From Saccharopolyspora sp. SCSIO 74807 (lineage in GTDB: Bacteria > Actinomycetota > Actinomycetes > Mycobacteriales > Pseudonocardiaceae), in the NCBI RefSeq assembly GCF_037023755.1, contig NZ_CP146100.1, positions 6,602,501-6,666,500 on the forward strand: a DNA stretch of 64,000 bases, read 5' to 3'. Both the position numbers and the translations under genes were made by a program. The notes under the pieces were generated by a model. The model was not told the DNA's origin. It saw only the letters and a program-made list of their open reading frames with translations, and searched no databases. This document shows positions 1 to 64,000 of the stretch, one piece after another (position 1 is the first letter of the stretch; every line of letters starts with the position of its first letter).

Positions 1-1018
1 CGTCCAGATCCCGCACGCGAACACCCGAAACCCGTTGTGCGCCAACGGTTTGCACCACGGCAGAGCCGATCCGCACCGGGATGCCCGCTTCGCGCGCCCG
101 CGCGGCGAGCCGAGCGGGCGGGTCGTTCCGGCTGTCCACCAGCACCGGTACCCGAGCCCCGGCCGCGACGAGGTCCAGCGCCGTCGCATAAGCACTGTCC
201 GAAGTGGTGCACACGACCACCTCCCGCCCCGGCAGCACCGCGAACCGGCGCACGTACCGGCGGACCGCGGAAGCGAGCACGACCCCGGGCCGGTCGTTGC
301 CCGCGAACGCGATCGGCCGCTCCCGCGCACCCGCCGCGAGCACCACCTGCTGGGTCCGCAGGTGCCACAGGCGGTGCTGCCCCGGGTGCTTGCCAGGTCC
401 GGGATGTTCGGCCACGAGCAGGTATCCGTGGTCGTAGTGGCCGACCGCGGTAGCGCGGGTCAGCACCCGCGTCTCGGGCAGTTCGACGAGTTCCCGCACC
501 GCCCGCCGCACCCACTCCGGACCGGGCAGGCCGTCGACCACCTCGTCGCCGTCCAGCAGCGCGCCGCCGAGTTCCCGATTGCGCTCCACCAGGATCACCC
601 GCGCGCCGCTGCGACCGGCCGCGAGGGCGGCGGCGATCCCGGCGGGGCCGGCTCCGATCACGACCACGTCGGCGTGCCGGTACTTCTTGTCGCAGCGGGA
701 CTCCTCGCCCGCTTCGGCCCAGCCGACGCCGGAGAGCCTCGCCACTTCCAGACCGTCTCGCAGCTCCACTTCGGTCGCGGGCACCATCGGCTCGGGCTCG
801 TCGAGCACCTGGACCATCGCGTTCGGCTCGCTCGCGTCGGCGGTGAGGATTCCGCGCGGGCGGCCGAGATATGGCGACGGCGCGGCCTCGATCTCGCCCG
901 CGGCCAGCAGCGCCGAAGCAAGCGTGTCGCCGGGATGCCCGAGCATCGGCGTGCCGTCCACGGTGAACCGGACCGTGCGGCTGCGGTCGATGCGGCCGCC
1001 GCTGCCGAGCCGGGTCAT
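1..1018 (-). CDS. soxA: Sarcosine oxidase alpha subunit, partial (C-terminus off the left edge)
   Basis: Large subunit of heterotetrameric sarcosine oxidase, which oxidatively demethylates sarcosine to glycine and passes the C1 unit to THF. The visible part holds a ferredoxin-like N-terminal segment (about residues 15-100, with 'HPGDTLASALLA') and an NAD-binding Rossmann start GAGPAG at residues 122-127. About 339 residues are present; family members reach about 950-1000, so the second nucleotide-binding region and the GcvT-like THF domain lie outside. The ATG at 1018 overlaps the soxD stop as ATGA, so the two are translationally coupled. Identification is by family knowledge plus gene order B-D-A. 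Confidence 0.93.
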   Translation of the reverse strand, partial: MTRLGSGGRIDRSRTVRFTVDGTPMLGHPGDTLASALLAAGEIEAAPSPYLGRPRGILTADASEPNAMVQVLDEPEPMVPATEVELRDGLEVARLSGVGWAEAGEESRCDKKYRHADVVVIGAGPAGIAAALAAGRSGARVILVERNRELGGALLDGDEVVDGLPGPEWVRRAVRELVELPETRVLTRATAVGHYDHGYLLVAEHPGPGKHPGQHRLWHLRTQQVVLAAGARERPIAFAGNDRPGVVLASAVRRYVRRFAVLPGREVVVCTTSDSAYATALDLVAAGARVPVLVDSRNDPPARLAARAREAGIPVRIGSAVVQTVGAQRVSGVRVRDLD

Positions 1019-1257
1019 GACGTGATCTCGTTCGTCGCGGTGTCCCGGACCAGGTCGAACCAGCGCCTGCACCCCGCGGTGTGCACCCAGCGCTCGGCGA
1101 GGCTGCCGCTCGGATTTCCCCGTACGAACAGGTATTCCGCCCAGGCGGCGTCGTCCAGCCCGGCCGGGTCGGCCGGGTATCGGACGTGCGCCTGACCGCC
1201 GTAGCGGAACTCCACCTCGTCCCGCTCACCGCACCAGGGGCAAGGGATGCGCAACAT
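1015..1257 (-). CDS. soxD: Sarcosine oxidase delta subunit
   Basis: Small zinc-binding subunit (80 aa) of heterotetrameric sarcosine oxidase. Cys6 and Cys9 (IPCPWC) with His59 and Cys63 (HTAGC) form the expected zinc site. The start is ATG 1257, chosen because GGAGGG lies just upstream and because upstream in-frame sequence is repeat-derived rather than SoxD-like. It lies between soxB and soxA as usual, but a 282-bp repeat-containing gap separates it from soxB, which is atypical for this normally tight operon. Confidence 0.93.
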   Translation of the reverse strand: MLRIPCPWCGERDEVEFRYGGQAHVRYPADPAGLDDAAWAEYLFVRGNPSGSLAERWVHTAGCRRWFDLVRDTATNEITS

Positions 1258-1539
1258 CACGTCCCTCCACTTCGGATCATTTGGGCTCTTGTCTTCGAGC
1301 GGCGCGGGGCTGCGCCTTTTGCGTGGCGGCACGTTCTTGTGTTCGGCCTTGGAAGCGGCGCAGCCGCTTGCGGCGGACCACCTGAGCAACCGGCACCGCC
1401 GCGGGTTCTCAGGCGTCGTCTCGCGAGGACAGCTCAGACGCCGAGTAGGGCGCGCTACTTCAGGACGAGATCCCGCAGCGAGACGGCGTCTGAGGTTCCG
1501 CTAAGCGACCCACTACGCAAACCACCTTTCAAACATTCT
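1258..1539. repeat. soxB-soxD gap carrying two copies of the dispersed intergenic repeat
   Basis: No gene is seen. Copy A1 includes GAGCAACCGGCACCGCCGCG at 1384-1403, which recurs base for base at 40693-40712. Copy A2 begins TGAGGTTCCGCTAAGCGACC at 1491 and continues with ACGCAAACC near 1513-1521. A perfect 11-bp inverted repeat CTCAGACGCCG (1433-1443) / CGGCGTCTGAG (1484-1494) lies between them. The region interrupts the soxBDA operon, so it may act as an internal processing or attenuation element, or may simply be an insertion. Confidence 0.7.
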
Positions 1540-2775
1540 TCAGTGCGCCACGGCAGCGGCGCCGTGTTCGTCGATGAGGGCCCCGGTGCGGAACCGCTCC
1601 AGCCCGTAGGGCTCGTTGAGCGGATGCGGCGCACCGGTGGCAACGGTGTGCGCGAACACCCGGCCGACGGCCGGAGTCGCCTTGAACCCGCCGGTGCCCC
1701 ATCCGCAATTGACGAACAGGCCCTCCACCGGCGTGGGCCCGATGATCGGCGAGGCGTCCGGCGTGACGTCCACGACGCCCGCCCAAGTCCGGATCACGTG
1801 CGCCCGCGCGAACATCGGGAACAGCTCCACCGCCGCGGCGAGCTGCTGCTCCAGCACGTGCACCGACCCGCGCTGCCCGTAGCCGTTGTAGGTGTCGATC
1901 CCCGCGCCGAGGACCAATTCCCCCTTGTGCGCCTGGCTGCAGTAGACGTGCACGTGGTTCGACATCACCACGCACGGGTGCACCTGCTCCAGCAGCTCGG
2001 AGACCATGGCTTGCAACGGATGGCTCTGCAGCGGCAACCGCAGCCCGAGGGTCTCGGTGAGCGCGCTGGTCCGCCCGGCGGCGGCGAGCCCGACCCGGCC
2101 GGCGGCGATGTCCCCGCGCGAGGTCCGCACTCCCGCGACCCGCGCACCGTCCATGACGAACCCGGTGACTTCGCAGTTCTCGATCAGGTCGACGCCGAGC
2201 TGGTCGGCGCGCCGCGCCAGCGCCCACGCGACGTGGTCGTGCTTGGCGATCCCGGCCCGCGGCTGCCAAGTGGCGCCGCGGACCGGATATCGCTTGTGCG
2301 GCGAGACATCCAGCACCGGGCACAGTTCGGCGATCTCCTCCGGACCGACGAACTCGGCGTCGATTCCGTTGAGGCCGTTGGCGAACACCCGCCGCCGCGC
2401 GTCCCGGATCTCCTGCTCGGTGTGCACCAGGTTGAGCACCCCGCGCTGGCTGAGCAGGAAGTCGTGGTCCAGTTCGGCCGGCCACCGCTCCCACAGGTCC
2501 AGGGCGTGCCCGTAGAGCGCGGCGCTCTCGTCGAGCAGGTAGTTGGAGCGGATGATCGTGGTGTTGCGGGCCATGTTCCCGCCCGCGAGCCAGCCGCGTT
2601 CCAATACCGCGACGTCCCGGATCCCGTGTTCCTGGGCCAAGTAGTAGGCGGTCGCCAGTCCGTGCCCGCCCGCGCCGACGATCACCACGTCGTAGCCGCG
2701 CTTGGGCTCGGCCGGACGCCACAGGCGCGCGGGAGGTTCCGGGAGTTCCGGAGCTTGTGGAGGGCGGGATCGCAT
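1540..2775 (-). CDS. soxB: Sarcosine oxidase beta subunit
   Basis: FAD-containing catalytic subunit of heterotetrameric sarcosine oxidase; it also holds covalent FMN at the alpha/beta interface. The dinucleotide-binding start is [16 protein letters not shown] near residue 31. The segment [11 protein letters not shown] carries the conserved histidine (about His179) that corresponds to the covalent flavin site. Its 411 aa match the family length. I prefer ATG 2775, preceded by a weak GGGTGA; the in-frame GTG at 2787 is an alternative adding four residues. It is the first gene of the minus-strand sox operon, divergent from the dimethylglycine-oxidase gene. Confidence 0.93.
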
Positions 2776-3151
2776 CTGATCACCCACTCGGCGAGAACGC
2801 CAGATGTCCTTGTGCGGCAGAGGTTAGCCACGCCGGGTCACCGCGACAAGCGGGATCGCCTCAGTGGCCCAGCGATGTCGATCAAGCGCTCCGATCGAGC
2901 CGCGGAAAGCCGATCATGCCAACGAAAATTCGCCCCTCCGTGTCCTTGACGCCCGCCCTGATCCAGGCGCACTGTTGCTCATAACGCAGCCAGTTGTGAG
3001 GAGCGCAACACCTCCGAAAGTCCCTCCGGAGGTGTTCCGCAGGCACCCGGACCGGTCGCGCGAGAGCGAATCTGCGTCAACCAAGCCGAAATCTTCCCGG
3101 AGTCCAGCACCGGTTCTCCGGAAACCAGATTCGTGAGCCAGGGGGCTGCAC
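2776..3151. promoter_or_regulatory. Divergent control region between soxB and the dimethylglycine oxidase gene
   Basis: No convincing gene is seen in these 376 bases. A perfect 10-bp inverted repeat AACACCTCCG (3007-3016) / CGGAGGTGTT (3027-3036) with a 10-nt loop lies 115 nt before the plus-strand start. It could be a regulator operator or a leader hairpin. I looked for glycine-riboswitch-like paired aptamers and saw none. Confidence 0.5.
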
Positions 3152-5641
3152 ATGGACACCAGTGCGCGGATCATGATCGTGGGGGCGGGCGTCGTCGGCT
3201 GCTCCACGGCGTACCACCTCGCGCGCGCCGGGGTCACCGACGTTCTCGTCGTGGACCAAGGACCCTTGTTCGCCACCGGTGGTTCCTCTTCGCACGCACC
3301 GGGATTGGTGTTCCAGACCAACGCTTCGGAGTTGTTGACCAAACTGGCCGCCTACACCGTCGAGCGGTTCAGCGCCGAGGAACTCGACGGGCGCCGGTGC
3401 TTCCACCAGGTCGGCGGCATCGAGGTCGCGGCCACCGAAGCCCGCTGGGACGACCTGGAGCGCAAGCGCGGACTCGCCGCCGCGTGGGGCGTGCCCGCGG
3501 AACTGATCGGGCCGAACGAGGTGCACGACCGCATCCCGCAGCTCGACCCGTCCCGCATTCACGGTGGGTTGTACGTGCCCACCGACGGCATCGCGAAACC
3601 GGTGCGCGCGGCCGAGGCGATGGCCCGCGAGGCCACTCGCCGTGGCGTCCGGTTCCGGGGAAACACCGAGGTGATCGGGTTCGACGTGACCGGCGGCAGG
3701 GTCCGCGCGGTGCGCACGACCGACGGCTCGGTGGAGGTGGAGACGGTGCTGTGCTGCGCGGGGATCTGGGGGCCGAAGATCGGCTCGCTGGCCGGGGTGT
3801 CCATCCCGGTGCAACCGGTCGCGCACCAGTACGCGGTCACCGGCCCGACCGCCGATCTCGGCGCCAGCAAGGCCGCCGGCGGCGACGAGGTGACCCAGCC
3901 GCTGCTGCGCCACCAGGACTGCTCGATGTACTTCCGGCAGATCCACGACCGCTGGGGCATCGGTTCCTACCAGCACCGCGTGCTGCCCGTGCAGGCCGCG
4001 GACCTGGCGCCGAGCGCTCCGCGGGGCGGCGGCGCGGAGGCTCCGTCCGACGGCGGCGCGTGGAAGGGCATGTCCTCCGTGCACCCGTTCACGCCGCAGG
4101 ACTTCAAGCAGCCCTGGGACGACGCCTGCGAGCTGCTGCCCGCGCTCGGCCGCGCGGAGATCGCGGAGGGCATGAACGGGCTGATGCTGTTCACCGCGGA
4201 CGGGATGCCGGTGCTCGGCCCGTCCCGGGAGATCGACAACTTCTGGGTCGCCGAGGCGGTGTGGATCACCCACTCCGCGGGCGTCGGCCGGGCGATGTCG
4301 GAGTGGCTGACCGAGGGCTCGCCGCGGCTGGACCTGCGCGCGGCGGATCTGCGCCGGTTCGAGGAGTTCGCGCACAGCTCGTCCTACGTGGCCGAACGCA
4401 GCGCGCAGAGCTTCCGCGAGGTCTACGACGTGATCCACCCGCAGCAGCCGCCCGCGCGCCCCCGGCCGCTGCGCACCACCCCGTTCCACGAGCGGGAGGA
4501 ACAGCTCGGCGCGGTGTTCCTGGAAGCCAACGGCTGGGAGCGGCCGCACTGGTACGACTGTAACGAACATCTCGTGGCCGGCCGGGAAATCGTCGCCCCG
4601 GGCGAGTGGGCGGGCCGCTACTTCTCGCCGATCGTGGCCGCCGAGCACCTGGCCGCGCGGGAGCGGGTCGCGATGTTCGACATGACCTCGCTGGCGCGCG
4701 CGGAGGTCAGCGGCCGCGGCGCGCTGGAACTGCTGCAGCGGCTGACCACCAACCAGCTCGACCGCAAACCCGGCTACGTGACCTACACGCTGATGTTGGA
4801 GCACACCGGCGGAATCCGCGCCGACATCACCGTCGCGCGGCTGTCCGAGACCGAGTTCCAGGTCGGCTGCAACGGACCCCGCGACATCGCCTGGCTGCGC
4901 AGGCACGCCGACGAGACCACGGCGGTCCGCGACATCACCGGCGGCACCTGCTGCATCGGCCTGTGGGGGCCGAAGGCGCGCGACGTGCTCGCACCGCTGG
5001 CCGACGAGGACGTCTCGCACGAGGCGTTCCGGTTCTTCCGCGCCAAGCGGCTGCACGTCGGCGAGGTGCCGGTGACCGCGCTTCGACTGTCCTATGTGGG
5101 CGAACTGGGCTGGGAGCTGTACACCTCGGCGGAGTTCGGCAGGCGGCTGTGGGACCTGCTGGCCGCCCAGGGCACCGAGCACGGGATCTTCCCCGCCGGG
5201 CGCGGCGCGTTCAACGGGATGCGGCTGGAGAAGGGCTACCGCGCCTGGGGCGGCGACATGTCCAGCGAGCACGACCCCGACGAGGCCGGGCTGGCGTTCG
5301 CGGTGAAACCGGACAAGGGCGATTTCGTCGGGCGCGACGCGCTGCTGCGGCGCCGGGAGCAACCCGTGCGGCGGCGGCTGTGCTGCCTGCGCATCGACGA
5401 CGGCACGGTGCTGATGGGCTCCGAGCCGGTGTTCGCCGGCTCCGGGCGCACCACGGCCGGGTTCACCACCAGCGCGGGCTACGGGCATTCCGCGGGCGCG
5501 AGCCTGGCCTACGCCTGGATCCCCGCGGAACTCGCCGAACCCGGCACCGAACTGCGGGTGTCCTACTTCGACCGGCGACATCCGGCAACGGTCGTCGCCG
5601 ACCCGGTGTTCGACCCGGACATGTCCCGGATGCGCTGCTGA
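3152..5641 (+). CDS. Dimethylglycine oxidase-type FAD/THF enzyme
   Basis: Two-domain flavoenzyme that oxidatively demethylates dimethylglycine (or a related N-methyl amine) and transfers the methylene unit to THF. The N-terminal DAO domain starts with GAGVVG (residues 11-16). GGSSSHAPG (His48) matches the histidine that carries covalent FAD in this family. The C-terminal GcvT-like half (from about residue 430) includes LSYVGELGWELYT and RLEKGYRAWGGDM. The 829 aa are very close to the about 830-aa Arthrobacter dimethylglycine oxidase, and similarity recalled from that protein is high throughout. It heads the plus-strand one-carbon operon and is divergent from soxBDA. Confidence 0.9.
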   Translation: MDTSARIMIVGAGVVGCSTAYHLARAGVTDVLVVDQGPLFATGGSSSHAPGLVFQTNASELLTKLAAYTVERFSAEELDGRRCFHQVGGIEVAATEARWDDLERKRGLAAAWGVPAELIGPNEVHDRIPQLDPSRIHGGLYVPTDGIAKPVRAAEAMAREATRRGVRFRGNTEVIGFDVTGGRVRAVRTTDGSVEVETVLCCAGIWGPKIGSLAGVSIPVQPVAHQYAVTGPTADLGASKAAGGDEVTQPLLRHQDCSMYFRQIHDRWGIGSYQHRVLPVQAADLAPSAPRGGGAEAPSDGGAWKGMSSVHPFTPQDFKQPWDDACELLPALGRAEIAEGMNGLMLFTADGMPVLGPSREIDNFWVAEAVWITHSAGVGRAMSEWLTEGSPRLDLRAADLRRFEEFAHSSSYVAERSAQSFREVYDVIHPQQPPARPRPLRTTPFHEREEQLGAVFLEANGWERPHWYDCNEHLVAGREIVAPGEWAGRYFSPIVAAEHLAARERVAMFDMTSLARAEVSGRGALELLQRLTTNQLDRKPGYVTYTLMLEHTGGIRADITVARLSETEFQVGCNGPRDIAWLRRHADETTAVRDITGGTCCIGLWGPKARDVLAPLADEDVSHEAFRFFRAKRLHVGEVPVTALRLSYVGELGWELYTSAEFGRRLWDLLAAQGTEHGIFPAGRGAFNGMRLEKGYRAWGGDMSSEHDPDEAGLAFAVKPDKGDFVGRDALLRRREQPVRRRLCCLRIDDGTVLMGSEPVFAGSGRTTAGFTTSAGYGHSAGASLAYAWIPAELAEPGTELRVSYFDRRHPATVVADPVFDPDMSRMRC

Positions 5642-5752
5642 ACCAGCCCGGCAACGGATCCGCCTGCCGAGAAACGCACAACCACCCGGTGATTCCGCCG
5701 AGGTGCGGCTCCCGCATCCCTCGCCGAGGCCGGGAAATCAACCCACTCGCCG

Positions 5753-5852
5753 CTAAGGAGCATCAGCACACTTCTTTTTGATCTTTGTGAGGTTCCGCTA
5801 CCGGCACCGCCACGCAAACCCACTCTGAAAGAACTTTCTAAGGAGCATCAGC
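5753..5852 (+). repeat. Dispersed repeat copy B flanked by a 15-bp direct duplication
   Basis: TTCCGCTACCGGCACCG (from 5793) and CTGAAAGAACTT (5825-5836) match copy C at 17071-17178 read in reverse. The 15-mer CTAAGGAGCATCAGC occurs at 5753-5767 and again at 5838-5852, the second copy providing the Shine-Dalgarno sequence of the next gene. This looks like an element inserted into the leader with duplication of the ribosome binding site. Confidence 0.75.
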
Positions 5853-5854
5853 CC

Positions 5855-7054
5855 ATGGCCGTCAACCCGAATCCGGGCATCCTGCAGTACTCCCGGCTGC
5901 GCAAATCGCCGTTCTTCCACGCATCGAGGCAGCACGGCGTGGGCCTCTACAGCGTCTACAACCACACGTACCACCCCCGGCACTACGGTGACCCGGTCGC
6001 TGAATACTGGGCGCTGCTGGAGGGGGTGACGCTCTGGGATGTCGGGGTGGAACGGCAGGTCGAGATCACCGGCCCGGACGCCTTCGAGTTCACCAACATG
6101 CTGGTGCCGCGCGACCTGAACAAGTGCCGCGTCGGGCAGTGCAAGTACGTGTTCGTCACCGCCGAGGACGGCGGCATCATCAACGACCCGGTGCTGCTGC
6201 GGCTGGGCGAGAACCACTTCTGGCTGTCGCTGGCCGACAGCGACGTGCTGCTGTGGGCGAAGGGCCTGGCGCACAACCTCGGCATGGACGTGCAGATCCG
6301 CGAGCCCGATGTCGGGCCGGTGCAGGTGCAGGGGCCGAAGTCGCGCGACGTGATGGTCGACCTGTTCGGCGAGTCCATTTTGGATGTTCCGTACTACTAC
6401 GCGGTGGACCGCGAGCTGAACGGGATGCAGGTCGTGGTCTCCCGCACCGGCTACACCGCGGAACTGGGCTACGAGATCTACCTGCACCACGCCAGCCGCG
6501 ACGGCGTGAAGCTGTGGGAGACGATCTGGGAGGCCGGCGAGCCGCACGGGATGACCGTGATCGGCCCGTGCCACATCCGCCGCATCGAGGCCGGGATCCT
6601 GTCCTGGGGTTGCGACATCACCTATGACACCAACCCGTTCGAGGCGGGCTACGGCTTCGAGAAGACCTGGATGGTCGACCTGAACCAGGAATCCGACTTC
6701 ATCGGCAAGGAGGCCCTGACCCGGATCAAGTCCGAAGGGGTGGCCCGCAAACTGGTCGGCGTGCGGATCGGCGGGCCCTCGATCGGTTCGTTCAACGACG
6801 GCAACATGATCGAGCCGTTCGACGTGCACGACCCGCACGGGCTGCGCATCGGCGAGGTCACCTCGGCCTGCCACTCGCCGCGAGTGGAGGGCAACATCGG
6901 CTTCGCCATGGTCCCGGTGGCCTACCAGGAGTTCGGCACCGAGCTCGTGGTGCACACCCAGCACGGCCCGCAGCAGGCCGAGGTGGTCGAAAAGCCGTTC
7001 CTGGACCCGCAGAAGGACATCCCGAAGACCGCGCAGCGCGCGGCCACGGCGTAG
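5855..7054 (+). CDS. DmdA/GcvT-like aminomethyltransferase family demethylase
   Basis: THF-dependent methyl- or methylene-transfer protein of the GcvT fold (399 aa). The N-terminal run (SVYNH, LWDVGVERQVEI, CKYV, GGIINDPVLLRL, IADSD-like LADSDVLLW) resembles the DMSP demethylase DmdA as I recall it. Asp111 in the GGIIND motif sits where the catalytic aspartate of GcvT proteins is expected. The C-terminal barrel follows from about residue 290. AAGGAG at 5840-5845 precedes ATG 5855. It lies in a run with MetF-like, Fhs and cyclohydrolase genes, which suggests methyl-THF as product. The methyl donor (DMSP, betaine or another compound) cannot be decided from sequence. Confidence 0.8.
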   Translation: MAVNPNPGILQYSRLRKSPFFHASRQHGVGLYSVYNHTYHPRHYGDPVAEYWALLEGVTLWDVGVERQVEITGPDAFEFTNMLVPRDLNKCRVGQCKYVFVTAEDGGIINDPVLLRLGENHFWLSLADSDVLLWAKGLAHNLGMDVQIREPDVGPVQVQGPKSRDVMVDLFGESILDVPYYYAVDRELNGMQVVVSRTGYTAELGYEIYLHHASRDGVKLWETIWEAGEPHGMTVIGPCHIRRIEAGILSWGCDITYDTNPFEAGYGFEKTWMVDLNQESDFIGKEALTRIKSEGVARKLVGVRIGGPSIGSFNDGNMIEPFDVHDPHGLRIGEVTSACHSPRVEGNIGFAMVPVAYQEFGTELVVHTQHGPQQAEVVEKPFLDPQKDIPKTAQRAATA

Positions 7055-7068
7055 CGAGGCGGGCCATC

Positions 7069-7911
7069 ATGGACACCGGAATCCAGCGACTCGAAGAATT
7101 GCTGTGCAGCGCCCGGTTCGAGGTGCTGCCGGTGCGCGGAGTGGTGCAGCGCTGCGAGCAGCTGCCCGCGGGCACCACCGTCACGGTCACGTCCTCGGCG
7201 GCCAAGGGCCCCGAGGCGACACTGGCGACCGCGGCACAACTTGCCGCGGCGGGGATGCGGGTCGTGCCGCACCTGGCGGCCCGGTCCATCAAGGACTCCG
7301 CGCACTTGTCCGGCCTGCTGGACCGGGCGGAGGCGCTGGGCAGCGGCGAGGTGTTCGTGATCGCGGGTGACTCCCCGGCGCCCGCCGGGGAATTCCCGGA
7401 CGCGCTGGCGCTGCTGCGCAGGATGGACGAGCTCGGCCGCAGGCCGGGGCGGGTCGGCATCAGCGGCTACCCGGAGCGGCACGCCTTCCTGTCCGACGAG
7501 GCCACCGTGCGGGCCATGACCGACAAGGCCGGTTACGCGGACTACGCGGTCTCGCAGATCTGCTACGACCCGCAGCGCATCGCGGCCTGGCTCGGCGAGG
7601 TCCGCGCCCGCGGCGTGCTGCTGCCGATCCACATCGGACTCCCGGGAGCGGTGGACGTGACCAAGCTGCTTCGGGTGTCGATGAAGATCGGGCTCGGCGA
7701 GTCGCTGCGGTTCCTGCGCAAGCAGCACGGCATGGTCAGCAAACTGCTGGCGCCCTACAACCCGGATTCCCTCGTGGACGGCCTGTGGCCGTACCTGGAC
7801 GAACCCGCACCGGGGATCGCGGGCTGGCACCTGTACACGTTCAACGAAATCACCCGGACCGCCCAGTGGCGCGATGCGGCGCTCGCCCGGATCCAGGAGG
7901 TTCCCGCATGA
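7069..7911 (+). CDS. Methylenetetrahydrofolate reductase-like protein (MetF family)
   Basis: Flavin-dependent TIM-barrel protein of the 5,10-methylene-THF reductase family (280 aa), short and lacking a regulatory domain. Recognisable segments are FVIAGDSPAPAGEF, VGISGYPERH and LPIHIGLPG, which resemble MetF's GD and 'Y.E.H' signatures. It lies 14 nt after the GcvT-like gene and overlaps fhs by ATGA. In this context the reverse direction, methyl-THF to methylene-THF during demethylation, is more plausible than methionine synthesis. That direction is an inference from context. Confidence 0.82.
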   Translation: MDTGIQRLEELLCSARFEVLPVRGVVQRCEQLPAGTTVTVTSSAAKGPEATLATAAQLAAAGMRVVPHLAARSIKDSAHLSGLLDRAEALGSGEVFVIAGDSPAPAGEFPDALALLRRMDELGRRPGRVGISGYPERHAFLSDEATVRAMTDKAGYADYAVSQICYDPQRIAAWLGEVRARGVLLPIHIGLPGAVDVTKLLRVSMKIGLGESLRFLRKQHGMVSKLLAPYNPDSLVDGLWPYLDEPAPGIAGWHLYTFNEITRTAQWRDAALARIQEVPA

Positions 7912-9605
7912 GCATTTCGTCCGATCTGGACATCTCCCGCGCGAGCACGCTGCGTCCGATCGACGAGGTGGCCGCGCAGCTCGGACTCGGCCCGCACCTG
8001 CTGGAACCGTACGGCAGCCAGGTGGCGAAGGTGTCGCTGGACGCGGCCGAGGAACTCGCCGACCGACCGCCCGCCCGCTACGTGGTCGTCTCCGCGGTCA
8101 CCCCGACACCGCTCGGCGAGGGCAAGACGACCACCACCGTGGGACTCGGGCAGGGCCTGCGCTACCTCGGGCACAACTCGGCGGTGGCGGTTCGCCAGCC
8201 GTCGATGGGCCCCACGTTCGGCATCAAGGGCGGCGCCGCCGGCGGCGGCTACAGCCAAGTGGTGCCGATGGAGTCGCTGAACCTGCACCTGACCGGCGAC
8301 ATGCACGCGGTAACCGCCGCGCACAACCTGCTCTCCGCGATGCTGGACAACCACCTGCACCGGGGCAACGAGCTGGGCATCGACCCGCACCGGATCACCT
8401 GGCGGCGGGTGCTCGACGTCAACGACCGGGACCTGCGCTCGATCGTGACCGGGCTGGGCGGGAACGCGGACGGCACGCCGCGGCAGACCGGGTTCGACAT
8501 CACCGCGGCCAGCGAGGTGATGGCGGTGCTCGCGCTGTCGAACTCGCTGCACGACATGCGGCGCAGGCTGGGCCACATCGTCGTCGCCTACACCGCCGAG
8601 GGAACCCCGGTCACCGCCGAGCAGCTGCGCGCGGCCGGGGCGATGACGGTGCTGATGCGCGAGGCGATCAAGCCGAACCTGATGCAGACCACGGAGAACA
8701 CTCCGGTGTTCGTGCACGCGGGACCGTTCGGCAACATCGCGCACGGCAACTCCTCGGTGGTGGCCGACCGGATCGCGATGCGCTGCGCCGACTACGTGGT
8801 GACCGAGGCCGGGTTCGGCGCGGACATGGGCGCGGAGCGGTTCTTCAACATCAAGTGCCGGGCTTCCGGCCTGCGCCCGGACGCGGCGGTGCTGGTGGCC
8901 ACGGTGCGGGCGTTGAAGGCGCACTCCGGCAACTACCGGATCGTCGCGGGCCGGCCGCTGCCGCCGGAACTGCTCGCGGAGAACCCGGACGACGTGCTGG
9001 CCGGGGCGGCCAACCTGCGCAAGCAGATCGAGAACATCCGGATGCACGGGGTCTCGCCGGTGGTGGCGGTGAACGCCTTCCCCAGCGACCACCCCTCGGA
9101 GCACGCCGCGATCCGGGAGGTCGCCGAGGCCGCGGGTGCCCGCGTCGCGATCAGCAGTCACTTCCTCGACGGCGGGAAGGGCGCGAAGGACCTGGCCGAG
9201 GCGGTGGTGGAGGCCGCCGAGGAGCCCAGCAGCTTCGAGCCGCTCTACCCGGATTCGGCGAGCCTGCGGGAGAAGATCGACGTGATCGCCCGCCGGGTGT
9301 ACGGGGCGGACGGCGTCAGCTACACGCCGGCCGCGGCCCGCTCGTTGCGGGACTACGAGGCGAACGGGTTCGGCACCTTGCCGGTGTGCATCGCCAAGAC
9401 GCACCTGTCGCTGAGTTCGGACCCGACGCTGCTGGGCGCCCCCACCGGCTGGACGCTGCCGGTGCGGGAGGTCCGGGCCTCGGTCGGCGCCGGATTCGTG
9501 TACCCGATCTGCGGGGACATGCGCACGATGCCCGGGCTCGGTTCGCATCCGGCGGCCGAGCAGATCGACATCGACGAGCACGGCCAGGTCGTGGGGCTGA
9601 GTTGA
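7908..9605 (+). CDS. fhs: Formate--tetrahydrofolate ligase
   Basis: Interconverts formyl-THF with formate, THF and ATP. The P-loop TPTPLGEGKTTTTVG lies at about residues 65-78, followed by the typical QPSMGPTFGIKGGAAGGGYSQ region. The 565 aa match the family. The ATG at 7908 overlaps the upstream stop (ATGA) and the TGA at 9605 overlaps the next TTG start (TTGA), so metF-like, fhs and the cyclodeaminase gene are coupled. In a demethylation operon it could release formate with ATP gain. Confidence 0.95.
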   Translation: MSISSDLDISRASTLRPIDEVAAQLGLGPHLLEPYGSQVAKVSLDAAEELADRPPARYVVVSAVTPTPLGEGKTTTTVGLGQGLRYLGHNSAVAVRQPSMGPTFGIKGGAAGGGYSQVVPMESLNLHLTGDMHAVTAAHNLLSAMLDNHLHRGNELGIDPHRITWRRVLDVNDRDLRSIVTGLGGNADGTPRQTGFDITAASEVMAVLALSNSLHDMRRRLGHIVVAYTAEGTPVTAEQLRAAGAMTVLMREAIKPNLMQTTENTPVFVHAGPFGNIAHGNSSVVADRIAMRCADYVVTEAGFGADMGAERFFNIKCRASGLRPDAAVLVATVRALKAHSGNYRIVAGRPLPPELLAENPDDVLAGAANLRKQIENIRMHGVSPVVAVNAFPSDHPSEHAAIREVAEAAGARVAISSHFLDGGKGAKDLAEAVVEAAEEPSSFEPLYPDSASLREKIDVIARRVYGADGVSYTPAAARSLRDYEANGFGTLPVCIAKTHLSLSSDPTLLGAPTGWTLPVREVRASVGAGFVYPICGDMRTMPGLGSHPAAEQIDIDEHGQVVGLS

Positions 9606-10144
9606 CCGATCTCGACGCGAGCGTGCGGGATTTCCTGGACGAGGTGGCCGCGCCGACTCCGTCCGCCACCGGCGGCGTGGTCGGCGCGGTCACCGTCGCA
9701 TCGGCGGCCGGGCTGGCGGCGATGACGGCGCGGCTGATCCGTTCGTCCTCCCGGGCGGCTCGGGCGGAGGCGTTGCGGCAGCGGGCGACCGAGCTCGCGG
9801 TGGCCGATTCCGAGGCGTACCAAGCGGTGCTGGCCGCGCAGCGGCGCAGCGGCGAGGATCCCGCGCGGGCCGAGGCGGTGCGGGAGGCGCTGGCCGGGGC
9901 GGCGGGACCGCCCGCGAAACTGGCCGAGGTGGCCGCCGAGGTCGCGGCGCTGGCGGCCGAACTCGCCGGCGATGCCACTCCCGCGCTGCGCGGGGATGCG
10001 CGCACCGCCGCCACGCTGGCCGCGGCTTGCGCCCGATCGGCGGCCGAGCTGGCGCGGATCAACCTCACGTCCGCGGGCGCCGACCTCGCCGCCGCCGATG
10101 AGGCCGATCGGCACGCCACTGAGGCCGCCGGGCACGCCCGCTGA
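9602..10144 (+). CDS. Formiminotransferase-cyclodeaminase-type protein (FchA-like methenyl-THF cyclohydrolase candidate)
   Basis: All-alpha protein (180 aa) of the cyclodeaminase/cyclohydrolase family, recognised by the N-terminal 'F.DEVA.PTPSATGGVVGAVTVASAAGLAAM' pattern (residues 8-40), which resembles the conserved PAPGGG...A segment. TTG 9602 is the only start consistent with the family N-terminus, and it overlaps the fhs stop. It would convert methenyl-THF to formyl-THF, filling the step before Fhs. A FolD-type dehydrogenase is not in the window. Confidence 0.78.
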   Translation: MTDLDASVRDFLDEVAAPTPSATGGVVGAVTVASAAGLAAMTARLIRSSSRAARAEALRQRATELAVADSEAYQAVLAAQRRSGEDPARAEAVREALAGAAGPPAKLAEVAAEVAALAAELAGDATPALRGDARTAATLAAACARSAAELARINLTSAGADLAAADEADRHATEAAGHAR

Positions 10145-10350
10145 ATCCTGCGGTTCCTAATGGGCCGGTCCAACGACCACGACCGAGCGCACCGAGGCGC
10201 GCGTTCCGGTTCGTCGCGATCGGCCCGCGGCCGGTGCGGTCGTCAACGGGTTGAGGTTTCTTCTCGGACCCCCTCGAAGCTCCGGACGGCGTGCTGCGCC
10301 AGGGGACGGGCACGGGGATCTTGCGCTCGCGCGCAAGTAAGCTCCGCGGC

Positions 10351-10680
10351 GTGCAGGTTCTGCGTTCGGTCGTGCTCTTCGTGCTGGCCGCGTTCGCCGA
10401 GATCGGCGGCGCGTGGCTGGTGTGGCAGGGCGTGCGGGAGCACAAGGGTCTGCTGTGGATGGGCGCGGGAGTGATCGCGCTCGGTGTCTACGGGTTCGTG
10501 GCGACGTTGCAGCCCGATGCGCACTTCGGCCGCATCCTCGCCGCCTACGGCGGGGTGTTCGTCGCGGGCTCGCTGCTGTGGGGTGTGCTGGTCGACGGGT
10601 TCCGGCCGGACCGCTGGGACCTCATCGGCGCGGCGCTGTGCCTGGCCGGCGTCGGCGTGATCATGTACGCGCCGCGGTGA
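10351..10680 (+). CDS. YnfA/UPF0060 family small membrane protein
   Basis: A 109-aa protein with four hydrophobic helices: residues about 3-22, 31-48, 60-80 and 87-105. The family signatures [28 protein letters not shown] and [10 protein letters not shown] are present. Start GTG 10351 gives the usual family length. Related proteins are annotated as small drug-resistance-type transporters, but the substrate is not settled. An inverted repeat CTTGCGC (10320-10326) / GCGCAAG (10331-10337) lies just upstream and may be a control site. Confidence 0.85.
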
Positions 10681-10686
10681 TCCCGG

Positions 10687-11031
10687 TCAGTCCGAGACGC
10701 CCAGCCGCAGGTGCTCGATGTGGTAAACGGCCTCGTCCAGCAGCTGCGCGACGTGGTTGTCGTAGAGCGAGTACACGACGCTGCGGCCGGACCGGTTCCC
10801 GCTGACCAGGCCCAGCGAGCGCAGCAGCCGCAGCTGGTGGGACACCGCGGAGGGTTCCATGCCCACGGCTTCGGCGAGTTCGCCGACCGGCCGGGCGCCC
10901 TGGCGCAGTTCGCTCAGGATCAACAGCCGCGAGGGCGTGGCCAGCGCTTGCAGCGTCTCGGCCACCGAGGACGCGGATGCCGCGTCCAGCTTCGCGGCGG
11001 GCGTCGCCCTGGCCTCGACTCCGTGACCCAT
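10687..11031 (-). CDS. nmtR: ArsR/SmtB-family nickel/cobalt-responsive repressor NmtR
   Basis: Metal-sensing winged-helix repressor (114 aa). It starts MGHGVE, as in mycobacterial NmtR, whose N-terminal Gly2/His3 help bind metal. The recognition region is EAVGMEPSAVSHQLRLLRSLGLV. The C-terminal helix YDNHVAQLLDEAVYHIEHL keeps the Asp/His/His/His metal-ligand pattern. It is transcribed divergently from a P1B-4 ATPase with a smt-type operator between them, the classic repressor/exporter layout. Confidence 0.9.
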   Translation of the reverse strand: MGHGVEARATPAAKLDAASASSVAETLQALATPSRLLILSELRQGARPVGELAEAVGMEPSAVSHQLRLLRSLGLVSGNRSGRSVVYSLYDNHVAQLLDEAVYHIEHLRLGVSD

Positions 11032-11103
11032 GGGCGCAGTGTATCGGCAGGGGTTCGATGCCCCGTCCGATGATTTGCGGCCGATGATTTACGGCCTGAA
11101 CGA

Positions 11104-11134
11104 TTGAACACCTGAGCAGTCATTCATGTATCTT
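11104..11134 (+). promoter_or_regulatory. NmtR-type operator within the P-type ATPase promoter
   Basis: The imperfect palindrome TGAGCA-GT-CATTCA at 11113-11126 resembles the SmtB-family operator TGAACA-GT-TATTCA. It lies between a possible -35 (TTGAAC, 11104-11109) and -10 (TGTATC, 11127-11132), a 17-bp spacer. A repressor bound there would block the ATPase promoter. Confidence 0.65.
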
Positions 11135-11163
11135 GGCGGCGTCCGCACAGCAGAGGAGCCGCG

Positions 11164-13059
11164 ATGCCGACCACGCTCACCCGCCCGGCCGCCGCCGGGG
11201 AGTCCACGCCCGCGAGCAAGCGCGGCCTGTTCGCGCTCGCCGAGGCCCGCTGGGCGGGCGCCGCGCTGGCCGCCTACCTGCTCGGCTTGGCCGCGGACCT
11301 GGGCGGCGGCCCGTTGTGGCTGAGCTGGGCGCTGTACCTGACCTGCTACGTCACCGGCGGGTGGGAGCCGGCCTGGGCCGGGCTGCAGGCGTTGCGGGAC
11401 AAGACGCTCGACGTGGACCTGCTGATGATCGTGGCCGCGATCGGTGCGGCGGCGATCGGGCAGGTCTCCGACGGCGGGCTGCTCATCGTCATCTTCGCCA
11501 CCTCCGGTGCGCTGGAGGCGTTCGCGACCGCGCGCACCGAGGACTCCGTGCGCGGGCTGCTCGACCTCGCGCCGGACACGGCCGTGCTGCTGCGCGACGG
11601 CGAAGAACGCACCGTGCGCACCGAAGACCTGGACGTCGGCGACGAGATCCTGGTCCGCCCCGGCGAGCGGATCGGCGCGGACGGCGAGGTCGTCGCGGGC
11701 GGCAGCGAGGTCGACCAGTCCAGCATCACCGGTGAACCGGTGCCCGCCGCCAAGACCGGCGGCGACGAGGTGTTCGCGGGCACGCTCAACGGTTCCGGGG
11801 CGCTGCGGGTGCGGGTGAGCCGGGACGCCTCGGAGTCGGTGATCGCGCGCATCGTGGCGATGGTCGCCGAGGCGGGCGCGACGAAGGCGCCGACGCAGCT
11901 GTTCATCGAGAAGGTGGAGCAGCGCTACTCGGTCGGCGTGGTCGTGGCGACCTTGGCGGTGTTCGGGATTCCGCTGCTGTTCGGCGAGGCGCTGGAAGGC
12001 GCGCTGCTGCGGGCGATGACCTTCATGATCGTCGCCTCGCCGTGCGCGGTGGTGCTGGCGACGATGCCGCCGTTGCTGTCCGCGATCGCCAACGCGGGCA
12101 GGCACGGCGTGCTGGTCAAGTCGGCGGTGGTGATGGAGCGGCTGGCCGACGCCGGGCGGGTCGCGCTGGACAAGACCGGCACGCTCACCGAAGGCGTGCC
12201 GCGTGTTGCCGAGCTGCGGGCCGAACCTGGGCACAACGAGCAGCGCGCGCTCGAGCTGGCCGCGGCTGCGGAGCTCTACAGCGAACATCCGCTGGGCAGG
12301 GCCGTGGTCTCCGCGGCACGGGAACGCGGTCTCGACGTGCTGGAGGCGACGGATTTCCAGGCGCTGCCCGGCCGGGGTGTCGCCGCCACGGTTTCCGGGC
12401 ACCGCGTCGAAGTGCGCAGGCCGGACGAGTCCACCGGGCGGGTGGCCGAGGTCACCGCCTCCGGGCGCACCGCCGTAGTGGTCGTCGTCGATGGTGCGCA
12501 GGCCGCGGTGCTCGGGCTCACCGACCGGCTGCGCCCGGACGCGGCGGCCGCGGTGCGCGGGTTCCGATCCCTGACCGGAACCGGGCCGACGCTGCTGACC
12601 GGCGACAACGCGCCCGCTGCCGAGCGGATCGCCGCGGAGGCCGGGATCGACGACGTGCGCGCGGACCTGCTGCCGGACCAGAAGGTCGAGGCGGTGCGCG
12701 GGCTCGGCGAGCCCGCGCTGGCCGTCGGCGACGGCATCAACGACGCGCCCGCGCTGGCGGCCGCGCACGTCGGTGTGGCGATGGGCCGCGCCGGGTCGGA
12801 CCTGACGCTGCGGACCGCGGACGCGGTGGTGGTCCGCGACGAACTCGCGGCGGTGCCGAAGGTCGCCGGACTGGCACGGCGTGCTCGGCGGCTGGTGCGG
12901 CAGAACCTGGTCATCGCCGGTTCGTTCATCGCCGTGCTGGTGGTGTGGGATCTCGTCGGCGAGTTGCCGTTGCCGCTGGGCGTGGCCGGGCACGAGGGTT
13001 CCACGGTGCTGGTCGGGCTCAACGGGTTGCGGCTGCTGCGCGCCGCGGCGTGGCGGTGA
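11164..13059 (+). CDS. P1B-4-type heavy-metal ATPase (Co/Ni efflux; CtpJ/NmtA-like)
   Basis: Membrane ATPase of 631 aa that probably exports Co(II)/Ni(II). The actuator TGEP lies near residue 189, the metal-site SPC in ASPCAVV near 292, the phosphorylation site DKTGT near 336 and GDGIND near 522. The last transmembrane region has HEGST, matching the HEG(G/S)T signature that with SPC defines the P1B-4 class. No N-terminal HMA domain is present, as expected for that class. AGGAG precedes ATG 11164. Control by the divergent NmtR is likely. Confidence 0.92.
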   Translation: MPTTLTRPAAAGESTPASKRGLFALAEARWAGAALAAYLLGLAADLGGGPLWLSWALYLTCYVTGGWEPAWAGLQALRDKTLDVDLLMIVAAIGAAAIGQVSDGGLLIVIFATSGALEAFATARTEDSVRGLLDLAPDTAVLLRDGEERTVRTEDLDVGDEILVRPGERIGADGEVVAGGSEVDQSSITGEPVPAAKTGGDEVFAGTLNGSGALRVRVSRDASESVIARIVAMVAEAGATKAPTQLFIEKVEQRYSVGVVVATLAVFGIPLLFGEALEGALLRAMTFMIVASPCAVVLATMPPLLSAIANAGRHGVLVKSAVVMERLADAGRVALDKTGTLTEGVPRVAELRAEPGHNEQRALELAAAAELYSEHPLGRAVVSAARERGLDVLEATDFQALPGRGVAATVSGHRVEVRRPDESTGRVAEVTASGRTAVVVVVDGAQAAVLGLTDRLRPDAAAAVRGFRSLTGTGPTLLTGDNAPAAERIAAEAGIDDVRADLLPDQKVEAVRGLGEPALAVGDGINDAPALAAAHVGVAMGRAGSDLTLRTADAVVVRDELAAVPKVAGLARRARRLVRQNLVIAGSFIAVLVVWDLVGELPLPLGVAGHEGSTVLVGLNGLRLLRAAAWR

Positions 13060-13096
13060 GCTTCTTGCCCGCGGCGTCCTTTGCGACCATGATCGG

Positions 13097-14313
13097 ATGG
13101 GATCGACCGTGGCCGTGGCGGTGCACGACGGGTACTTCGGGTGCGGGACCGGCGCGGGCGCGGCCAACCGCGCGTTCTTGAGCGTGCTGGCCGAGGTGCT
13201 GCCGCCGCAGGTGCGCTTGGTTGTGCTGCCGGTCCGGCTGGACCCGGCAGGTGCCGAGTACCACGCGGAGTGGCACGCCGAGACCCGGGCGATGCTGCGC
13301 CGGGCCGAGGTTCATCCGGTCGGGAACGGCACCTGCGGCGCTGATCGATTCGGGACTCTGCCGGATTTCCGCCACCTTGCCCGGGAAACCTCGCGTGTTC
13401 TGCGGGAACGCGTTGTGCGGCAAGGGGATTCCGTGCTGTGCGTCGCTTTCGACGTGCCGTTCCTGGGATTGGCGGAGGCGGTACCGCCCGAGGTCCGGCT
13501 GGTGCTCGTGCCGCGTTCCACCGGCCTGCTGCACCAACCGCACGACACCGAACGGGTGCAGTGGGAACGCCGATGCCTGCGGGCCGCGGCGCGTCGCGGC
13601 GCGCGGATCGGCTGGATCTCCCGGTTCATGGCCGAGCATCTGCGCCGGGATCACGGAGTTCCGGACTCGGCGCTGGTGCCGCTGCCGGACGGGCTGCTCG
13701 ACTCCGAGCGGCCACCGGTGGCGGACGTTCCCGTTGCGGCGCAACGAGGTTTCGTGCTCGCTTTCGGCAGGGCCGAGCCGTACAAGGGATTCGGCGACTT
13801 CATCGAGGCGCTGCGGCTGCTGGGTGCCGATGCCCTGCCGCACGTCGTGCTGGCCGCCGTCAGCGAAACCCCCGGGCGAACCGCCTACCAGCGGGAACTC
13901 GCCGCGGCGCTGCACGGGCTCCCGGTGACTTTCCTGGCCGACTTCGACCCGGCGGTGCGGGGAATGCTCGGTCATCCCGCGTTGCGCGCGGTGGTGGTGC
14001 CGTCCCGCAGCGAACCGTTCGGCCGCGTCCCGCTGGAGGCGTACGCGGCGGGTGCCGCACCGGTCGTGGCGACGCGGACCGGCGGGTTGACCGAGCAGGT
14101 CACCGACGGGGTCACCGGATTCCTCGCCGAACCCGGCGACCCCGCGGAACTGGCCCGAGCGCTGCGGAGGGCGTTGCGCTGCACGCCGGAACAACGCGCG
14201 ATGATCCGGCGGCGGGCGACCGACGTGCTGGGGCGGCACGACTACCGGGAGTCGATCATCCGATTCCTGCGCGCGAACGGCTACCGTGTGCCCATGCTGG
14301 CGAGGAGCGCAGG

Positions 14314-14317
<4 letters not shown>
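13097..14317 (+). CDS. Glycosyltransferase family 4-like protein
   Basis: GT-B fold glycosyltransferase of 406 aa. The C-terminal donor-binding part is clear: FVLAFGRAEPYKGF (about residues 219-232), VVPSRSEPFGRVPLEAYAAGAAPV and TRTGGLTEQVTDGVTGFLAEPGD. ATG 13097 is 38 nt after the ATPase stop, but the functions look unrelated. Its TGA overlaps the TTG start of the following CDP-glycerol-transferase-like gene, so the two probably act in one cell-surface polymer pathway. Donor and acceptor are unknown. Confidence 0.85.
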
Positions 14318-16019
<1,702 letters not shown>

Positions 16020-16024
<5 letters not shown>

Positions 16025-16041
16025 TCGGTCCGATGATCAAG
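16020..16041. terminator. Short hairpin overlapping the stop of the glycerophosphotransferase-like gene
   Basis: CTTGATC (16020-16026) and GATCAAG (16035-16041) form a perfect 7-bp stem with an 8-nt loop. The TGA stop at 16022-16024 lies inside it. There is no T-run, so a terminator role is tentative. Confidence 0.35.
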
Positions 16042-16211
16042 CAGGTAGGTGGTGCGGCGGTCGCCGTCCAGAGCAGTGCCGCGTTCGAGAGCGAGGGCGT
16101 TGCCGACCTACTGTCGCAGGCAAGTCGGAGCTGTCCTGTACGGTCGATTTGTGCTGCCGCCCGCCACCAGGGCGGATGCGGTGCGGGCGGACGGGGAGAG
16201 AGGCCACGAGC

Positions 16212-17066
16212 ATGATCGTTGTCACCGGCGCCACCGGTGGGCTGGGCAGCGCCACCGTCGAGAACCTCCTCGAGCGCGTGCCCGCCGACCACATCGGCGT
16301 AAGCGTCCGCGACGTCGCCAAGGCGCAGCACTTCGCCGATCGCGGCGTCCGCGTGCGGCAGGGCGCCTACGAAGATCCGGCCGCGCTGCGCAACTCGTTC
16401 GCCGGTGCCGAGCAGGTGCTCCTGGTATCGGGCAACGATCCGGCGGCCGACGTGGTCGGCCTGCACCGCAACGCCATCGAGGCCGCCGTCGCGGCCGGTG
16501 CCCGGCGGATCCTCTACACGAGCCAGCAGGCCGCGGTGCCCGGCAACCCGTATCTGCCGTCCGAATTGCACATCGCCACCGAGTCGATCCTCGCGACGTC
16601 TCCGGTCGCTTGGACCGCACTGCGCAACGGCGCCTACGGCCCCCTCGACCAGGTACTCGGCCCGTGGCAGCAGACCGGTGAGATCGCCCGACCGCAAGAC
16701 GGTCCCGTCCCGTACACCGACCGCGCGGACGTGGCCGAGGCCACCGCGGTCGTCCTCGCCGGCGACCGCGCCTTCGACGGCCCGATCACGCTCACCGCGC
16801 CGAGGGCCGTCACCTTCGACGATCTCACGGCGATCGCCTCCGACCTGACCGGGCGCACCATCGAGCGCACCGTCCTGGACGACGAACAGTGGGTCGCCGA
16901 GGAGATCATGAACGGCGTGCCGGAACAGGCGGCCCGCCTCATGCTCACCTGGTACCAGGCCGGCCGCGACGGCTACTTCGCAGCGGCCGATCCGCTGATG
17001 ACCGAGCTCCTCGGTCGCGAGCCCAGCAGCGCCACCGACCGGCTCGCGGCCGACATCGCCGCCTGA
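16212..17066 (+). CDS. NmrA/QorB-type NAD(P)-binding oxidoreductase
   Basis: An atypical short-chain dehydrogenase-like protein of 284 aa. MIVVTGATGGLGSATVENLL at the N-terminus contains the NAD(P)-binding GATGGLG. It continues with SVRDVAKAQHF and the NmrA-like YTSQQAA region, and resembles QorB-type quinone oxidoreductases. Start ATG 16212 puts the glycine motif at the usual position. A quinone or other small electrophile is a reasonable substrate guess; none is established. No partner gene lies next to it. Confidence 0.85.
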   Translation: MIVVTGATGGLGSATVENLLERVPADHIGVSVRDVAKAQHFADRGVRVRQGAYEDPAALRNSFAGAEQVLLVSGNDPAADVVGLHRNAIEAAVAAGARRILYTSQQAAVPGNPYLPSELHIATESILATSPVAWTALRNGAYGPLDQVLGPWQQTGEIARPQDGPVPYTDRADVAEATAVVLAGDRAFDGPITLTAPRAVTFDDLTAIASDLTGRTIERTVLDDEQWVAEEIMNGVPEQAARLMLTWYQAGRDGYFAAADPLMTELLGREPSSATDRLAADIAA

Positions 17067-17070
17067 AGCG

Positions 17071-17178
17071 CTAAGAAGTTCTTTCAGAATGATTTGCGTA
17101 ACGGTGCCGGTAGCGGAATCTCAGCGGCTCCGCCGCTGACAAGACAAGACCGAAAATCATACTGAAACGACTCCTAAG
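17071..17178 (-). repeat. MITE-like dispersed repeat, copy C, with 26-bp terminal inverted repeats
   Basis: The ends CTAAGAAGTTCTTTCAGAAT (from 17071) and CTTAGGAGTCGTTTCAGTAT (reading in from 17178) pair at 20 of 26 positions. Inside is a perfect hairpin TCAGCGGC-TCC-GCCGCTGA at 17121-17139. On the minus strand it contains TTCCGCTACCGGCACCG, shared exactly with copy B. The minus-strand stop codon of the neighbouring STAND gene falls within the right terminal repeat. It is too small to encode a transposase. Confidence 0.75.
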
Positions 17179-19296
17179 ACCGCGACGGACCGTCCTGCTC
17201 GGCGCGGTCCCACAGCGCTTGCGCGCGCTGCTGGCCGAGCACGGTCGCGACTTCAGCGGCTTCCCGCGCGCACGTGCTCGCCACTTCCCGATCGCCGAGC
17301 CGTTCGTGGATCTCGCCGAGCAGCTCCAGCGCATCGACCCGCCAATCGGGAATCCGCAGCCGCACGAAGGAATCCAGCGCGAGCCGAGCCTGCTCCAACG
17401 CGGCCGCGGGCTCCGCCGTGCGCAGCTGCGCCTGTGCCAGCGGCAGCAGCACCTTGGCCACGTTCCCGGGCTCACCGAGGTCTTCGAAGACCTCGGCGGC
17501 GTCCCGCAACAACTCCTGCGCCTCCGCGAACCGGCCGAGCCGCACCAGGACCCGGCCCGCGTGCATCCCGTGGAGCGCAAGCGGACGCCGCCGGCGCTGC
17601 GCCGCGAACCGCTCCGACACGATCGCCTTGGAGCGGTCGAAGCATTCCAGCGCGGCGTCGAGCGAACCCGTCCGTTCCAGCACGAACCCGGCCCACTCGG
17701 TGGCGCTCTGCTCGCCCCACGCATCTCCGTGCGCCACCGCGAGCGCACGCGCCCGCTCGAACTGCTCCGCGGCGGCGGAATCCTCGTGCACCGCGAACAA
17801 CGCGGCGCCGTACTGCCAGCGCATCCGAGCTTGCGCCGCCGGGTCGGCGATCTCCTCCGCGGCGGAAACGCCGAGTTCGTGGCTGTCCAGCCAATCCCCG
17901 TACAGCGCGCGGTCCGAGTAGTACGGGTGCAGGCTTTCGCACAGCTGCCACACCTGTTCCCACATCGCGAGGTCGGCGGCGGTGCGCACCGCGGCGAGCA
18001 GGTTCGGCCGTTCCTCTGCGAGGTCCCGCAGCGCCTCCCCGCGCGCGTCCGGTCCACTGTGGGCAGTGGGCACCGCGGCGTAGCGCTGCTCGCTGATCCG
18101 GCGCCGCCCGGACAGCACCTTGTCCCGCCCGATCGCGAATTCGTGGTAGTCCACGACCATCCTGGTCAGCGCCGCGGCGAGCTCGCCCGCGTCACCCGCT
18201 TCGCGGCCGTGGTCGGCGACGTACAGCCGGGTGAGCGCGTGGAACCGGTAGCGCCCGCCCGCCCTGCTCAACAACCGCAGGCGCTGCAGGTCATCCAGGA
18301 GTTCGGTGGTCTCGAACTCCGGCAGGTCGAGCATCGCGGCGGCCGTGCGTGCCGAGAACGTGGCACCGGGATGCGCCCCCAGCAGCCGGAAAGCGCGTTC
18401 TTGCGCGGCGGACAACTCCTCGTGCACCGCTTTGAACGCGACCTCGGAGAGCTCGGCCCCGTCGTCGAACCGCAGCCGCGGCAGCACAGCCCGCGGGACA
18501 GGATTCCGTCCACATAGGAGGCGAGCGGCACCCGCCCGGCGAGCTTGCCGCGCAGCAGATCCAGCGCCAGCGGGTGGCCACCGCAGGCGTTGGCCACCTT
18601 GCGCAGCGCCGCGCGGTCGTCGTCCGAAACCGGTTCGCCGAGATCGCGCCCGGCCAGCGCCTCCGCGTGCTCCGAGCCGAACGGTTCGACCGGCACCGAA
18701 ACCGCGTCCAGCCCGAGGGTTTTGCGCGTGGTCACCAGGACGCAGCTGCGTTCCGACGCGGGCAGGACCTCGGTGACCTGCGCGGTGCTGGCCGCGTCGT
18801 CGAGCACCACCAGCATCCTGCGGCCACTGGTCAGGTTGCGGAAAACCGCCTGGCGATCGGCCGTCCGCACCGGAGTCATAGCGGGCGGAACGCCCAGCTG
18901 GGCCAGGAACCCGCCGAGCACCTCGTCGGCACCGGCAGGGCCGCCCGGAGCGGAAGCCGCCAGGTCGGCGAACAGCGCTCCGTCCGGGAACAGGTGCCTG
19001 TTCGACCGGCCCCAGTGCACCGCCAGCGTCGTTTTGCCGACCCCCTGCATCCCGGGCAGCAGCGCCAGCAGCTGGGTCCCGGCGGCCTCGGCCGCGCGCA
19101 GGAGCTCGTCGAGTCTGCCGGACTCGTGCTCGCGGTCGAGGAATCCGGTGGGTTTCGCAGGCAGCGTGTCCGGTATCGCCGGGCCCGCGTCCTCGGACGA
19201 CCCGAAGATGATCCGCTCGGCGTTGATCACGCCCGCCTGCACGAAATTCCCGTGCACCTGCGAGTTGTTGGAGTTGTGCCAGGCCGGATCGCCCAT
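17174..19296 (-). pseudogene. STAND (NB-ARC) NTPase with TPR tail, frameshifted
   Basis: AfsR-like signalling/regulatory ATPase. The N-terminal half starts at ATG 19296 with a short 'NNSQVHGNFVQAGVINAERI' motif, then Walker A GMQGVGKTTLA (about residue 83) and Walker B MLVVLDDAA. The C-terminal half (17174-18487, another frame) holds a winged-helix-like part and TPRs. The frame is lost at CGCGGGCT near 18488-18497, where one missing base would join VDGILSRG to VLPRLRF. The first frame otherwise stops at 18268. Combined length is about 707 aa. It is a paralogue of the intact gene at 31445. A true pseudogene or a homopolymer error are both possible. Confidence 0.75.
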
Positions 19297-19484
19297 CGCC
19301 GCCCCCGGGAGGTCGTTGATCTTCTCCGGGTGCGACCTTACCGTGAGCGAAAAGCGCACGGTGATCGATCGATCACCCGCGTTTGCCGCTGTCGCGAGTG
19401 GATACCCCGGGGCCGGTGCACCGGCACGGTCACCGCAGCTGCCGGGCGGGCGGCAACCGACTAGGAGCAGGAGGAATCCGGCGA

Positions 19485-20945
19485 ATGAGCGCTGCGCAGC
19501 AGCCCGGTGAACCACGGGACCAGGCGCATCCCGACGGGCGCGACGGTTCGTCCGGCCCGGAAACCGATCGCGACGATCGGTGGACAGCTGGCCCGAGCTC
19601 GTCGGACCCGAACTCGGCGGGCAGGGACGCGGCGGACGAGAACGCAGCGGACCCGGGCGCAGCCGACGAAGACACCGCCGACCAGGACGCTGCCGACCAG
19701 GACACCGCAGTTCAGGACACCGCGAACGGGGGCGAAGCGGACCAAGACCGAACGGACCGGGAAGAAGCGCAGCGGGAGGAGGAGGCGGCCGGACGCTCGG
19801 CAGGCACCGACCGCGACGAGATCGACCACCGCAGCAGTGATGAGTCGCAGCGCGAAGCATCGGAAACCGGCGAGCCGGACCGCACGCTGGGCCTGGTCGC
19901 CGACCCGGACATGCCGGAGCGGGTGGCCCGCTACCTCGCCGAGGAACTGCCGGAGCTGCTGGGCGACACGCACACCTGGCGCGTCGAGGTCGATGTGGAC
20001 CCGGTGACCGCAGGCCGCCGCAACACCCGGGACATCCTGCGCTCCACCCGGGAGCGGATGAACCAGCACGACTGGGACTACGCGATCTGCCTGACCGACC
20101 TGCCGGTGCGGGCGAACCGCAGACCGGTGTTGGCGGACGCGAACATCGACGAGCGCGTGGGCGTGGTCTCGCTGCCCACGCTCGGCGGCACCCAGCCGTA
20201 CCGCCGGTCCCGGCAGGTCGTGCTGCAGCTGATGGACGAGCTCAACCACGACGACGACGGCGCCGAGAACCGGCACGGGCTGGACAGCAAGCTCACCGAG
20301 CTGGTCGCTCCGATCCACCGGGAAAGCCGGGAGCAGGACGGCGAGGTCGACGTGCGCTACTCAGCCACGCGAACGCGCGGGCGGGCGCGGCTGCTCAGCG
20401 GGATGGTGCGCACCAACCAGCCTTGGCGGCTGGTCTTCGGGCTGCGCAGCGCGCTCGCCGCGGCGTTGGCGACCAGCGCGTTCGGGCTCTCGTCCAGCAC
20501 CATCTGGCAGATCGGCGACCTGCTCGGCACGACCCGGCAGGTGATCGCCTCGCTGGCTTCGATCGCGGTGCTGGTGTTCTGGCTGATCACCGCGCACGGG
20601 CTCTGGGAGCGGCGGCAGCGCAACAGCGAACGCGACCCCGAGCAGGTGCTGCTCTACAACACCTCCACCGTGCTCACGCTGACGATCGGGGTCAGCGTGA
20701 TGTACGCCGGGCTGTTCGTGATCAACCTGCTCGTGGCGTTGTTCCTGGTGCCGACGAATCTGCTGACCAGCACGCTCGGGCACGCGGAGTTCAGCGTCTA
20801 CGTGTCGCTGGCCTGGGGGTTCACCACCATGGGCGTGGTCGCCGGTGCGCTCGGGTCGAGCCTGGAATCCGATCAGGCGGTGCGGCAGGCCGCTTACGGC
20901 TATCGCGAGGAGCAACGCCGCGGAGAACGCAGGCGGGAAGGCTGA
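19485..20945 (+). CDS. Acidic-tailed integral membrane protein of unknown function
   Basis: A 486-aa protein. The first 135 residues are a low-complexity, Asp/Ala/Glu-rich tail with repeated AADxDTAD-like units. Then comes a soluble domain (about 140-310) containing RVEVDVDPVTAG and WDYAICLTDLPVRANRRPV. The C-terminal third has four hydrophobic stretches near residues 325-345, 350-375, 405-430 and 445-465. ATG 19485 is preceded by GGAGG. Similar proteins occur in actinomycetes, but I know of no function. It is divergent from the STAND gene. Confidence 0.75.
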   Translation: MSAAQQPGEPRDQAHPDGRDGSSGPETDRDDRWTAGPSSSDPNSAGRDAADENAADPGAADEDTADQDAADQDTAVQDTANGGEADQDRTDREEAQREEEAAGRSAGTDRDEIDHRSSDESQREASETGEPDRTLGLVADPDMPERVARYLAEELPELLGDTHTWRVEVDVDPVTAGRRNTRDILRSTRERMNQHDWDYAICLTDLPVRANRRPVLADANIDERVGVVSLPTLGGTQPYRRSRQVVLQLMDELNHDDDGAENRHGLDSKLTELVAPIHRESREQDGEVDVRYSATRTRGRARLLSGMVRTNQPWRLVFGLRSALAAALATSAFGLSSSTIWQIGDLLGTTRQVIASLASIAVLVFWLITAHGLWERRQRNSERDPEQVLLYNTSTVLTLTIGVSVMYAGLFVINLLVALFLVPTNLLTSTLGHAEFSVYVSLAWGFTTMGVVAGALGSSLESDQAVRQAAYGYREEQRRGERRREG

Positions 20946-21126
20946 AAGGACTCTCCTCGGAAACGCCCGCGAACGACCGGTTGACGCGTTTCCTGCTGCA
21001 CGTTCAATATTTGCGTTGAGTTCAGACGGATCACCGCGACCAGCCGAACTTGCGCCGGGCTTGGGCGGTGACCTGCTCGGATGCGATTCGTCCCAATTAG
21101 CCGGAAGCCGAACACGTCACAACATA

Positions 21127-21141
21127 GTTGCGTGTCGCAAC
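21127..21141. promoter_or_regulatory. Candidate operator upstream of the methyltransferase
   Basis: GTTGCG-TGT-CGCAAC is a perfect 6-bp inverted repeat with a 3-nt centre, 56 nt before the GTG start. Its size and position suit a TetR-like dimer, but no regulator gene lies next to it. Confidence 0.4.
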
Positions 21142-21196
21142 CTTTCGGTTAGCCTCGTCGGCAACGAATGTGAAAGGCATACGGAAAGGTGCACTC

Positions 21197-22057
21197 GTGA
21201 CCGTTCACGAGCAATGGGACATCGTCTCCAGCGTCGGCTTCACCGCGCTGGCCGTCGCCGAAGGCCGCGCGATCGAATCCCGCCAGGAGAACCGCCTCAT
21301 CAACGATCCCTACGCCGCCGACCTGGCCGCGGCCGCGGATGCGCCGCAGTTCAAAGGACCCGAAGCGGCCGAGATCCTGCAGCAGTTCGCGGGCGGCTAC
21401 CTCGGCGTGCGGACCCGCTACTTCGACGAGTTCTTCCTGCGCGCCGCCGCGAGCGGGGCCCGCCAGGCCGTCATCCTCGCCTCCGGCCTGGACACCCGCG
21501 CGCACCGGCTGAACTGGCCGGACGGGATGCGCGTGTTCGAGATCGACCAGCAGAAGGTCATCGACTTCAAGGTCGACACCCTGCGGCAGCTCGGCGCGCA
21601 ACCCACCGCCGAATGGCACCCGATCCCGGTCGACCTGCGCGACGACTGGGCGACCGCGCTCAAGGACGCCGGTTTCGACACCGGCGTTCCCACCGCGTGG
21701 CTCGCCGAAGGGCTGCTGCCCTACCTGCCCGCGGCGGCCGAAGCGCAACTGCTGCAGACCGTGACCCAGTTCTCCGCGCCGGGCAGCCGTGTCTCCATCG
21801 AGCACTTCGCGGGCAACATCGCCGCGGCGCTGCAGAACGAGCAGCTCATCGAGATGGCCAAGGAATGGGGCATGGACCTGCCCTCGCTGTTCAGCGGCGA
21901 AGAGCGGCCGGACGCCGATGACGAGCTGCGCAAGCTCGGCTGGACCGTGCGCCACGACCCGGCGCTGGAAGTCGCCGCGAGCTACGGCCGCACCTTCAGC
22001 GAGTTCGAGGAGCAGATGCAGGCCGGTCAGTTCCTCACCGCGCACCTGGACGGCTGA
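21197..22057 (+). CDS. SAM-dependent methyltransferase, actinobacterial PPM/TIGR00027-like family
   Basis: A class I methyltransferase of 286 aa. Family landmarks in order are TALAVAEGRAIES near the N-terminus, NDPYAADL, RTRYFDEFF, QAVILASGLDTRAHRL (SAM-binding), VFEIDQQKVIDFK and WLAEGLLPYLP. GTG 21197 is chosen because AGGTG precedes it and the family normally starts close to this point; an in-frame ATG at 21128 would add 23 unconserved residues. The substrate is unknown; family members act on polyketides, polyols or lipids. A 15-bp stem terminator follows. Confidence 0.85.
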   Translation: MTVHEQWDIVSSVGFTALAVAEGRAIESRQENRLINDPYAADLAAAADAPQFKGPEAAEILQQFAGGYLGVRTRYFDEFFLRAAASGARQAVILASGLDTRAHRLNWPDGMRVFEIDQQKVIDFKVDTLRQLGAQPTAEWHPIPVDLRDDWATALKDAGFDTGVPTAWLAEGLLPYLPAAAEAQLLQTVTQFSAPGSRVSIEHFAGNIAAALQNEQLIEMAKEWGMDLPSLFSGEERPDADDELRKLGWTVRHDPALEVAASYGRTFSEFEEQMQAGQFLTAHLDG

Positions 22058-22080
22058 ACCCGGTCACCGGATCCGACGCG

Positions 22081-22117
22081 CGATCGCCCCTGTTCTCGGC
22101 GGGAACAGGGGCGATCG
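22081..22117. terminator. Bidirectional terminator-like hairpin
   Basis: CGATCGCCCCTGTTC (22081-22095) pairs perfectly over 15 bp with 22103-22117 around a 7-nt loop. It sits between the convergent methyltransferase and universal stress protein genes, where a two-way terminator is expected. There is no U-tract, as is common in actinomycetes. Confidence 0.75.
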
Positions 22118-22152
22118 GCGGCGGTTCGCCGCAGCGGTGCGCTCAGCGCAAA

Positions 22153-22217
22153 CCGGCGGTGCTACCGCACGGCTCAGATTTCGGTGCTACCGCACGGCGC
22201 AAATTTCGGTGCTACCG
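22153..22217. repeat. Three tandem copies of the 3' end of the stress-protein gene
   Basis: CGGTGCTACCGCAC recurs three times at about 24-nt spacing. The copy nearest the gene contains its stop and last codons (VVR-stop). Each copy holds a small CGGT-GCT-ACCG hairpin. It looks like local duplication of the gene end. Confidence 0.8.
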
Positions 22218-22625
22218 CACCACGAGAACCGGGCAACGGGCGTGGTGCACGAGCTTCAACGCCACCGAGCCCACCATCATGCCGGTGAACGCACCGTGCC
22301 CCTTGTTGCCCAGCACCATCATGTCCGCCTGCGGCGACAACCCCACCAGCTCGTCCACCACGTGCCCGCGGATCAGCCGCTCGCGGATGTCGACGGACGG
22401 GAACTCCGCGCGCACCGCCTCGGCCACCTTGTCGAGCTGCTGCCGGGCGCGCTGCTCCAGCTCGGAATCCGAGGTGGGCAGCCGGTAGCCGAACTGCACC
22501 GGCTGGTGCCACACCGAAACGGCGTGCACCAGACCTCCCACCTTCTGCACGTACTCCGCGGCCCAGCGCAGCGCCCGCTGCGACTCGTCGGACCCATCAA
22601 TGCCTGCGACAACGGTCTGCGGCAT
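22212..22625 (-). CDS. Universal stress protein (UspA family)
   Basis: A 137-aa Usp-fold protein. It begins VVAGIDGSDES and ends GNKGHGAFTGMMVGSVALKLVHHARCPVLVV. The spacing G-x2-G-x9-G-S of ATP-binding UspA proteins is intact, so ATP binding is likely. GGAG precedes ATG 22625. It is monocistronic, convergent with the methyltransferase gene, and its last codons are triplicated downstream. Confidence 0.92.
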   Translation of the reverse strand: MPQTVVAGIDGSDESQRALRWAAEYVQKVGGLVHAVSVWHQPVQFGYRLPTSDSELEQRARQQLDKVAEAVRAEFPSVDIRERLIRGHVVDELVGLSPQADMMVLGNKGHGAFTGMMVGSVALKLVHHARCPVLVVR

Positions 22626-22697
22626 GTCGCTCCTTCCGATCGCGGCCGAAAGTAGATCTTATGGGCGAAATCGGACGGAGGCCACCAGCACACGCCG

Positions 22698-25196
22698 TTA
22701 CTGCGGACCGACCGACTTCACCTTCACCTCGGCGTGCCCCTGTTCGTCGGTCGCGGCCAGGTCGACTTCGGCGCTGATGCCCCAGTCGTGATCGCCTTCC
22801 GGGTCGGCGAAGATCTGCCGCACCAGCCAGCGCCCGGCCTCCTCGCTGATCATGAGCAGCGCAGGGCCCCGCGCGTCGGCGTCGATGCCGATCTCGTCGT
22901 ACTCCGCGAAGTAGCCCTCCAGCGCCTCGTCCCAGGCCTGCGCGCCGAACTCCGGATCCAGCTCGCCGAGCTGATCGGTCCAGCGCCGCGCGGCCAGCTC
23001 CACGCGGCGGAACATCGCGTTGCGCACCTGCACCCGCAGCGCCCGCTTGTTCTGCGAGAGCTTCGCGGGCCCCTGCTCGGCCGGCGCCTCCGCGGTGACC
23101 TCGGCACCGGGATTGCGCAGCCTCTCCCACTCGTCGAGCAGGCTGGAGTCGACCTGCCGCACCAACTCGCCGAGCCATTCGATGATGTCGGTGAGCTCTT
23201 CGGTCTTGGCGTCATCGGGCACCGTGTGCCGCAGCGCCTTGTAGACGTCGGCGAGGTAGCGCAGCACCAGCCCTTCCGAGCGGGCCAGCCCGTAGTGGTT
23301 GACGAACTCCACGAAGTTCATCGCGCGCTCGTACATGTCCCGGGCCACCGACTTGGGCGACAGCTCGTGCTCGGCGACCCACGGGTGGCCCTTGCGGTAG
23401 GTCTCGTAGGCGGCTTCGAGGACGTCTTCGAGCGGCTTCGGGTAGGTGATGTCCTCGAGCAGTTCCATCCGCTCGTCGTATTCGATCCCGTCGGCCTTCA
23501 TCCGCGCCACGGCCTCACCGCGGGCCTTGAACTGCTGCGCCGAGAGCACCTGCCGCGGATCGTCCAACGTGGACTCGATGATGGACAGCACGTCCAGCGC
23601 GTACGTCGGCGAGTCGGTCGCCAGCAGCTCGATCGCGGCCAGCGCGAACGGGGACAACGGCTGGTTGAGCGCGAAGTCGAACTGCAGGTCCACCGTCACC
23701 CGCACCCGGCGGCCCTGCTCGTCGGGCTCGGCCAGCTCCTCGACGACCCCGGCGGCCAGCAGCGCCCGGTAGATCGCGATGGCGCGCAGGATGTGCCTGC
23801 GCTGCGCCGGGCGGTCCTCGTGGTTGTCGGTGAGCAGGTGCTTCATCGCGGCGAACGCGTCGCCGGGGCGGTTGATCACGTTCAGCAGCATCGAGTGGCT
23901 GACCCCGAAGCTGGACACCAGCGGTTCCGGTTCGGCTTCGACGAGCTTGTCGAAGGTCTTCTCGCTCCAGGACACGAAACCCTCGGGCGCCTTCTTGCGC
24001 ACCACCTTGCGCCGCTTCTTCGGGTCGTCGCCCGCTTTGGCCAGTGCCTTGGCGTTCTCGATCTCGTGCTCGGGAGCCTGCACCACGACGTAACCCGCGG
24101 TGTCGTAGCCCGCCCGGCCCGCGCGCCCGGCGATCTGGTGGAACTCGCGGGCCTTGAGGTGCCGGGTTCGGGTCCCGTCGAACTTGGTCAGCCCGGTCAG
24201 CAGCACCGTGCGGATCGGCACGTTGATGCCGACGCCGAGCGTGTCGGTGCCGCAGATGACCTTCAGCAGGCCCGCCTGCGCCAGCTGCTCCACCAGCCGC
24301 CGGTACTTCGGCAGCATCCCCGCGTGGTGCACGCCGATGCCGTGGCGCACCAGCCGGGACAGCGTCTTGCCGAACCCGGCGGTGAACCGGAAGCCGCCGA
24401 TCATCTCCGCGATCCGGTCCCGCTGCTCGCGGCTGGCGACGTTGACGCTCATCAGGCCTTGCGCCTGCTCCAGCGCGGAGGCCTGGTTGAAGTACACGAT
24501 GTAGACAGGTGCCTGGTTGCCGCCGAGCAGCTCCTCGATCGTCTCGTGCAGCGGCGTCATCGCGTAGCGGAACGTCAGCGGGATCGGGCGTTCGGCGGAG
24601 CTGACCACCGCGGTCTCCCGGCCGGTGCGGCGGGTGAGGTCCCGCTCGAACCGGGTGACGTCGCCGAGCGTGGCCGACATCAGCACGAACTGGGCCTGCG
24701 GGAGCTCCAGCAGCGGCACCTGCCACGCCCAGCCGCGTTCCGGCTCCGCGTAGAAGTGGAACTCGTCCATCACCACCTGGCGCACGTCGGCGCGTTCGCC
24801 GTCCCGCAGCGCGATGTTCGCCAGGATCTCCGCGGTGCAGCAGATGATCGGCGCGTCCGCGTTGACGCTGCTGTCGCCGGTCATCATGCCGACGTTGTCC
24901 GGGCCGAAGACGTCGACGAGCGCGAAGAACTTCTCCGAGACCAGTGCCTTGATCGGCGCGGTGTAGAAGCTGCGCGCGCCCGCGGCCAGCGCGGTGAAGT
25001 GCGCTCCGGTGGCGACCAGGCTCTTGCCGGACCCGGTCGGGGTGCTGAGGATGACGTTCGCGCCGGTGACCACCTCCATCAGCGCCTCTTCCTGCGCCGG
25101 GTACAGCTCGATGCCGTGCCCGGAAGTCCAGGTGGTGAACGCCTCGAGCAGGCCGTCGGGGTCAGGGGCGCCGGGCAGGTGGTCCGTCAGATTCAT
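22698..25196 (-). CDS. Ski2/Mtr4-like DEAD/DEAH helicase with DUF3516-type C-terminus
   Basis: Superfamily 2 helicase of 832 aa, probably acting on RNA. Motif I is STPTGSGKS (about residues 49-57), motif II MDEFHFY, motif III MSATLG, then HHAGMLPKYRRLVEQL and motif VI QIAGRAGRAG. The long C-terminal region (from about 440) matches the large actinobacterial helicases carrying DUF3516. The start is ATG 25196, after which the helicase core begins promptly; upstream in-frame sequence is low-complexity. It stands alone on the minus strand. Confidence 0.9.
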   Translation of the reverse strand: MNLTDHLPGAPDPDGLLEAFTTWTSGHGIELYPAQEEALMEVVTGANVILSTPTGSGKSLVATGAHFTALAAGARSFYTAPIKALVSEKFFALVDVFGPDNVGMMTGDSSVNADAPIICCTAEILANIALRDGERADVRQVVMDEFHFYAEPERGWAWQVPLLELPQAQFVLMSATLGDVTRFERDLTRRTGRETAVVSSAERPIPLTFRYAMTPLHETIEELLGGNQAPVYIVYFNQASALEQAQGLMSVNVASREQRDRIAEMIGGFRFTAGFGKTLSRLVRHGIGVHHAGMLPKYRRLVEQLAQAGLLKVICGTDTLGVGINVPIRTVLLTGLTKFDGTRTRHLKAREFHQIAGRAGRAGYDTAGYVVVQAPEHEIENAKALAKAGDDPKKRRKVVRKKAPEGFVSWSEKTFDKLVEAEPEPLVSSFGVSHSMLLNVINRPGDAFAAMKHLLTDNHEDRPAQRRHILRAIAIYRALLAAGVVEELAEPDEQGRRVRVTVDLQFDFALNQPLSPFALAAIELLATDSPTYALDVLSIIESTLDDPRQVLSAQQFKARGEAVARMKADGIEYDERMELLEDITYPKPLEDVLEAAYETYRKGHPWVAEHELSPKSVARDMYERAMNFVEFVNHYGLARSEGLVLRYLADVYKALRHTVPDDAKTEELTDIIEWLGELVRQVDSSLLDEWERLRNPGAEVTAEAPAEQGPAKLSQNKRALRVQVRNAMFRRVELAARRWTDQLGELDPEFGAQAWDEALEGYFAEYDEIGIDADARGPALLMISEEAGRWLVRQIFADPEGDHDWGISAEVDLAATDEQGHAEVKVKSVGPQ

Positions 25197-25340
25197 GGCC
25201 CCCGAATCGTCCCCGCCCGCCTTCGGCGCACCGCAGCCGGGGTCGCGCGCGCAACGGCCCGCGCGGTTTCTCACCCGATCGGGTAGCTGGTCGCTGTTCG
25301 GGGGTGGATCGCCGCGGCGCGGAACGCGGAGACTCGGGGC

Positions 25341-25529
25341 ATGCCGGAACGACAGGTGCGGTTCATCGGCGGGCCGCTGGACGGGCGCGAGCAGGAGCTG
25401 CGCGAATCGGAGGCGGTGCACGGGCGCCTGCTCCGGCACATCCACCTGCACGAGGGGCCGAAGATCGTCACCCGGTACCGGCTGCACTACAGCAACGACG
25501 CGGGATGGGAGTACCACACCGAGCATTGA
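25341..25529 (+). CDS. Small conserved hypothetical protein with FIGGPLDGRE motif
   Basis: A 62-aa protein. RFIGGPLDGRE near the N-terminus is a motif I recognise from many short actinobacterial and phage hypotheticals. The rest (HLHEGPKIVTRYRLHYSN, WEYHTEH) suggests a small beta-rich fold. No signal peptide or membrane helix is seen, and the function is unknown. It is divergent from the helicase gene. Confidence 0.6.
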   Translation: MPERQVRFIGGPLDGREQELRESEAVHGRLLRHIHLHEGPKIVTRYRLHYSNDAGWEYHTEH

Positions 25530-25995
25530 GCCGGGGTCCGATCCGGGGCCAGCGGATCCGAGTCCGAGGAATCCGGGGCCGAGAGATCCGGCGCGGAGGG
25601 GCCGGGTCCGAGCGCTCCGGGGCGCGAGCGCCGGTCTCCGGGCATTGCGATCGAGATCCACCCGGTTCAGCGATGCGAACGTGCGTTCGCATCCGGATGA
25701 TGAAGTCATGGACCTGATGACGACGCCGCGCGAGACCGAAATCCCGGCGGCGGGATCCCTGGCGACCGGCTCCCTGGCGACCGGCTCCCTGGTGACCGGC
25801 TCCCCGGCGACCGGAGCCCCGGCTTCCGGCTCCCGGGAATCCGCGCACGGCCGGGCCGAGCTCGAGTCCGCGACCCGGCCCGGCCGGACCGAGCGCGCGC
25901 GTTCTGCGACCGCCCGGGCGGCGCGTGAATCTTGGGACGTGAGTCACAGGTCAGCGGCCGTTTCGGCGCCTGCGCGCGTCCTACCATCGGGCTCC
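25530..25995. repeat. Repeat-rich leader of the mutAB operon
   Basis: No separate gene is supported. 25530-25640 is a degenerate GATCCGGGGCC-like repeat. Four 15-bp units, TCCCTGGCGACCGGC and variants, run 25756-25815, with a fifth decayed unit. An in-frame ATG at 25708 could extend MutA by 96 residues of ATGSL repeats, but this is unlike the family. TACCAT at 25982-25987 is a possible -10 that would start transcription at or next to ATG 25996. Confidence 0.65.
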
Positions 25996-27896
25996 ATGGC
26001 GCCCTCAGACCGGCTCTCAACGCCGAGCGGCCCCCGCCCCGGGCTTCGCCTGGGCGGTGAGTTCCCGCAGCCCACCCACCAGGAATGGCAGGCGCAGGTG
26101 GAGAAGATCCTGCGCCGCACCGGCCGGATCGCCGAGGGCGAGCCCGCGCCGGACGATCCCGCCGCGATGCTGAACTCCGCCACCTACGACGAGATCACCG
26201 TGCGGCCGCTGTACACGTCCGCGGCAGGCGACTCCGGTCTGCCCGGCTTCGCGCCGTACGTGCGCGGGAGTCGTCCGGAGGGGTCCGCGCCGGAGGGCTG
26301 GGACGTGCGGCAGGAGCACGCACACCCGGATGCGGCCCGGACGAACCAGGAGGCGCTCGCCGACCTCAACGGCGGCGCCACCTCCCTGACGCTGCGGCTC
26401 GGCGCGGGCGGGATCGCCGTCGACGACCTCGCCGACGCGCTGCACGGCGTGCACCTGGACATGATCGGGATCGTGCTGGACGCGGGCGAGCAGGCTCCGC
26501 AGGCCGCGGCGAAGCTGCTGGAGATCGCCGCGGGCCAGGATGTCGCGCCGAGCGCGCTGCGCGGCAACCTCGGTGCCGACCCGCTCGGCGTCGAGGCGCG
26601 CACCGGCCGCGAGGTCGGGCCGGCCGATGCGGTGCGACTCGCGCGGCGCTGCGCCGCGGAACTCCCGGGAATGCGGGCGATCACCGTGGACGCTCAGCCG
26701 TACCACGAGGCCGGTGGCTCGGATGGCGCGGAACTCGGTGCCTCGCTGGCGGCGGGCGTGACCTACCTGCGGTGGCTGACGGCGGCCCCGCCGGAGGGGG
26801 CCGGGCTGGACGTCGGGACCGCTTGCGGGCTGCTGGAGTTCCGCTACGCCGCGACCGCCGACCAGTTCCTCACCATCGCGAAGCTGCGGGCCGCACGGCG
26901 GTTGTGGGAGCAGGTCGCGCGGCAGTCCGGGGCACCCGAGCAGGCGCGGGCGCAGCGCCAGCACGCGGTGACCTCCGCGGCGATGCTGACCCGCCGCGAC
27001 CCGTGGGTGAACATGCTGCGTTCGACGATCTCGACGTTCGCCGCCGGGGTCGGCGGGGCGCAGGCCATCACGGTGCGCCCGTTCGACGCCGCGATCGGGC
27101 TGCCGGACGCGTTCGCGCGCCGCGTCGCCCGCAACACGCACGCGCTGCTGCTGGACGAGTCGCACCTGGCCCAGGTGATCGATCCGGCGGGCGGGTCCTG
27201 GTACGTCGAGACGCTGACCGACGAGCTGGCCGACGCCGCCTGGGAGTGGTTCCGCGAGATCGAAGGCGCGGGCGGGCTGCCCGCTGCGTTGCGTTCCGGG
27301 ATGGTGGCCGATCGGCTCTCCGCGATCTGGCAGCGCCGCCGGAACGCGCTGGCGCACCGCAACGACCCGATCACCGGCGTGAGCGAGTTCCCGGACCTCG
27401 AAGAGCAGCCCCTGCAGCGCGAGCCCGCCCCGGCCGAGCCGTCCGGCGGGCTGCCGAAGGTGCGCTACGCCCAGGAGTTCGAGGAGCTGCGCGACGCCGC
27501 GGACGCGCAGGCCGAGCGGACCGGCGAACGACCCGCCGTCTTCCTCGCCACGCTCGGACCGCTGGCGACGTACAACGCACGCGCCGGTTTCGCCAGGAAC
27601 CTGTTCGCCGCCGGCGGGCTGGCCACCCCCGAAGCGGGCCCCACCGAGTCCGCTCAGGAGGTCGTGCGGGCCTACGCCGAGCAACCCAGCGCCGTGGTGT
27701 GCCTGTGCTCGGCGGACCAGGTCTACGCCGAGCGCGCCGCCGAGACCGCCAGGGCGCTCAAGGAGGCCGGCGCCGAATCCGTGCTGCTGGCCGGAAAACC
27801 CAAGGACCGACCGGACGATGTGGACGGTTTCGTGCACACCGGCTGCGACGCGGTCAAGGTCCTGCGCACCGCGCACCGCACGTTGGGAGTCGAGTG

Positions 27897-27897
<1 letters not shown>
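25996..27897 (+). CDS. mutA: Methylmalonyl-CoA mutase small subunit
   Basis: Non-catalytic small subunit of B12-dependent methylmalonyl-CoA mutase, which interconverts methylmalonyl-CoA and succinyl-CoA. The 633 aa start '[17 protein letters not shown]'. The TIM-barrel segment includes [11 protein letters not shown] and [15 protein letters not shown]. The C-terminal cobalamin-like domain lacks the DxHxxG histidine motif, as expected for the small subunit. ATG 25996 fits family length, and a -10-like TACCAT 8 nt upstream suggests a leaderless mRNA. The stop overlaps mutB (TGATG). Confidence 0.92.
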
Positions 27898-30122
<2,225 letters not shown>

Positions 30123-30125
<3 letters not shown>

Positions 30126-30150
30126 GGTTTCGCTACCCGACCCACTGAGC
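30123..30150 (+). repeat. Dispersed repeat copy F in the mutB-meaB gap
   Basis: From the mutB stop codon onward, 24 bases match copy A2 (from 1491) at 21 positions, sharing TGAGGTT, CGCTA and CGACCCACT. The copy ends before the ACGCAAACC part. It fills much of the 49-nt gap before meaB. Confidence 0.55.
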
Positions 30151-30174
30151 AGATCCATTCCGCAAGGACCCGTG

Positions 30175-31161
30175 ATGCCGCGCGAGATCAACGTCGAGGA
30201 TTACGCCAAGGGCGTGCTGGAAGGTTCCCGCACGAAACTGGCGCAGGCGATCACGCTGGTCGAGTCGACCAAACCGGCGCACCGGGCCAAAGCGCAGGAA
30301 CTGCTGGTGCAGCTGCTGCCGCACAGCGGCGGGGCGCACCGGGTGGGGATCACCGGGGTGCCCGGCGTCGGCAAGTCGACGTTCATCGAATCGCTGGGGA
30401 CGTCGCTGACCGCGGCCGGGCACCGGGTCGCGGTGCTCGCGGTCGACCCGTCGTCCACCCGCAGCGGCGGCAGCATCCTCGGCGACAAGACCCGGATGGG
30501 GACGCTGGCGGCGGATCCGGCCGCGTTCGTGCGCCCCTCCCCCTCGGCCGGAACGCTCGGCGGGGTCGCGCGCGCCACCCGCGAGACGATCGTGCTGATG
30601 GAAGCCGCGGGCTTCGACGTGGTGCTGGTGGAAACGGTCGGCGTCGGGCAGTCCGAGGTGACCGTGGCCGGGATGGTGGACTGCTTCCTGCTGCTGACCC
30701 TGGCCCGCACCGGCGACCAGTTGCAGGGCATCAAGAAGGGCGTGCTGGAACTCGCCGACCTGGTCGCGGTGAACAAGGCCGACGGTCCACATGAGACGGA
30801 CGCGCGGAAGGCGGCGCGCGAGCTGCGCAGCGCGCTGCGGCTGCTCACCCCGGTCAGCGCCTCGTGGAAACCACCGGTGCTGACCTGCAGCGGACTGACC
30901 GCGGCAGGCCTGGATTCGCTGTGGGAGCAGGTCGAGCAGCACCGCGCCACGCTCGCCGAAACCGGCGAGCTGGCGCAGAAGCGCAGCCGCCAGCAGGTCG
31001 AGTGGACGTGGTCGCTGGTGCGCGACCAGCTGATGGCCGAGCTCACCGCCCATCCCGGCGTCCGAGCCATCGTCGAAGATGTCGAAACCCGCGTCAGCCG
31101 GGGCGATCTCACCGCGAGCCTGGCGGCCCAGCAACTCCTGCAAGCCTTCAACCGCGAATGA
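30175..31161 (+). CDS. meaB: Methylmalonyl-CoA mutase-associated GTPase MeaB/ArgK
   Basis: G3E-type GTPase chaperone (328 aa) that protects and loads methylmalonyl-CoA mutase. Walker A is GVPGVGKST (about residues 60-68), followed by AVDPSSTRSGGSILGDKTRM, VETVGVGQSE and the base-recognition NKAD. AAGGA lies 6 nt before ATG 30175; the GTG at 30172 is less well spaced. It completes the mutA-mutB-meaB operon. Confidence 0.95.
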   Translation: MPREINVEDYAKGVLEGSRTKLAQAITLVESTKPAHRAKAQELLVQLLPHSGGAHRVGITGVPGVGKSTFIESLGTSLTAAGHRVAVLAVDPSSTRSGGSILGDKTRMGTLAADPAAFVRPSPSAGTLGGVARATRETIVLMEAAGFDVVLVETVGVGQSEVTVAGMVDCFLLLTLARTGDQLQGIKKGVLELADLVAVNKADGPHETDARKAARELRSALRLLTPVSASWKPPVLTCSGLTAAGLDSLWEQVEQHRATLAETGELAQKRSRQQVEWTWSLVRDQLMAELTAHPGVRAIVEDVETRVSRGDLTASLAAQQLLQAFNRE

Positions 31162-31444
31162 CGATTCCCCCGGCCGCCCGCCCGCGCGCGGCGAAACCCA
31201 CCACGGCGCGGAGTTGAATCCGTCCCGGCGTTCGCTGTTCCGGGTGCAGCCTCCCGCTGCGCACTGCGTCCCTCGCGCAAGATCTCCGGCCCCGGCGGGA
31301 TTCGTCCGGCCGGGTGCGGACGTTCGGGTGGCGGCATTGGCCCGTACGGTCGTTTTTCCGGAAATTCCGGGAAGTTCCGCGCCGGCGGTCCGCGGCGGAG
31401 GGCGATCATGCGAGGTGTTCGCTGCCTTTCGGTTGGGGGTCGGC

Positions 31445-33526
31445 ATGAGCGACGGGGCCTCGAACGTCTTCTCCGGGAATGCGCGCAACGTCGTGCAGGC
31501 GCAGCACATCTACGGCGGTGTGCACCTGCACCAGCCGGAAGTCCCGGTGCCGCGGCAACTTCCGCAGCGCGTCACGCACTTCACCGACCGCGAGGCGAGC
31601 CTGACCGCGCTGGACTCCTGGCTGGCCGAACCGTCCGACTCCGCCGCACCGACCTGGTTGATCGTCGGTTCCGGAGGCGTCGGCAAGACCTCGCTGGCCG
31701 CGTTCTGGGCGCACCGGGTGCGGGACAGCTTCCCCGACGGCGACCTCTACGTGGACTTGCGCGGCTACCACGTCAGCCGCAGGCGCGACGCGGACGAGGC
31801 GCTCGACGAGGTGCTGCGCGCGCTGGGCGTGCCGAGCGAACGATTACCCGTCGACCCGGCCGCGAAGGCCACGATGTACCGGACCATGCTGCACGGCCGC
31901 CGTATGCTGATCGTGCTCGACAACGCTGCCGCTGCCGAGCAGATCCGCCCGTTGCTGCCCGGTTCTCCGGACTGCCGGGTGCTGATAACCAGCCGCAGTC
32001 ACCTGACGAGCCTGACGACCAGGGAAGGAGCCGGCCGGATGTCGCTGGACGTGCTGCCCCCGGACCGCGCGGTCGAGCTGCTGCGCAGGACCGCCGGAGC
32101 CGACCGGGTCGACGCCGAGCCGGACGCGACCGCCGAGCTCGCCCACTACTGCGGATACCTGCCGCTGGCGCTGCGCATCGCCGCCGAACGGCTGGTGGCC
32201 GGCGCGCAGCTGCGGATCGCCGATCTCGTCGCGGAACTGGCCGACGAACGGGAACGGCTCGACGCGCTGGCCATCGACGAGGACGAATTCACCACTGTGC
32301 GCGCGGTTTTCTCCTGGTCGTACCGTTCGCTCGCGCCGGAGGCGGCACGGCTGTTCCGGCTGCTCGGTCTCGCCGAGGGCGCCGACATCGGGTTGGACGC
32401 CGCAGCCGCGCTGGCCAACATCTCCCGACCCAAGTCCCGCAGGCTGCTGGAATCCCTGACCGGTGCTCACCTGCTCGACGAGCACCAGCCGCAGCGCTAC
32501 CGCTTCCACGACCTCGTCGGCCTCTACGCCGCGGAATGCGCGCAGTACGACGAGAGCGCCGAGGAACGCGACGCGGCCGTCCGCCGCCTGCTGTCCTGGT
32601 ACCTGCACGCGACGATCGGCGCGTCCTGGAAGGCCGAGCCGAGCTTCACCCGCCTCCCGATGCAGCTGCCGGATTCCCCGGGATCGGTGCCGGAATTCAC
32701 CGATCGGCCGACGGCTTTGCACTTCTACGACGCCGAACGCGCGAACCTGCTGGCCGCGGTCCGGCAGGCCGCGGACCGCGGCGAGCACGTTTTCGCCTGG
32801 CAGCTGCCGGTGGCGATGTTCGCCTTCATGCTGGCCCGCAGGCCGGTGGCCTACTGGCTGGAATCGCATCGCATCGGGCTGGCCTCGGCCGCCGCGCTCG
32901 GCGATGAGCTGGCCGAGGCGTGGCTGCTGACCAGTGACTCCATCCCGCGCAGCACGCTGCAGCAGCACCAGGTGGCGCTGGCGGAACTGCAGCGCGCGGT
33001 GCCGCTGTGGCAGCGGTCCGGCCCGGAGTGGGCGCAGGCGTGGGCGTTGCGCGACCTCGGCGGCGCGTACTACGCGCTGGGGCGCGACGAGGAGGCGAAC
33101 GAGGCGCTGGAACGCTCGCTGAGCATGCACGTCGAGCTGGGTGACGAGTGGGGCGAGGAGACCACGTTGAGCGCGCTGGCCAAGGCCGAGCACCGCCTGC
33201 ACCAGTACGACGAGGCGATCCGGCACCTGCAACGGACCATCGAGATCCGCCGCTCGCACGGCGACCGCCGCCTCGAGGGCAGCTGCCTGAGCGAGATCGG
33301 CCTGGTGCTCGGCGCCACCGGCCGCACCGGGGAAGCCGTCGAGCACTTGGAGCTGGCGCTGGAGCTGCACCGGGACGTGGAGTACAGCTACGGCGAGGCG
33401 CTGGACCGCGAGCGGCTCGCCGACATCTGGGACACCACCGGGCGTCCCGTGCAGGCCCGCGAGCAGCGCAGGCTGGCCGCGCAGCTCTACGACGAGCTCG
33501 GAGTCCCGCACGAACTCGCCGGTTGA
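31445..33526 (+). CDS. STAND (NB-ARC) NTPase with TPR tail
   Basis: Regulatory ATPase of 693 aa. It begins with a short tag, VFSGNARNVVQAQHIYGGVH, a motif I associate with actinobacterial STAND proteins. Walker A GSGGVGKTS lies near residues 76-84, Walker B MLIVLDNAA near 155. A winged-helix part (LFRLLGLAEG) follows, then about 6-7 TPRs from residue 450. No DNA-binding BTAD/OmpR domain is present, unlike AfsR. It may sense a ligand and signal by oligomerising. It is a paralogue of the broken gene at 17174-19296, and its neighbours do not reveal its target. Confidence 0.85.
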   Translation: MSDGASNVFSGNARNVVQAQHIYGGVHLHQPEVPVPRQLPQRVTHFTDREASLTALDSWLAEPSDSAAPTWLIVGSGGVGKTSLAAFWAHRVRDSFPDGDLYVDLRGYHVSRRRDADEALDEVLRALGVPSERLPVDPAAKATMYRTMLHGRRMLIVLDNAAAAEQIRPLLPGSPDCRVLITSRSHLTSLTTREGAGRMSLDVLPPDRAVELLRRTAGADRVDAEPDATAELAHYCGYLPLALRIAAERLVAGAQLRIADLVAELADERERLDALAIDEDEFTTVRAVFSWSYRSLAPEAARLFRLLGLAEGADIGLDAAAALANISRPKSRRLLESLTGAHLLDEHQPQRYRFHDLVGLYAAECAQYDESAEERDAAVRRLLSWYLHATIGASWKAEPSFTRLPMQLPDSPGSVPEFTDRPTALHFYDAERANLLAAVRQAADRGEHVFAWQLPVAMFAFMLARRPVAYWLESHRIGLASAAALGDELAEAWLLTSDSIPRSTLQQHQVALAELQRAVPLWQRSGPEWAQAWALRDLGGAYYALGRDEEANEALERSLSMHVELGDEWGEETTLSALAKAEHRLHQYDEAIRHLQRTIEIRRSHGDRRLEGSCLSEIGLVLGATGRTGEAVEHLELALELHRDVEYSYGEALDRERLADIWDTTGRPVQAREQRRLAAQLYDELGVPHELAG

Positions 33527-33591
33527 GCCGCACCGGCGCGCGCGTTGCCGCGGTGCGACCGGTTCGACGGACTTGTTGCCACAATGGCTCC

Positions 33592-33957
33592 ATGTTGGAC
33601 CTGAGCGTGGAACCGGATTCCGGGGTTGCGCCGTTCGAGCAGGTGCGTTCCGGGATCGCCGAGCGGATCAACTCGGGTGCGCTGCCGGTCGGCGGCAAGC
33701 TCCCGACCGTGCGGGCGCTGGCCGCGGATCTGGGCATCGCGGCGAACACCGCGGCCAAGGCGTACCGCGAGCTGGAGCAGGCCGGGCTGATCGAGACCCG
33801 CGGCCGCGCGGGCACGTTCGTCAGCTCCACCGGTGACCGCAGCAGCAGGCGCGCCGCCGAAGCCGCCGCCGAGTACGCCCGCACCGTGCACGCTTTGGGC
33901 ATCCCGCCCGCGGAAGCCTTGGCGATGGTCCGCGCCGCCCTCGACGCCCCGGCTTGA
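33592..33957 (+). CDS. Short GntR-family (YtrA-type) transcriptional regulator
   Basis: A 121-aa protein. The winged helix-turn-helix is complete (EQVRSGIAERINSGALPVGGKLPTV, then LAADLGIAANTAAKAYRELEQAGLIETRGRAGTFV), followed only by about 40 helical residues. That size is typical of YtrA-type regulators, which usually sit beside ABC transporter genes. None is present here, so its target is unclear. A strong hairpin follows the stop. Confidence 0.88.
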   Translation: MLDLSVEPDSGVAPFEQVRSGIAERINSGALPVGGKLPTVRALAADLGIAANTAAKAYRELEQAGLIETRGRAGTFVSSTGDRSSRRAAEAAAEYARTVHALGIPPAEALAMVRAALDAPA

Positions 33958-33971
33958 CCCCGTTCCTCCAG

Positions 33972-34022
33972 GAGTGAACGGCCCGTTCGCCCAATCTAGC
34001 CGGGCGAACAGGTCGTTCACTC
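33972..34022. terminator. Long hairpin, GTGAACGG-type inverted repeat family
   Basis: GAGTGAACGGCCCGTTCGCC (from 33972, arm to 33992) pairs with GGGCGAACAGGTCGTTCACT (34002-34022) at 19 of 21 positions. It lies between the convergent gntR and phosphotransferase-like genes and probably terminates both. Related hairpins occur at 43862, 48794 and 53730. Confidence 0.75.
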
Positions 34023-34067
34023 GGATCGCCGGGGGCGGGGCGAGTCGGCGAGACGCGAGCCGGCGCG

Positions 34068-34907
34068 TCACTCCGGCAGGTTCGCGACGAGTTCGCGCAG
34101 CGGTTCGGCGAGATCCGGGTGATCGCCCATGTCGACGCGGTGCAGGATGCGCGCCGCCGCGTAGCGCAGCGCGGTGCGGCCGTGCGGAGCCTCCAGCACG
34201 TCGGCGAAGGTTTCCCAGACCTGCGCGGCGGTGCCCGGCGTGAGCAGGCTGTAGCAGTACAGCGAAGCCGCGTCCGTGCCCGCCGGGCCGCGCCCCCACA
34301 GCTCCCAGTCCAGCAGCCCGAACCGCGGCCGCAGCAGGTTCGCCCAGTGCAGGTCGCCGTGCACGGTTTCCCAGTGCTCGATGCGCAGGTCGATGCCGAG
34401 CGCGTCGTGCACGGCCCGCCGCATCGCCGGTTCGTCGTCGCGCATCCGCTCGGTCGCCACCTCGCGGACCGCGTCGATGGTGCCGCGCAGCTGCTCCCAC
34501 CAGTCGGCGGGCAGGTCAAGTTCGGCGCGCAGCACATCGGTGTCCGAGCACCGCTGCCCGGGCACGAACGTCATCAGCTCACCGCGTTGCCGCCGCGCCT
34601 GCTCGACGTCCCATTGCACGAGGCCGAGCACCTTGGGCTTGCGCACGCCGGTGATCGCGTTCGAGTCGGCGTTGCCGGTCCACCAGTCCCCGTCGGCCCA
34701 TTCGAGCTGCTCGGACACGACGCGCAGCCACCTCGGCCCTGATGTGCTGCGCACGGCCGCGCTGATGGAGCGCAGCCGCCAGCCGAACACCGGCTCGCCG
34801 ACCACCGCCACCTCGAAGTGCTCGGCGGCGCGGTCCAGGTTCTGCCGCATCCACTCGCCGAAGATCTCGTCGGCTTCTTCGCTGGGGGTGTCGTCGTCCA
34901 CGGCCAT
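34068..34907 (-). CDS. Aminoglycoside phosphotransferase-like kinase family protein
   Basis: Protein-kinase-like fold protein of 279 aa. The catalytic-loop motif VHGDLHWANLL and the metal-binding LLDWELWGRGPAG match the APH/choline-kinase-like family (HGDxxxxN ... DWE). The N-terminal lobe is poorly conserved. I chose ATG 34907; ATG 34925 would add six residues. The substrate is unknown, and nothing suggests a role in drug resistance. It is convergent with the gntR gene. Confidence 0.78.
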   Translation of the reverse strand: MAVDDDTPSEEADEIFGEWMRQNLDRAAEHFEVAVVGEPVFGWRLRSISAAVRSTSGPRWLRVVSEQLEWADGDWWTGNADSNAITGVRKPKVLGLVQWDVEQARRQRGELMTFVPGQRCSDTDVLRAELDLPADWWEQLRGTIDAVREVATERMRDDEPAMRRAVHDALGIDLRIEHWETVHGDLHWANLLRPRFGLLDWELWGRGPAGTDAASLYCYSLLTPGTAAQVWETFADVLEAPHGRTALRYAAARILHRVDMGDHPDLAEPLRELVANLPE

Positions 34908-34955
34908 CACCCGATGATGTGGCATCGCGTTCGTGCGGGCGGGGCGGGGTGCGGA

Positions 34956-35582
34956 TCAGTGCCCGTCCAGCAGCCGCCGCATCGCGGCGATCTCGTCGGT
35001 CTGGGTGGCCAGGACGTCCTGCGCCATCTCGTGCAGCTGCTCGTCGTGGCCGGTGGTGAGCAGGTCGGTGGCCATCCGCAGCGCGCCCTCGTGGTGCGTG
35101 GCCATCAGCCGCAGGAACAGCTCGTCGAAGTCGGCGCCGCGCGAATCCGCGAGTTCCCGCAACTGCTCCGGAGTGGCCATGCCGGGCATTCCGCCGTGTG
35201 CCGCGTGATTCCCGTGCCCGCCAGCGCCGTGCGTGCTCAGCCACCCTTGCATCGCACCGATTTCCGCGGGCTGCGCGGCGCCGATGCGTTCGGCCAGCGC
35301 GCGCACCCGCGGGTCCGCGGCCCGCGTCGCGGCGAGTTCGGTCATCCGCACCGCCTGCCGGTGGTGCTCGATCATCGAACCGGCGTAGGAGACTTCCGCG
35401 GCCATCGGCCCGTCATCCGCGCGGGCCTCGACCGAGCGCACGACGCGCGGTTCATCTCCAGGCGCACCGGGCAGCACCACTGGCGGCGAGGCCGAGGAAG
35501 TTTCCGGCTGCTGCGCCGAACAGCCGCTCACCACCCCGGTCAGCAGCAGGAAGGCGGCGAACACCGCGCGACGATCGGACAC
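34956..35582 (-). CDS. DUF305 secreted lipoprotein
   Basis: A 208-aa protein. The N-terminal signal sequence ends in a lipobox VSGC (about residue 20), so it is probably anchored outside the membrane. DUF305 features are repeated: YAGSMIEHHRQAVRMTELA and RLMATHHEGALRMATDLL, each a Met/His-rich helix pair that could bind copper or another metal. An HGNHAAHGGMPGM linker is also His/Met-rich. GTG 35582 follows AGGGGG. It is divergent from the LVIVD protein gene; this pairing recurs in actinomycetes, suggesting a joint extracytoplasmic role. Confidence 0.85.
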   Translation of the reverse strand: MSDRRAVFAAFLLLTGVVSGCSAQQPETSSASPPVVLPGAPGDEPRVVRSVEARADDGPMAAEVSYAGSMIEHHRQAVRMTELAATRAADPRVRALAERIGAAQPAEIGAMQGWLSTHGAGGHGNHAAHGGMPGMATPEQLRELADSRGADFDELFLRLMATHHEGALRMATDLLTTGHDEQLHEMAQDVLATQTDEIAAMRRLLDGH

Positions 35583-35687
35583 CGCGTCCCCCTGAAGACA
35601 TCCGCCCGGCCTATTGGTCGAACCGCGGATTCCGAACATACTGATCGAATGCGGCGAGGGGTAGCCGCTGATCGAGGAAGTGGGGTG

Positions 35688-37148
35688 ATGGTGTTGAGCT
35701 CCAAGCAACCGACCGGCCGCCGGTTCCGCGCGCTCGGCTCACTGGCCGCCGCCGTGCCGCTGCTGCTCGGCGTCCTGTTCGCGGCGCCGTCGTCGGCGAC
35801 TCCGCCGAGCGAGCACCCCGAGCAGAACACCGCAGCGGCTTCGCGGGCACAGCCCGCCGATCCGGACCACAGCCCGAACATCGCGCACTTGGCGAATCTT
35901 CCGAAGCAGCCGCCGTTCGACAACATCGACGCCTACGGCACGGACATCGCGTTCCAGGGGGACCACGCCTTCGTCGGCAACTACGACGGGCTCGTCGTCT
36001 ACGACATCTCCGAGCCGCAGCGGCCGCAGATCGTTTCGCAGGTCTCCTGCCCCGGCGGCCAGGGCGACGTGTCCATTTCCGGGAACCTGCTGTTCGTCTC
36101 CACCGACTACCCGCGCAGCAACGACACCTGCAGCAGCGAGGAGACCGACGCCGCCGACCCGAACGGTTGGGAAGGCATGAAGGTCTTCGACGTCAGCGAC
36201 CCGGCCGAGCCGCGCTACGTCTCCGCGATCCCGACCGACTGCGGCTCGCACACGCACACCCTGGTGCCGGACAAGGCCGGGGAGTCGGTGTTCCTCTACA
36301 TCTCCTCCTACGGCCCGGCGCCGGAGTTCCCGCAGTGCAAGCCGCCGCACGACAAGATCTCCATCGTCGAGGTTCCGCTGGACGACCCGGCGCACCCCGC
36401 GCTCGTCGACGCGCCGGTGCTGTTCCCGGACGGCGGCAACCCGGGCGCCGAGGGCGGCATCAGCGAAACCACCGGGTGCCACGACATCACGGTGTTCCCG
36501 GACAAGGACCTGGCCGCCGGAGCCTGCATGGGTGACGGCGTGCTGCTGGACATCTCCGACCGGGCTGCGCCGAAGGTCACCGAACGAGTCCGCGACGACG
36601 CGAACTTCGCGTTCTGGCACAGCGCCACCTTCAACAACGCGGGCACGAAGGTCGTGTTCACCGACGAGCTCGGCGGCGGCGCGGCGGCGACCTGCAACCC
36701 GGCCACCGGACCGCACCACGGCGCGGACGGCGTCTACGACATCGTGGGCTCCGGGCCGGACGCGCAACTGGAGTTCCGCAGCTTCTACAAGCTGCCGCGG
36801 GCGCAGGCCGACACGGAGAACTGCGTCGCGCACAACGGTTCGCTGATCCCGGTTCCGGGTCGCGACATCATGGTGCAGGCGTGGTACCAGGGCGGCGTTT
36901 CGGTGTGGGACTTCACCGATTCCGCGCGACCGCACGAGATCGCGCACTTCGACCGCCCGCCGTTCGACCCGGGCGAGCTGCAAACGGCCGGTTCCTGGTC
37001 GGCGTACTACTACAACGGGCACATCTACTCCAGCGGCATCCAGGAAGGGCTGGACGTGCTGAAGATCCGCGATCCGCGCACCGACCCCGCCGAGCAGGTC
37101 CGGTTCGAGGAGTTCAACCCGCAGACCCAACCGGTCCACGCCGGCTAG
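35688..37148 (+). CDS. Secreted LVIVD-repeat beta-propeller protein
   Basis: A 486-aa exported protein. The signal peptide (RRFRALGSLAAAVPLLLGVLFAAPSSATP) is cleaved near residue 36. Beta-propeller LVIVD-like repeats follow: VGNYDGLVVYDISEPQRPQIVSQV, MKVFDVSDPAEPRYVSAI, GVLLDISDRAAPKVTERV and VSVWDFTDSARPHEIAHF. Histidines in GSHTHT, GCHDIT, FWHSAT and CVAHNGS recur at blade positions and could bind metal. GAGGA precedes ATG 35688. The function is unknown; the divergent DUF305 lipoprotein is a likely partner. Confidence 0.83.
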   Translation: MVLSSKQPTGRRFRALGSLAAAVPLLLGVLFAAPSSATPPSEHPEQNTAAASRAQPADPDHSPNIAHLANLPKQPPFDNIDAYGTDIAFQGDHAFVGNYDGLVVYDISEPQRPQIVSQVSCPGGQGDVSISGNLLFVSTDYPRSNDTCSSEETDAADPNGWEGMKVFDVSDPAEPRYVSAIPTDCGSHTHTLVPDKAGESVFLYISSYGPAPEFPQCKPPHDKISIVEVPLDDPAHPALVDAPVLFPDGGNPGAEGGISETTGCHDITVFPDKDLAAGACMGDGVLLDISDRAAPKVTERVRDDANFAFWHSATFNNAGTKVVFTDELGGGAAATCNPATGPHHGADGVYDIVGSGPDAQLEFRSFYKLPRAQADTENCVAHNGSLIPVPGRDIMVQAWYQGGVSVWDFTDSARPHEIAHFDRPPFDPGELQTAGSWSAYYYNGHIYSSGIQEGLDVLKIRDPRTDPAEQVRFEEFNPQTQPVHAG

Positions 37149-37242
37149 TCCGAAGTGGACAGATGACGCGGGCCGCCGGCTCCCCGGCCGGCGGTCCGCT
37201 CATGTGCGCCTGCGGCGAACTCCTTCCGCGACGCGGCGGCGT

Positions 37243-39432
37243 TCACTCCCCGTCGGAACCGGTGTGCGGCGCCTGCGGCGGGCCGAACGTTTCCAGCACT
37301 GCGGCGAATTCGCCCGCGGTCAGCGCTTCTCCGTAGCGCGGGCCGACGGCGAAGTCGCAGCCGAGCTGCTGCCACCACCGCGCCTGCTCCTCGTCGTGCA
37401 CATCGCCCACGCACACCCGCACGTCGCTGTCCCGCAGCAGCCCGACGAGCTGGCGCACCGCGCGCACCTCCGGCTCGTCGTCGGCGCAGCGCCCGTTCAC
37501 CAGCTCCACCAGTTCCACCGCGAGCCGCACACCCCGCACCGGAAGTTCCCGCAGCACCCGGAGTTCCTGCGGTGCGCCGCGGAACGAGTGCAGCATCGTG
37601 CGCACGCCCATCGACCGCAGCACCCGGATGTTCTCGCGGATCTCCTCCGGCGAGTTCATCACCGCGTCGGTCGGCATGCACAGGTGCAGCCAGCTCGCGT
37701 CCAGCTCGTCACCGGCTCCGAGCACGCCGCGCACCAGCGCCACCAGGTCCGGGTCCCGCGACTGGTTCGTGCTCAGCTCGATCAGCACGCAGGTGTCGTG
37801 CCCGGCGCGGCTCCACTCCGCGAGCTGCTCCCACACGCAGCGCAGCATCCAGTCCCGCAGTTCGAGCGTGACCCCGGAACCTTCCGCGAGCCGCAGGATC
37901 TCGGCGTGCTCCAGCGGTTCGTGCCCGTCCGGCTGCCAAGCCAGCTGCGCCTCGACCGACACCAGCGCACCGCTGCCGATATCGGCGACCGGGCGGTAGC
38001 GCACGTCGAACCCGCCCAGTTCCAGCGCGCCAGGCATGATCGCGGCCAGCTTCGCCTCGGTGCGCTCGTCCGGGGCCACGTCCGGGTCGAACAGCGCCCA
38101 CTGCCGCTTGCCGGCGATCTCGGCGCGGCGCAGCGCGACGTCGGCCTCCCAGATCATGCTCGTCGGGTCGCCGTCGGCGACGCTGCGGCGCACCACGCCG
38201 ATGCTGGCCGAGGTGGCGATGCCGTGCTCGCCGATGTAGATCGGCTCGGAGAGCTCCTCGTTGATCAGTGCGGCGAACTCCGGGATCTGCGCGGTGCGCG
38301 GGGATTCCGCGACCAGGATGGCGAACTCGGTGCCGCCGAACCGGGCCACCAGCGCCTGTTCGCCTTCCACCAGTTGCTCCAGGCGGCGCGCGACCGCGCG
38401 GATGATGCTGTCGCCGACCTCGTAGCCGAGCCCGTCGTTGATCAGCTCGAACCCGTCCAGGCCCAGGTGGTAGAGGGTGAGCACGTCGTCCGGCGCGAGG
38501 TTGCCGAGCGCGGCTTCCAGCCGGGTGCGGAAGAACTGCCGGTTCGCCAGGCCGGTCATCGCGTCGTGCAGCGCCTGGTACTGGAACCGCTCCTGCAGCA
38601 GGTGCAGTTCGCTGATGTCCTCGACCATCGTGACGAAGTGCTTCGGTTCGTCCTCGGCGTCGCGCAGCAGCGACACCGCAAGGTACGTCCAAGCCTGCTC
38701 CCCGTCGGCGCGCAGCAGCCTGCGCCGCTCGCGCAGCCGTTGCGCCGGTCCGCCCTCGGCGAGTTCGGCGTAGGCGGCGGTGAGGTAGGCGGCCTCCTCC
38801 GGGTGGAACAGGTCGTGGATCGTCATCGAGAGCAGATCGGATTCGCGATGCCCGAGGGTTTCCGCCAGCGCCGGGTTCACCTCGACGAACCGGCCGTCCA
38901 GCGAGCAGATCGCCACGCCGACCGGGGTGCTGGTGAACACTTCGCGGAACCGCTCGTCGCTGGCGTCGCGTTCCCGGTCGGCCCGCAGCTTCGAGTGCAG
39001 CAGCGCCCGGGTGGTGAACTCCTCGCGCGCCACCGAGCGTTCGCGTTCGGCCGTGGCGAAACCCGCGGTGATCGCGGTGAGCAAGTGCATCAGGTGGCCC
39101 ACCGCGCCGACGCTGGACTCGCCGACCACGTAGTCCCGGATGAGTTCGAGCGTGCGCGGCAACGCGCCTTCGCCGGTGGCGTGCAGGTCCACCAGCCGTT
39201 CGCCGACGGCATGGCCGGCTGCTTCGACCTTGCCGGGGTCTTGCAGCGCTTCGGCGAGCACGTCGACGAGTTCGGACAGCTGCCGCTGCAGCTCGTCCGG
39301 GGGCAGCGCGATGTCCGAGGTGTCCACCAGGCGCTTGGCCCACCGCAGCGTGAAGGTCCTGCGCCAGCCGGTGCTGTCCGGGCGCACGGCCGGCTCGGCC
39401 GCGGTCCCGCGCACCGGGTTCGGATCTCCCAT
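37243..39432 (-). CDS. PAS-GGDEF-EAL protein with degenerate active-site motifs
   Basis: Cyclic-di-GMP-type sensor protein of 729 aa. It has an N-terminal helical region (1-150), a PAS domain (about 155-285, TPVGVAICSLDGRFVEVNPALAETLG), a GGDEF domain (about 290-460) and an EAL domain (about 480-720). The cyclase signature reads GGTEF instead of GGDEF. The EAL signature appears as VEAQLAW. Both catalytic centres therefore look impaired, and it may act as a c-di-GMP receptor or scaffold. Start ATG 39432 is preferred over 39477. Confidence 0.87.
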   Translation of the reverse strand: MGDPNPVRGTAAEPAVRPDSTGWRRTFTLRWAKRLVDTSDIALPPDELQRQLSELVDVLAEALQDPGKVEAAGHAVGERLVDLHATGEGALPRTLELIRDYVVGESSVGAVGHLMHLLTAITAGFATAERERSVAREEFTTRALLHSKLRADRERDASDERFREVFTSTPVGVAICSLDGRFVEVNPALAETLGHRESDLLSMTIHDLFHPEEAAYLTAAYAELAEGGPAQRLRERRRLLRADGEQAWTYLAVSLLRDAEDEPKHFVTMVEDISELHLLQERFQYQALHDAMTGLANRQFFRTRLEAALGNLAPDDVLTLYHLGLDGFELINDGLGYEVGDSIIRAVARRLEQLVEGEQALVARFGGTEFAILVAESPRTAQIPEFAALINEELSEPIYIGEHGIATSASIGVVRRSVADGDPTSMIWEADVALRRAEIAGKRQWALFDPDVAPDERTEAKLAAIMPGALELGGFDVRYRPVADIGSGALVSVEAQLAWQPDGHEPLEHAEILRLAEGSGVTLELRDWMLRCVWEQLAEWSRAGHDTCVLIELSTNQSRDPDLVALVRGVLGAGDELDASWLHLCMPTDAVMNSPEEIRENIRVLRSMGVRTMLHSFRGAPQELRVLRELPVRGVRLAVELVELVNGRCADDEPEVRAVRQLVGLLRDSDVRVCVGDVHDEEQARWWQQLGCDFAVGPRYGEALTAGEFAAVLETFGPPQAPHTGSDGE

Positions 39433-39647
39433 GCTCAGCTCACCCGTCCATCGACCACCTGCCGGCTGATCGCGCACCGGCCGAGGCGAAGCGCTCCCGC
39501 CTCGAACATCGCCACCCCGAACATCGCCGACGTGTCGGCCAGACTACTGGGTGACGTCCAGCTCGCGGCGCGAAGTCGACCTCGCCCGAATGCCGGATCG
39601 GCCGTGCCACGTTCGTGATCATCATGCCCCGGATGGCCGGGAGATGA

Positions 39648-40538
39648 TCACAGGGGCCGCTCGGCCGTCGTGCCCTCAGCGACCAGATCGTCCAGCTCCT
39701 GCACGTCCGCCTCACTCAGCTTCACCTGATCGGCCGCGCAGTTGCTCTCCAGGTGTTCGATCGAGGACGTGCCGGGGATCAGCAACGTGTTCGGCGCGCG
39801 GTGCAGCAGCCAAGCCAGCGACACCTGGGCGGGTGCCACCCCGAGCCGCTCGGCCACGCCGCGCACCACCTGATCGCTGAGCGCGCGGCTGTTCGGCTGG
39901 AACGCCGAGCCCAGCGGGAAGAACGGCACGAACGGAACGCCGAGCGCCGCGGTCCGGTCCAGCAGGTCCGCGGCGGCGCGGTCGACCACGTTGTAGGAGT
40001 TCTGCACCGCCGAGATCGGCGCGATCGCCCGTGCCTGCTCGAACTGCGCGAGGTCGACGTTGGACAGCCCGATGCTGCGCACCAGGCCCGCTTCGCGCAG
40101 TTCGGCCAGCGCGCCGACCTGGTCCTCCCACGGGATGCCTGGCTGTTCGGCGCTGTGCCGCAGGTAGACCAGGTCCAGCGCCTCCAGGTGCAGGCGGCGG
40201 AGGTTGTCGTGCACCTGCGCCCGCAGCGCGTCCGGGTGCACCAGCGGCGGCCAGCCGCCGCGGTGGTCCCGGTACGCGCCGATCTTGGTGGCCAGCAGCA
40301 GGTTCTGCGGGTAGGGCCGCAGCACTTCCGCGATCAGCTCGTTGACCACCCACGGCCCGTAGAAGTCCGAGGTGTCGATGTGGTCGATGCCCAGTTCCAC
40401 GGCTCGGCGCAGCACCCGCGCGGCGCGGTCCCGGTCGCCGGGCGGCCCGAACACGCCCGGCCCGGCCAGTTGCATGGCGCCGAAGCCGATGCGGTGCACC
40501 GGGCCGGCTCCGGGAACGTCAACAACGTCGTTCGTCAC
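39648..40538 (-). CDS. Aldo/keto reductase
   Basis: NADPH-dependent TIM-barrel oxidoreductase of about 296 aa. The AKR signature GIDHIDTSDFYGPWVVNELIAEVL supplies the catalytic Asp and Tyr, and ATKIG supplies the Lys. The histidine of YLRHSAEQ is in the expected position, and LLIPGTSSIEHLESN forms the cofactor site. GTG 40538 is the likeliest start, though no strong Shine-Dalgarno sequence is visible; ATG 40592 would add 18 residues. The substrate is unknown. Confidence 0.85.
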   Translation of the reverse strand: MTNDVVDVPGAGPVHRIGFGAMQLAGPGVFGPPGDRDRAARVLRRAVELGIDHIDTSDFYGPWVVNELIAEVLRPYPQNLLLATKIGAYRDHRGGWPPLVHPDALRAQVHDNLRRLHLEALDLVYLRHSAEQPGIPWEDQVGALAELREAGLVRSIGLSNVDLAQFEQARAIAPISAVQNSYNVVDRAAADLLDRTAALGVPFVPFFPLGSAFQPNSRALSDQVVRGVAERLGVAPAQVSLAWLLHRAPNTLLIPGTSSIEHLESNCAADQVKLSEADVQELDDLVAEGTTAERPL

Positions 40539-40659
40539 GCTGAAATGCTGCGGCACGCCTACCACGCGGAGCAAGAGCCGAGTTGACCACAATGGACTCC
40601 TCGGTGCTGCTGGGCTTGTTCGCGCAGGTGGCGGGGCTGCGGGCCAGGTGGCTCAGCTC

Positions 40660-40722
40660 GTCTCGGCGCCGCCGCTGAGTAGCCGACCGCGCGAGCAACC
40701 GGCACCGCCGCGCAAACCTTCC
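40660..40722 (+). repeat. Dispersed repeat copy E
   Basis: GCGCCGCCGCTGAG is followed by GAGCAACCGGCACCGCCGCG (40693-40712, identical to 1384-1403), then CAAACC. It fills part of the gap between the aldo/keto reductase and M50 peptidase genes, where no ORF is supported. Confidence 0.7.
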
Positions 40723-40734
40723 TGGACGGCCCCC

Positions 40735-41451
40735 TCAGAGCTGCGGGATCAGCAACAGCCAGCGGCCGCCGATCACCAACGCGGCGATGCCGATCAGGAA
40801 CCAAACGCCGAGCCACGCCCCGGCGGGGACGCGGGTCAGCCGGGCGAGCTGGTCGGCGTCCGAGCTGGGCGCCCTGCCGCGATTGCGCTTGCCGCGCAGC
40901 TCAGCGATCGGGCGCAGTCCGCCGAGCAGCAGGAACCAGCTCACCAGCACGCAGCACACCGCCTGCCATGCGGGCGCGGCGAACCAGGACACCGCGAACA
41001 GCGCGCCGCCGGTGAGCACCACCGACAGCACCCCGTAGGCGTTGCGGATGGCCAGCAGCATGATCACCAGCAGCCCGATCGCCACCCACAGCGCTTGGCG
41101 GGCCAGGTCGAACCCGACCATGGCCGCACCGCCCAGGCCGAGCAGCGACACCGCCGGGTAGCCGGCGAACAGGGTGAACACCATGCCGGGGCCGCTGGGC
41201 CTGCCGGTGGACAGCGTCAGCCCGGAGGTGTCGGAGTGCAGCCGGATGCCGTTGAGGGTTCGGCCGCTAAGCAGCGCGACCACGGCGTGCCCGCCTTCAT
41301 GGGCGATGGTGACCACGTTGCGCAGCAGCCGCCACGTGCCGTGGTTGCTGATCAGGCCGAGCGCCACCAGACCGAGCAGGAGGGTCAGCGCGCTGCCGGA
41401 GTCCAGCAGTTGCGCGGTCCAGCGCTGTACTAATTCGTCCACAGTAGACAC
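40735..41451 (-). CDS. M50-family membrane metallopeptidase (HEGGH)
   Basis: A 238-aa polytopic protein. The zinc motif HEGGH lies at residues 51-55, just after the first hydrophobic helix, as in the short M50B peptidases. Further helices lie near 90-110, 120-140, 148-175 and 215-235. A second zinc ligand is not obvious, so activity is unproven. GTG 41451 is the start. The neighbours (aldo/keto reductase, M20 amidohydrolase) give no substrate hint. Confidence 0.82.
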   Translation of the reverse strand: MSTVDELVQRWTAQLLDSGSALTLLLGLVALGLISNHGTWRLLRNVVTIAHEGGHAVVALLSGRTLNGIRLHSDTSGLTLSTGRPSGPGMVFTLFAGYPAVSLLGLGGAAMVGFDLARQALWVAIGLLVIMLLAIRNAYGVLSVVLTGGALFAVSWFAAPAWQAVCCVLVSWFLLLGGLRPIAELRGKRNRGRAPSSDADQLARLTRVPAGAWLGVWFLIGIAALVIGGRWLLLIPQL

Positions 41452-41582
41452 ACCTGGTCGGGGTTCGGGGCCGCGCCGATCCTACGCAGCGCCCGCGGAG
41501 GTTCCGCGCGGCCACCACACGCACCGTTCCGGGGCCGAGTTGGGCGACGGAGTCCATCACTCCGGGCCGGCGCACTGCGGCC

Positions 41583-42905
41583 TCAGTCGAAGAAGGCCGG
41601 GACGTCCACGGGGCCGCCCGCGGACTCGAACTCCGCGTGCACGGCGCTGCGCAGGCGGTCGTCCGCGAGGTAGTCCAGCGCGGTCAGCGCCAGCCCGACC
41701 GCACCGTCGAGGACCGCCCGATCCCCCGCCGCCGAGCCCGCGGCAGTGGCGAACCGGGCGGTGTGCAGCGAAAGTCCCGGGTCTTCGAGACCGATCATCG
41801 GATGCATCGCGGGCATCCGGAAGCTCAGGTTGCCCAGGTCGGTGGAGCCGGTCAGGTACTCCGGCACCACCCCGCGCGGCAGCGCGTTGCGGCCGCGCCG
41901 CCCCTGGTGCTGCGCCCACCGCGCGGACAGCGCCTCGTTGTGCCGGATCGGCAGGTACGGCACCTGCCGGTCCCAGAGCAGTTCCACTCCGCAGCCGGTC
42001 ATCTCCGCGGCACCGCGCGCGATCGCTTCGATGCGCCCCGCCACGTCCCGCAGCGAACCGGCGTCGGCCGAGCGCACGTAGAACTGGGCGGCGGCCCGCT
42101 CCGGCACCACGTTCGGGCGCGCCCCGCCGTCGGTGATGATCCCGTGCACCCGGTCTCCGGACGGCATGTGCTGGCGCAGCGCGGCCACGCCTTGGTAAGT
42201 CGCCACGACCGCGTCCAGCGCGTTGCGGCCCATGAACGGCTGTGCGGAGGCGTGCGCGGCGATGCCGTGGAAGGTCACGTCCAGCTGCCTGCGGCCGAGG
42301 AACGGGTGCGCGGCGATGTCGTGCGAGAACGGGTGCAGCATCAGCACCGCGTCGACGTCGTCGAACAGGCCCGCGCGGGCGAGGATCTCCTTGCCGCCGC
42401 CGCCTTCCTCGGCGGGCGTGCCGAACAGGCTCAGCCGCCCCCTGGTCTGCTCCAGCGCGGCCGCCGCACCGAGGAAACCGCCGGTCGCCGAGGTGCAGAT
42501 GATGTTGTGCCCGCAGGCGTGCCCGATGCCGGGCAGCGCGTCGTACTCGGCCAGCACCGCCACGTGCGGTCCGTCCCCGCCGCCGCGCGCGACCAGCGCG
42601 GTTTCCAGGCCGCCGGCTCCGACCTGCACGTCGAAGCCCTGTGCGCGCAACAGCTCCGCCACGCCCGCCACCGCGCGGTGCTCGCCGAAGCCCTCCTCGG
42701 GGTGGGCGTGCAGGTCGTGGCTGAGCTCCAGCAGCGGCTCGGCCAGTTCGCCGATGCGGCTCTCCGCGCGGGCGCGCAACGGCTCGGGCGCGCCGTCGAA
42801 CTCGGAGCGGATCGGCTCGGCCGAGGCCACCGCGCGTTCGGTCGCCTCGGCGACCGCGCGCAGGTAGGAGTCGTCCGGTGCGGTGGGTTCAGCGTCAGCG
42901 GTCAT
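41583..42905 (-). CDS. M20-family amidohydrolase
   Basis: Metallohydrolase of 440 aa in the AbgB/indole-acetyl-aminoacid hydrolase-like group. Metal-binding landmarks are LAEYDALPGIGHACGHN (about residues 118-134), GTPAEEGGGGKE and HASAQPFMGRNALDAV in the dimerisation insert. A helical N-terminal extension of about 55 residues precedes the usual LHAHPEEGFGEH. It probably cleaves an N-acyl or p-aminobenzoyl amide; the precise substrate is not predictable. Confidence 0.88.
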   Translation of the reverse strand: MTADAEPTAPDDSYLRAVAEATERAVASAEPIRSEFDGAPEPLRARAESRIGELAEPLLELSHDLHAHPEEGFGEHRAVAGVAELLRAQGFDVQVGAGGLETALVARGGGDGPHVAVLAEYDALPGIGHACGHNIICTSATGGFLGAAAALEQTRGRLSLFGTPAEEGGGGKEILARAGLFDDVDAVLMLHPFSHDIAAHPFLGRRQLDVTFHGIAAHASAQPFMGRNALDAVVATYQGVAALRQHMPSGDRVHGIITDGGARPNVVPERAAAQFYVRSADAGSLRDVAGRIEAIARGAAEMTGCGVELLWDRQVPYLPIRHNEALSARWAQHQGRRGRNALPRGVVPEYLTGSTDLGNLSFRMPAMHPMIGLEDPGLSLHTARFATAAGSAAGDRAVLDGAVGLALTALDYLADDRLRSAVHAEFESAGGPVDVPAFFD

Positions 42906-43007
42906 TCCCGCACCCTAGGCGTCCGTGCCCGCGTTCCGGGCACGCCGCGTTCCGGCGCATGGAGCAGTGGACACCCGCCGGTACCGCGCGCCGCGGTCCG
43001 CGGGTCC

Positions 43008-43062
43008 TGTCAGCGGCGGAGCCGATGAGGTTCCGCCACCCGATCCGCTACGCAAACTGTTA
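43008..43062 (+). repeat. Dispersed repeat copy D abutting the EI24 gene stop
   Basis: TGTCAGCGGCGGAGCCG (43008-43024) is identical to copy C read in reverse. It continues TGAGGTTCCGCCACCCGATC and ends CTACGCAAACTG. The last bases overlap the stop codon of the minus-strand EI24 gene at 43060, as in copies C and F. Confidence 0.72.
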
Positions 43063-43809
43063 GACGGTCTCCACGCCGTCCTCGAACCGGTGCGCCAGCA
43101 GCGTGCCGCCGACCACGGCGGACGGGATCACCACCAGCTGCAGCACCGGGATCAGGCACAGCAGGTAGGCGGGCAGCCCGAACCCGAGGGTCGCCGCCTT
43201 GTTCGCCCACAGCGACCGGTGCCGATCGCGCAGCGTGCGCCCGCGCCGCTGGAACACCAGCCCCACCATCTCCAGCGCCACCATCCAGGCACCGAACATC
43301 GCGCCCAGCACCGGGATCACGGTCTGTCCGAGCACCGGCACGAACCCGAACCCGAACAGCACGACCGCGCCGAGGGCGGCCACCGCCACGAGCTTGACCG
43401 AATCCCGGATGCCGCGGCCGAGTTGCCTGGCGAACCCCGCCCCGTCGGCGCGGTCGTCCAGCCCGAGCCGCTGCTCGGTGCGTTCGGCGATGTACTCGTA
43501 GAACGGGCCGCCGATCAGCAGCGTTAGCGCGATGAACGTGATCGAGGCCAGCAGCGCGGCGGCGCCGACGAGCACCACGCCGAGCAGCACCCGCACCGCC
43601 CGGCGCAGACCTTCGGCCCAGCCGTCCGCGAACGGGGTCATCCAGCCGACCAGATCACCGCTGAAGTACACCAGCGAACCCAGCGCGCCGACCAGCAGCA
43701 CCGCGCTGATCAGCGCCGGGATCGCGCCGATCACCAGCAGCTTCGGCGAACGCAGGAGCACGCGGAAGCCGGTGCCGAGCGTGCGGGCACCGGTGAGGAA
43801 GTTCTGCAC
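43060..43809 (-). CDS. EI24/CysZ-like membrane protein
   Basis: A 249-aa polytopic protein with four to five hydrophobic segments near residues 22-50, 72-98, 140-175 and 205-235. The MQNFLTGARTLGTGFRVLL start and the FYEYIAERTEQRLGL loop are typical of actinobacterial EI24-domain proteins. Relatives in proteobacteria (CysZ) import sulfate; no sulfur genes lie nearby, so function is open. GTG 43809 is preceded by AGGAG. Confidence 0.85.
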   Translation of the reverse strand: MQNFLTGARTLGTGFRVLLRSPKLLVIGAIPALISAVLLVGALGSLVYFSGDLVGWMTPFADGWAEGLRRAVRVLLGVVLVGAAALLASITFIALTLLIGGPFYEYIAERTEQRLGLDDRADGAGFARQLGRGIRDSVKLVAVAALGAVVLFGFGFVPVLGQTVIPVLGAMFGAWMVALEMVGLVFQRRGRTLRDRHRSLWANKAATLGFGLPAYLLCLIPVLQLVVIPSAVVGGTLLAHRFEDGVETV

Positions 43810-43861
43810 TGGTTCTCCTGGGACTGCTGTGCCGGAGCCCCCACGCTATCCGGTCCTCCTG

Positions 43862-43912
43862 GAGTGAACGGACCGTTCGTCCGAACCACTGGGGCGAACA
43901 GTCCGTTCACTG
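43862..43912. terminator. Long hairpin, GTGAACGG-type inverted repeat family
   Basis: GAGTGAACGGACCGTTCGTC (from 43862) pairs with GGGCGAACAGTCCGTTCACT (from 43892) at 18 of 21 positions. Unusually for the family it lies between two divergent genes, so here it may be an operator or insulator rather than a terminator. Confidence 0.65.
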
Positions 43913-44065
43913 AGATCCGACCGCGGCGACCGGGCCGACCGGACCAACTCCTTACCCCGGCCGGGTGATCCACTGCACTATGCCGTAACACTGGTCGGCC
44001 AGCGGGTATCGGACTCCGCACGACTCGCGACGCACCGGCGCCGCCCGAGCCGAGAAGGGGCAACC

Positions 44066-45031
44066 GTGTTGGGACAGCAGCCGACGATCCTCGACCGCAT
44101 CCGGCACGGTCAGCCGCGCAACCGGCACCTGCGGGGGCTGTGGCGGCTCACCAAGAAGACGGTCGCCGCCAGCTCCCGGCACCGGCTCACCGGACTGGCC
44201 GGGGAGGCCGCGTTCTTCACCCTCATCTCGCTGCCGCCGGTGCTGCTGGGGCTGGTGGGCACGCTCGGCTACCTGGCGGGCGTGCTCGGCGGTGGCACCG
44301 TCGCGGCGGTGCGGAACTCGCTGGTGCACGGCGCGTCCGCGGTGCTGTCCCAGCAGGCCATCGACCAGATGATGCAGCCGGTGCTGGACGAGGTGCTCAG
44401 CACCGGGCGGGCCGGGATCATCTCGCTCGGGTTCGTGCTGGCGCTGTGGTCCGGTTCGGCGGCGCTGAACGTCTACATCGACACGATCTCGGTGGTCTAC
44501 GGGCTCGGCGGGCAGCGCAATCTGGTGCGGCAGCGGCTGATGTCGGTGGGGCTGTACACGGCCGCGCTGTTCGGCGGGATCGTGCTGCTGCCGCTGCTGG
44601 CGGTGGGGCCGTCGGTGATCGCCGGGTGGTTCCCGCAGGCCGCGGTCGTGGTGTACGCGCTGTACTGGCCGCTGATCGTGGTCGGTTCGATCGCGTCGCT
44701 GAGCACGCTGTACGTGCTGTCCGTCCCGCTGCGCACGCCTTGGCTGGAGCACGTGCCGGGGGCCGCGCTGGCGTTGCTGGTGTGGCTGGGGGGCAGTTTC
44801 GGGCTGCGGATCTACCTGGACGTGACCATCGAGCACTCCCCGGTCTACGGCGCGCTGGCGGCTCCGATGGGCGTGCTGCTGTGGCTCTACGTCACCGCGT
44901 TCGCGGTGCTGCTCGGCGCCACGATCAATGCGGAGTTGGACAGCGTTCAGCCGTCCCGTGCCACGGCGCGGGCCCGCCGCGCACTCGAACTCCCCGGTTC
45001 TCCGGAAGCCCCGGAATCCCCGGATTCCTGA
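44066..45031 (+). CDS. YihY/BrkB-family inner membrane protein
   Basis: A 321-aa protein with six hydrophobic helices spread over residues 45-290. It carries the typical LAGEAAFFTLISLPPVLLGLVG, LWSGSAALNVYIDTISVVYG and YGALAAPMGVLLWLYVTAFAVLLGATINAELD signatures. The tail is Pro/Ser/Glu-rich. GTG 44066 follows AGAAGGGG. Members were once called ribonuclease BN, but that activity is not theirs; the function is unknown. Confidence 0.88.
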   Translation: MLGQQPTILDRIRHGQPRNRHLRGLWRLTKKTVAASSRHRLTGLAGEAAFFTLISLPPVLLGLVGTLGYLAGVLGGGTVAAVRNSLVHGASAVLSQQAIDQMMQPVLDEVLSTGRAGIISLGFVLALWSGSAALNVYIDTISVVYGLGGQRNLVRQRLMSVGLYTAALFGGIVLLPLLAVGPSVIAGWFPQAAVVVYALYWPLIVVGSIASLSTLYVLSVPLRTPWLEHVPGAALALLVWLGGSFGLRIYLDVTIEHSPVYGALAAPMGVLLWLYVTAFAVLLGATINAELDSVQPSRATARARRALELPGSPEAPESPDS

Positions 45032-45084
45032 GCGCCCGGCGCGAAAACGACGCACAAGTCACAGCGCAGAGATCCGCTCATTTG

Positions 45085-45103
45085 TTAGGTTAGCCTTCCT
45101 TGT
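45085..45103 (+). promoter_or_regulatory. IdeR/DtxR-like iron box
   Basis: TTAGGTTAGCCTTCCTTGT matches the DtxR/IdeR consensus at 13 of 19 positions, with the left half (TTAGGTTAG) perfect. It lies 20 nt before the siderophore-binding lipoprotein start, so iron-dependent repression is likely. Confidence 0.68.
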
Positions 45104-45122
45104 CGACTTGGAGGGAAGCGCG

Positions 45123-46124
45123 ATGACCTCTGCCCGAACCCCGCACGCCCGGTTCGGCCGCCGTGCGTTCCTCGCCGGTGCCACCGGCCTCGCCGCCGCC
45201 GGGCTGTCCGCCTGCGCCGGTGGTTCCCCCGCCGGCCGAGCGGCACCGGCGGCGCGGATCCCCAACAAGTTCGGCACCGCGGAGGTTCCCGCCGCGCCCG
45301 GCAACATCGTCACGCTGGGCATCACCGACCACGACGCGGCGCTGCCGCTGGGCGTGGTGCCCGCCGGGCTGACCCAGTGGGGACCGTGGCAGTCCGGCGT
45401 CGGCCCGTGGGTGGAGCCGATGCTGCGCGGGCAGCACCCGAAGCTGCTGGGCAGCGAGGTCGACGTGGAGCAGGTCATCGCGCTGGCGCCGGAGGTGATC
45501 GTCGGGCTGCAGAGCGCGCTCACGCAGGACCAGTACAACCGGCTCTCCGCGTTCGCCCCGGTGGTGGCGCAGCCGCCCGGCTCGATCGACTACGGCGTGA
45601 ACTGGCGGGTGCAGGCCGAGACGATGGGCCGCGCGCTGGGCAAGAAGGCCGAGGCGGACAGGCTGATCGCGGACACCCAGGCCCGCATCGACCGCACCCG
45701 GCAGGCCAACCCGCAGTTCGAGGGCCGCACGCACGTCACGGTGCGCACCGACTCCGCAGGCACCTACGCCGCCTACACCAAGCAGGACGCGCGGACCGCG
45801 CTGCTCGAACAGCTCGGCCTGCAGCTGGCCCCCTCGATCGACGACCTGGACGACGGCGGCAAGTTCAACGTGAAGGTCAGCAAGGAGCAGGTGTCGCTGC
45901 TGGACGCGGACGTGGTCATCGTGACCACCGCCAAACCGTCCGACGTGGCGACGGTGCGGGCCGATCCGCTGCTGAACAACCTGCCAGCGGCCAAGCGCGG
46001 TTCGCTGCTGCTGCTGGACGACTACGACGTGACGATGGCGCTCGGGTCGGCGACGGTCACCAGCATCCCGTTCGCGCTGCAGCGGTTGACGCCGATGATC
46101 ACGCAGGCGTTGCAGCGGGCCTGA
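45123..46124 (+). CDS. Iron-siderophore ABC transporter substrate-binding lipoprotein
   Basis: A 333-aa FecB/FhuD-like periplasmic-binding protein. It has a twin-arginine-type start (RFGRRAFLAGATGLAAAGLSACAGG) with lipobox LSAC at Cys31, and the fold is supported by VTLGITDHDAALPLGVVPAG and EVDVEQVIALAPEVIVGL. It captures ferric siderophores for an ABC importer whose permease and ATPase are not next to it. The iron box just upstream suggests IdeR control. GGAGGG precedes ATG 45123. Confidence 0.9.
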   Translation: MTSARTPHARFGRRAFLAGATGLAAAGLSACAGGSPAGRAAPAARIPNKFGTAEVPAAPGNIVTLGITDHDAALPLGVVPAGLTQWGPWQSGVGPWVEPMLRGQHPKLLGSEVDVEQVIALAPEVIVGLQSALTQDQYNRLSAFAPVVAQPPGSIDYGVNWRVQAETMGRALGKKAEADRLIADTQARIDRTRQANPQFEGRTHVTVRTDSAGTYAAYTKQDARTALLEQLGLQLAPSIDDLDDGGKFNVKVSKEQVSLLDADVVIVTTAKPSDVATVRADPLLNNLPAAKRGSLLLLDDYDVTMALGSATVTSIPFALQRLTPMITQALQRA

Positions 46125-46134
46125 TCTCCACCGC

Positions 46135-47067
46135 TCACGCAGGAGTCCGGGCGGTGTAGGCGCGCTGCGTCGGTTGGTCCTCCAACGCCCGCCGGTCCCA
46201 GCCGCCGTTCTCGGCAGCGGCTTCGTAGCTGGTCCGCAGGAACCGCAGCAGCGTGCCGTCCGGGTCTTCGGCAGTGCGCACCGCGTCGTAGGGCAGTACG
46301 AACTCGCCGAGTTCCGGGTGGTAAGCGGCTTCGCCCGGCTGCACCGGATGATCCTGGAAACCGGCCGGTTCCGGGTAGGCGTAGGCGTAGAACAAGCCCT
46401 CGCCCGCACCGCCGGGCCAGAAGCCGCAGCTGCTGAGCTCGTGCGAGTACCCCTCCACCATGACCCGGTCCGGGCAGTTCGGCGCCCCGCCCGGATGCCG
46501 CGGCGCCGGGCGCCCGGAGAACCGGGTCACCGCGAGGTCCATCGCGCCCCAGAAGAAGTGCACCGGACTGACCTTGCCGGTGAATTCGGCGCGGAACCGG
46601 CTCAGCACGCGGTGCGCGGCCACCAGCTGGCGCCACCACAGGTGCGCGGCAGCGGGATCGTAGGAGGCGTGCAGGGTGTCCTCGGCGAACGGCACGGCTT
46701 CTTCGATCTCGTTGGGCACCGGCTGGATCGAGGTGTGCAGGCCCAGCGCGTCCAGCCCGGCCATCGTCTCCTCGTAGAACAGCGCCACCGGTTTCGGTTC
46801 CAGCCCGACCCGCCGCTCGTCCCCGGTGGACGAGCGGATGCGCAGCACGTGCTCGCAGAAGTCGAACTCGGCGTCGAACACGCCGGTTTCGGAGGGCACC
46901 GCCGAGGTGGTCAGCCCGCGCGGGGTCACGTACAGCGCCACCTGCCACCAGTGGTTCACCAGCGGTGCGTGCGCCAACCGGACCTTGCCGACGATCTGCG
47001 TCCACATGTGCAGCGTTTCCCGCGTTTCCGCCCAGTCGGCGACCCGCAGGCTCGGCCATTGCTCCAT
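46135..47067 (-). CDS. DUF5996 family protein
   Basis: A 310-aa soluble protein. The N-terminal 'WPSLRVADWAETRETLHMWTQIVGKVRLA' and LVNHWWQVALYVTPRGLTTS runs identify the DUF5996 family; PVHFFWGAMDLAVTRFSGR and SHELSSCGFWPGG follow. No enzyme motif is recognised. GGAGG lies before ATG 47067. It is convergent with the siderophore-binding gene. Confidence 0.85.
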   Translation of the reverse strand: MEQWPSLRVADWAETRETLHMWTQIVGKVRLAHAPLVNHWWQVALYVTPRGLTTSAVPSETGVFDAEFDFCEHVLRIRSSTGDERRVGLEPKPVALFYEETMAGLDALGLHTSIQPVPNEIEEAVPFAEDTLHASYDPAAAHLWWRQLVAAHRVLSRFRAEFTGKVSPVHFFWGAMDLAVTRFSGRPAPRHPGGAPNCPDRVMVEGYSHELSSCGFWPGGAGEGLFYAYAYPEPAGFQDHPVQPGEAAYHPELGEFVLPYDAVRTAEDPDGTLLRFLRTSYEAAAENGGWDRRALEDQPTQRAYTARTPA

Positions 47068-47123
47068 CGCGGCCTCCTTCCCCGGAGACCAATGGTGAGT
47101 CCGCGTTCAGCTGAACGCAGCCG

Positions 47124-47339
47124 TCACACCGGGGGCCGGACACCGGGCAACTTGCCCGCGCCGTTGCAGTGCGGGCAGGTCCGCCACTCGCCCATCGTCA
47201 TGCCGGTCTGGGTGTCGGTGGTCGCCTGGATCAGGTAGAGCCGCGGCTCGCTCAGCTTGCGGAACCCGGCGCAGCCGAAGCACACCGTGTTCGGTCCTTC
47301 TTCGAAGCCGGGTCCGTCTTGCTCGTCGCGGTCGTTCAT
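47124..47339 (-). CDS. Small zinc-ribbon-like protein (two CxxC pairs)
   Basis: A 71-aa protein with CFGC (residues 20-23) and CPHC (55-58) flanking a short beta segment, probably one zinc site. The GTCPHCNGAGK-like end resembles DnaJ-type zinc fingers, but no other DnaJ part exists. ATG 47339 is used. It lies 56 nt upstream of the DUF5996 gene on the same strand. The function is unknown. Confidence 0.65.
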   Translation of the reverse strand: MNDRDEQDGPGFEEGPNTVCFGCAGFRKLSEPRLYLIQATTDTQTGMTMGEWRTCPHCNGAGKLPGVRPPV

Positions 47340-47546
47340 GCGCCCATCGTCGCGCACTCGGGTGCGCGGGGCGCAGCCCCTCGCCGCGCTCGCGCCACCG
47401 CGGGCGGCCGAATCAACTTTCCGGAAATTGCGCGATCCATTTTCCGCTAGCAAATTTCCTGCGGAAAAGACCGCCGATCGGCGGATAAACCTACCCGGTT
47501 TCGATCCGATACAACCAGGAAAGGACCGAAAACCAGGGGGCGACGA

Positions 47547-47666
47547 ATGGGCAAACGAGACTCCGACCGGGACGGGCAGGGAAAACCGCAACCGGACAAG
47601 TGGGAGACCTGGCAAAGCGACGACGACGGCAACAAGCACGAACGCCCCGGCGGCGAGAAGAAGTAG
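47547..47666 (+). CDS. 39-aa highly charged peptide, candidate imiditide-type RiPP precursor
   Basis: ATG 47547 is preceded by AGGGGG at good spacing. The peptide has seven Asp and ten Lys/Arg/His residues, two Trp (19 and 22), an Asp run at 25-27 followed by Gly28-Asn29, and a KHERPGGEKK tail. It ends 6 nt before a PIMT-like methyltransferase gene. Imiditides are made from a charged linear precursor by one PIMT homologue that methylates a specific Asp, which then closes to aspartimide. An Asp before Gly, as at 27-28 or 9-10, is chemically favoured for this. No leader cleavage site or transporter is apparent. Confidence 0.6.
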   Translation: MGKRDSDRDGQGKPQPDKWETWQSDDDGNKHERPGGEKK

Positions 47667-47672
47667 GCAGCG

Positions 47673-48788
47673 GTGCCGGATTGGTGCGAGCGGCTCGCGG
47701 TGCCGCGTGCCGCCTTCATCCCCGCGGTGATCTGGGACTACGAGCCGGAGACCGACGAGTTCACCAGGATCAGCAGGGATTCCGAACCCGCGCGGTGGCA
47801 CGGGATGGTGGCCGCCGACCAGCCGATCACCACGCAACTGGACGACGGGCAGCCCGACGACGGGCAGCCGCACGACCGCACCCGCGTCCCGAGCAGTTCG
47901 TGCAGCCAGCCGTCGCTGGTCGCGGACATGCTGGACGCACTGGACGTGCGTCCAGGGCACCGAGTGCTGGAAATCGGCACCGGAACCGGCTGGAACGCGG
48001 CTTTGCTCTGCGAACGGGTCGGCGGAACCGGGCAGGTGGTCTCGGTCGAGATCGACCCGGCCGTCGCGGACAACGCCCGGCGCGCGCTGGCGGCCTCCGG
48101 CCACGCACCGCTGGTGATCACGGCCGATGGGGCGGCGGGATACCCGCCCGGTGCCCCGTACGACCGCGTGCTCGCAACCGCCTCGGTCCGCGCGATCGCG
48201 CGCACGTGGATCGAGCAATCCCGCCCGGGCGGGCGGATTCTTGCGCCGTGGGGCACCGACTACGGCGAAGACGCGCTGACCGCGCTGGAAGTGCACGCGG
48301 ACGGTTCGGCTTCCGGGAGTTTCGGGCAGCGCCTCGCTTTCATGCGGATGCGCGGGCAGCGCCGCGGATTCCTCGACCCGGCGGCGGACGAGCTCGACGA
48401 TGCCGAACGCAGCAGCACCGCACGCGAACCGCTGGAGTTGTTCGAGATGGTGGATTTCTCCGCGGCTTCGTTCACCATCGGCCTCCGGGTGCCGGACTGC
48501 TACCTCACCGTGGAGGACACCGACGACGCTCACCGGCTGATCGAGCTGCACGACATCCGCTCGCATTCCTGGGCGCGGGTCACCATGGTGCGCGGAGAAC
48601 ATCCGTGGACGGTGCACCAGCTGGGTCCGCGGCGGCTCTGGGACGAAGCCGACACGGCGTATTCGTGGTGGCAGGACGCCGGAAAACCCGCACCGGACCA
48701 GTACGAGCTGACGATCGCCGCGGACGGCGCGCACTCGGTGCGCCTGCCAGGGCGGCACTGGCGCCTCCCGCTCCGACCCGGGTCGTAA
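47673..48788 (+). CDS. PIMT-like O-methyltransferase, RiPP-associated type
   Basis: A 371-aa protein related to protein-L-isoaspartate O-methyltransferase. The substrate-loop equivalent SSSCSQPSLVADML and motif I VLEIGTGTGWNAALL (about residues 100-114) are clear, with VEIDPAVADNAR after. The C-terminal domain ends AYSWWQDAGKPAPDQYELT, the kind of tail I associate with RiPP-linked PIMT homologues rather than housekeeping PIMT (about 210 aa). It is translated 6 nt after the Asp-rich peptide gene, so that peptide is the probable substrate. A DDGQP-DDGQP duplication near residue 52 is unusual. Confidence 0.82.
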   Translation: MPDWCERLAVPRAAFIPAVIWDYEPETDEFTRISRDSEPARWHGMVAADQPITTQLDDGQPDDGQPHDRTRVPSSSCSQPSLVADMLDALDVRPGHRVLEIGTGTGWNAALLCERVGGTGQVVSVEIDPAVADNARRALAASGHAPLVITADGAAGYPPGAPYDRVLATASVRAIARTWIEQSRPGGRILAPWGTDYGEDALTALEVHADGSASGSFGQRLAFMRMRGQRRGFLDPAADELDDAERSSTAREPLELFEMVDFSAASFTIGLRVPDCYLTVEDTDDAHRLIELHDIRSHSWARVTMVRGEHPWTVHQLGPRRLWDEADTAYSWWQDAGKPAPDQYELTIAADGAHSVRLPGRHWRLPLRPGS

Positions 48789-48793
48789 TGCGA

Positions 48794-48840
48794 GTGATGG
48801 GCCCCTTCGCCCGATCTTGCGAGGCGACGGGGCCCATCAC
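48794..48840. terminator. Long hairpin terminator between convergent PIMT-like and asnB genes
   Basis: GTGATGGGCCCCTTCGCC (48794-48811) pairs with GGCGACGGGGCCCATCAC (48823-48840) at 17 of 18 positions. It starts six bases after the methyltransferase stop. It belongs to the same hairpin family as 33972 and 43862, with diverged arms. Confidence 0.78.
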
Positions 48841-48859
48841 CGGCGAGAGCAGCAGCCCG

Positions 48860-50689
48860 TCAGTCCAGCTTCAGCGTCGGCTTGCGCAGGTCGTACCAGG
48901 CCGCGATGTCCAGGGCTCGTTCGATTCCGTTGCGCTGCGCGGTCGTGACCGCATCACCGGTGGTCTCGGTGGCGGTCTTGAGCGAGTCGCGGTCGAAGAA
49001 CTCCAGGACTTCGTGGTTGGCCGAGAACAGCTCGCGGGCCTGCGACTGGATCGCCGCGAGGTAGTTCGGGTCGAAGCTGCCCGGGTAGCCGCTCTTCTTG
49101 CGGTCGGCGACCGAGGCGGGCAGCACGTCGCGGGTGGCCGCCCGCAGGATGCTCTTCTCCCGCCCGTCGAAGGTCTTCAACGACCACGGCGTGTTGAACA
49201 CGTACTGCACGAGGCGGTGGTCGCAGAACGGCACCCGCACTTCCAGCCCGACGGCCATGCTCAGCCGGTCCTTGCGGTCGAGCAGCGTCTGAACCATGCG
49301 GGTCAGGTGCAGGTAGCAGACCTGCCGCATGCGCTTTTCCAGTCCGGTTTCGGAGTCCTTGAGCGGGGCCTCGCGCAGCGCGGACCGGTAGTGGTCGGCG
49401 ATGTAGGCGGGCAGGTCGAGCTTGCGCCGGGTCTGCTCGTCGAGCACCTCCATCGAGAAGATCGGCGAATCGACCAGCCACGGGAACGTGTCGGCGTAGC
49501 GCTGCCGGTCGTTGTGGAACCAGGGGTAGCCGCCGAAGATCTCGTCGGCCGACTCGCCGGACAGCGCCACCGTCGACTGCTCCCGGATCGCCCGGAACAG
49601 CAGGTACAGCGAGTTGTCCCGATCTCCCATGCCGACGGGGAAATCCCGGGAGGCCACCGCTGCCCGCCGCACGGCCGGGTCGGCCAGCGACGCCCCGTCG
49701 AGCATGATGTCGGAGTGGTCGCTGGCGACGTGCTCGGCGACCGCGTGCACGTACGGCGTGTCCTGCGTGGGGGCCACCTCGATGGCCTGGAAGTTCTCGG
49801 CCTGCTCGGGGAAGTCGACCGCGAAGCTGCGCACGGTCTCGCCGTTGACGCCGAGCTGCTGGGCGGCCAGCGCGGTCATCGCCGAGGAGTCCAGCCCGCC
49901 GGAGAGCAACGCGCAGCGCGGCACGTCGGCGACCAGTTGCCTGCCGATGATGTCGTCGAGCAGTTCGCGCACATGCGCGGCGGTGGCCTGCTCGTCGTCG
50001 GTGTGCTCGGAGACCTCCAGCCGCCAGTAGCACCGCTCGCGCAGCCCGTTGCGGTCGACCACGGCCAGGTGCCCGGGCTGCAGTTCGCGCATCCCTTGCC
50101 AGATGGCGAATCCGGGAGTCTTGGCCGAGGCGAAGATCTCCCGCATCCCGTCCGCGCCCACCACGGCCTCGGCCAGCGGGTTGGCCAGGATCGCCTTCGG
50201 CTCGGAGCCGAACAGCACGCCGTCGTCGGTCTCGTAGTAGTAGAACGGCTTGATGCCCATCCGGTCGCGGATCATCACGAGCTTTTCGGTCCGGGAGTCC
50301 CAGATCGCGAACGCGTACATCCCGTTGAGCCGGTCGGCCACCGCTTCGCCCCACTCGACGTAGCCGCGCAGCACGACTTCGGTGTCCGAGTCGGTGTCGA
50401 ACCGGTGCCCGCGCTGGCGCAGCTCGGCGCGCAGTTCGGTGTAGTTGTAGGCCTCGCCGGAGTAGACCATCGCGACCGGTCCGTCCGGGGTGTCGACCTG
50501 CATCGGCTGGGTGCCGCCCGGCAGGTCGATCACCGCGAGCCTGCGGTGTCCCAGCGCGGCGTGGTGCGCGGTCCAGACGCCCTGATCATCCGGTCCGCGG
50601 CAGGACATGGTCTCGGTCATCTCTCGCAGAATCCGGTCCTGAGCTGTCATGTCCCGCTGGAAGGACACCCAACCCGTGATGCCGCACAT
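48860..50689 (-). CDS. asnB: Asparagine synthase (glutamine-hydrolysing)
   Basis: A 609-aa AsnB-type amidotransferase. The N-terminal nucleophile Cys2 (MCGITGWV) and CRGPDDQGVW define the glutaminase domain. The synthetase domain has the PP-loop LLSGGLDSSAMTAL near residue 260 and SGESADEIFGGYPW. ATG 50689 is fixed by the Cys2 requirement; GAGGTGGCC upstream is a weak Shine-Dalgarno sequence. It is complete and probably housekeeping, though similar enzymes amidate cell-wall or natural-product precursors. Confidence 0.93.
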   Translation of the reverse strand: MCGITGWVSFQRDMTAQDRILREMTETMSCRGPDDQGVWTAHHAALGHRRLAVIDLPGGTQPMQVDTPDGPVAMVYSGEAYNYTELRAELRQRGHRFDTDSDTEVVLRGYVEWGEAVADRLNGMYAFAIWDSRTEKLVMIRDRMGIKPFYYYETDDGVLFGSEPKAILANPLAEAVVGADGMREIFASAKTPGFAIWQGMRELQPGHLAVVDRNGLRERCYWRLEVSEHTDDEQATAAHVRELLDDIIGRQLVADVPRCALLSGGLDSSAMTALAAQQLGVNGETVRSFAVDFPEQAENFQAIEVAPTQDTPYVHAVAEHVASDHSDIMLDGASLADPAVRRAAVASRDFPVGMGDRDNSLYLLFRAIREQSTVALSGESADEIFGGYPWFHNDRQRYADTFPWLVDSPIFSMEVLDEQTRRKLDLPAYIADHYRSALREAPLKDSETGLEKRMRQVCYLHLTRMVQTLLDRKDRLSMAVGLEVRVPFCDHRLVQYVFNTPWSLKTFDGREKSILRAATRDVLPASVADRKKSGYPGSFDPNYLAAIQSQARELFSANHEVLEFFDRDSLKTATETTGDAVTTAQRNGIERALDIAAWYDLRKPTLKLD

Positions 50690-51003
50690 GAGGCCACCTC
50701 TCCGCAATCTTTTATTTAGGCGAGCTAACTACACCTTGTTACGGCCTCGTTGCACGAGCAATACGGCTCCGGTGTGAGATCTCGGACACATCTTCGGCCC
50801 GCCTCGAATCAGCGGTGGCCGGGCGGTGCGGAAGTGTTCGCACCGCCCGGCCGGTCGGCGTCCGGGGAGGGAGTTCGGACGCCGGCTGGATGCCCCGCCG
50901 GTCGCTCGTGGTCGGGGGAGGCACGAGCGGGACCGGCGGGGCGCGGCCCACCGCAGGGGAGGCTTGCGGCGGCGGACCGGGTTTCGGGGCTATTCCGGGA
51001 GGA
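50690..51003. other. Intergenic region with a strong terminator-like hairpin
   Basis: No gene is supported in these 314 bases. GGCCGGGCGGTGCG (50817-50830) pairs perfectly over 14 bp with 50839-50852 around an 8-nt loop, and probably ends the minus-strand transcript coming from 51464. The asnB promoter should lie near 50700-50750; an AT-rich TTTTATTTAGG stretch is there. Confidence 0.6.
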
Positions 51004-51219
51004 TCAGAGTTCGGCGATCAGCGCGACGCAGGACGCGCACGTCGTGCGCTGCTCGTCATCGGACACGGGCCGGTCGAGCAACCGGTGCACGCGCCCGGAA
51101 ATCGGGTGGCCGCAGATGCCGACCAGCACCGGGCCGATCGCATCGCGCGCCACGGCGTGCCAGGTCGAGGACCACTCGGAGCTGACCCACGCGATCACCC
51201 CGCTTCGAGCTGCGGCCAT
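51004..51219 (-). CDS. Small Cys/His-containing hypothetical protein
   Basis: A 71-aa protein. ICGHPISGRVHRLL and CASCVALIAEL provide one Cys-Gly-His and one CxxC, suggesting a small metal site. It overlaps the upstream ORF by 25 nt, so the pair is probably co-translated. Its position divergent to an XRE gene is typical for such small actinomycete proteins. The function is unknown. Confidence 0.5.
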   Translation of the reverse strand: MAAARSGVIAWVSSEWSSTWHAVARDAIGPVLVGICGHPISGRVHRLLDRPVSDDEQRTTCASCVALIAEL

Positions 51220-51464
51220 TCCCGCTCAGGCCGTTCCTGTGATCGCAGCGCCAACACCCGCGTGCACACCATGCACGGCATCCCCAGCAGGTCGGAGACC
51301 TCCTCGGCCTCCGCGGCAGGCAACCGCAACTCGCACAACGCCAGAAAATCCCCGCACGCCAACGGCATCGCGATGTGCACGACGCGCTGCCTCTCCCCCA
51401 CCAGGCCCGCGCGGTAGCGGACGCGCCTTGGGTAGTCGGCGGAGACAGGAGCTTGCTCATCCAT
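51195..51464 (-). CDS. Small hypothetical protein with MPCMVC motif
   Basis: An 89-aa protein. The central beta-rich part (RYRAGLVGERQRVVHIAMPLACGDFLALCEL) is followed by LLGMPCMVCTRVLAL, a CxxC like that of its downstream neighbour. No signal or membrane segment is seen. It is first in a two-gene minus-strand unit, divergent from the XRE regulator across a palindromic site. The function is unknown. Confidence 0.55.
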   Translation of the reverse strand: MDEQAPVSADYPRRVRYRAGLVGERQRVVHIAMPLACGDFLALCELRLPAAEAEEVSDLLGMPCMVCTRVLALRSQERPEREWPQLEAG

Positions 51465-51518
51465 GTGCCACCTCTGATCAACGTCCTAACGAGATGCTGT
51501 TCGCACCCTGCAACCTCA

Positions 51519-51536
51519 CTTGATGCATGCATCAAG
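51519..51536. promoter_or_regulatory. Perfect 18-bp palindrome, candidate XRE operator
   Basis: CTTGATGCATGCATCAAG is fully self-complementary. It lies between the divergent small-protein pair and the XRE gene, about 50 nt upstream of a possible -10 (TACGAT, 51607-51612). GCTGCATGCTGA just downstream looks like a degenerate second site. Confidence 0.65.
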
Positions 51537-51619
51537 GATTGCTGCATGCTGATCGTTGAGCAAGATCCACCTTCGAGTGACGACCTTGGATAGCTCGGTG
51601 ACGACATACGATGTGGCGC

Positions 51620-52465
51620 ATGGTCAGCAGCGCAGACACACCGCGAGCGCGTGCTCTCGGCGCCGAGCTCCGACAAGCACGCCAACGCAGCGGCATGACC
51701 ACTCGGGAACTCGCCGAGTCGGTCGATCGCAGCAGCTCGCACGTATCGCGTTGGGAAAACGGAAAGCTGACGCCGAGCGAAACTGACACGGCAACGATAC
51801 TCGCCGTCCTTGGAGTCAACGGCGCGGATCGTGAGCGAATGCTCGAATTGGCACGAGACGCTCTCGAACCGAACTGGGTTGCCCCCGGCACGGACAAACA
51901 GTTAGCGGCATTGACCGACTACGAACGAACCGCTACGACAATCATCAACGTGGAACCGCTGATGATTCCCGGACTGCTGCAGACCTATGACTACGCACGA
52001 CACATCATCGCCGAGTTCGGAGCATCCGGTCGCAGCGAAGCCGACCAGCGCGCGCAGCTTCGAGTCGGGCGTCAGCACGTCCTTACCGGCAGCTCCCCGA
52101 AGCAGCTCATCGCGATCATAGGCGAGGCAGCATTGCGCTATCCGCCGTGCCCAGCCGAGGTAATGGCCGGACAGCTCCACGAACTGCAACGGTGGGGCGC
52201 ACGGGACCACATCGACATTCGAGTTCTCCCGATCGATCGCCCGGCCGGTCCGGCCATGAGCGGTTCCTGGGCACTGATCGAGTTCGCTGATACCAGACCA
52301 GTGGTGCAGCTCGAACATTACGACACCTCCACGACCATCACCGACGTGAGAGCGGTCGGCCGCTACCGAAACGCCGCCGACATGCTCTGCGAAGTAGCAA
52401 TGAATGCGATCGAGTCGGCTGAACTCATCGCAGAAATTTTAGGAGGCAAGGAGAAGTCATGCTGA
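51620..52465 (+). CDS. XRE-family regulator with DUF5753-type C-terminus
   Basis: A 281-aa helix-turn-helix protein. The N-terminal HTH is ELRQARQRSGMTTRELAESVDRSSSHVSRWENG. The rest (EPLMIPGLLQTYDYARHII, VLTGSSPKQLIAIIGEAALRY, GSWALIEFAD..PVVQLEHYDTS) is the common actinomycete XRE effector part. TACGAT 8 nt upstream of ATG 51620 suggests a leaderless mRNA; ATG 51611 would add three residues. It overlaps the first DUF397 gene by 7 nt, and XRE-DUF397 pairs are usually functional partners. Confidence 0.9.
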   Translation: MVSSADTPRARALGAELRQARQRSGMTTRELAESVDRSSSHVSRWENGKLTPSETDTATILAVLGVNGADRERMLELARDALEPNWVAPGTDKQLAALTDYERTATTIINVEPLMIPGLLQTYDYARHIIAEFGASGRSEADQRAQLRVGRQHVLTGSSPKQLIAIIGEAALRYPPCPAEVMAGQLHELQRWGARDHIDIRVLPIDRPAGPAMSGSWALIEFADTRPVVQLEHYDTSTTITDVRAVGRYRNAADMLCEVAMNAIESAELIAEILGGKEKSC

Positions 52466-52662
52466 CGCAACACTCAGCAGGACACTGGCGCACGTCGAGC
52501 TACAGCGGCGGGAACAACTGCGTTGAGGTCAGCGGAGTCGCCGGTTGCGCCAGAGTGCGCGACACGAAAAACCGTTCCGCGGGCTACTTCACCATCAGCT
52601 CGCAGCAGTGGTCCAGCTTCGTCTCAGCGATCAAGATGGGCCGCTACGACATCTGCGCATGA
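52459..52662 (+). CDS. DUF397 protein (first copy)
   Basis: A 67-aa DUF397 protein: WRTSSYSGGNNCVEV, then VRDTKNRSAGYFTISSQQWSSFVSAIK. AGGAG lies before ATG 52459, inside the end of the XRE gene. Such proteins are thought to modulate the neighbouring XRE regulator. Confidence 0.9.
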   Translation: MLTQHSAGHWRTSSYSGGNNCVEVSGVAGCARVRDTKNRSAGYFTISSQQWSSFVSAIKMGRYDICA

Positions 52663-52683
52663 TCCGCAGCACGAGTGATCGGG

Positions 52684-52896
52684 ATGGACGAAATGAACAG
52701 CGACCAGCATCCGACAGCATGGCGCAAGAGCAGTCGCAGTAGCGGCGGCGCGAGCAACTGCGTCGAGGTCGGCCGTATCTCCGGCGGCGCCGCCGTCCGC
52801 GACACCAAGGACCGCGCGGCAGGTCACTTCGCCGCCACTGCCGACCAGTGGGCCACCTTCCTCACCGTGATCAAGTCCGGGCGCTTCGAGGTGTGA
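52684..52896 (+). CDS. DUF397 protein (second copy)
   Basis: A 70-aa paralogue of the preceding gene: WRKSSRSSGGASNCVEVG, then VRDTKDRAAGHFAATADQWATFLTVIKSG. The two are clearly a tandem duplication that has diverged. GTG 52675 and ATG 52693 are possible alternative starts. Its TGA overlaps the GTG of the next gene (GTGA). Confidence 0.88.
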   Translation: MDEMNSDQHPTAWRKSSRSSGGASNCVEVGRISGGAAVRDTKDRAAGHFAATADQWATFLTVIKSGRFEV

Positions 52897-53717
52897 CCGA
52901 CCACCCGTCCGGCGGTCCGCTGGCTGCCGCGGACGTCGCCGGAGTGCTCAGCAGCACGGACTCCGAGCGGATTTCCCTTGCCCTGCACGGAAGAATGCGC
53001 CCGGACGGTGCGGCACTGATCGCGTTGGAAGGCGCGCTGGCCGGCGCTCGACGGCTGGAGGATCGGACTTCGGCGGCGGCGGTGTTGCCGGCAGTGGCAG
53101 GGCAGCGGGACGTGCTCGAGCGACTGGCGGGCGCTGCGCGCGGTGTGCGGAGTGCGGCCGTCGGGCTGGTTTCGGAGATCTACCAGTACCTCGGTTGGCT
53201 GCACCTGCCACAGGACGACTTCGCGGGAGCTCTGCATCACCTGAAGCGGGCAGCGCTGCTCGCGCTGGAAGCCGATGACCCAGTGCGGTTGGCGACGGCT
53301 CTGAGCTTCCGGGCTTACGCGCACCAGCGTTCCGGTGACTCGCGGCAGGCCGCAACGCTGGCGACTGCTGCCGCACGGAACGAGCGGATCTACCCCGGTC
53401 TCCGGACGTACCTGCACTTCCAGCGCGCCGAAATCCTTGCGTGCCAAGGTGAGAGGCGGCAGGCGTCGCAGCTGCTGGTGCAGGCGGACCGGCTCGTGGC
53501 GCGGCTTCCGCAAGCCGACGAGCTGCCGGAGAGCGGCTATTGGTACGTGCCCGCGTTCTTCCTCGGCGAGCGCGCATTCGTACTGGACGCTCTCGGTGAA
53601 ACGGCCGCGGCACACGAGTCCGCAACCGCGTGCCTATCCGAGCTACCCACCGAGTGGCGCGACACCGAATGGGCATCCGAACGCCGTGCACTGGCCGAGA
53701 AAGGCCCGCAACGGTGA
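52893..53717 (+). CDS. TPR-type protein resembling a regulator C-terminus without its HTH
   Basis: A 274-aa helical-repeat protein. Paired helices include IYQYLGWLHLPQDDFAGALHHLKRAALLALEADD and TALSFRAYAHQRSGDSRQAATLATAAAR. The pattern matches the sensory half of actinomycete XRE-TPR regulators, but no DNA-binding part is present. Start GTG 52893 is coupled to the second DUF397 gene. It may work together with the XRE protein of the same operon. Confidence 0.75.
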   Translation: MTDHPSGGPLAAADVAGVLSSTDSERISLALHGRMRPDGAALIALEGALAGARRLEDRTSAAAVLPAVAGQRDVLERLAGAARGVRSAAVGLVSEIYQYLGWLHLPQDDFAGALHHLKRAALLALEADDPVRLATALSFRAYAHQRSGDSRQAATLATAAARNERIYPGLRTYLHFQRAEILACQGERRQASQLLVQADRLVARLPQADELPESGYWYVPAFFLGERAFVLDALGETAAAHESATACLSELPTEWRDTEWASERRALAEKGPQR

Positions 53718-53729
53718 AGCGGGGATCGA

Positions 53730-53780
53730 GGGATGGGGACCTTCGCCCCGCTAGATCGGACGAAGAGGTCCTTCACTCCG
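53730..53780. terminator. Imperfect hairpin of the GTGAACGG-type family
   Basis: GGATGGGGACCTTCGCCCC (53731-53749) faces GGACGAAGAGGTCCTTCACT (from 53758), with mismatches and a one-base bulge. It follows the TPR gene stop by 13 nt, so a terminator role is likely. Confidence 0.55.
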
Positions 53781-53817
53781 GAAAGGTGCGCGGAAGCGGC
53801 GACGGCCGCTCGGCTTG

Positions 53818-53837
53818 ACTTGGAGTCTTGTCCAAGT
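53818..53837. promoter_or_regulatory. Inverted repeat ahead of the PPOX gene
   Basis: ACTTGGA-GTCTTG-TCCAAGT is a perfect 7-bp inverted repeat with a 6-nt centre, ending 14 nt before the GTG start. Its position suits a repressor operator overlapping the promoter. Confidence 0.5.
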
Positions 53838-53851
53838 CTTAGCTTCGCGGG

Positions 53852-54274
53852 GTGTTCAGCGAAGAGGAACTCGAGTATCTGACGGGGCAGTGGGTCGGGC
53901 GGTTGTCCACCAGCCAGCCGGACGGGACGTTGCAGGTGAATCCGGTGGGGTTCGGGGTCAACCGGGCGCTGGGGAGCATCGACATCGGCGGCTACGACAT
54001 GAGCCGCAGCCGCAAGTACCGCAACGTGCTCGACAACGGGCGGGCCGCGTTCGTGGTGGACGACGTGTACTCGGTCGATCCGTGGCGGGTGCGCTTCCTG
54101 GAGATCCGGGGGCACGCCGAGGCGATCGGTGAGCCGGCCGACGCGCAGGACCAGGCCCGGTTCGGGCCGATCATCCGGGTGCACCCGGAACGCATCCTCA
54201 GCCTCGGGTTGCATCCCGGCGATCTCGACGATTCCCCGCACGCGGTCGGAATCCGCAGTCGCCGAGCCGGCTGA
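53852..54274 (+). CDS. PPOX-class F420-dependent oxidoreductase
   Basis: A 140-aa split-barrel flavin/F420-binding protein. Landmarks are EEELEYLTGQWVGRLSTSQPDGTLQVNPVGF, SRKYRNV and RAAFVVDDV with EIRGHAEAI, typical of actinobacterial PPOX F420 enzymes. It probably reduces a small, unidentified substrate. The start is GTG 53852 with little room for a leader, and the inverted repeat just upstream suggests specific control. Confidence 0.82.
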   Translation: MFSEEELEYLTGQWVGRLSTSQPDGTLQVNPVGFGVNRALGSIDIGGYDMSRSRKYRNVLDNGRAAFVVDDVYSVDPWRVRFLEIRGHAEAIGEPADAQDQARFGPIIRVHPERILSLGLHPGDLDDSPHAVGIRSRRAG

Positions 54275-54414
54275 GCGCTTGTCCGAGCCGACGGTCGGGG
54301 TCGCTCTGGGGCTCGGTCCGGATCGACCATCCGGACGGAGTTCTCCAGTGCTTCGCCCGGCGACTCCTCCCACAGCTCGTAGCAGGACACCGGCCACACC
54401 GCGCTGATCGCGGG

Positions 54415-54759
54415 TCAGTCGAAGTCGACGTGCACCTGCACCTTGCCGTCCTCGTCACGGACCGCGAGGGCCTGACCGGTGCGCCGTTCACCCGCGGCTT
54501 CGAGAGTGATCGGGCTGCGCTGTCCCAGGAAATTGCGCCACCAGCGCTTCTGGTCCGGCAGCATCACGTCGATGGTGGCGCCGGATTCGGTGCGGCGGAC
54601 GGCGACGACCAGTGCGACCTCGCGTCCCGAACGTCGCCCCCGGTAGGAAACGTTCACCATGCCCGTGCCGCCGACCTCCGAGGGCCACCGCGAAAACCTC
54701 CGCACGCACGGCGCGACGAGCTTGTTCAAATAACGACCCGCGACGGTAACGGCACTCAT
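54415..54759 (-). CDS. Small split-barrel (Ddn-like F420/flavin) family protein
   Basis: A 114-aa protein. VSYRGRRSGREVALVVAV, DQKRWWRNFLG and PITLEAAGERRTGQAL match the nitroreductase-like deazaflavin-dependent family pattern. GGAGGAG precedes ATG 54759. The 140-nt gap towards the PPOX gene contains a minus-strand stretch 'WPVSCYELWEESPGEALENSVRM' that looks gene-derived but runs without a stop into the antisense of the PPOX gene, so I do not call it. Confidence 0.65.
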   Translation of the reverse strand: MSAVTVAGRYLNKLVAPCVRRFSRWPSEVGGTGMVNVSYRGRRSGREVALVVAVRRTESGATIDVMLPDQKRWWRNFLGQRSPITLEAAGERRTGQALAVRDEDGKVQVHVDFD

Positions 54760-55077
54760 GCGGAACTCCTCCCCGTTCCGGCGACGGCGCACCCGCCTCG
54801 CCCTTCGGATCGACGGCCAACGGACATGCCGCGAGTCGATCCCTCGATCACCGACGATCTTGACCGAGCGTACTCGCCACGGCGGCACCGGCGCGTTCAC
54901 TCGCGGGCCCGCGCGACCGCGCCGCTCACTCCGCGGGGGCGACGGTTCGCAGAAGCCGTCGAGCAACGAGGGACACGCACCGGCGCCACCGAAAGGAATC
55001 CCGGGAAGCACGTACCGGGCGGACGGTCCGCCCGCCCCGGATTCACGGGGTGAACGGACCGTTCGAGTGCTGCTGCC

Positions 55078-56373
55078 TCAGGCGATGATGCGGAGGGGGT
55101 CCTCCAGCAGAGCCGTCAGTTGCTGCAGGAAGGCCGCGCCGACGGCACCGTCGATGGCGCGGTGGTCCGCCGAGAGCGTCACTCGCAGGATCTTGCGGGC
55201 CACCACTTCCCCATCGACCAGTTGCAGCTCCTCCTTGGCGGCGCCGACCGCGAGGATCGCCGCCTCCGGCGGGTTGATCACCGCGGAGAACTGCTCGATG
55301 CCGAACATGCCCAGGTTCGAGATGGTGAACGTGCCGCCGGACATCTCGTCGAGCTTCAGCTTGCCCTCGCGAGCGCGCCCGGCCTTCTCGCGGCCCTCGG
55401 TGGCGATCTCCGAAACGCTCTTGCGGTCGGTGTCCCGGATGACCGGCACCACCAGACCGTCGTCGATCGCGACCGCCACGCCCAAGTGAATCCGCTTGTG
55501 CTGCAACAGCTTGTCGCCGCCGAAGGAGACGTTGACCGAGGGGTTCGCGCGCAGCGCGGTCGCCACCGCCTTGACCACCAGGTCGTTGAGGCTGACCTTC
55601 GGACCGCCCGCGGCCTGCAAGCGCTCGTTGAGGTTGCCGCGGAACGCCACCAGGTCGGTCACGTCGATCGCGCTGGTCAGGTAGAAGTGCGGGGCCTGCT
55701 GCTTGCTCTCGGCGAGCCGCTTGGCGGTGACCTTGCGGACGTTGCTCAGCGGCAGCTCCTCGACGTCCTCGCCAGCGCCGGAAACCGGGGCCGTCGCGGG
55801 CTGGGCGGGCGCGGCCGGAGCCGGAGCGGGCTCGGCCGCGGACCGAGCGGCAGCCGGTTCGGCGGCCGCGGCGTCGATGTCGGCGCGGATGATGCGCCCG
55901 CCCGGACCGGTTCCGGTGACCCCGGCCAAGTCCACACCGCGGTCCTTGGCCACCGCCTTCGCCAGTGGCGACGCCTTCGGTTTCGACGGCGCGCTGCCGT
56001 TCACGGGCTCCGGCGCAGCAGCAGGCGCAGGTTCCTCGGCAGGCGCCGACTCAACGGCAGGCGCTGCCGCATCCGCCGAAGCATCCGCAGGCGCACCGGC
56101 AGGCGCGGCAGGCTCAGCCGCCTCGGCGACCGCCCCGGACCCGTCCCCGACCAGCGCGATCGGCGTGCCGATCGGAACCGTCGTGCCCTCGCCGACGAGC
56201 ACCTTCTCCAGCACCCCGTCGTCGTAGGCCTCCAGCTCCATGATCGCCTTGTCGGTCTCGATCTCGGCGACGACCTCGCCGCGCTTGATCTGATCGCCGA
56301 CCTTCTTCTGCCAGCCGGCGATCACGCCTTCCTCCATCGTGTCGGACAGGCGCGGCATCTGGATCTCAGTCAT
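55078..56373 (-). CDS. Dihydrolipoamide acyltransferase, E2 of pyruvate dehydrogenase complex
   Basis: A 431-aa E2 protein. The single lipoyl domain carries the lipoylated Lys in EIETDKAIMELEA (about residue 44). An Ala/Pro/Glu linker, a peripheral-subunit-binding domain (ASPLAKAVAKDRGVDLAGVTGTGPGGRI) and the catalytic core ending LSADHRAIDGAVGAAFL (catalytic His-x3-Asp) follow. GAGGA precedes ATG 56373. It is last in the lpd-E1a-E1b-E2 operon. Pyruvate is favoured over branched-chain 2-oxoacids from the E1 sequences. Confidence 0.93.
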   Translation of the reverse strand: MTEIQMPRLSDTMEEGVIAGWQKKVGDQIKRGEVVAEIETDKAIMELEAYDDGVLEKVLVGEGTTVPIGTPIALVGDGSGAVAEAAEPAAPAGAPADASADAAAPAVESAPAEEPAPAAAPEPVNGSAPSKPKASPLAKAVAKDRGVDLAGVTGTGPGGRIIRADIDAAAAEPAAARSAAEPAPAPAAPAQPATAPVSGAGEDVEELPLSNVRKVTAKRLAESKQQAPHFYLTSAIDVTDLVAFRGNLNERLQAAGGPKVSLNDLVVKAVATALRANPSVNVSFGGDKLLQHKRIHLGVAVAIDDGLVVPVIRDTDRKSVSEIATEGREKAGRAREGKLKLDEMSGGTFTISNLGMFGIEQFSAVINPPEAAILAVGAAKEELQLVDGEVVARKILRVTLSADHRAIDGAVGAAFLQQLTALLEDPLRIIA

Positions 56374-56393
56374 CAGCAATTCCTCGGGAAGTC

Positions 56394-57389
56394 TCAGCGG
56401 CGAGCGCCGACGGCGTCCAAGGTTTCCCGGACGGCGGTGGTCAACGACTCGGCCGACGGCAACGCGGCCTTCTCCAGCGGCTTGGCGTAGGGCAGCGGCA
56501 CCTCGGCGGCCGCCACCCGGCGCACCGGCGCGTCCAGGTAGTCGAACGCACCGTCCGAAATGGACGCGGCGATCTCCGCGCCGATGCCGTAGGTCAGCCA
56601 GTCGTCCTCGGCCACCACTGCGCACCCGGTCTTGCGCACCGAGTTCACCACGGTCTCCCGGTCCAGCGGGCGCAGGCTGCGCAGGTCCACGACCTCGGCG
56701 TCGATGCCTTCCTCGTCGTGCAGCTTCGCGGCCACCTGCCCGGCGATCCCGGCCATCCGGGAGTAGCCGATGATCGTCACGTCCGAGCCCTCGCGGGTCA
56801 CCGCGGCCTTGCCGATCTCCGCGGGCGCGACGTCGTCCGGCACCTCTCCCTTGGTGTTGTACAGCGCCAGGTTCTCCAGGAACAGCACCGGATCGTCGTC
56901 CCGCAGCGACGCCAGCAGCAGCGCCTTCGCGTCCGCGGGCGTGCTCGGGGCGACGACCTTCAAGCCCGGCACGAACGCGTAGTACAACTCGATGTTCTGC
57001 GAGTGCGTCGCGCCCAGCTGCTGACCGCCGCCACCGGGCGTGCGCAGCACCATCGGCACGCTGGTCTGCCCGCCGAACATGCCGTAGATCTTGGCCGCGT
57101 GGTTGACGATCTGGTCCAGCGCGATCAGCGAGAAGTTGATCGTCATGAGCTCCACGACCGGGCGCAGCCCCAGCATCGCGGCACCGACCGCGGCGCCGAC
57201 GAAGCCCTCCTCGGCGATCGGGGTGTCGCGCACCCGCTTCTCGCCGAACTCTTCCAGCAGCCCGGCGGTGATCTTGTAAGAGCCCTCGAAGACACCGATC
57301 TCCTCACCGATGAGGAACACGTCTTCGTCGCGGTGCATCTCGTCGCGCAGCGTGTCGTGCAACGCCTGGCGGTAAGTCATGACGGCCAA
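56394..57389 (-). CDS. Pyruvate dehydrogenase E1 component beta subunit
   Basis: A 331-aa transketolase-like beta chain. MTYRQALHDTLRDEMHRDEDVFLIGEEIGVFEGSYKIT is diagnostic, followed by DTPIAEEGFVGAAVGAA and RTPGGGGQQLGATHSQ. I choose TTG 57389 because CAGGAG lies 9 nt before it; ATG 57380, three codons later, has no Shine-Dalgarno sequence. It lies 100 nt after E1 alpha and 20 nt before E2. It forms the alpha2beta2 thiamine-diphosphate decarboxylase with E1 alpha. Confidence 0.93.
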   Translation of the reverse strand: MAVMTYRQALHDTLRDEMHRDEDVFLIGEEIGVFEGSYKITAGLLEEFGEKRVRDTPIAEEGFVGAAVGAAMLGLRPVVELMTINFSLIALDQIVNHAAKIYGMFGGQTSVPMVLRTPGGGGQQLGATHSQNIELYYAFVPGLKVVAPSTPADAKALLLASLRDDDPVLFLENLALYNTKGEVPDDVAPAEIGKAAVTREGSDVTIIGYSRMAGIAGQVAAKLHDEEGIDAEVVDLRSLRPLDRETVVNSVRKTGCAVVAEDDWLTYGIGAEIAASISDGAFDYLDAPVRRVAAAEVPLPYAKPLEKAALPSAESLTTAVRETLDAVGARR

Positions 57390-57489
57390 GGGAACTAACT
57401 CCTGAGACTTCGGATCCGCGCCTCGGCGGCACCCGGCGATCGAGCCGAGTGCCGCGCGGGAGCGGGTGGCGGGGTGTGCGGTGAGCGGC

Positions 57490-58584
57490 TCAGAACACCG
57501 GGTCGGCGGGCAGGCGCCGGGAATCGTTCGCCACCGGGGTGGCGTAGGTGTAGTCGAACAGCGTGGACACCTCGGGGTGCGGGCTGTCGTCGGCGAAGGC
57601 GACCGCGGCGTCGGCGTCGGCCTGCGCCTGCTTCTCGATCTCCGCGGCGGCGTCCTCGTCGAGCACGCCTGCATCGATCAGCTTCGCCCGGAAGTTCACC
57701 ACCGGGTCGTTCGCGCGGGCCTGCTGCACCGAGTCCTCGCTGCGGTACTTGCCCGGGTCCACCACCGAGTGGCCCTTGAGCCGGTCGCTGACCGCCTCCA
57801 GCAGCGCGGGCGTGCCGGACTCGCGGGCCTGCTCGACCAGCTTCGTGGCCGCGTCGCGGACCTCGAGCACGTTGTTGCCGTCCACCCGCTCGCCGTGCAT
57901 CCGGTAAGCCGCGGCGCGCTTGTACAGGTCCGACTCCGCCGAAGCCTTGTCCACCGTGGTGCCCATGCCCATGTGGTTGTTCACCACCACGAACACCACC
58001 GGGAGGTTCCACAGCGCGGCGATGTTCAGCGCCTCGTGGAACGCGCCGATGTTGGTGGTGCCATCGCCCATCTGGCACATCACGACCTGGTCGCCACCGC
58101 GGTAGTCGACGGCCATCGCGGCACCCGTGGCCAGCGGGATCTGCCCGCCGACGATGCCGTAGCCGCCGAGCAGCCCGGCGTCGGAGTCGAACATGTGCAT
58201 CGAACCGCCCCAGCCCTTGGAAGTGCCGGTGCTGCGGCCGTAGAGCTCGGCCATCACCCGGCCCGGCTCGATGCCCTTGGCGATCGCGTAGCCGTGCTCG
58301 CGGTAGTTGGTGAACAGCAGGTCGGTCTTGCGCAGCGCCGACATCAGGCCGACGACGGTGGCCTCCTCACCCAGGTTTAGGTGGCAGTAGCCGCCGATCT
58401 TGGCCTGGGTGTAGCCCTGCGCGGCGCGCTCCTCGAAGCGGCGGATCAGCGTCATCTGCTGGAAGTAGCCGCGCAGCAGCTCGTGCGACTCCCCGCCGAA
58501 CGGGCCGCTCTTGGCGGCGCGTGCGGGCGTGCGGCCGGACTTGGTGCGGGTCGCGGGCTTGCTGCGGGTCGCGGTCTGCGCCAT
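57490..58584 (-). CDS. Pyruvate dehydrogenase E1 component alpha subunit
   Basis: A 364-aa thiamine-diphosphate enzyme subunit. A basic N-terminal tail (about 25 residues) precedes the core. The TPP/Mg motif runs from GDGTTNIGAFHEALN to VVVNN (about residues 172-206), and the phosphorylation-loop region YRMHGERVDGNNV is conserved. AAAGGG precedes ATG 58584; GTG 58587 is adjacent. It decarboxylates pyruvate and acetylates the E2 lipoate. Confidence 0.94.
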   Translation of the reverse strand: MAQTATRSKPATRTKSGRTPARAAKSGPFGGESHELLRGYFQQMTLIRRFEERAAQGYTQAKIGGYCHLNLGEEATVVGLMSALRKTDLLFTNYREHGYAIAKGIEPGRVMAELYGRSTGTSKGWGGSMHMFDSDAGLLGGYGIVGGQIPLATGAAMAVDYRGGDQVVMCQMGDGTTNIGAFHEALNIAALWNLPVVFVVVNNHMGMGTTVDKASAESDLYKRAAAYRMHGERVDGNNVLEVRDAATKLVEQARESGTPALLEAVSDRLKGHSVVDPGKYRSEDSVQQARANDPVVNFRAKLIDAGVLDEDAAAEIEKQAQADADAAVAFADDSPHPEVSTLFDYTYATPVANDSRRLPADPVF

Positions 58585-58637
58585 CACGGAACCCTTTCGA
58601 AAATCGTGCGGGACTGGAGCCGGACTAGGGCGTTGTA

Positions 58638-58653
58638 AGCGGCGGAAGCCGCT
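58638..58653. promoter_or_regulatory. Hairpin inside the PDH operon between lpd and E1 alpha
   Basis: AGCGGC (58638-58643) / GCCGCT (58648-58653) close on a GGAA loop. It resembles the GCGGCGGAGCCGCT hairpin of the dispersed repeat family but lacks the rest of it. It may mark an RNA-processing point. Confidence 0.35.
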
Positions 58654-58677
58654 CGCGGTGCGGGACTCGGGCCGTCC

Positions 58678-60150
58678 TTAGCGCTTCTTCGGCGGAGCCG
58701 TGTGGACCGGCAAACCGAGGGCGGACATCGCCGCCTCCATGCCGACCTCGCCGAGCGTCGGGTGCGCGTGGACGGTTTCGGCGAGCTCGTCGAGCGTCGC
58801 CTCCAGCGTCATCGCCAGCGCGCCCTCGGTGATCAGGTCGCTGGCCGACGGGCCGAACACGTGCACGCCCAGCACCTCGCCGTACTGCTTGCCCGCGACG
58901 ACCTTCATGAAGCCCTCGGTGTCGCCGTAGGTCTGCGCGCGGCCCAGCGCGGCGAACGGGAACTTCGCGGCGACGACCTCGTGCCCCGCTTCAGCGGCCT
59001 GCGCCTCGGTGAGCCCGACGCTGGCGATCTCGGGGTGGGTGAACGTCGCGGCCGGGATGACGTCGTAGTCGATGTGCGACTCGTGGCCCGCGATCGTCTC
59101 GGCGGCCACGATCCCCTGGTGCGAGGCGACGTGCGCGAGCAGCGCCTTGCCGGTGACGTCGCCGATCGCGTGCACGTGCTCGACGCTGGTGCGCAGCTTG
59201 TCGTCGACCTGCACGAACCCGCGCGGGTCCAGCGCCACACCGGCGCGGTCCAAGTCCAGCGCGGCGGTGTTCGGCTTGCGGCCGACGCCGAACAGCACGA
59301 CGTCGGCTTCGATCTCCTGGGGCTTGGCGCCGTCCACGGTGACCTTCAGCGCGGAGTTCTTGCCGCGCCCGGAACGTTCGATCTTCGAGACGGTGGCGCC
59401 GGTGAGCACGTTGATGCCGCGCTTGCCGAACGAGCGGCCCAGCGCCTTGCCGACCTCGGCGTCCTCGGCCGGGACCAGCGTGGACTGCATCTCGACGATG
59501 CTGACCTCGCTGCCCAGCGAGCCGAACAGGCTGGCCCACTCCGCACCGACCGCGCTGCCGCCGATGACCAGCAGCCGCCCGGGAACCTCGGTCAGGCCGA
59601 ACGCGCCGTCCGAGGTGATCACGCCGGGCAGGTCGGCGCCGGGCAGCGGCAGCTGCACCGGGACCGAACCGGTCGCGATGATCACGTCCTTCGCGCGGAC
59701 CTGGTCGATGGGCGCATCGCCGACCGGGTCGGCGGCGTAGCGGGGTCCGTTCGCGCCGAGCTCGGACTCACCGGTGGCGTAGACGTCCACGGTGGTCGGG
59801 CCGGTGAACCGGGCGTGCCCGATGAGCACGCTGACGCCGTTGGCCTTGAGCAGGCCCGCGACCCCGTCGGTCAGCCCCTTGACCACGCTGTCCTTGCGGC
59901 GGCTGACGGTGTCGTAGTCCAGCGCGACGTTCTCGGCGCGCACGCCGTACTCGGCGGCGTGCAGGACGGTCTCGTAGACCTCGGCGGAGCGCAGCATCGC
60001 CTTGGTGGGGATGCAGCCCCAGTTCAGGCACACCCCGCCGGGCTTCTCCTTCTCCACCACGGCCACGGACAGGCCGCGCTGCGCGGCCCGGATCGCGGCG
60101 ACGTACCCGCCGGGGCCGCCGCCCACCACAAGGAGGTCGTATTCCTGCAC
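58678..60150 (-). CDS. lpdA: Dihydrolipoyl dehydrogenase (E3)
   Basis: A 490-aa flavoprotein disulfide reductase. FAD-binding GGGPGGYVAA lies near residue 9. The redox-active pair is GGVCLNWGCIPTK (about residues 40-52), the NAD-binding motif is IGGSAVGAEWA near 190, and the C-terminal His-Glu base is HAHPTLGE. AAGGAG precedes GTG 60150. Heading the operon, it reoxidises dihydrolipoamide of the E2. Confidence 0.95.
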   Translation of the reverse strand: MQEYDLLVVGGGPGGYVAAIRAAQRGLSVAVVEKEKPGGVCLNWGCIPTKAMLRSAEVYETVLHAAEYGVRAENVALDYDTVSRRKDSVVKGLTDGVAGLLKANGVSVLIGHARFTGPTTVDVYATGESELGANGPRYAADPVGDAPIDQVRAKDVIIATGSVPVQLPLPGADLPGVITSDGAFGLTEVPGRLLVIGGSAVGAEWASLFGSLGSEVSIVEMQSTLVPAEDAEVGKALGRSFGKRGINVLTGATVSKIERSGRGKNSALKVTVDGAKPQEIEADVVLFGVGRKPNTAALDLDRAGVALDPRGFVQVDDKLRTSVEHVHAIGDVTGKALLAHVASHQGIVAAETIAGHESHIDYDVIPAATFTHPEIASVGLTEAQAAEAGHEVVAAKFPFAALGRAQTYGDTEGFMKVVAGKQYGEVLGVHVFGPSASDLITEGALAMTLEATLDELAETVHAHPTLGEVGMEAAMSALGLPVHTAPPKKR

Positions 60151-60447
60151 TTCGCTGTGCTCCTTCGAGCCGCACGGACCAGCGCGGAGCCCGTCTCGAT
60201 GCAGGTGCTTCGCCGCTGGGTGAATCCCGGATGTTGCACCGCGAGTCTCGTGAGCGCGGACACTCGCGCGCCATGCTCGACCGCCCAGACTTCGGCACCG
60301 GCCGATGTGCACAGCGCACATTTCGGCCCGGTTTGATCACGCAAGGTCGCGATTCGGCACCGACGGTGACGATCAGGGTGGTTCACGGCGGAGAAATCAG
60401 AAAGTCAACACCGATAGCGGAAAAACGCCAAAAGTTGCCCCGGAGGC

Positions 60448-61674
60448 TCAGTCGCGGAGCCCATCCCGCAGGTGTAGTGCCGACAACGCCAGCGACAGCG
60501 ACACGTACGCCGCCCGCCCGTGCAGCGGCCGGTCGATCAGCGCGCCGATCCGGTGCAGCCGGTTGAGCACCGTGTTGCGGTGGCAGTGCAGCCGCACCGC
60601 GGCGTTGGCCGTCGAGCAGTTCTCCTCCAGCCACGCCGACAGCGTCTCCAGCAGCATGTCGCGCTCCTTGACCGGCAGCTCCAGCACCGGCCCCAGCTGC
60701 GAATCCAGCAGCCGCTGCGCCAGGTCGGGCGACTGCACCAGCAGCGCCTCCGGGTAGCGCTGCTCCAGCGACACCAGCTGCGGCGTGTTGTAAGAGGCGG
60801 TGCCCAGCGCGGTGAGCGCGAGCTGGTGCGCCAGGCCCACCTCGGCCAGGCCTTTCACCGGCGGTGACGCCGCCACCCGGCCGCGGGCCAGCGGGCGCAG
60901 CACCTCCAGCGCACCCGGTTCAGCGCGCTGCTCCAGGGCGACGAGCCCGACGAGTGTGTCCGCGCGCACTTGCCACACCGAGCGGATGTGCACACCGCCC
61001 AACGCTTCGCTCTGCCCGGCCAGCGCGAAGCTGCCATCGGCGCGCATCTCGGCGACCACCACCAGGTAGCGGCCGCCGGTCGGCAGGTCGAGTTCCTTCG
61101 CGGTGCGTTGCGCGAACGCGGTGTCCCGCGCGCGGCCGCTGAGCAGGTCCTCCACCAGGGCGTGCCTGCGCTGGTCGTCGCGGCGCAACCGCTCCAGCTC
61201 GGTGTTGCGGTAGGAGGTCGACAGCGTCGAGGACAAGCCGTCGATCACCGTCCACATCGAGGTGGCCGCGCCCAGCACCACGTCCGGGTCGGCGCGGTCG
61301 GCGTGCGCCTGCTCGACCAGCGCCTCCCACACGATGCGCCCGCCGAGCCGGAAGGTGCGCAGCATGACCTCCAGCGGCACGCCCTGCTCGGCGCGGCGGC
61401 GCCCGATCGCGGCGGCGACGTCGTCGCCGTCCGGGCCGCCGACCTCGCCGCTGAGAATCTGCAGCACCCGCTCCAGGTAGCGCTTGCAGCCGTCGTAGAG
61501 GTCCTCCCGCGGGACCGGGCGGTAGTCGGTCCACTCCGGGTTGTCGGTGAAGATCGCCCCCATCAACCGCCGGGCGAGCCGCTCGGCATCCCCGAGCCGG
61601 GCCGCGGCGAGCGAATGCGTGATCGCCGCGACGTGCCCCGGATCGGGCAGCGGGCGGGCGGGATCTGCGGCCAC
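60448..61674 (-). CDS. PucR-family transcriptional regulator
   Basis: A 408-aa regulator. The C-terminal PucR HTH is LLETLSAWLEENCSTANAAVRLHCHRNTVLNRLHRIGALI (about residues 345-385). The central GGDEF-like domain is around ELDLPTGGRYLVVVAEMRADG. GTG 61674 is the likely start. It lies about 300 nt downstream of the PDH operon promoter on the opposite side, in the same orientation, so it could control PDH expression; this is inference from position only. It is divergent from a GntR regulator. Confidence 0.85.
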   Translation of the reverse strand: MAADPARPLPDPGHVAAITHSLAAARLGDAERLARRLMGAIFTDNPEWTDYRPVPREDLYDGCKRYLERVLQILSGEVGGPDGDDVAAAIGRRRAEQGVPLEVMLRTFRLGGRIVWEALVEQAHADRADPDVVLGAATSMWTVIDGLSSTLSTSYRNTELERLRRDDQRRHALVEDLLSGRARDTAFAQRTAKELDLPTGGRYLVVVAEMRADGSFALAGQSEALGGVHIRSVWQVRADTLVGLVALEQRAEPGALEVLRPLARGRVAASPPVKGLAEVGLAHQLALTALGTASYNTPQLVSLEQRYPEALLVQSPDLAQRLLDSQLGPVLELPVKERDMLLETLSAWLEENCSTANAAVRLHCHRNTVLNRLHRIGALIDRPLHGRAAYVSLSLALSALHLRDGLRD

Positions 61675-61929
61675 GCCCTGCGACGATACCCGCGCGCGAC
61701 GATCGACGTCCGCGCCGCTTCGCCGGCTCCGCGGGCCGGCTGCCGCGGCCGGGTTCGGCACCGGCCGGTCCGGTCGGGCCCACCTGGTATCAAGTTCGCG
61801 GTGACCGGTGCCACACGACCACCGGTCATGCACGGTGAACGGCCTGGCCGCCAGAACCCGGCCCCGAGCAACCGGCCCCAGGAAATCAGCCGACGCGGCG
61901 GTCGGCGCAGGCGACGATCGAGAAAGCGA

Positions 61930-62601
61930 ATGCCCCCAGCGCCCCACAGAGCACCCCGCCCGCAGCTGTCCGACGAAGTGGCCGTCCGGATCCGCGACCG
62001 GATCATGACGGGCAAGCTGCGCCGCGGCCAGCACCTGCCCCTGGAGCGCCTCGCGGAGGAGATCGGGGTCAGCGTGACCCCCGTGCGGGAGGCGCTGCTG
62101 GCGTTGCGCGGCGAAGGGTTCGTCGAGCTCGAACCTCGCCGCGGCTTCACCGTCGTGCCGCTGAATCGGCAGGACGTGGCCGACGCCAACCGGTTGCGGG
62201 CCGGGCTGGCGGGCGAGCTGGCCGCCCGCACCGCCGAGCGGATCAGCATCGCGCAGCTGGACGCGCTGGAGGCGGTGCAGGCGGAGCTGGAGCACGCCAC
62301 CCGCTTCGGCATCGGCGACGCGGTGCAGCTCGACCAGCGGTTCCACACCGCGATCCACGACGTCGCGGAGTCCGCCAAGCTGGACTGGTTCCTGCGGCTG
62401 GCGTCCCGCTACGTGCCGCAGCGGATCGGCGCGGCCACGCCCGGACTGACCGAGCTGACCGAATCCGAGCACCGCGAGATCCTGCGCGCCTTGCGCAACC
62501 GGGACGCCGAAGCCGCGCGGTGGGCGATGCACGAGCACGCGATCAACACCGGGCGGGCGCTGCTTCGCTACCTCGACGAGCAGGAAATCTGGGATCAATG
62601 A
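61930..62601 (+). CDS. GntR-family regulator, FadR/FCD type
   Basis: A 223-aa protein. The winged helix is EVAVRIRDRIMTGKLRRGQHLPLERLAEEIGVSVTPVREALLALRGEGFVEL. The all-alpha FCD effector domain (from about residue 95) has the DQRFHTAIHD and SEHREILRALRNRDA metal/ligand signatures. It probably senses an organic acid. No catabolic operon is adjacent; the divergent PucR gene is its only close neighbour. Confidence 0.9.
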   Translation: MPPAPHRAPRPQLSDEVAVRIRDRIMTGKLRRGQHLPLERLAEEIGVSVTPVREALLALRGEGFVELEPRRGFTVVPLNRQDVADANRLRAGLAGELAARTAERISIAQLDALEAVQAELEHATRFGIGDAVQLDQRFHTAIHDVAESAKLDWFLRLASRYVPQRIGAATPGLTELTESEHREILRALRNRDAEAARWAMHEHAINTGRALLRYLDEQEIWDQ

Positions 62602-62927
62602 CCGAATCGTCGCGTTCGGTCGCGACCGGCGGCAGGGCTTTCGGCCGGGCTCACCCACACCGGTGGCATCGGAGCCCGAAAACCAAGATTGCGACCGCGT
62701 AACGTATCGTCGCCTGCGGACGACAGTCCTGGTGGCGGTCGGGTTCGCAGCAGTGTCCCCGGCGGTTCGTCCGGTTCCCCGAAGTACTTCCGGTCCCTCA
62801 TCGGCTCGCCGGGCCGACGGGCGCGCCCGGAGCACGAGCAGACCGGTCGGCCGCCAAAGCATTGATCGGTTCCGGCCCGCCGCGTGGCAACCATTTCCCT
62901 CCTCCCAAGAAAAGCGGGGCGCGAATC
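62602..62927. other. Intergenic region, no gene recognised
   Basis: These 326 bases between the GntR gene and a small membrane peptide show no ORF with family similarity, no strong inverted repeat and no tandem repeat. Confidence 0.5.
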
Positions 62928-63068
62928 ATGCAGAGCAGCAGCCGCACTTTCGTGTCGGTTGTCGGAACGGTGCTGATGGTCGTGACGACCGTTCTCCTGG
63001 CCGCATGGTCCCAACCTCAGCCCGCTGCCGGGCCGCCGGCGAACGCGGCGGTCAGCGTCGTGCGATGA
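62928..63068 (+). CDS. Small single-span membrane peptide
   Basis: A 46-aa ORF. A positively charged start (MQSSSRTF) precedes one hydrophobic helix (VSVVGTVLMVVTTVLLAAW), then a Pro/Ala tail. GGGGCG lies upstream. It could be a small membrane protein or a secreted peptide; it is unrecognised. Convergent with the ligase gene. Confidence 0.4.
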   Translation: MQSSSRTFVSVVGTVLMVVTTVLLAAWSQPQPAAGPPANAAVSVVR

Positions 63069-63095
63069 GTGGGAACGGCGGTGCGCCGGCGACGA

Positions 63096-64000
63096 TCAGT
63101 CCTCCCGGACGACGCTCGTCGCCGGCTTGTCCTCGCGCAGCCCGGTGAACCTCGGGTGCCGCAACCGCCCGTCCGCGGTCCATTCGGAGAAACCGATCTC
63201 CGCGACCATTTCCGGCGCCACCCAATGCACCTCCCGTTCCCCGATCCGATCGGCGAACGGTGATTCGGACTTCTCCAGCCTTTCCATTCGAGCCCGCAGA
63301 TCGCGCAAGGTCTTCTCGTCGTATCCGGTCCCGACCTTGCCCGCGTAGCGCAGCTCGTCGCCTTGGAAATAGCCGACCAGCAGCGCGCCGAACCCGTGGC
63401 GCGCGCCTTTCGGCTCGGTGAAGCCGCCGATGACGAACTCCTGCCCGGAGACGCACTTGAACTTCAGCCAGTCCCGGGAACGGCCGCCCCGGTAGGGCCG
63501 GTCCGCGCGTTTGGCGATCAGCCCCTCCCAGCCGCGTTCGCACGCCTGCCGGAAGAACTCCTCCCCGTCGCCGCGGCGGTGCTCGCTGTAGCGCAGCGGG
63601 TCGTCGAAGCCGAAGCACTCGGACAACAGCCGCTTGCGGGTGCGCAGCGGCAGCCGGGTCAGGTCCACGCCGCCGACCGCGATCAGGTCGAACAGGTAGT
63701 AGAACACCCGCACCCCGGTCCGCCGGGCCGCCCGCGGGTCGGTCAGGTGCATCCGGTTCTGCAGCTTGGCGAAGCTGGTGCGGTCGCCGTCGAAGGCCAC
63801 CACCTCGCCGTCCACCACGAACCGCTCCCCCTGCCCGGCCAGCGCGTCCAGCAGCTCCGGGTAGGAGGCGTCGACCCGCTTGTGGTTGCGCGACCACAGC
63901 ACCGGATCGCCGCCGTCGCGCCCGGCCAGCACCCGGGCGCCGTCGAGCTTGCGCTCGTAGAGCCAGTCCGGGTCGGAGAACCGGCTGTCGGTCAGGGTGG
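63096..64000 (-). CDS. ATP-dependent DNA ligase (LigD/LigC type), partial at its N-terminus
   Basis: The visible 300 aa begin within the nucleotidyltransferase domain: the adenylation motif KLDGAR comes from 63935-63955, then SRNHKR (motif III region), FVVDGEVVAFD, EGLIAKR (motif IV) and WLKFKC (motif V). The OB-fold C-terminus follows with KVGTGYDEKTL and FTGLREDKPATSVV. The start lies beyond 64000. Whether it is a stand-alone ligase or part of an NHEJ LigD cannot be seen. Confidence 0.9.
   Translation of the reverse strand, partial: TLTDSRFSDPDWLYERKLDGARVLAGRDGGDPVLWSRNHKRVDASYPELLDALAGQGERFVVDGEVVAFDGDRTSFAKLQNRMHLTDPRAARRTGVRVFYYLFDLIAVGGVDLTRLPLRTRKRLLSECFGFDDPLRYSEHRRGDGEEFFRQACERGWEGLIAKRADRPYRGGRSRDWLKFKCVSGQEFVIGGFTEPKGARHGFGALLVGYFQGDELRYAGKVGTGYDEKTLRDLRARMERLEKSESPFADRIGEREVHWVAPEMVAEIGFSEWTADGRLRHPRFTGLREDKPATSVVRED

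Follow-up and report, generated by a model that had tools for sequence, protein, structure and literature searches.

A single clade of PIMT homologues is spread over several RiPP classes, and in the pamtides its members act alone, according to the passages on these enzymes in two recent papers (PMC10787088, PMC13001092). The type I pamtides, or imiditides, are represented by SpaA-SpaM of Streptomyces sparsogenes and NmaA-NmaM of Nonomuraea maritima; both are two-gene units in which a short, linear, charged precursor precedes a PIMT homologue with a C-terminal domain and a WxxxGxP motif. Their precursors are described as approximately 45 aa long and rich in Gly, Pro, and Asp (Lys) (PMC10787088), and WxxxGxP is described for imiditide, lasso, and graspetide methyltransferases (PMC13001092). 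The type II pamtides, or cysimiditides (FcaA-FcaM), have the same enzyme family and two-gene form, and the graspimiditides (fuscimiditide and amycolimiditide) are the systems connected with the NCBIfam model TIGR04188. Here, we analyzed a locus in a 64,000-nucleotide stretch of Saccharopolyspora sp. SCSIO 74807 DNA (the window) that has the two-gene layout of the type I pamtides. Judged by its sequence, we put the probability at about 0.82 that these two genes form a minimal imiditide (type I pamtide) cassette, with D9 of the precursor as the likeliest target.

A sequence-only reading of this DNA had proposed an Asp-rich 39-aa ORF, preceded by a ribosome binding site and located 6 nt before a 371-aa PIMT-like methyltransferase with a C-terminal extension, and no other biosynthetic gene close by; all of these elements were recovered. 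The candidate precursor gene (47547..47666, + strand, ATG start), assigned from its ORF and its conservation, is separated by 6 nt from the GTG start of the methyltransferase gene (47673..48788, + strand), whose 371-aa product is assigned by Pfam and NCBIfam matches to the PIMT-like O-methyltransferases with a C-terminal extension (PAMTs). The putative ribosome binding site region before the ATG (47534..47544, + strand) contains CAGGGGGCGAC in the window and CAGGAGGCGA(C), with AGGAGG, in L028, the near-identical locus of Saccharopolyspora sp. HNM0986, whose enzyme is 99% identical. A promoter scan of the locus found no promoter. Folding compared with shuffled sequences revealed a very stable hairpin with a 12-pair outer stem (48794..48840, no strand assigned) in the gap between the methyltransferase and asparagine synthase genes; the folding energy of 48786–48850 is −43.2 kcal/mol versus a shuffle mean of −23.0 (z −6.2). 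This hairpin, which is absent from the output of a simple terminator scan, is perhaps a terminator that closes the two-gene unit and is shared with the convergent asparagine synthase gene. On the 5′ side of the pair, the opposite strand carries a gene for a DUF5996 protein and a gene for a 71-aa Cys-containing protein; on the 3′ side, it carries the asparagine synthase gene. A scan of eight neighbouring proteins detected neither a RiPP cyclase nor an ATP-grasp ligase, the latter setting the locus apart from the graspimiditides. The 71-aa protein (47124–47339, − strand), divergent from the pair, contains CFGCAGF and CPHCNGAG and has no Pfam match; it is identical in L028 and absent from the other 22 loci tested. 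An ORF at 51198 was matched only in L028 and three other loci of the genus.

Translation of 47547–47666 gives MGKRDSDRDGQGKPQPDKWETWQSDDDGNKHERPGGEKK. By hand count, its 39 residues include 7 Asp, 6 Gly, 6 Lys, and 3 Pro and no Cys; the codons of D9 and D27 are at 47571–47573 and 47625–47627, respectively, and the residue numbers previously given for D9-G10 and D27-G28 (within S-D-D-D-G-N) are correct. As in type I precursors, the peptide is short, linear, charged, encoded directly upstream of its enzyme, and free of Cys motifs, with a conserved Asp beside Gly, but it has only the 3 Pro. The two CxxCxGxG motifs of type II precursors are lacking and, since there is no Cys, the peptide would form no zinc hairpin, unlike the cysimiditides. 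Compared with SpaA and NmaA by description, it represents a subfamily of its own, Asp-rich and with few Pro, for which the consensus is MGKRDxDRDGQGxxQPDKWExW...DGNKHE. We compared 32 codons across 19 sequences from 18 chosen loci. The mean differences between relatives at codon positions 1, 2, and 3 were 0.125, 0.094, and 0.354, and the median dN/dS was 0.107 (155 of 169 pairs with usable dS). This codon comparison indicates that the peptide gene is under purifying selection, far beyond what a chance ORF would show.

The methyltransferase matches Pfam PCMT at residues 76–224 (2.6e-31), has the SAM motif VLEIGTGTGWNAALL, and has the SAM-binding core in common with housekeeping PIMTs (Pcm; T. 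maritima 1DL5). Among the NCBIfam models, the best match is TIGR04188, "ATP-grasp peptide maturase system methyltransferase" (320.6 bits, 1.6e-95, below the model cut-off of 380), which aligns over enzyme residues 9–354 of 371 and model positions 22–362 of 363. All 42 aligned enzymes, including that of the window, matched this model at 1e-20 or better. The PIMT equivalog models remained below their cut-offs: NF010549 scored 106.6 bits against 282, NF001453 100.1 against 188, TIGR00080 89.7 against 159, and NF010550 88.7 against 359. Past the PIMT core, the extension comprises approximately 145 residues, compared with the more than 100 aa expected of the class; unlike Pcm and 1DL5, the enzyme has an extra C-terminal region, with no sequence match to 1DL5, as well as a dedicated peptide gene. 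A PDB profile search for the C-terminal domain matched the PIMT core alone, with the 1DL5 match limited to residues 53–206, and an AlphaFold model built from six sequences was poor (mean pLDDT 49.4) and was discarded, lending no support to the C-terminal fold resembling T. maritima PIMT that is expected of the class. The class motif WxxxGxP is present as WQDAGKP. It was found in 136 of 164 homologues; the 28 without a clean motif include the close L050, L153, and L154. The enzyme has seven matches in the genome of the window; apart from the enzyme itself, one is full length (C1:2392529-2393581, L002; 41% identical); upstream of the L002 enzyme is a charged peptide of another type, MGEEKNDHSVEDDKQTGKTSGDVDPKKYEDDA. 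Peptides resembling that of L002 were also seen in L014, L117, L207, L211, and L216.

The peptide and the enzyme are conserved together. Once hits covering fewer than 230 query residues and identical proteins were removed, 21 distinct enzymes at least 55% identical remained, the window's included, and a peptide with R-D-G-[QHA]-G lies directly upstream in all 21, although in L050 the second half of the precursor is out of frame. The peptide is likewise encoded before two of the close enzymes that had been removed, namely the second copy in L080 and the split copy in L094. A close enzyme is present in 5 of the 6 genomes of the genus, its own included, and 185 of 249 family genomes contain some homologue at 1e-30. 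A profile of the 18 chosen peptides located 26 places in 24 of the 249 family genomes, representing 11 of 46 genera; at least 25 of these places sit within 75 nt upstream of an enzyme match, among the matches listed, and the remaining one (G080:C1:3851600, E 1.2e-5) has no enzyme nearby among the matches listed. On 394 genomes across the class, the profile matched strongly only in the window's own genome, where the peptide is present in a single copy; matches in three other genomes (E 0.003–0.007) were taken for chance.

We also compared 14 window genes with 23 related loci; the window genes were the sole reference for the neighbourhoods of other clade members. The enzyme was found in 23 of 23 loci and the peptide in 21; the two loci without a peptide match, L078 and L079, have more distant peptides. 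The remaining window genes gave only scattered weaker matches beyond the genus; the XRE gene was matched at 24–38% identity in L030, L067, L068, L069, L074, and L078, and the TPR-type gene was matched in L029, L030, L068, and L080. Of the 14 genes tested, only the peptide-enzyme pair recurs throughout the related loci. An XRE-DUF5753 gene (51611–52465, + strand, in the window; loci L061–L080) was considered as a further associate, being present in 9 of 20 cassette loci versus 2 of 20 controls, which were loci of comparable size taken from those genomes. The association was rejected because the sample is too small and too related to rely on, with 3 of the 9 positives coming from the window's own genus; in addition, the window's genome has 46 such genes.

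A tree of 115 homologues places the window enzyme in a clade of 16 rows (SH-aLRT 99) with R-D-G-[QHA]-G peptides only. Precursors in the other clades are mostly short, charged, and without Cys. Precursors were picked by a score for composition, start codon, and an upstream purine motif, and some of the 142 ORFs so picked are certainly not precursors. A clade of seven (support 99) contains six enzymes (L128, L141, L142, L163, L168, and L171) behind Cys-motif peptides resembling those of type II pamtides, with the second Cys motif incomplete in L142, and L150, also with a Cys-motif peptide, is located elsewhere. In the trees, the window enzyme lies among enzymes encoded behind pamtide-like precursors of types I and II, and precursor type tracks enzyme clade, as judged by eye.

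Several homologues occur in multiple or damaged copies. Two genomes of the same family (G179 and G201, genus g3; e.g., L081-L092 and L248-L267), 3.7 and 5.2 Mb in size and approximately 87% complete with 5–7% contamination, contain 25 and 23 methyltransferase homologues (E ≤ 1e-40), many with their own, differing precursor. Paired homologues lie close together in L065 and L080 and at G445:C7:363218 and 365339 and G514:C2:636630 and 638278; in L080, a window-type precursor precedes both copies, and the second copy aligns over residues 1–218 only. In L094 (G198), the precursor is intact and the methyltransferase is split over two frames, apparently broken, and L050 (G006) also appears to be a broken copy, with the second half of its precursor in another frame.

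Because this tree of enzymes and precursors fits the published picture, we filed the locus as an imiditide, or type I pamtide. The imiditide-type interpretation offered by the sequence-only reading is supported by the conserved pair, the RiPP-associated TIGR04188 as best model, and the tree position among pamtide-type enzymes; the small ORF does persist beside homologous methyltransferases, and the enzyme does not go with the housekeeping PIMTs (320.6 bits for TIGR04188 versus 89–107). These comparisons indicate that the locus very probably belongs to a recently described peptide class, as a subfamily found strongly, in this sample, in one family only (24 of 249 genomes). The substrate relation, site, and product proposed here are read from sequence. 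The methyltransferase would transfer a methyl group from SAM to one Asp side chain of the linear, charged 39-aa peptide; the next backbone amide would then attack, with loss of the methyl ester, giving an aspartimide, which would hydrolyze to isoaspartate and aspartate. The target Asp would be D9 in R-D-G-Q-G, and the C-terminal N-K-H-E would be read by the enzyme. Modification of SpaA and NmaA needs the C-terminal region (PMC13001092) and, by analogy, enzyme recognition is the most likely function of the conserved C-terminal motif (mostly N-K-H-E).

The modified residue was predicted from 18 chosen precursors, a set that leaves out L053 and the frame-shifted L050. All 18 have D5, D9, and D27. 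The residue after D9 is always Gly; that after D27 is Gly in 13 precursors, Gln in 4, and Glu in 1. Neighbouring-clade precursors retain D-G-[QH] (L052, DRDGQGGYQPDK; L053, DKDGHRPDPDPSKW; L055, DRDGHKQG; L056, ESDGHKDG; L058, GDGQMRTPDPSKW) and lack an Asp where the window peptide has D27; L054, one of the 18, keeps it. Their C-terminal motif is G-x-G-K-H or G-G-G-K-H, with L053 lacking it. Since D9-G10 is invariant and D27 is followed by Gln or Glu in 5 of the 18, we predict D9 (R-D-G-Q-G) as the most likely modified residue. The sequence-only reading had named both pairs; its first choice, D27-G28, now appears less likely than D9-G10. Modification of D27 by the same system, next to the C-terminal N-K-H-E, is a possibility that we rate as unlikely, but some probability is retained for it because of the distant late-Asp precursors and the NmaA site. 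The former are L126, L132, and L134, whose only Asp lies in a late P-D-G-G (followed by G-R-H-E-K in L126 and L134), so that the modified site can differ between subfamilies. In L056, L057, and L058, an Asp is also found two residues before the D27 position. As for NmaA, a peptide shortened by 20 residues from the N-terminus is still modified, although to a lesser extent when 15 or more are missing (PMC13001092); its site thus lies beyond residue 20, later than residue 9 and away from the N-terminus, and by description the type I pamtides differ in this respect from the window peptide, whose likely site is only nine residues from the N-terminus.

Other explanations concern the pair itself. The methyltransferase might act on some other protein, with the peptide serving as a small partner or regulator of the enzyme; a diversifying RiPP would not be expected to be conserved so evenly over its full length, and some PAMTs are proposed to act on larger FHA-domain proteins (PMC10787088). 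This appears improbable, given that the composition, length, and position of the peptide match those of SpaA and NmaA, which are modified by related enzymes (PMC10787088, PMC13001092), and that precursor types follow the enzyme clades. It is far less credible still that an ordinary protein-repair PIMT happens to follow an unrelated small ORF: the Pfam PCMT match would suit such an enzyme, but TIGR04188 outscores the best PIMT model by 320.6 to 106.6 bits, all four equivalogs fall below their cut-offs, the extension is long, and the small ORF is kept with the enzyme across genera. We give equally little credence to the idea that a graspetide, lasso, or lanthipeptide cluster lost its cyclase and left this pair behind. 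The best model is indeed named for ATP-grasp systems, and an asparagine synthase gene is next downstream; however, that gene is convergent, its product is complete (GATase and Asn synthase), it was not found in the 13-kb stretches of three other members of the genus (L061, L063, and L071), and the neighbours scanned include no cyclase.

In some relatives, the Asp of the conserved Asp-Gly is replaced by Asn. Asn-Gly is subject to especially fast deamidation via a succinimide. Ten curated precursors carry Asn-Gly at this position (L057, L060, L090, L112, L249, L251, L254, L258, L261, and L262), with AAC or AAT as the Asn codon in the nine of them that are among the picked ORFs. L057 belongs to a clade adjoining the window's; the remaining nine are all found in a single genus of this family, and the Asp-bearing L091 falls inside their clade. 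A further search of 11 genomes of the same genus gave 15 places in five of them and one more Asn-Gly peptide, L296. A tree of 55 enzymes with hand-set labels (10 N, 42 D, and 3 not scored, namely L092, L093, and L098) requires at least three D/N changes, and well-supported branches alone force three; L254, L261, and L262, which were under the identity limit of the 115-row tree, were restored for this tree, and L252 was left out because of a stop in the aligned part. Among the picked ORFs, the site is D in 68 and N in 10; from these, the doubtful L152 was not used, and L262 (N-G-E) was added by hand to the curated set. In an alignment of 11 peptides picked to include both states, the site column is D or N, the adjoining Gly and Pro never vary, and G-K-H is conserved. 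In a rough 145-row precursor alignment, the site column has D in 75 and N in 12 of 130 filled rows. As a control, N makes up a larger share in three other columns of this alignment (D 37/N 11, D 24/N 8, and D 31/N 8), so the Asp/Asn exchange is not special to the site; several other columns have no N.

Asn deamidates through an aspartimide (PMC13001092), and the main-text passages on Asn and deamidation in PMC10787088 and PMC13001092 do not describe Asn at an imiditide site. We tentatively suggest that the modified position may be "Asp or Asn-Gly"; in the Asn-Gly cassettes, the enzyme would act on spontaneous isoAsp, or the imide would form without the enzyme, and the succinimide/isoAsp end state would be what is selected; because of the column control, we regard this as unlikely and hold it less strongly than before. 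If true, this would point to D9 as the modified residue of the window peptide and to two genetic routes to one product. With the Asn variants, it could be tested directly whether the system exists for methylation or for the resulting imide/isoAsp.

The biological role of imiditides is stated as unknown (PMC13001092). Our guess for the function of the peptide is a fixed role, either internal or in signalling, and not that of a diversifying antibiotic, as its slow change over its whole length across genera would suggest. A subfamily with a near-constant peptide across genera is a good system in which to seek the role of imiditides, because a knock-out phenotype should be common to many species.
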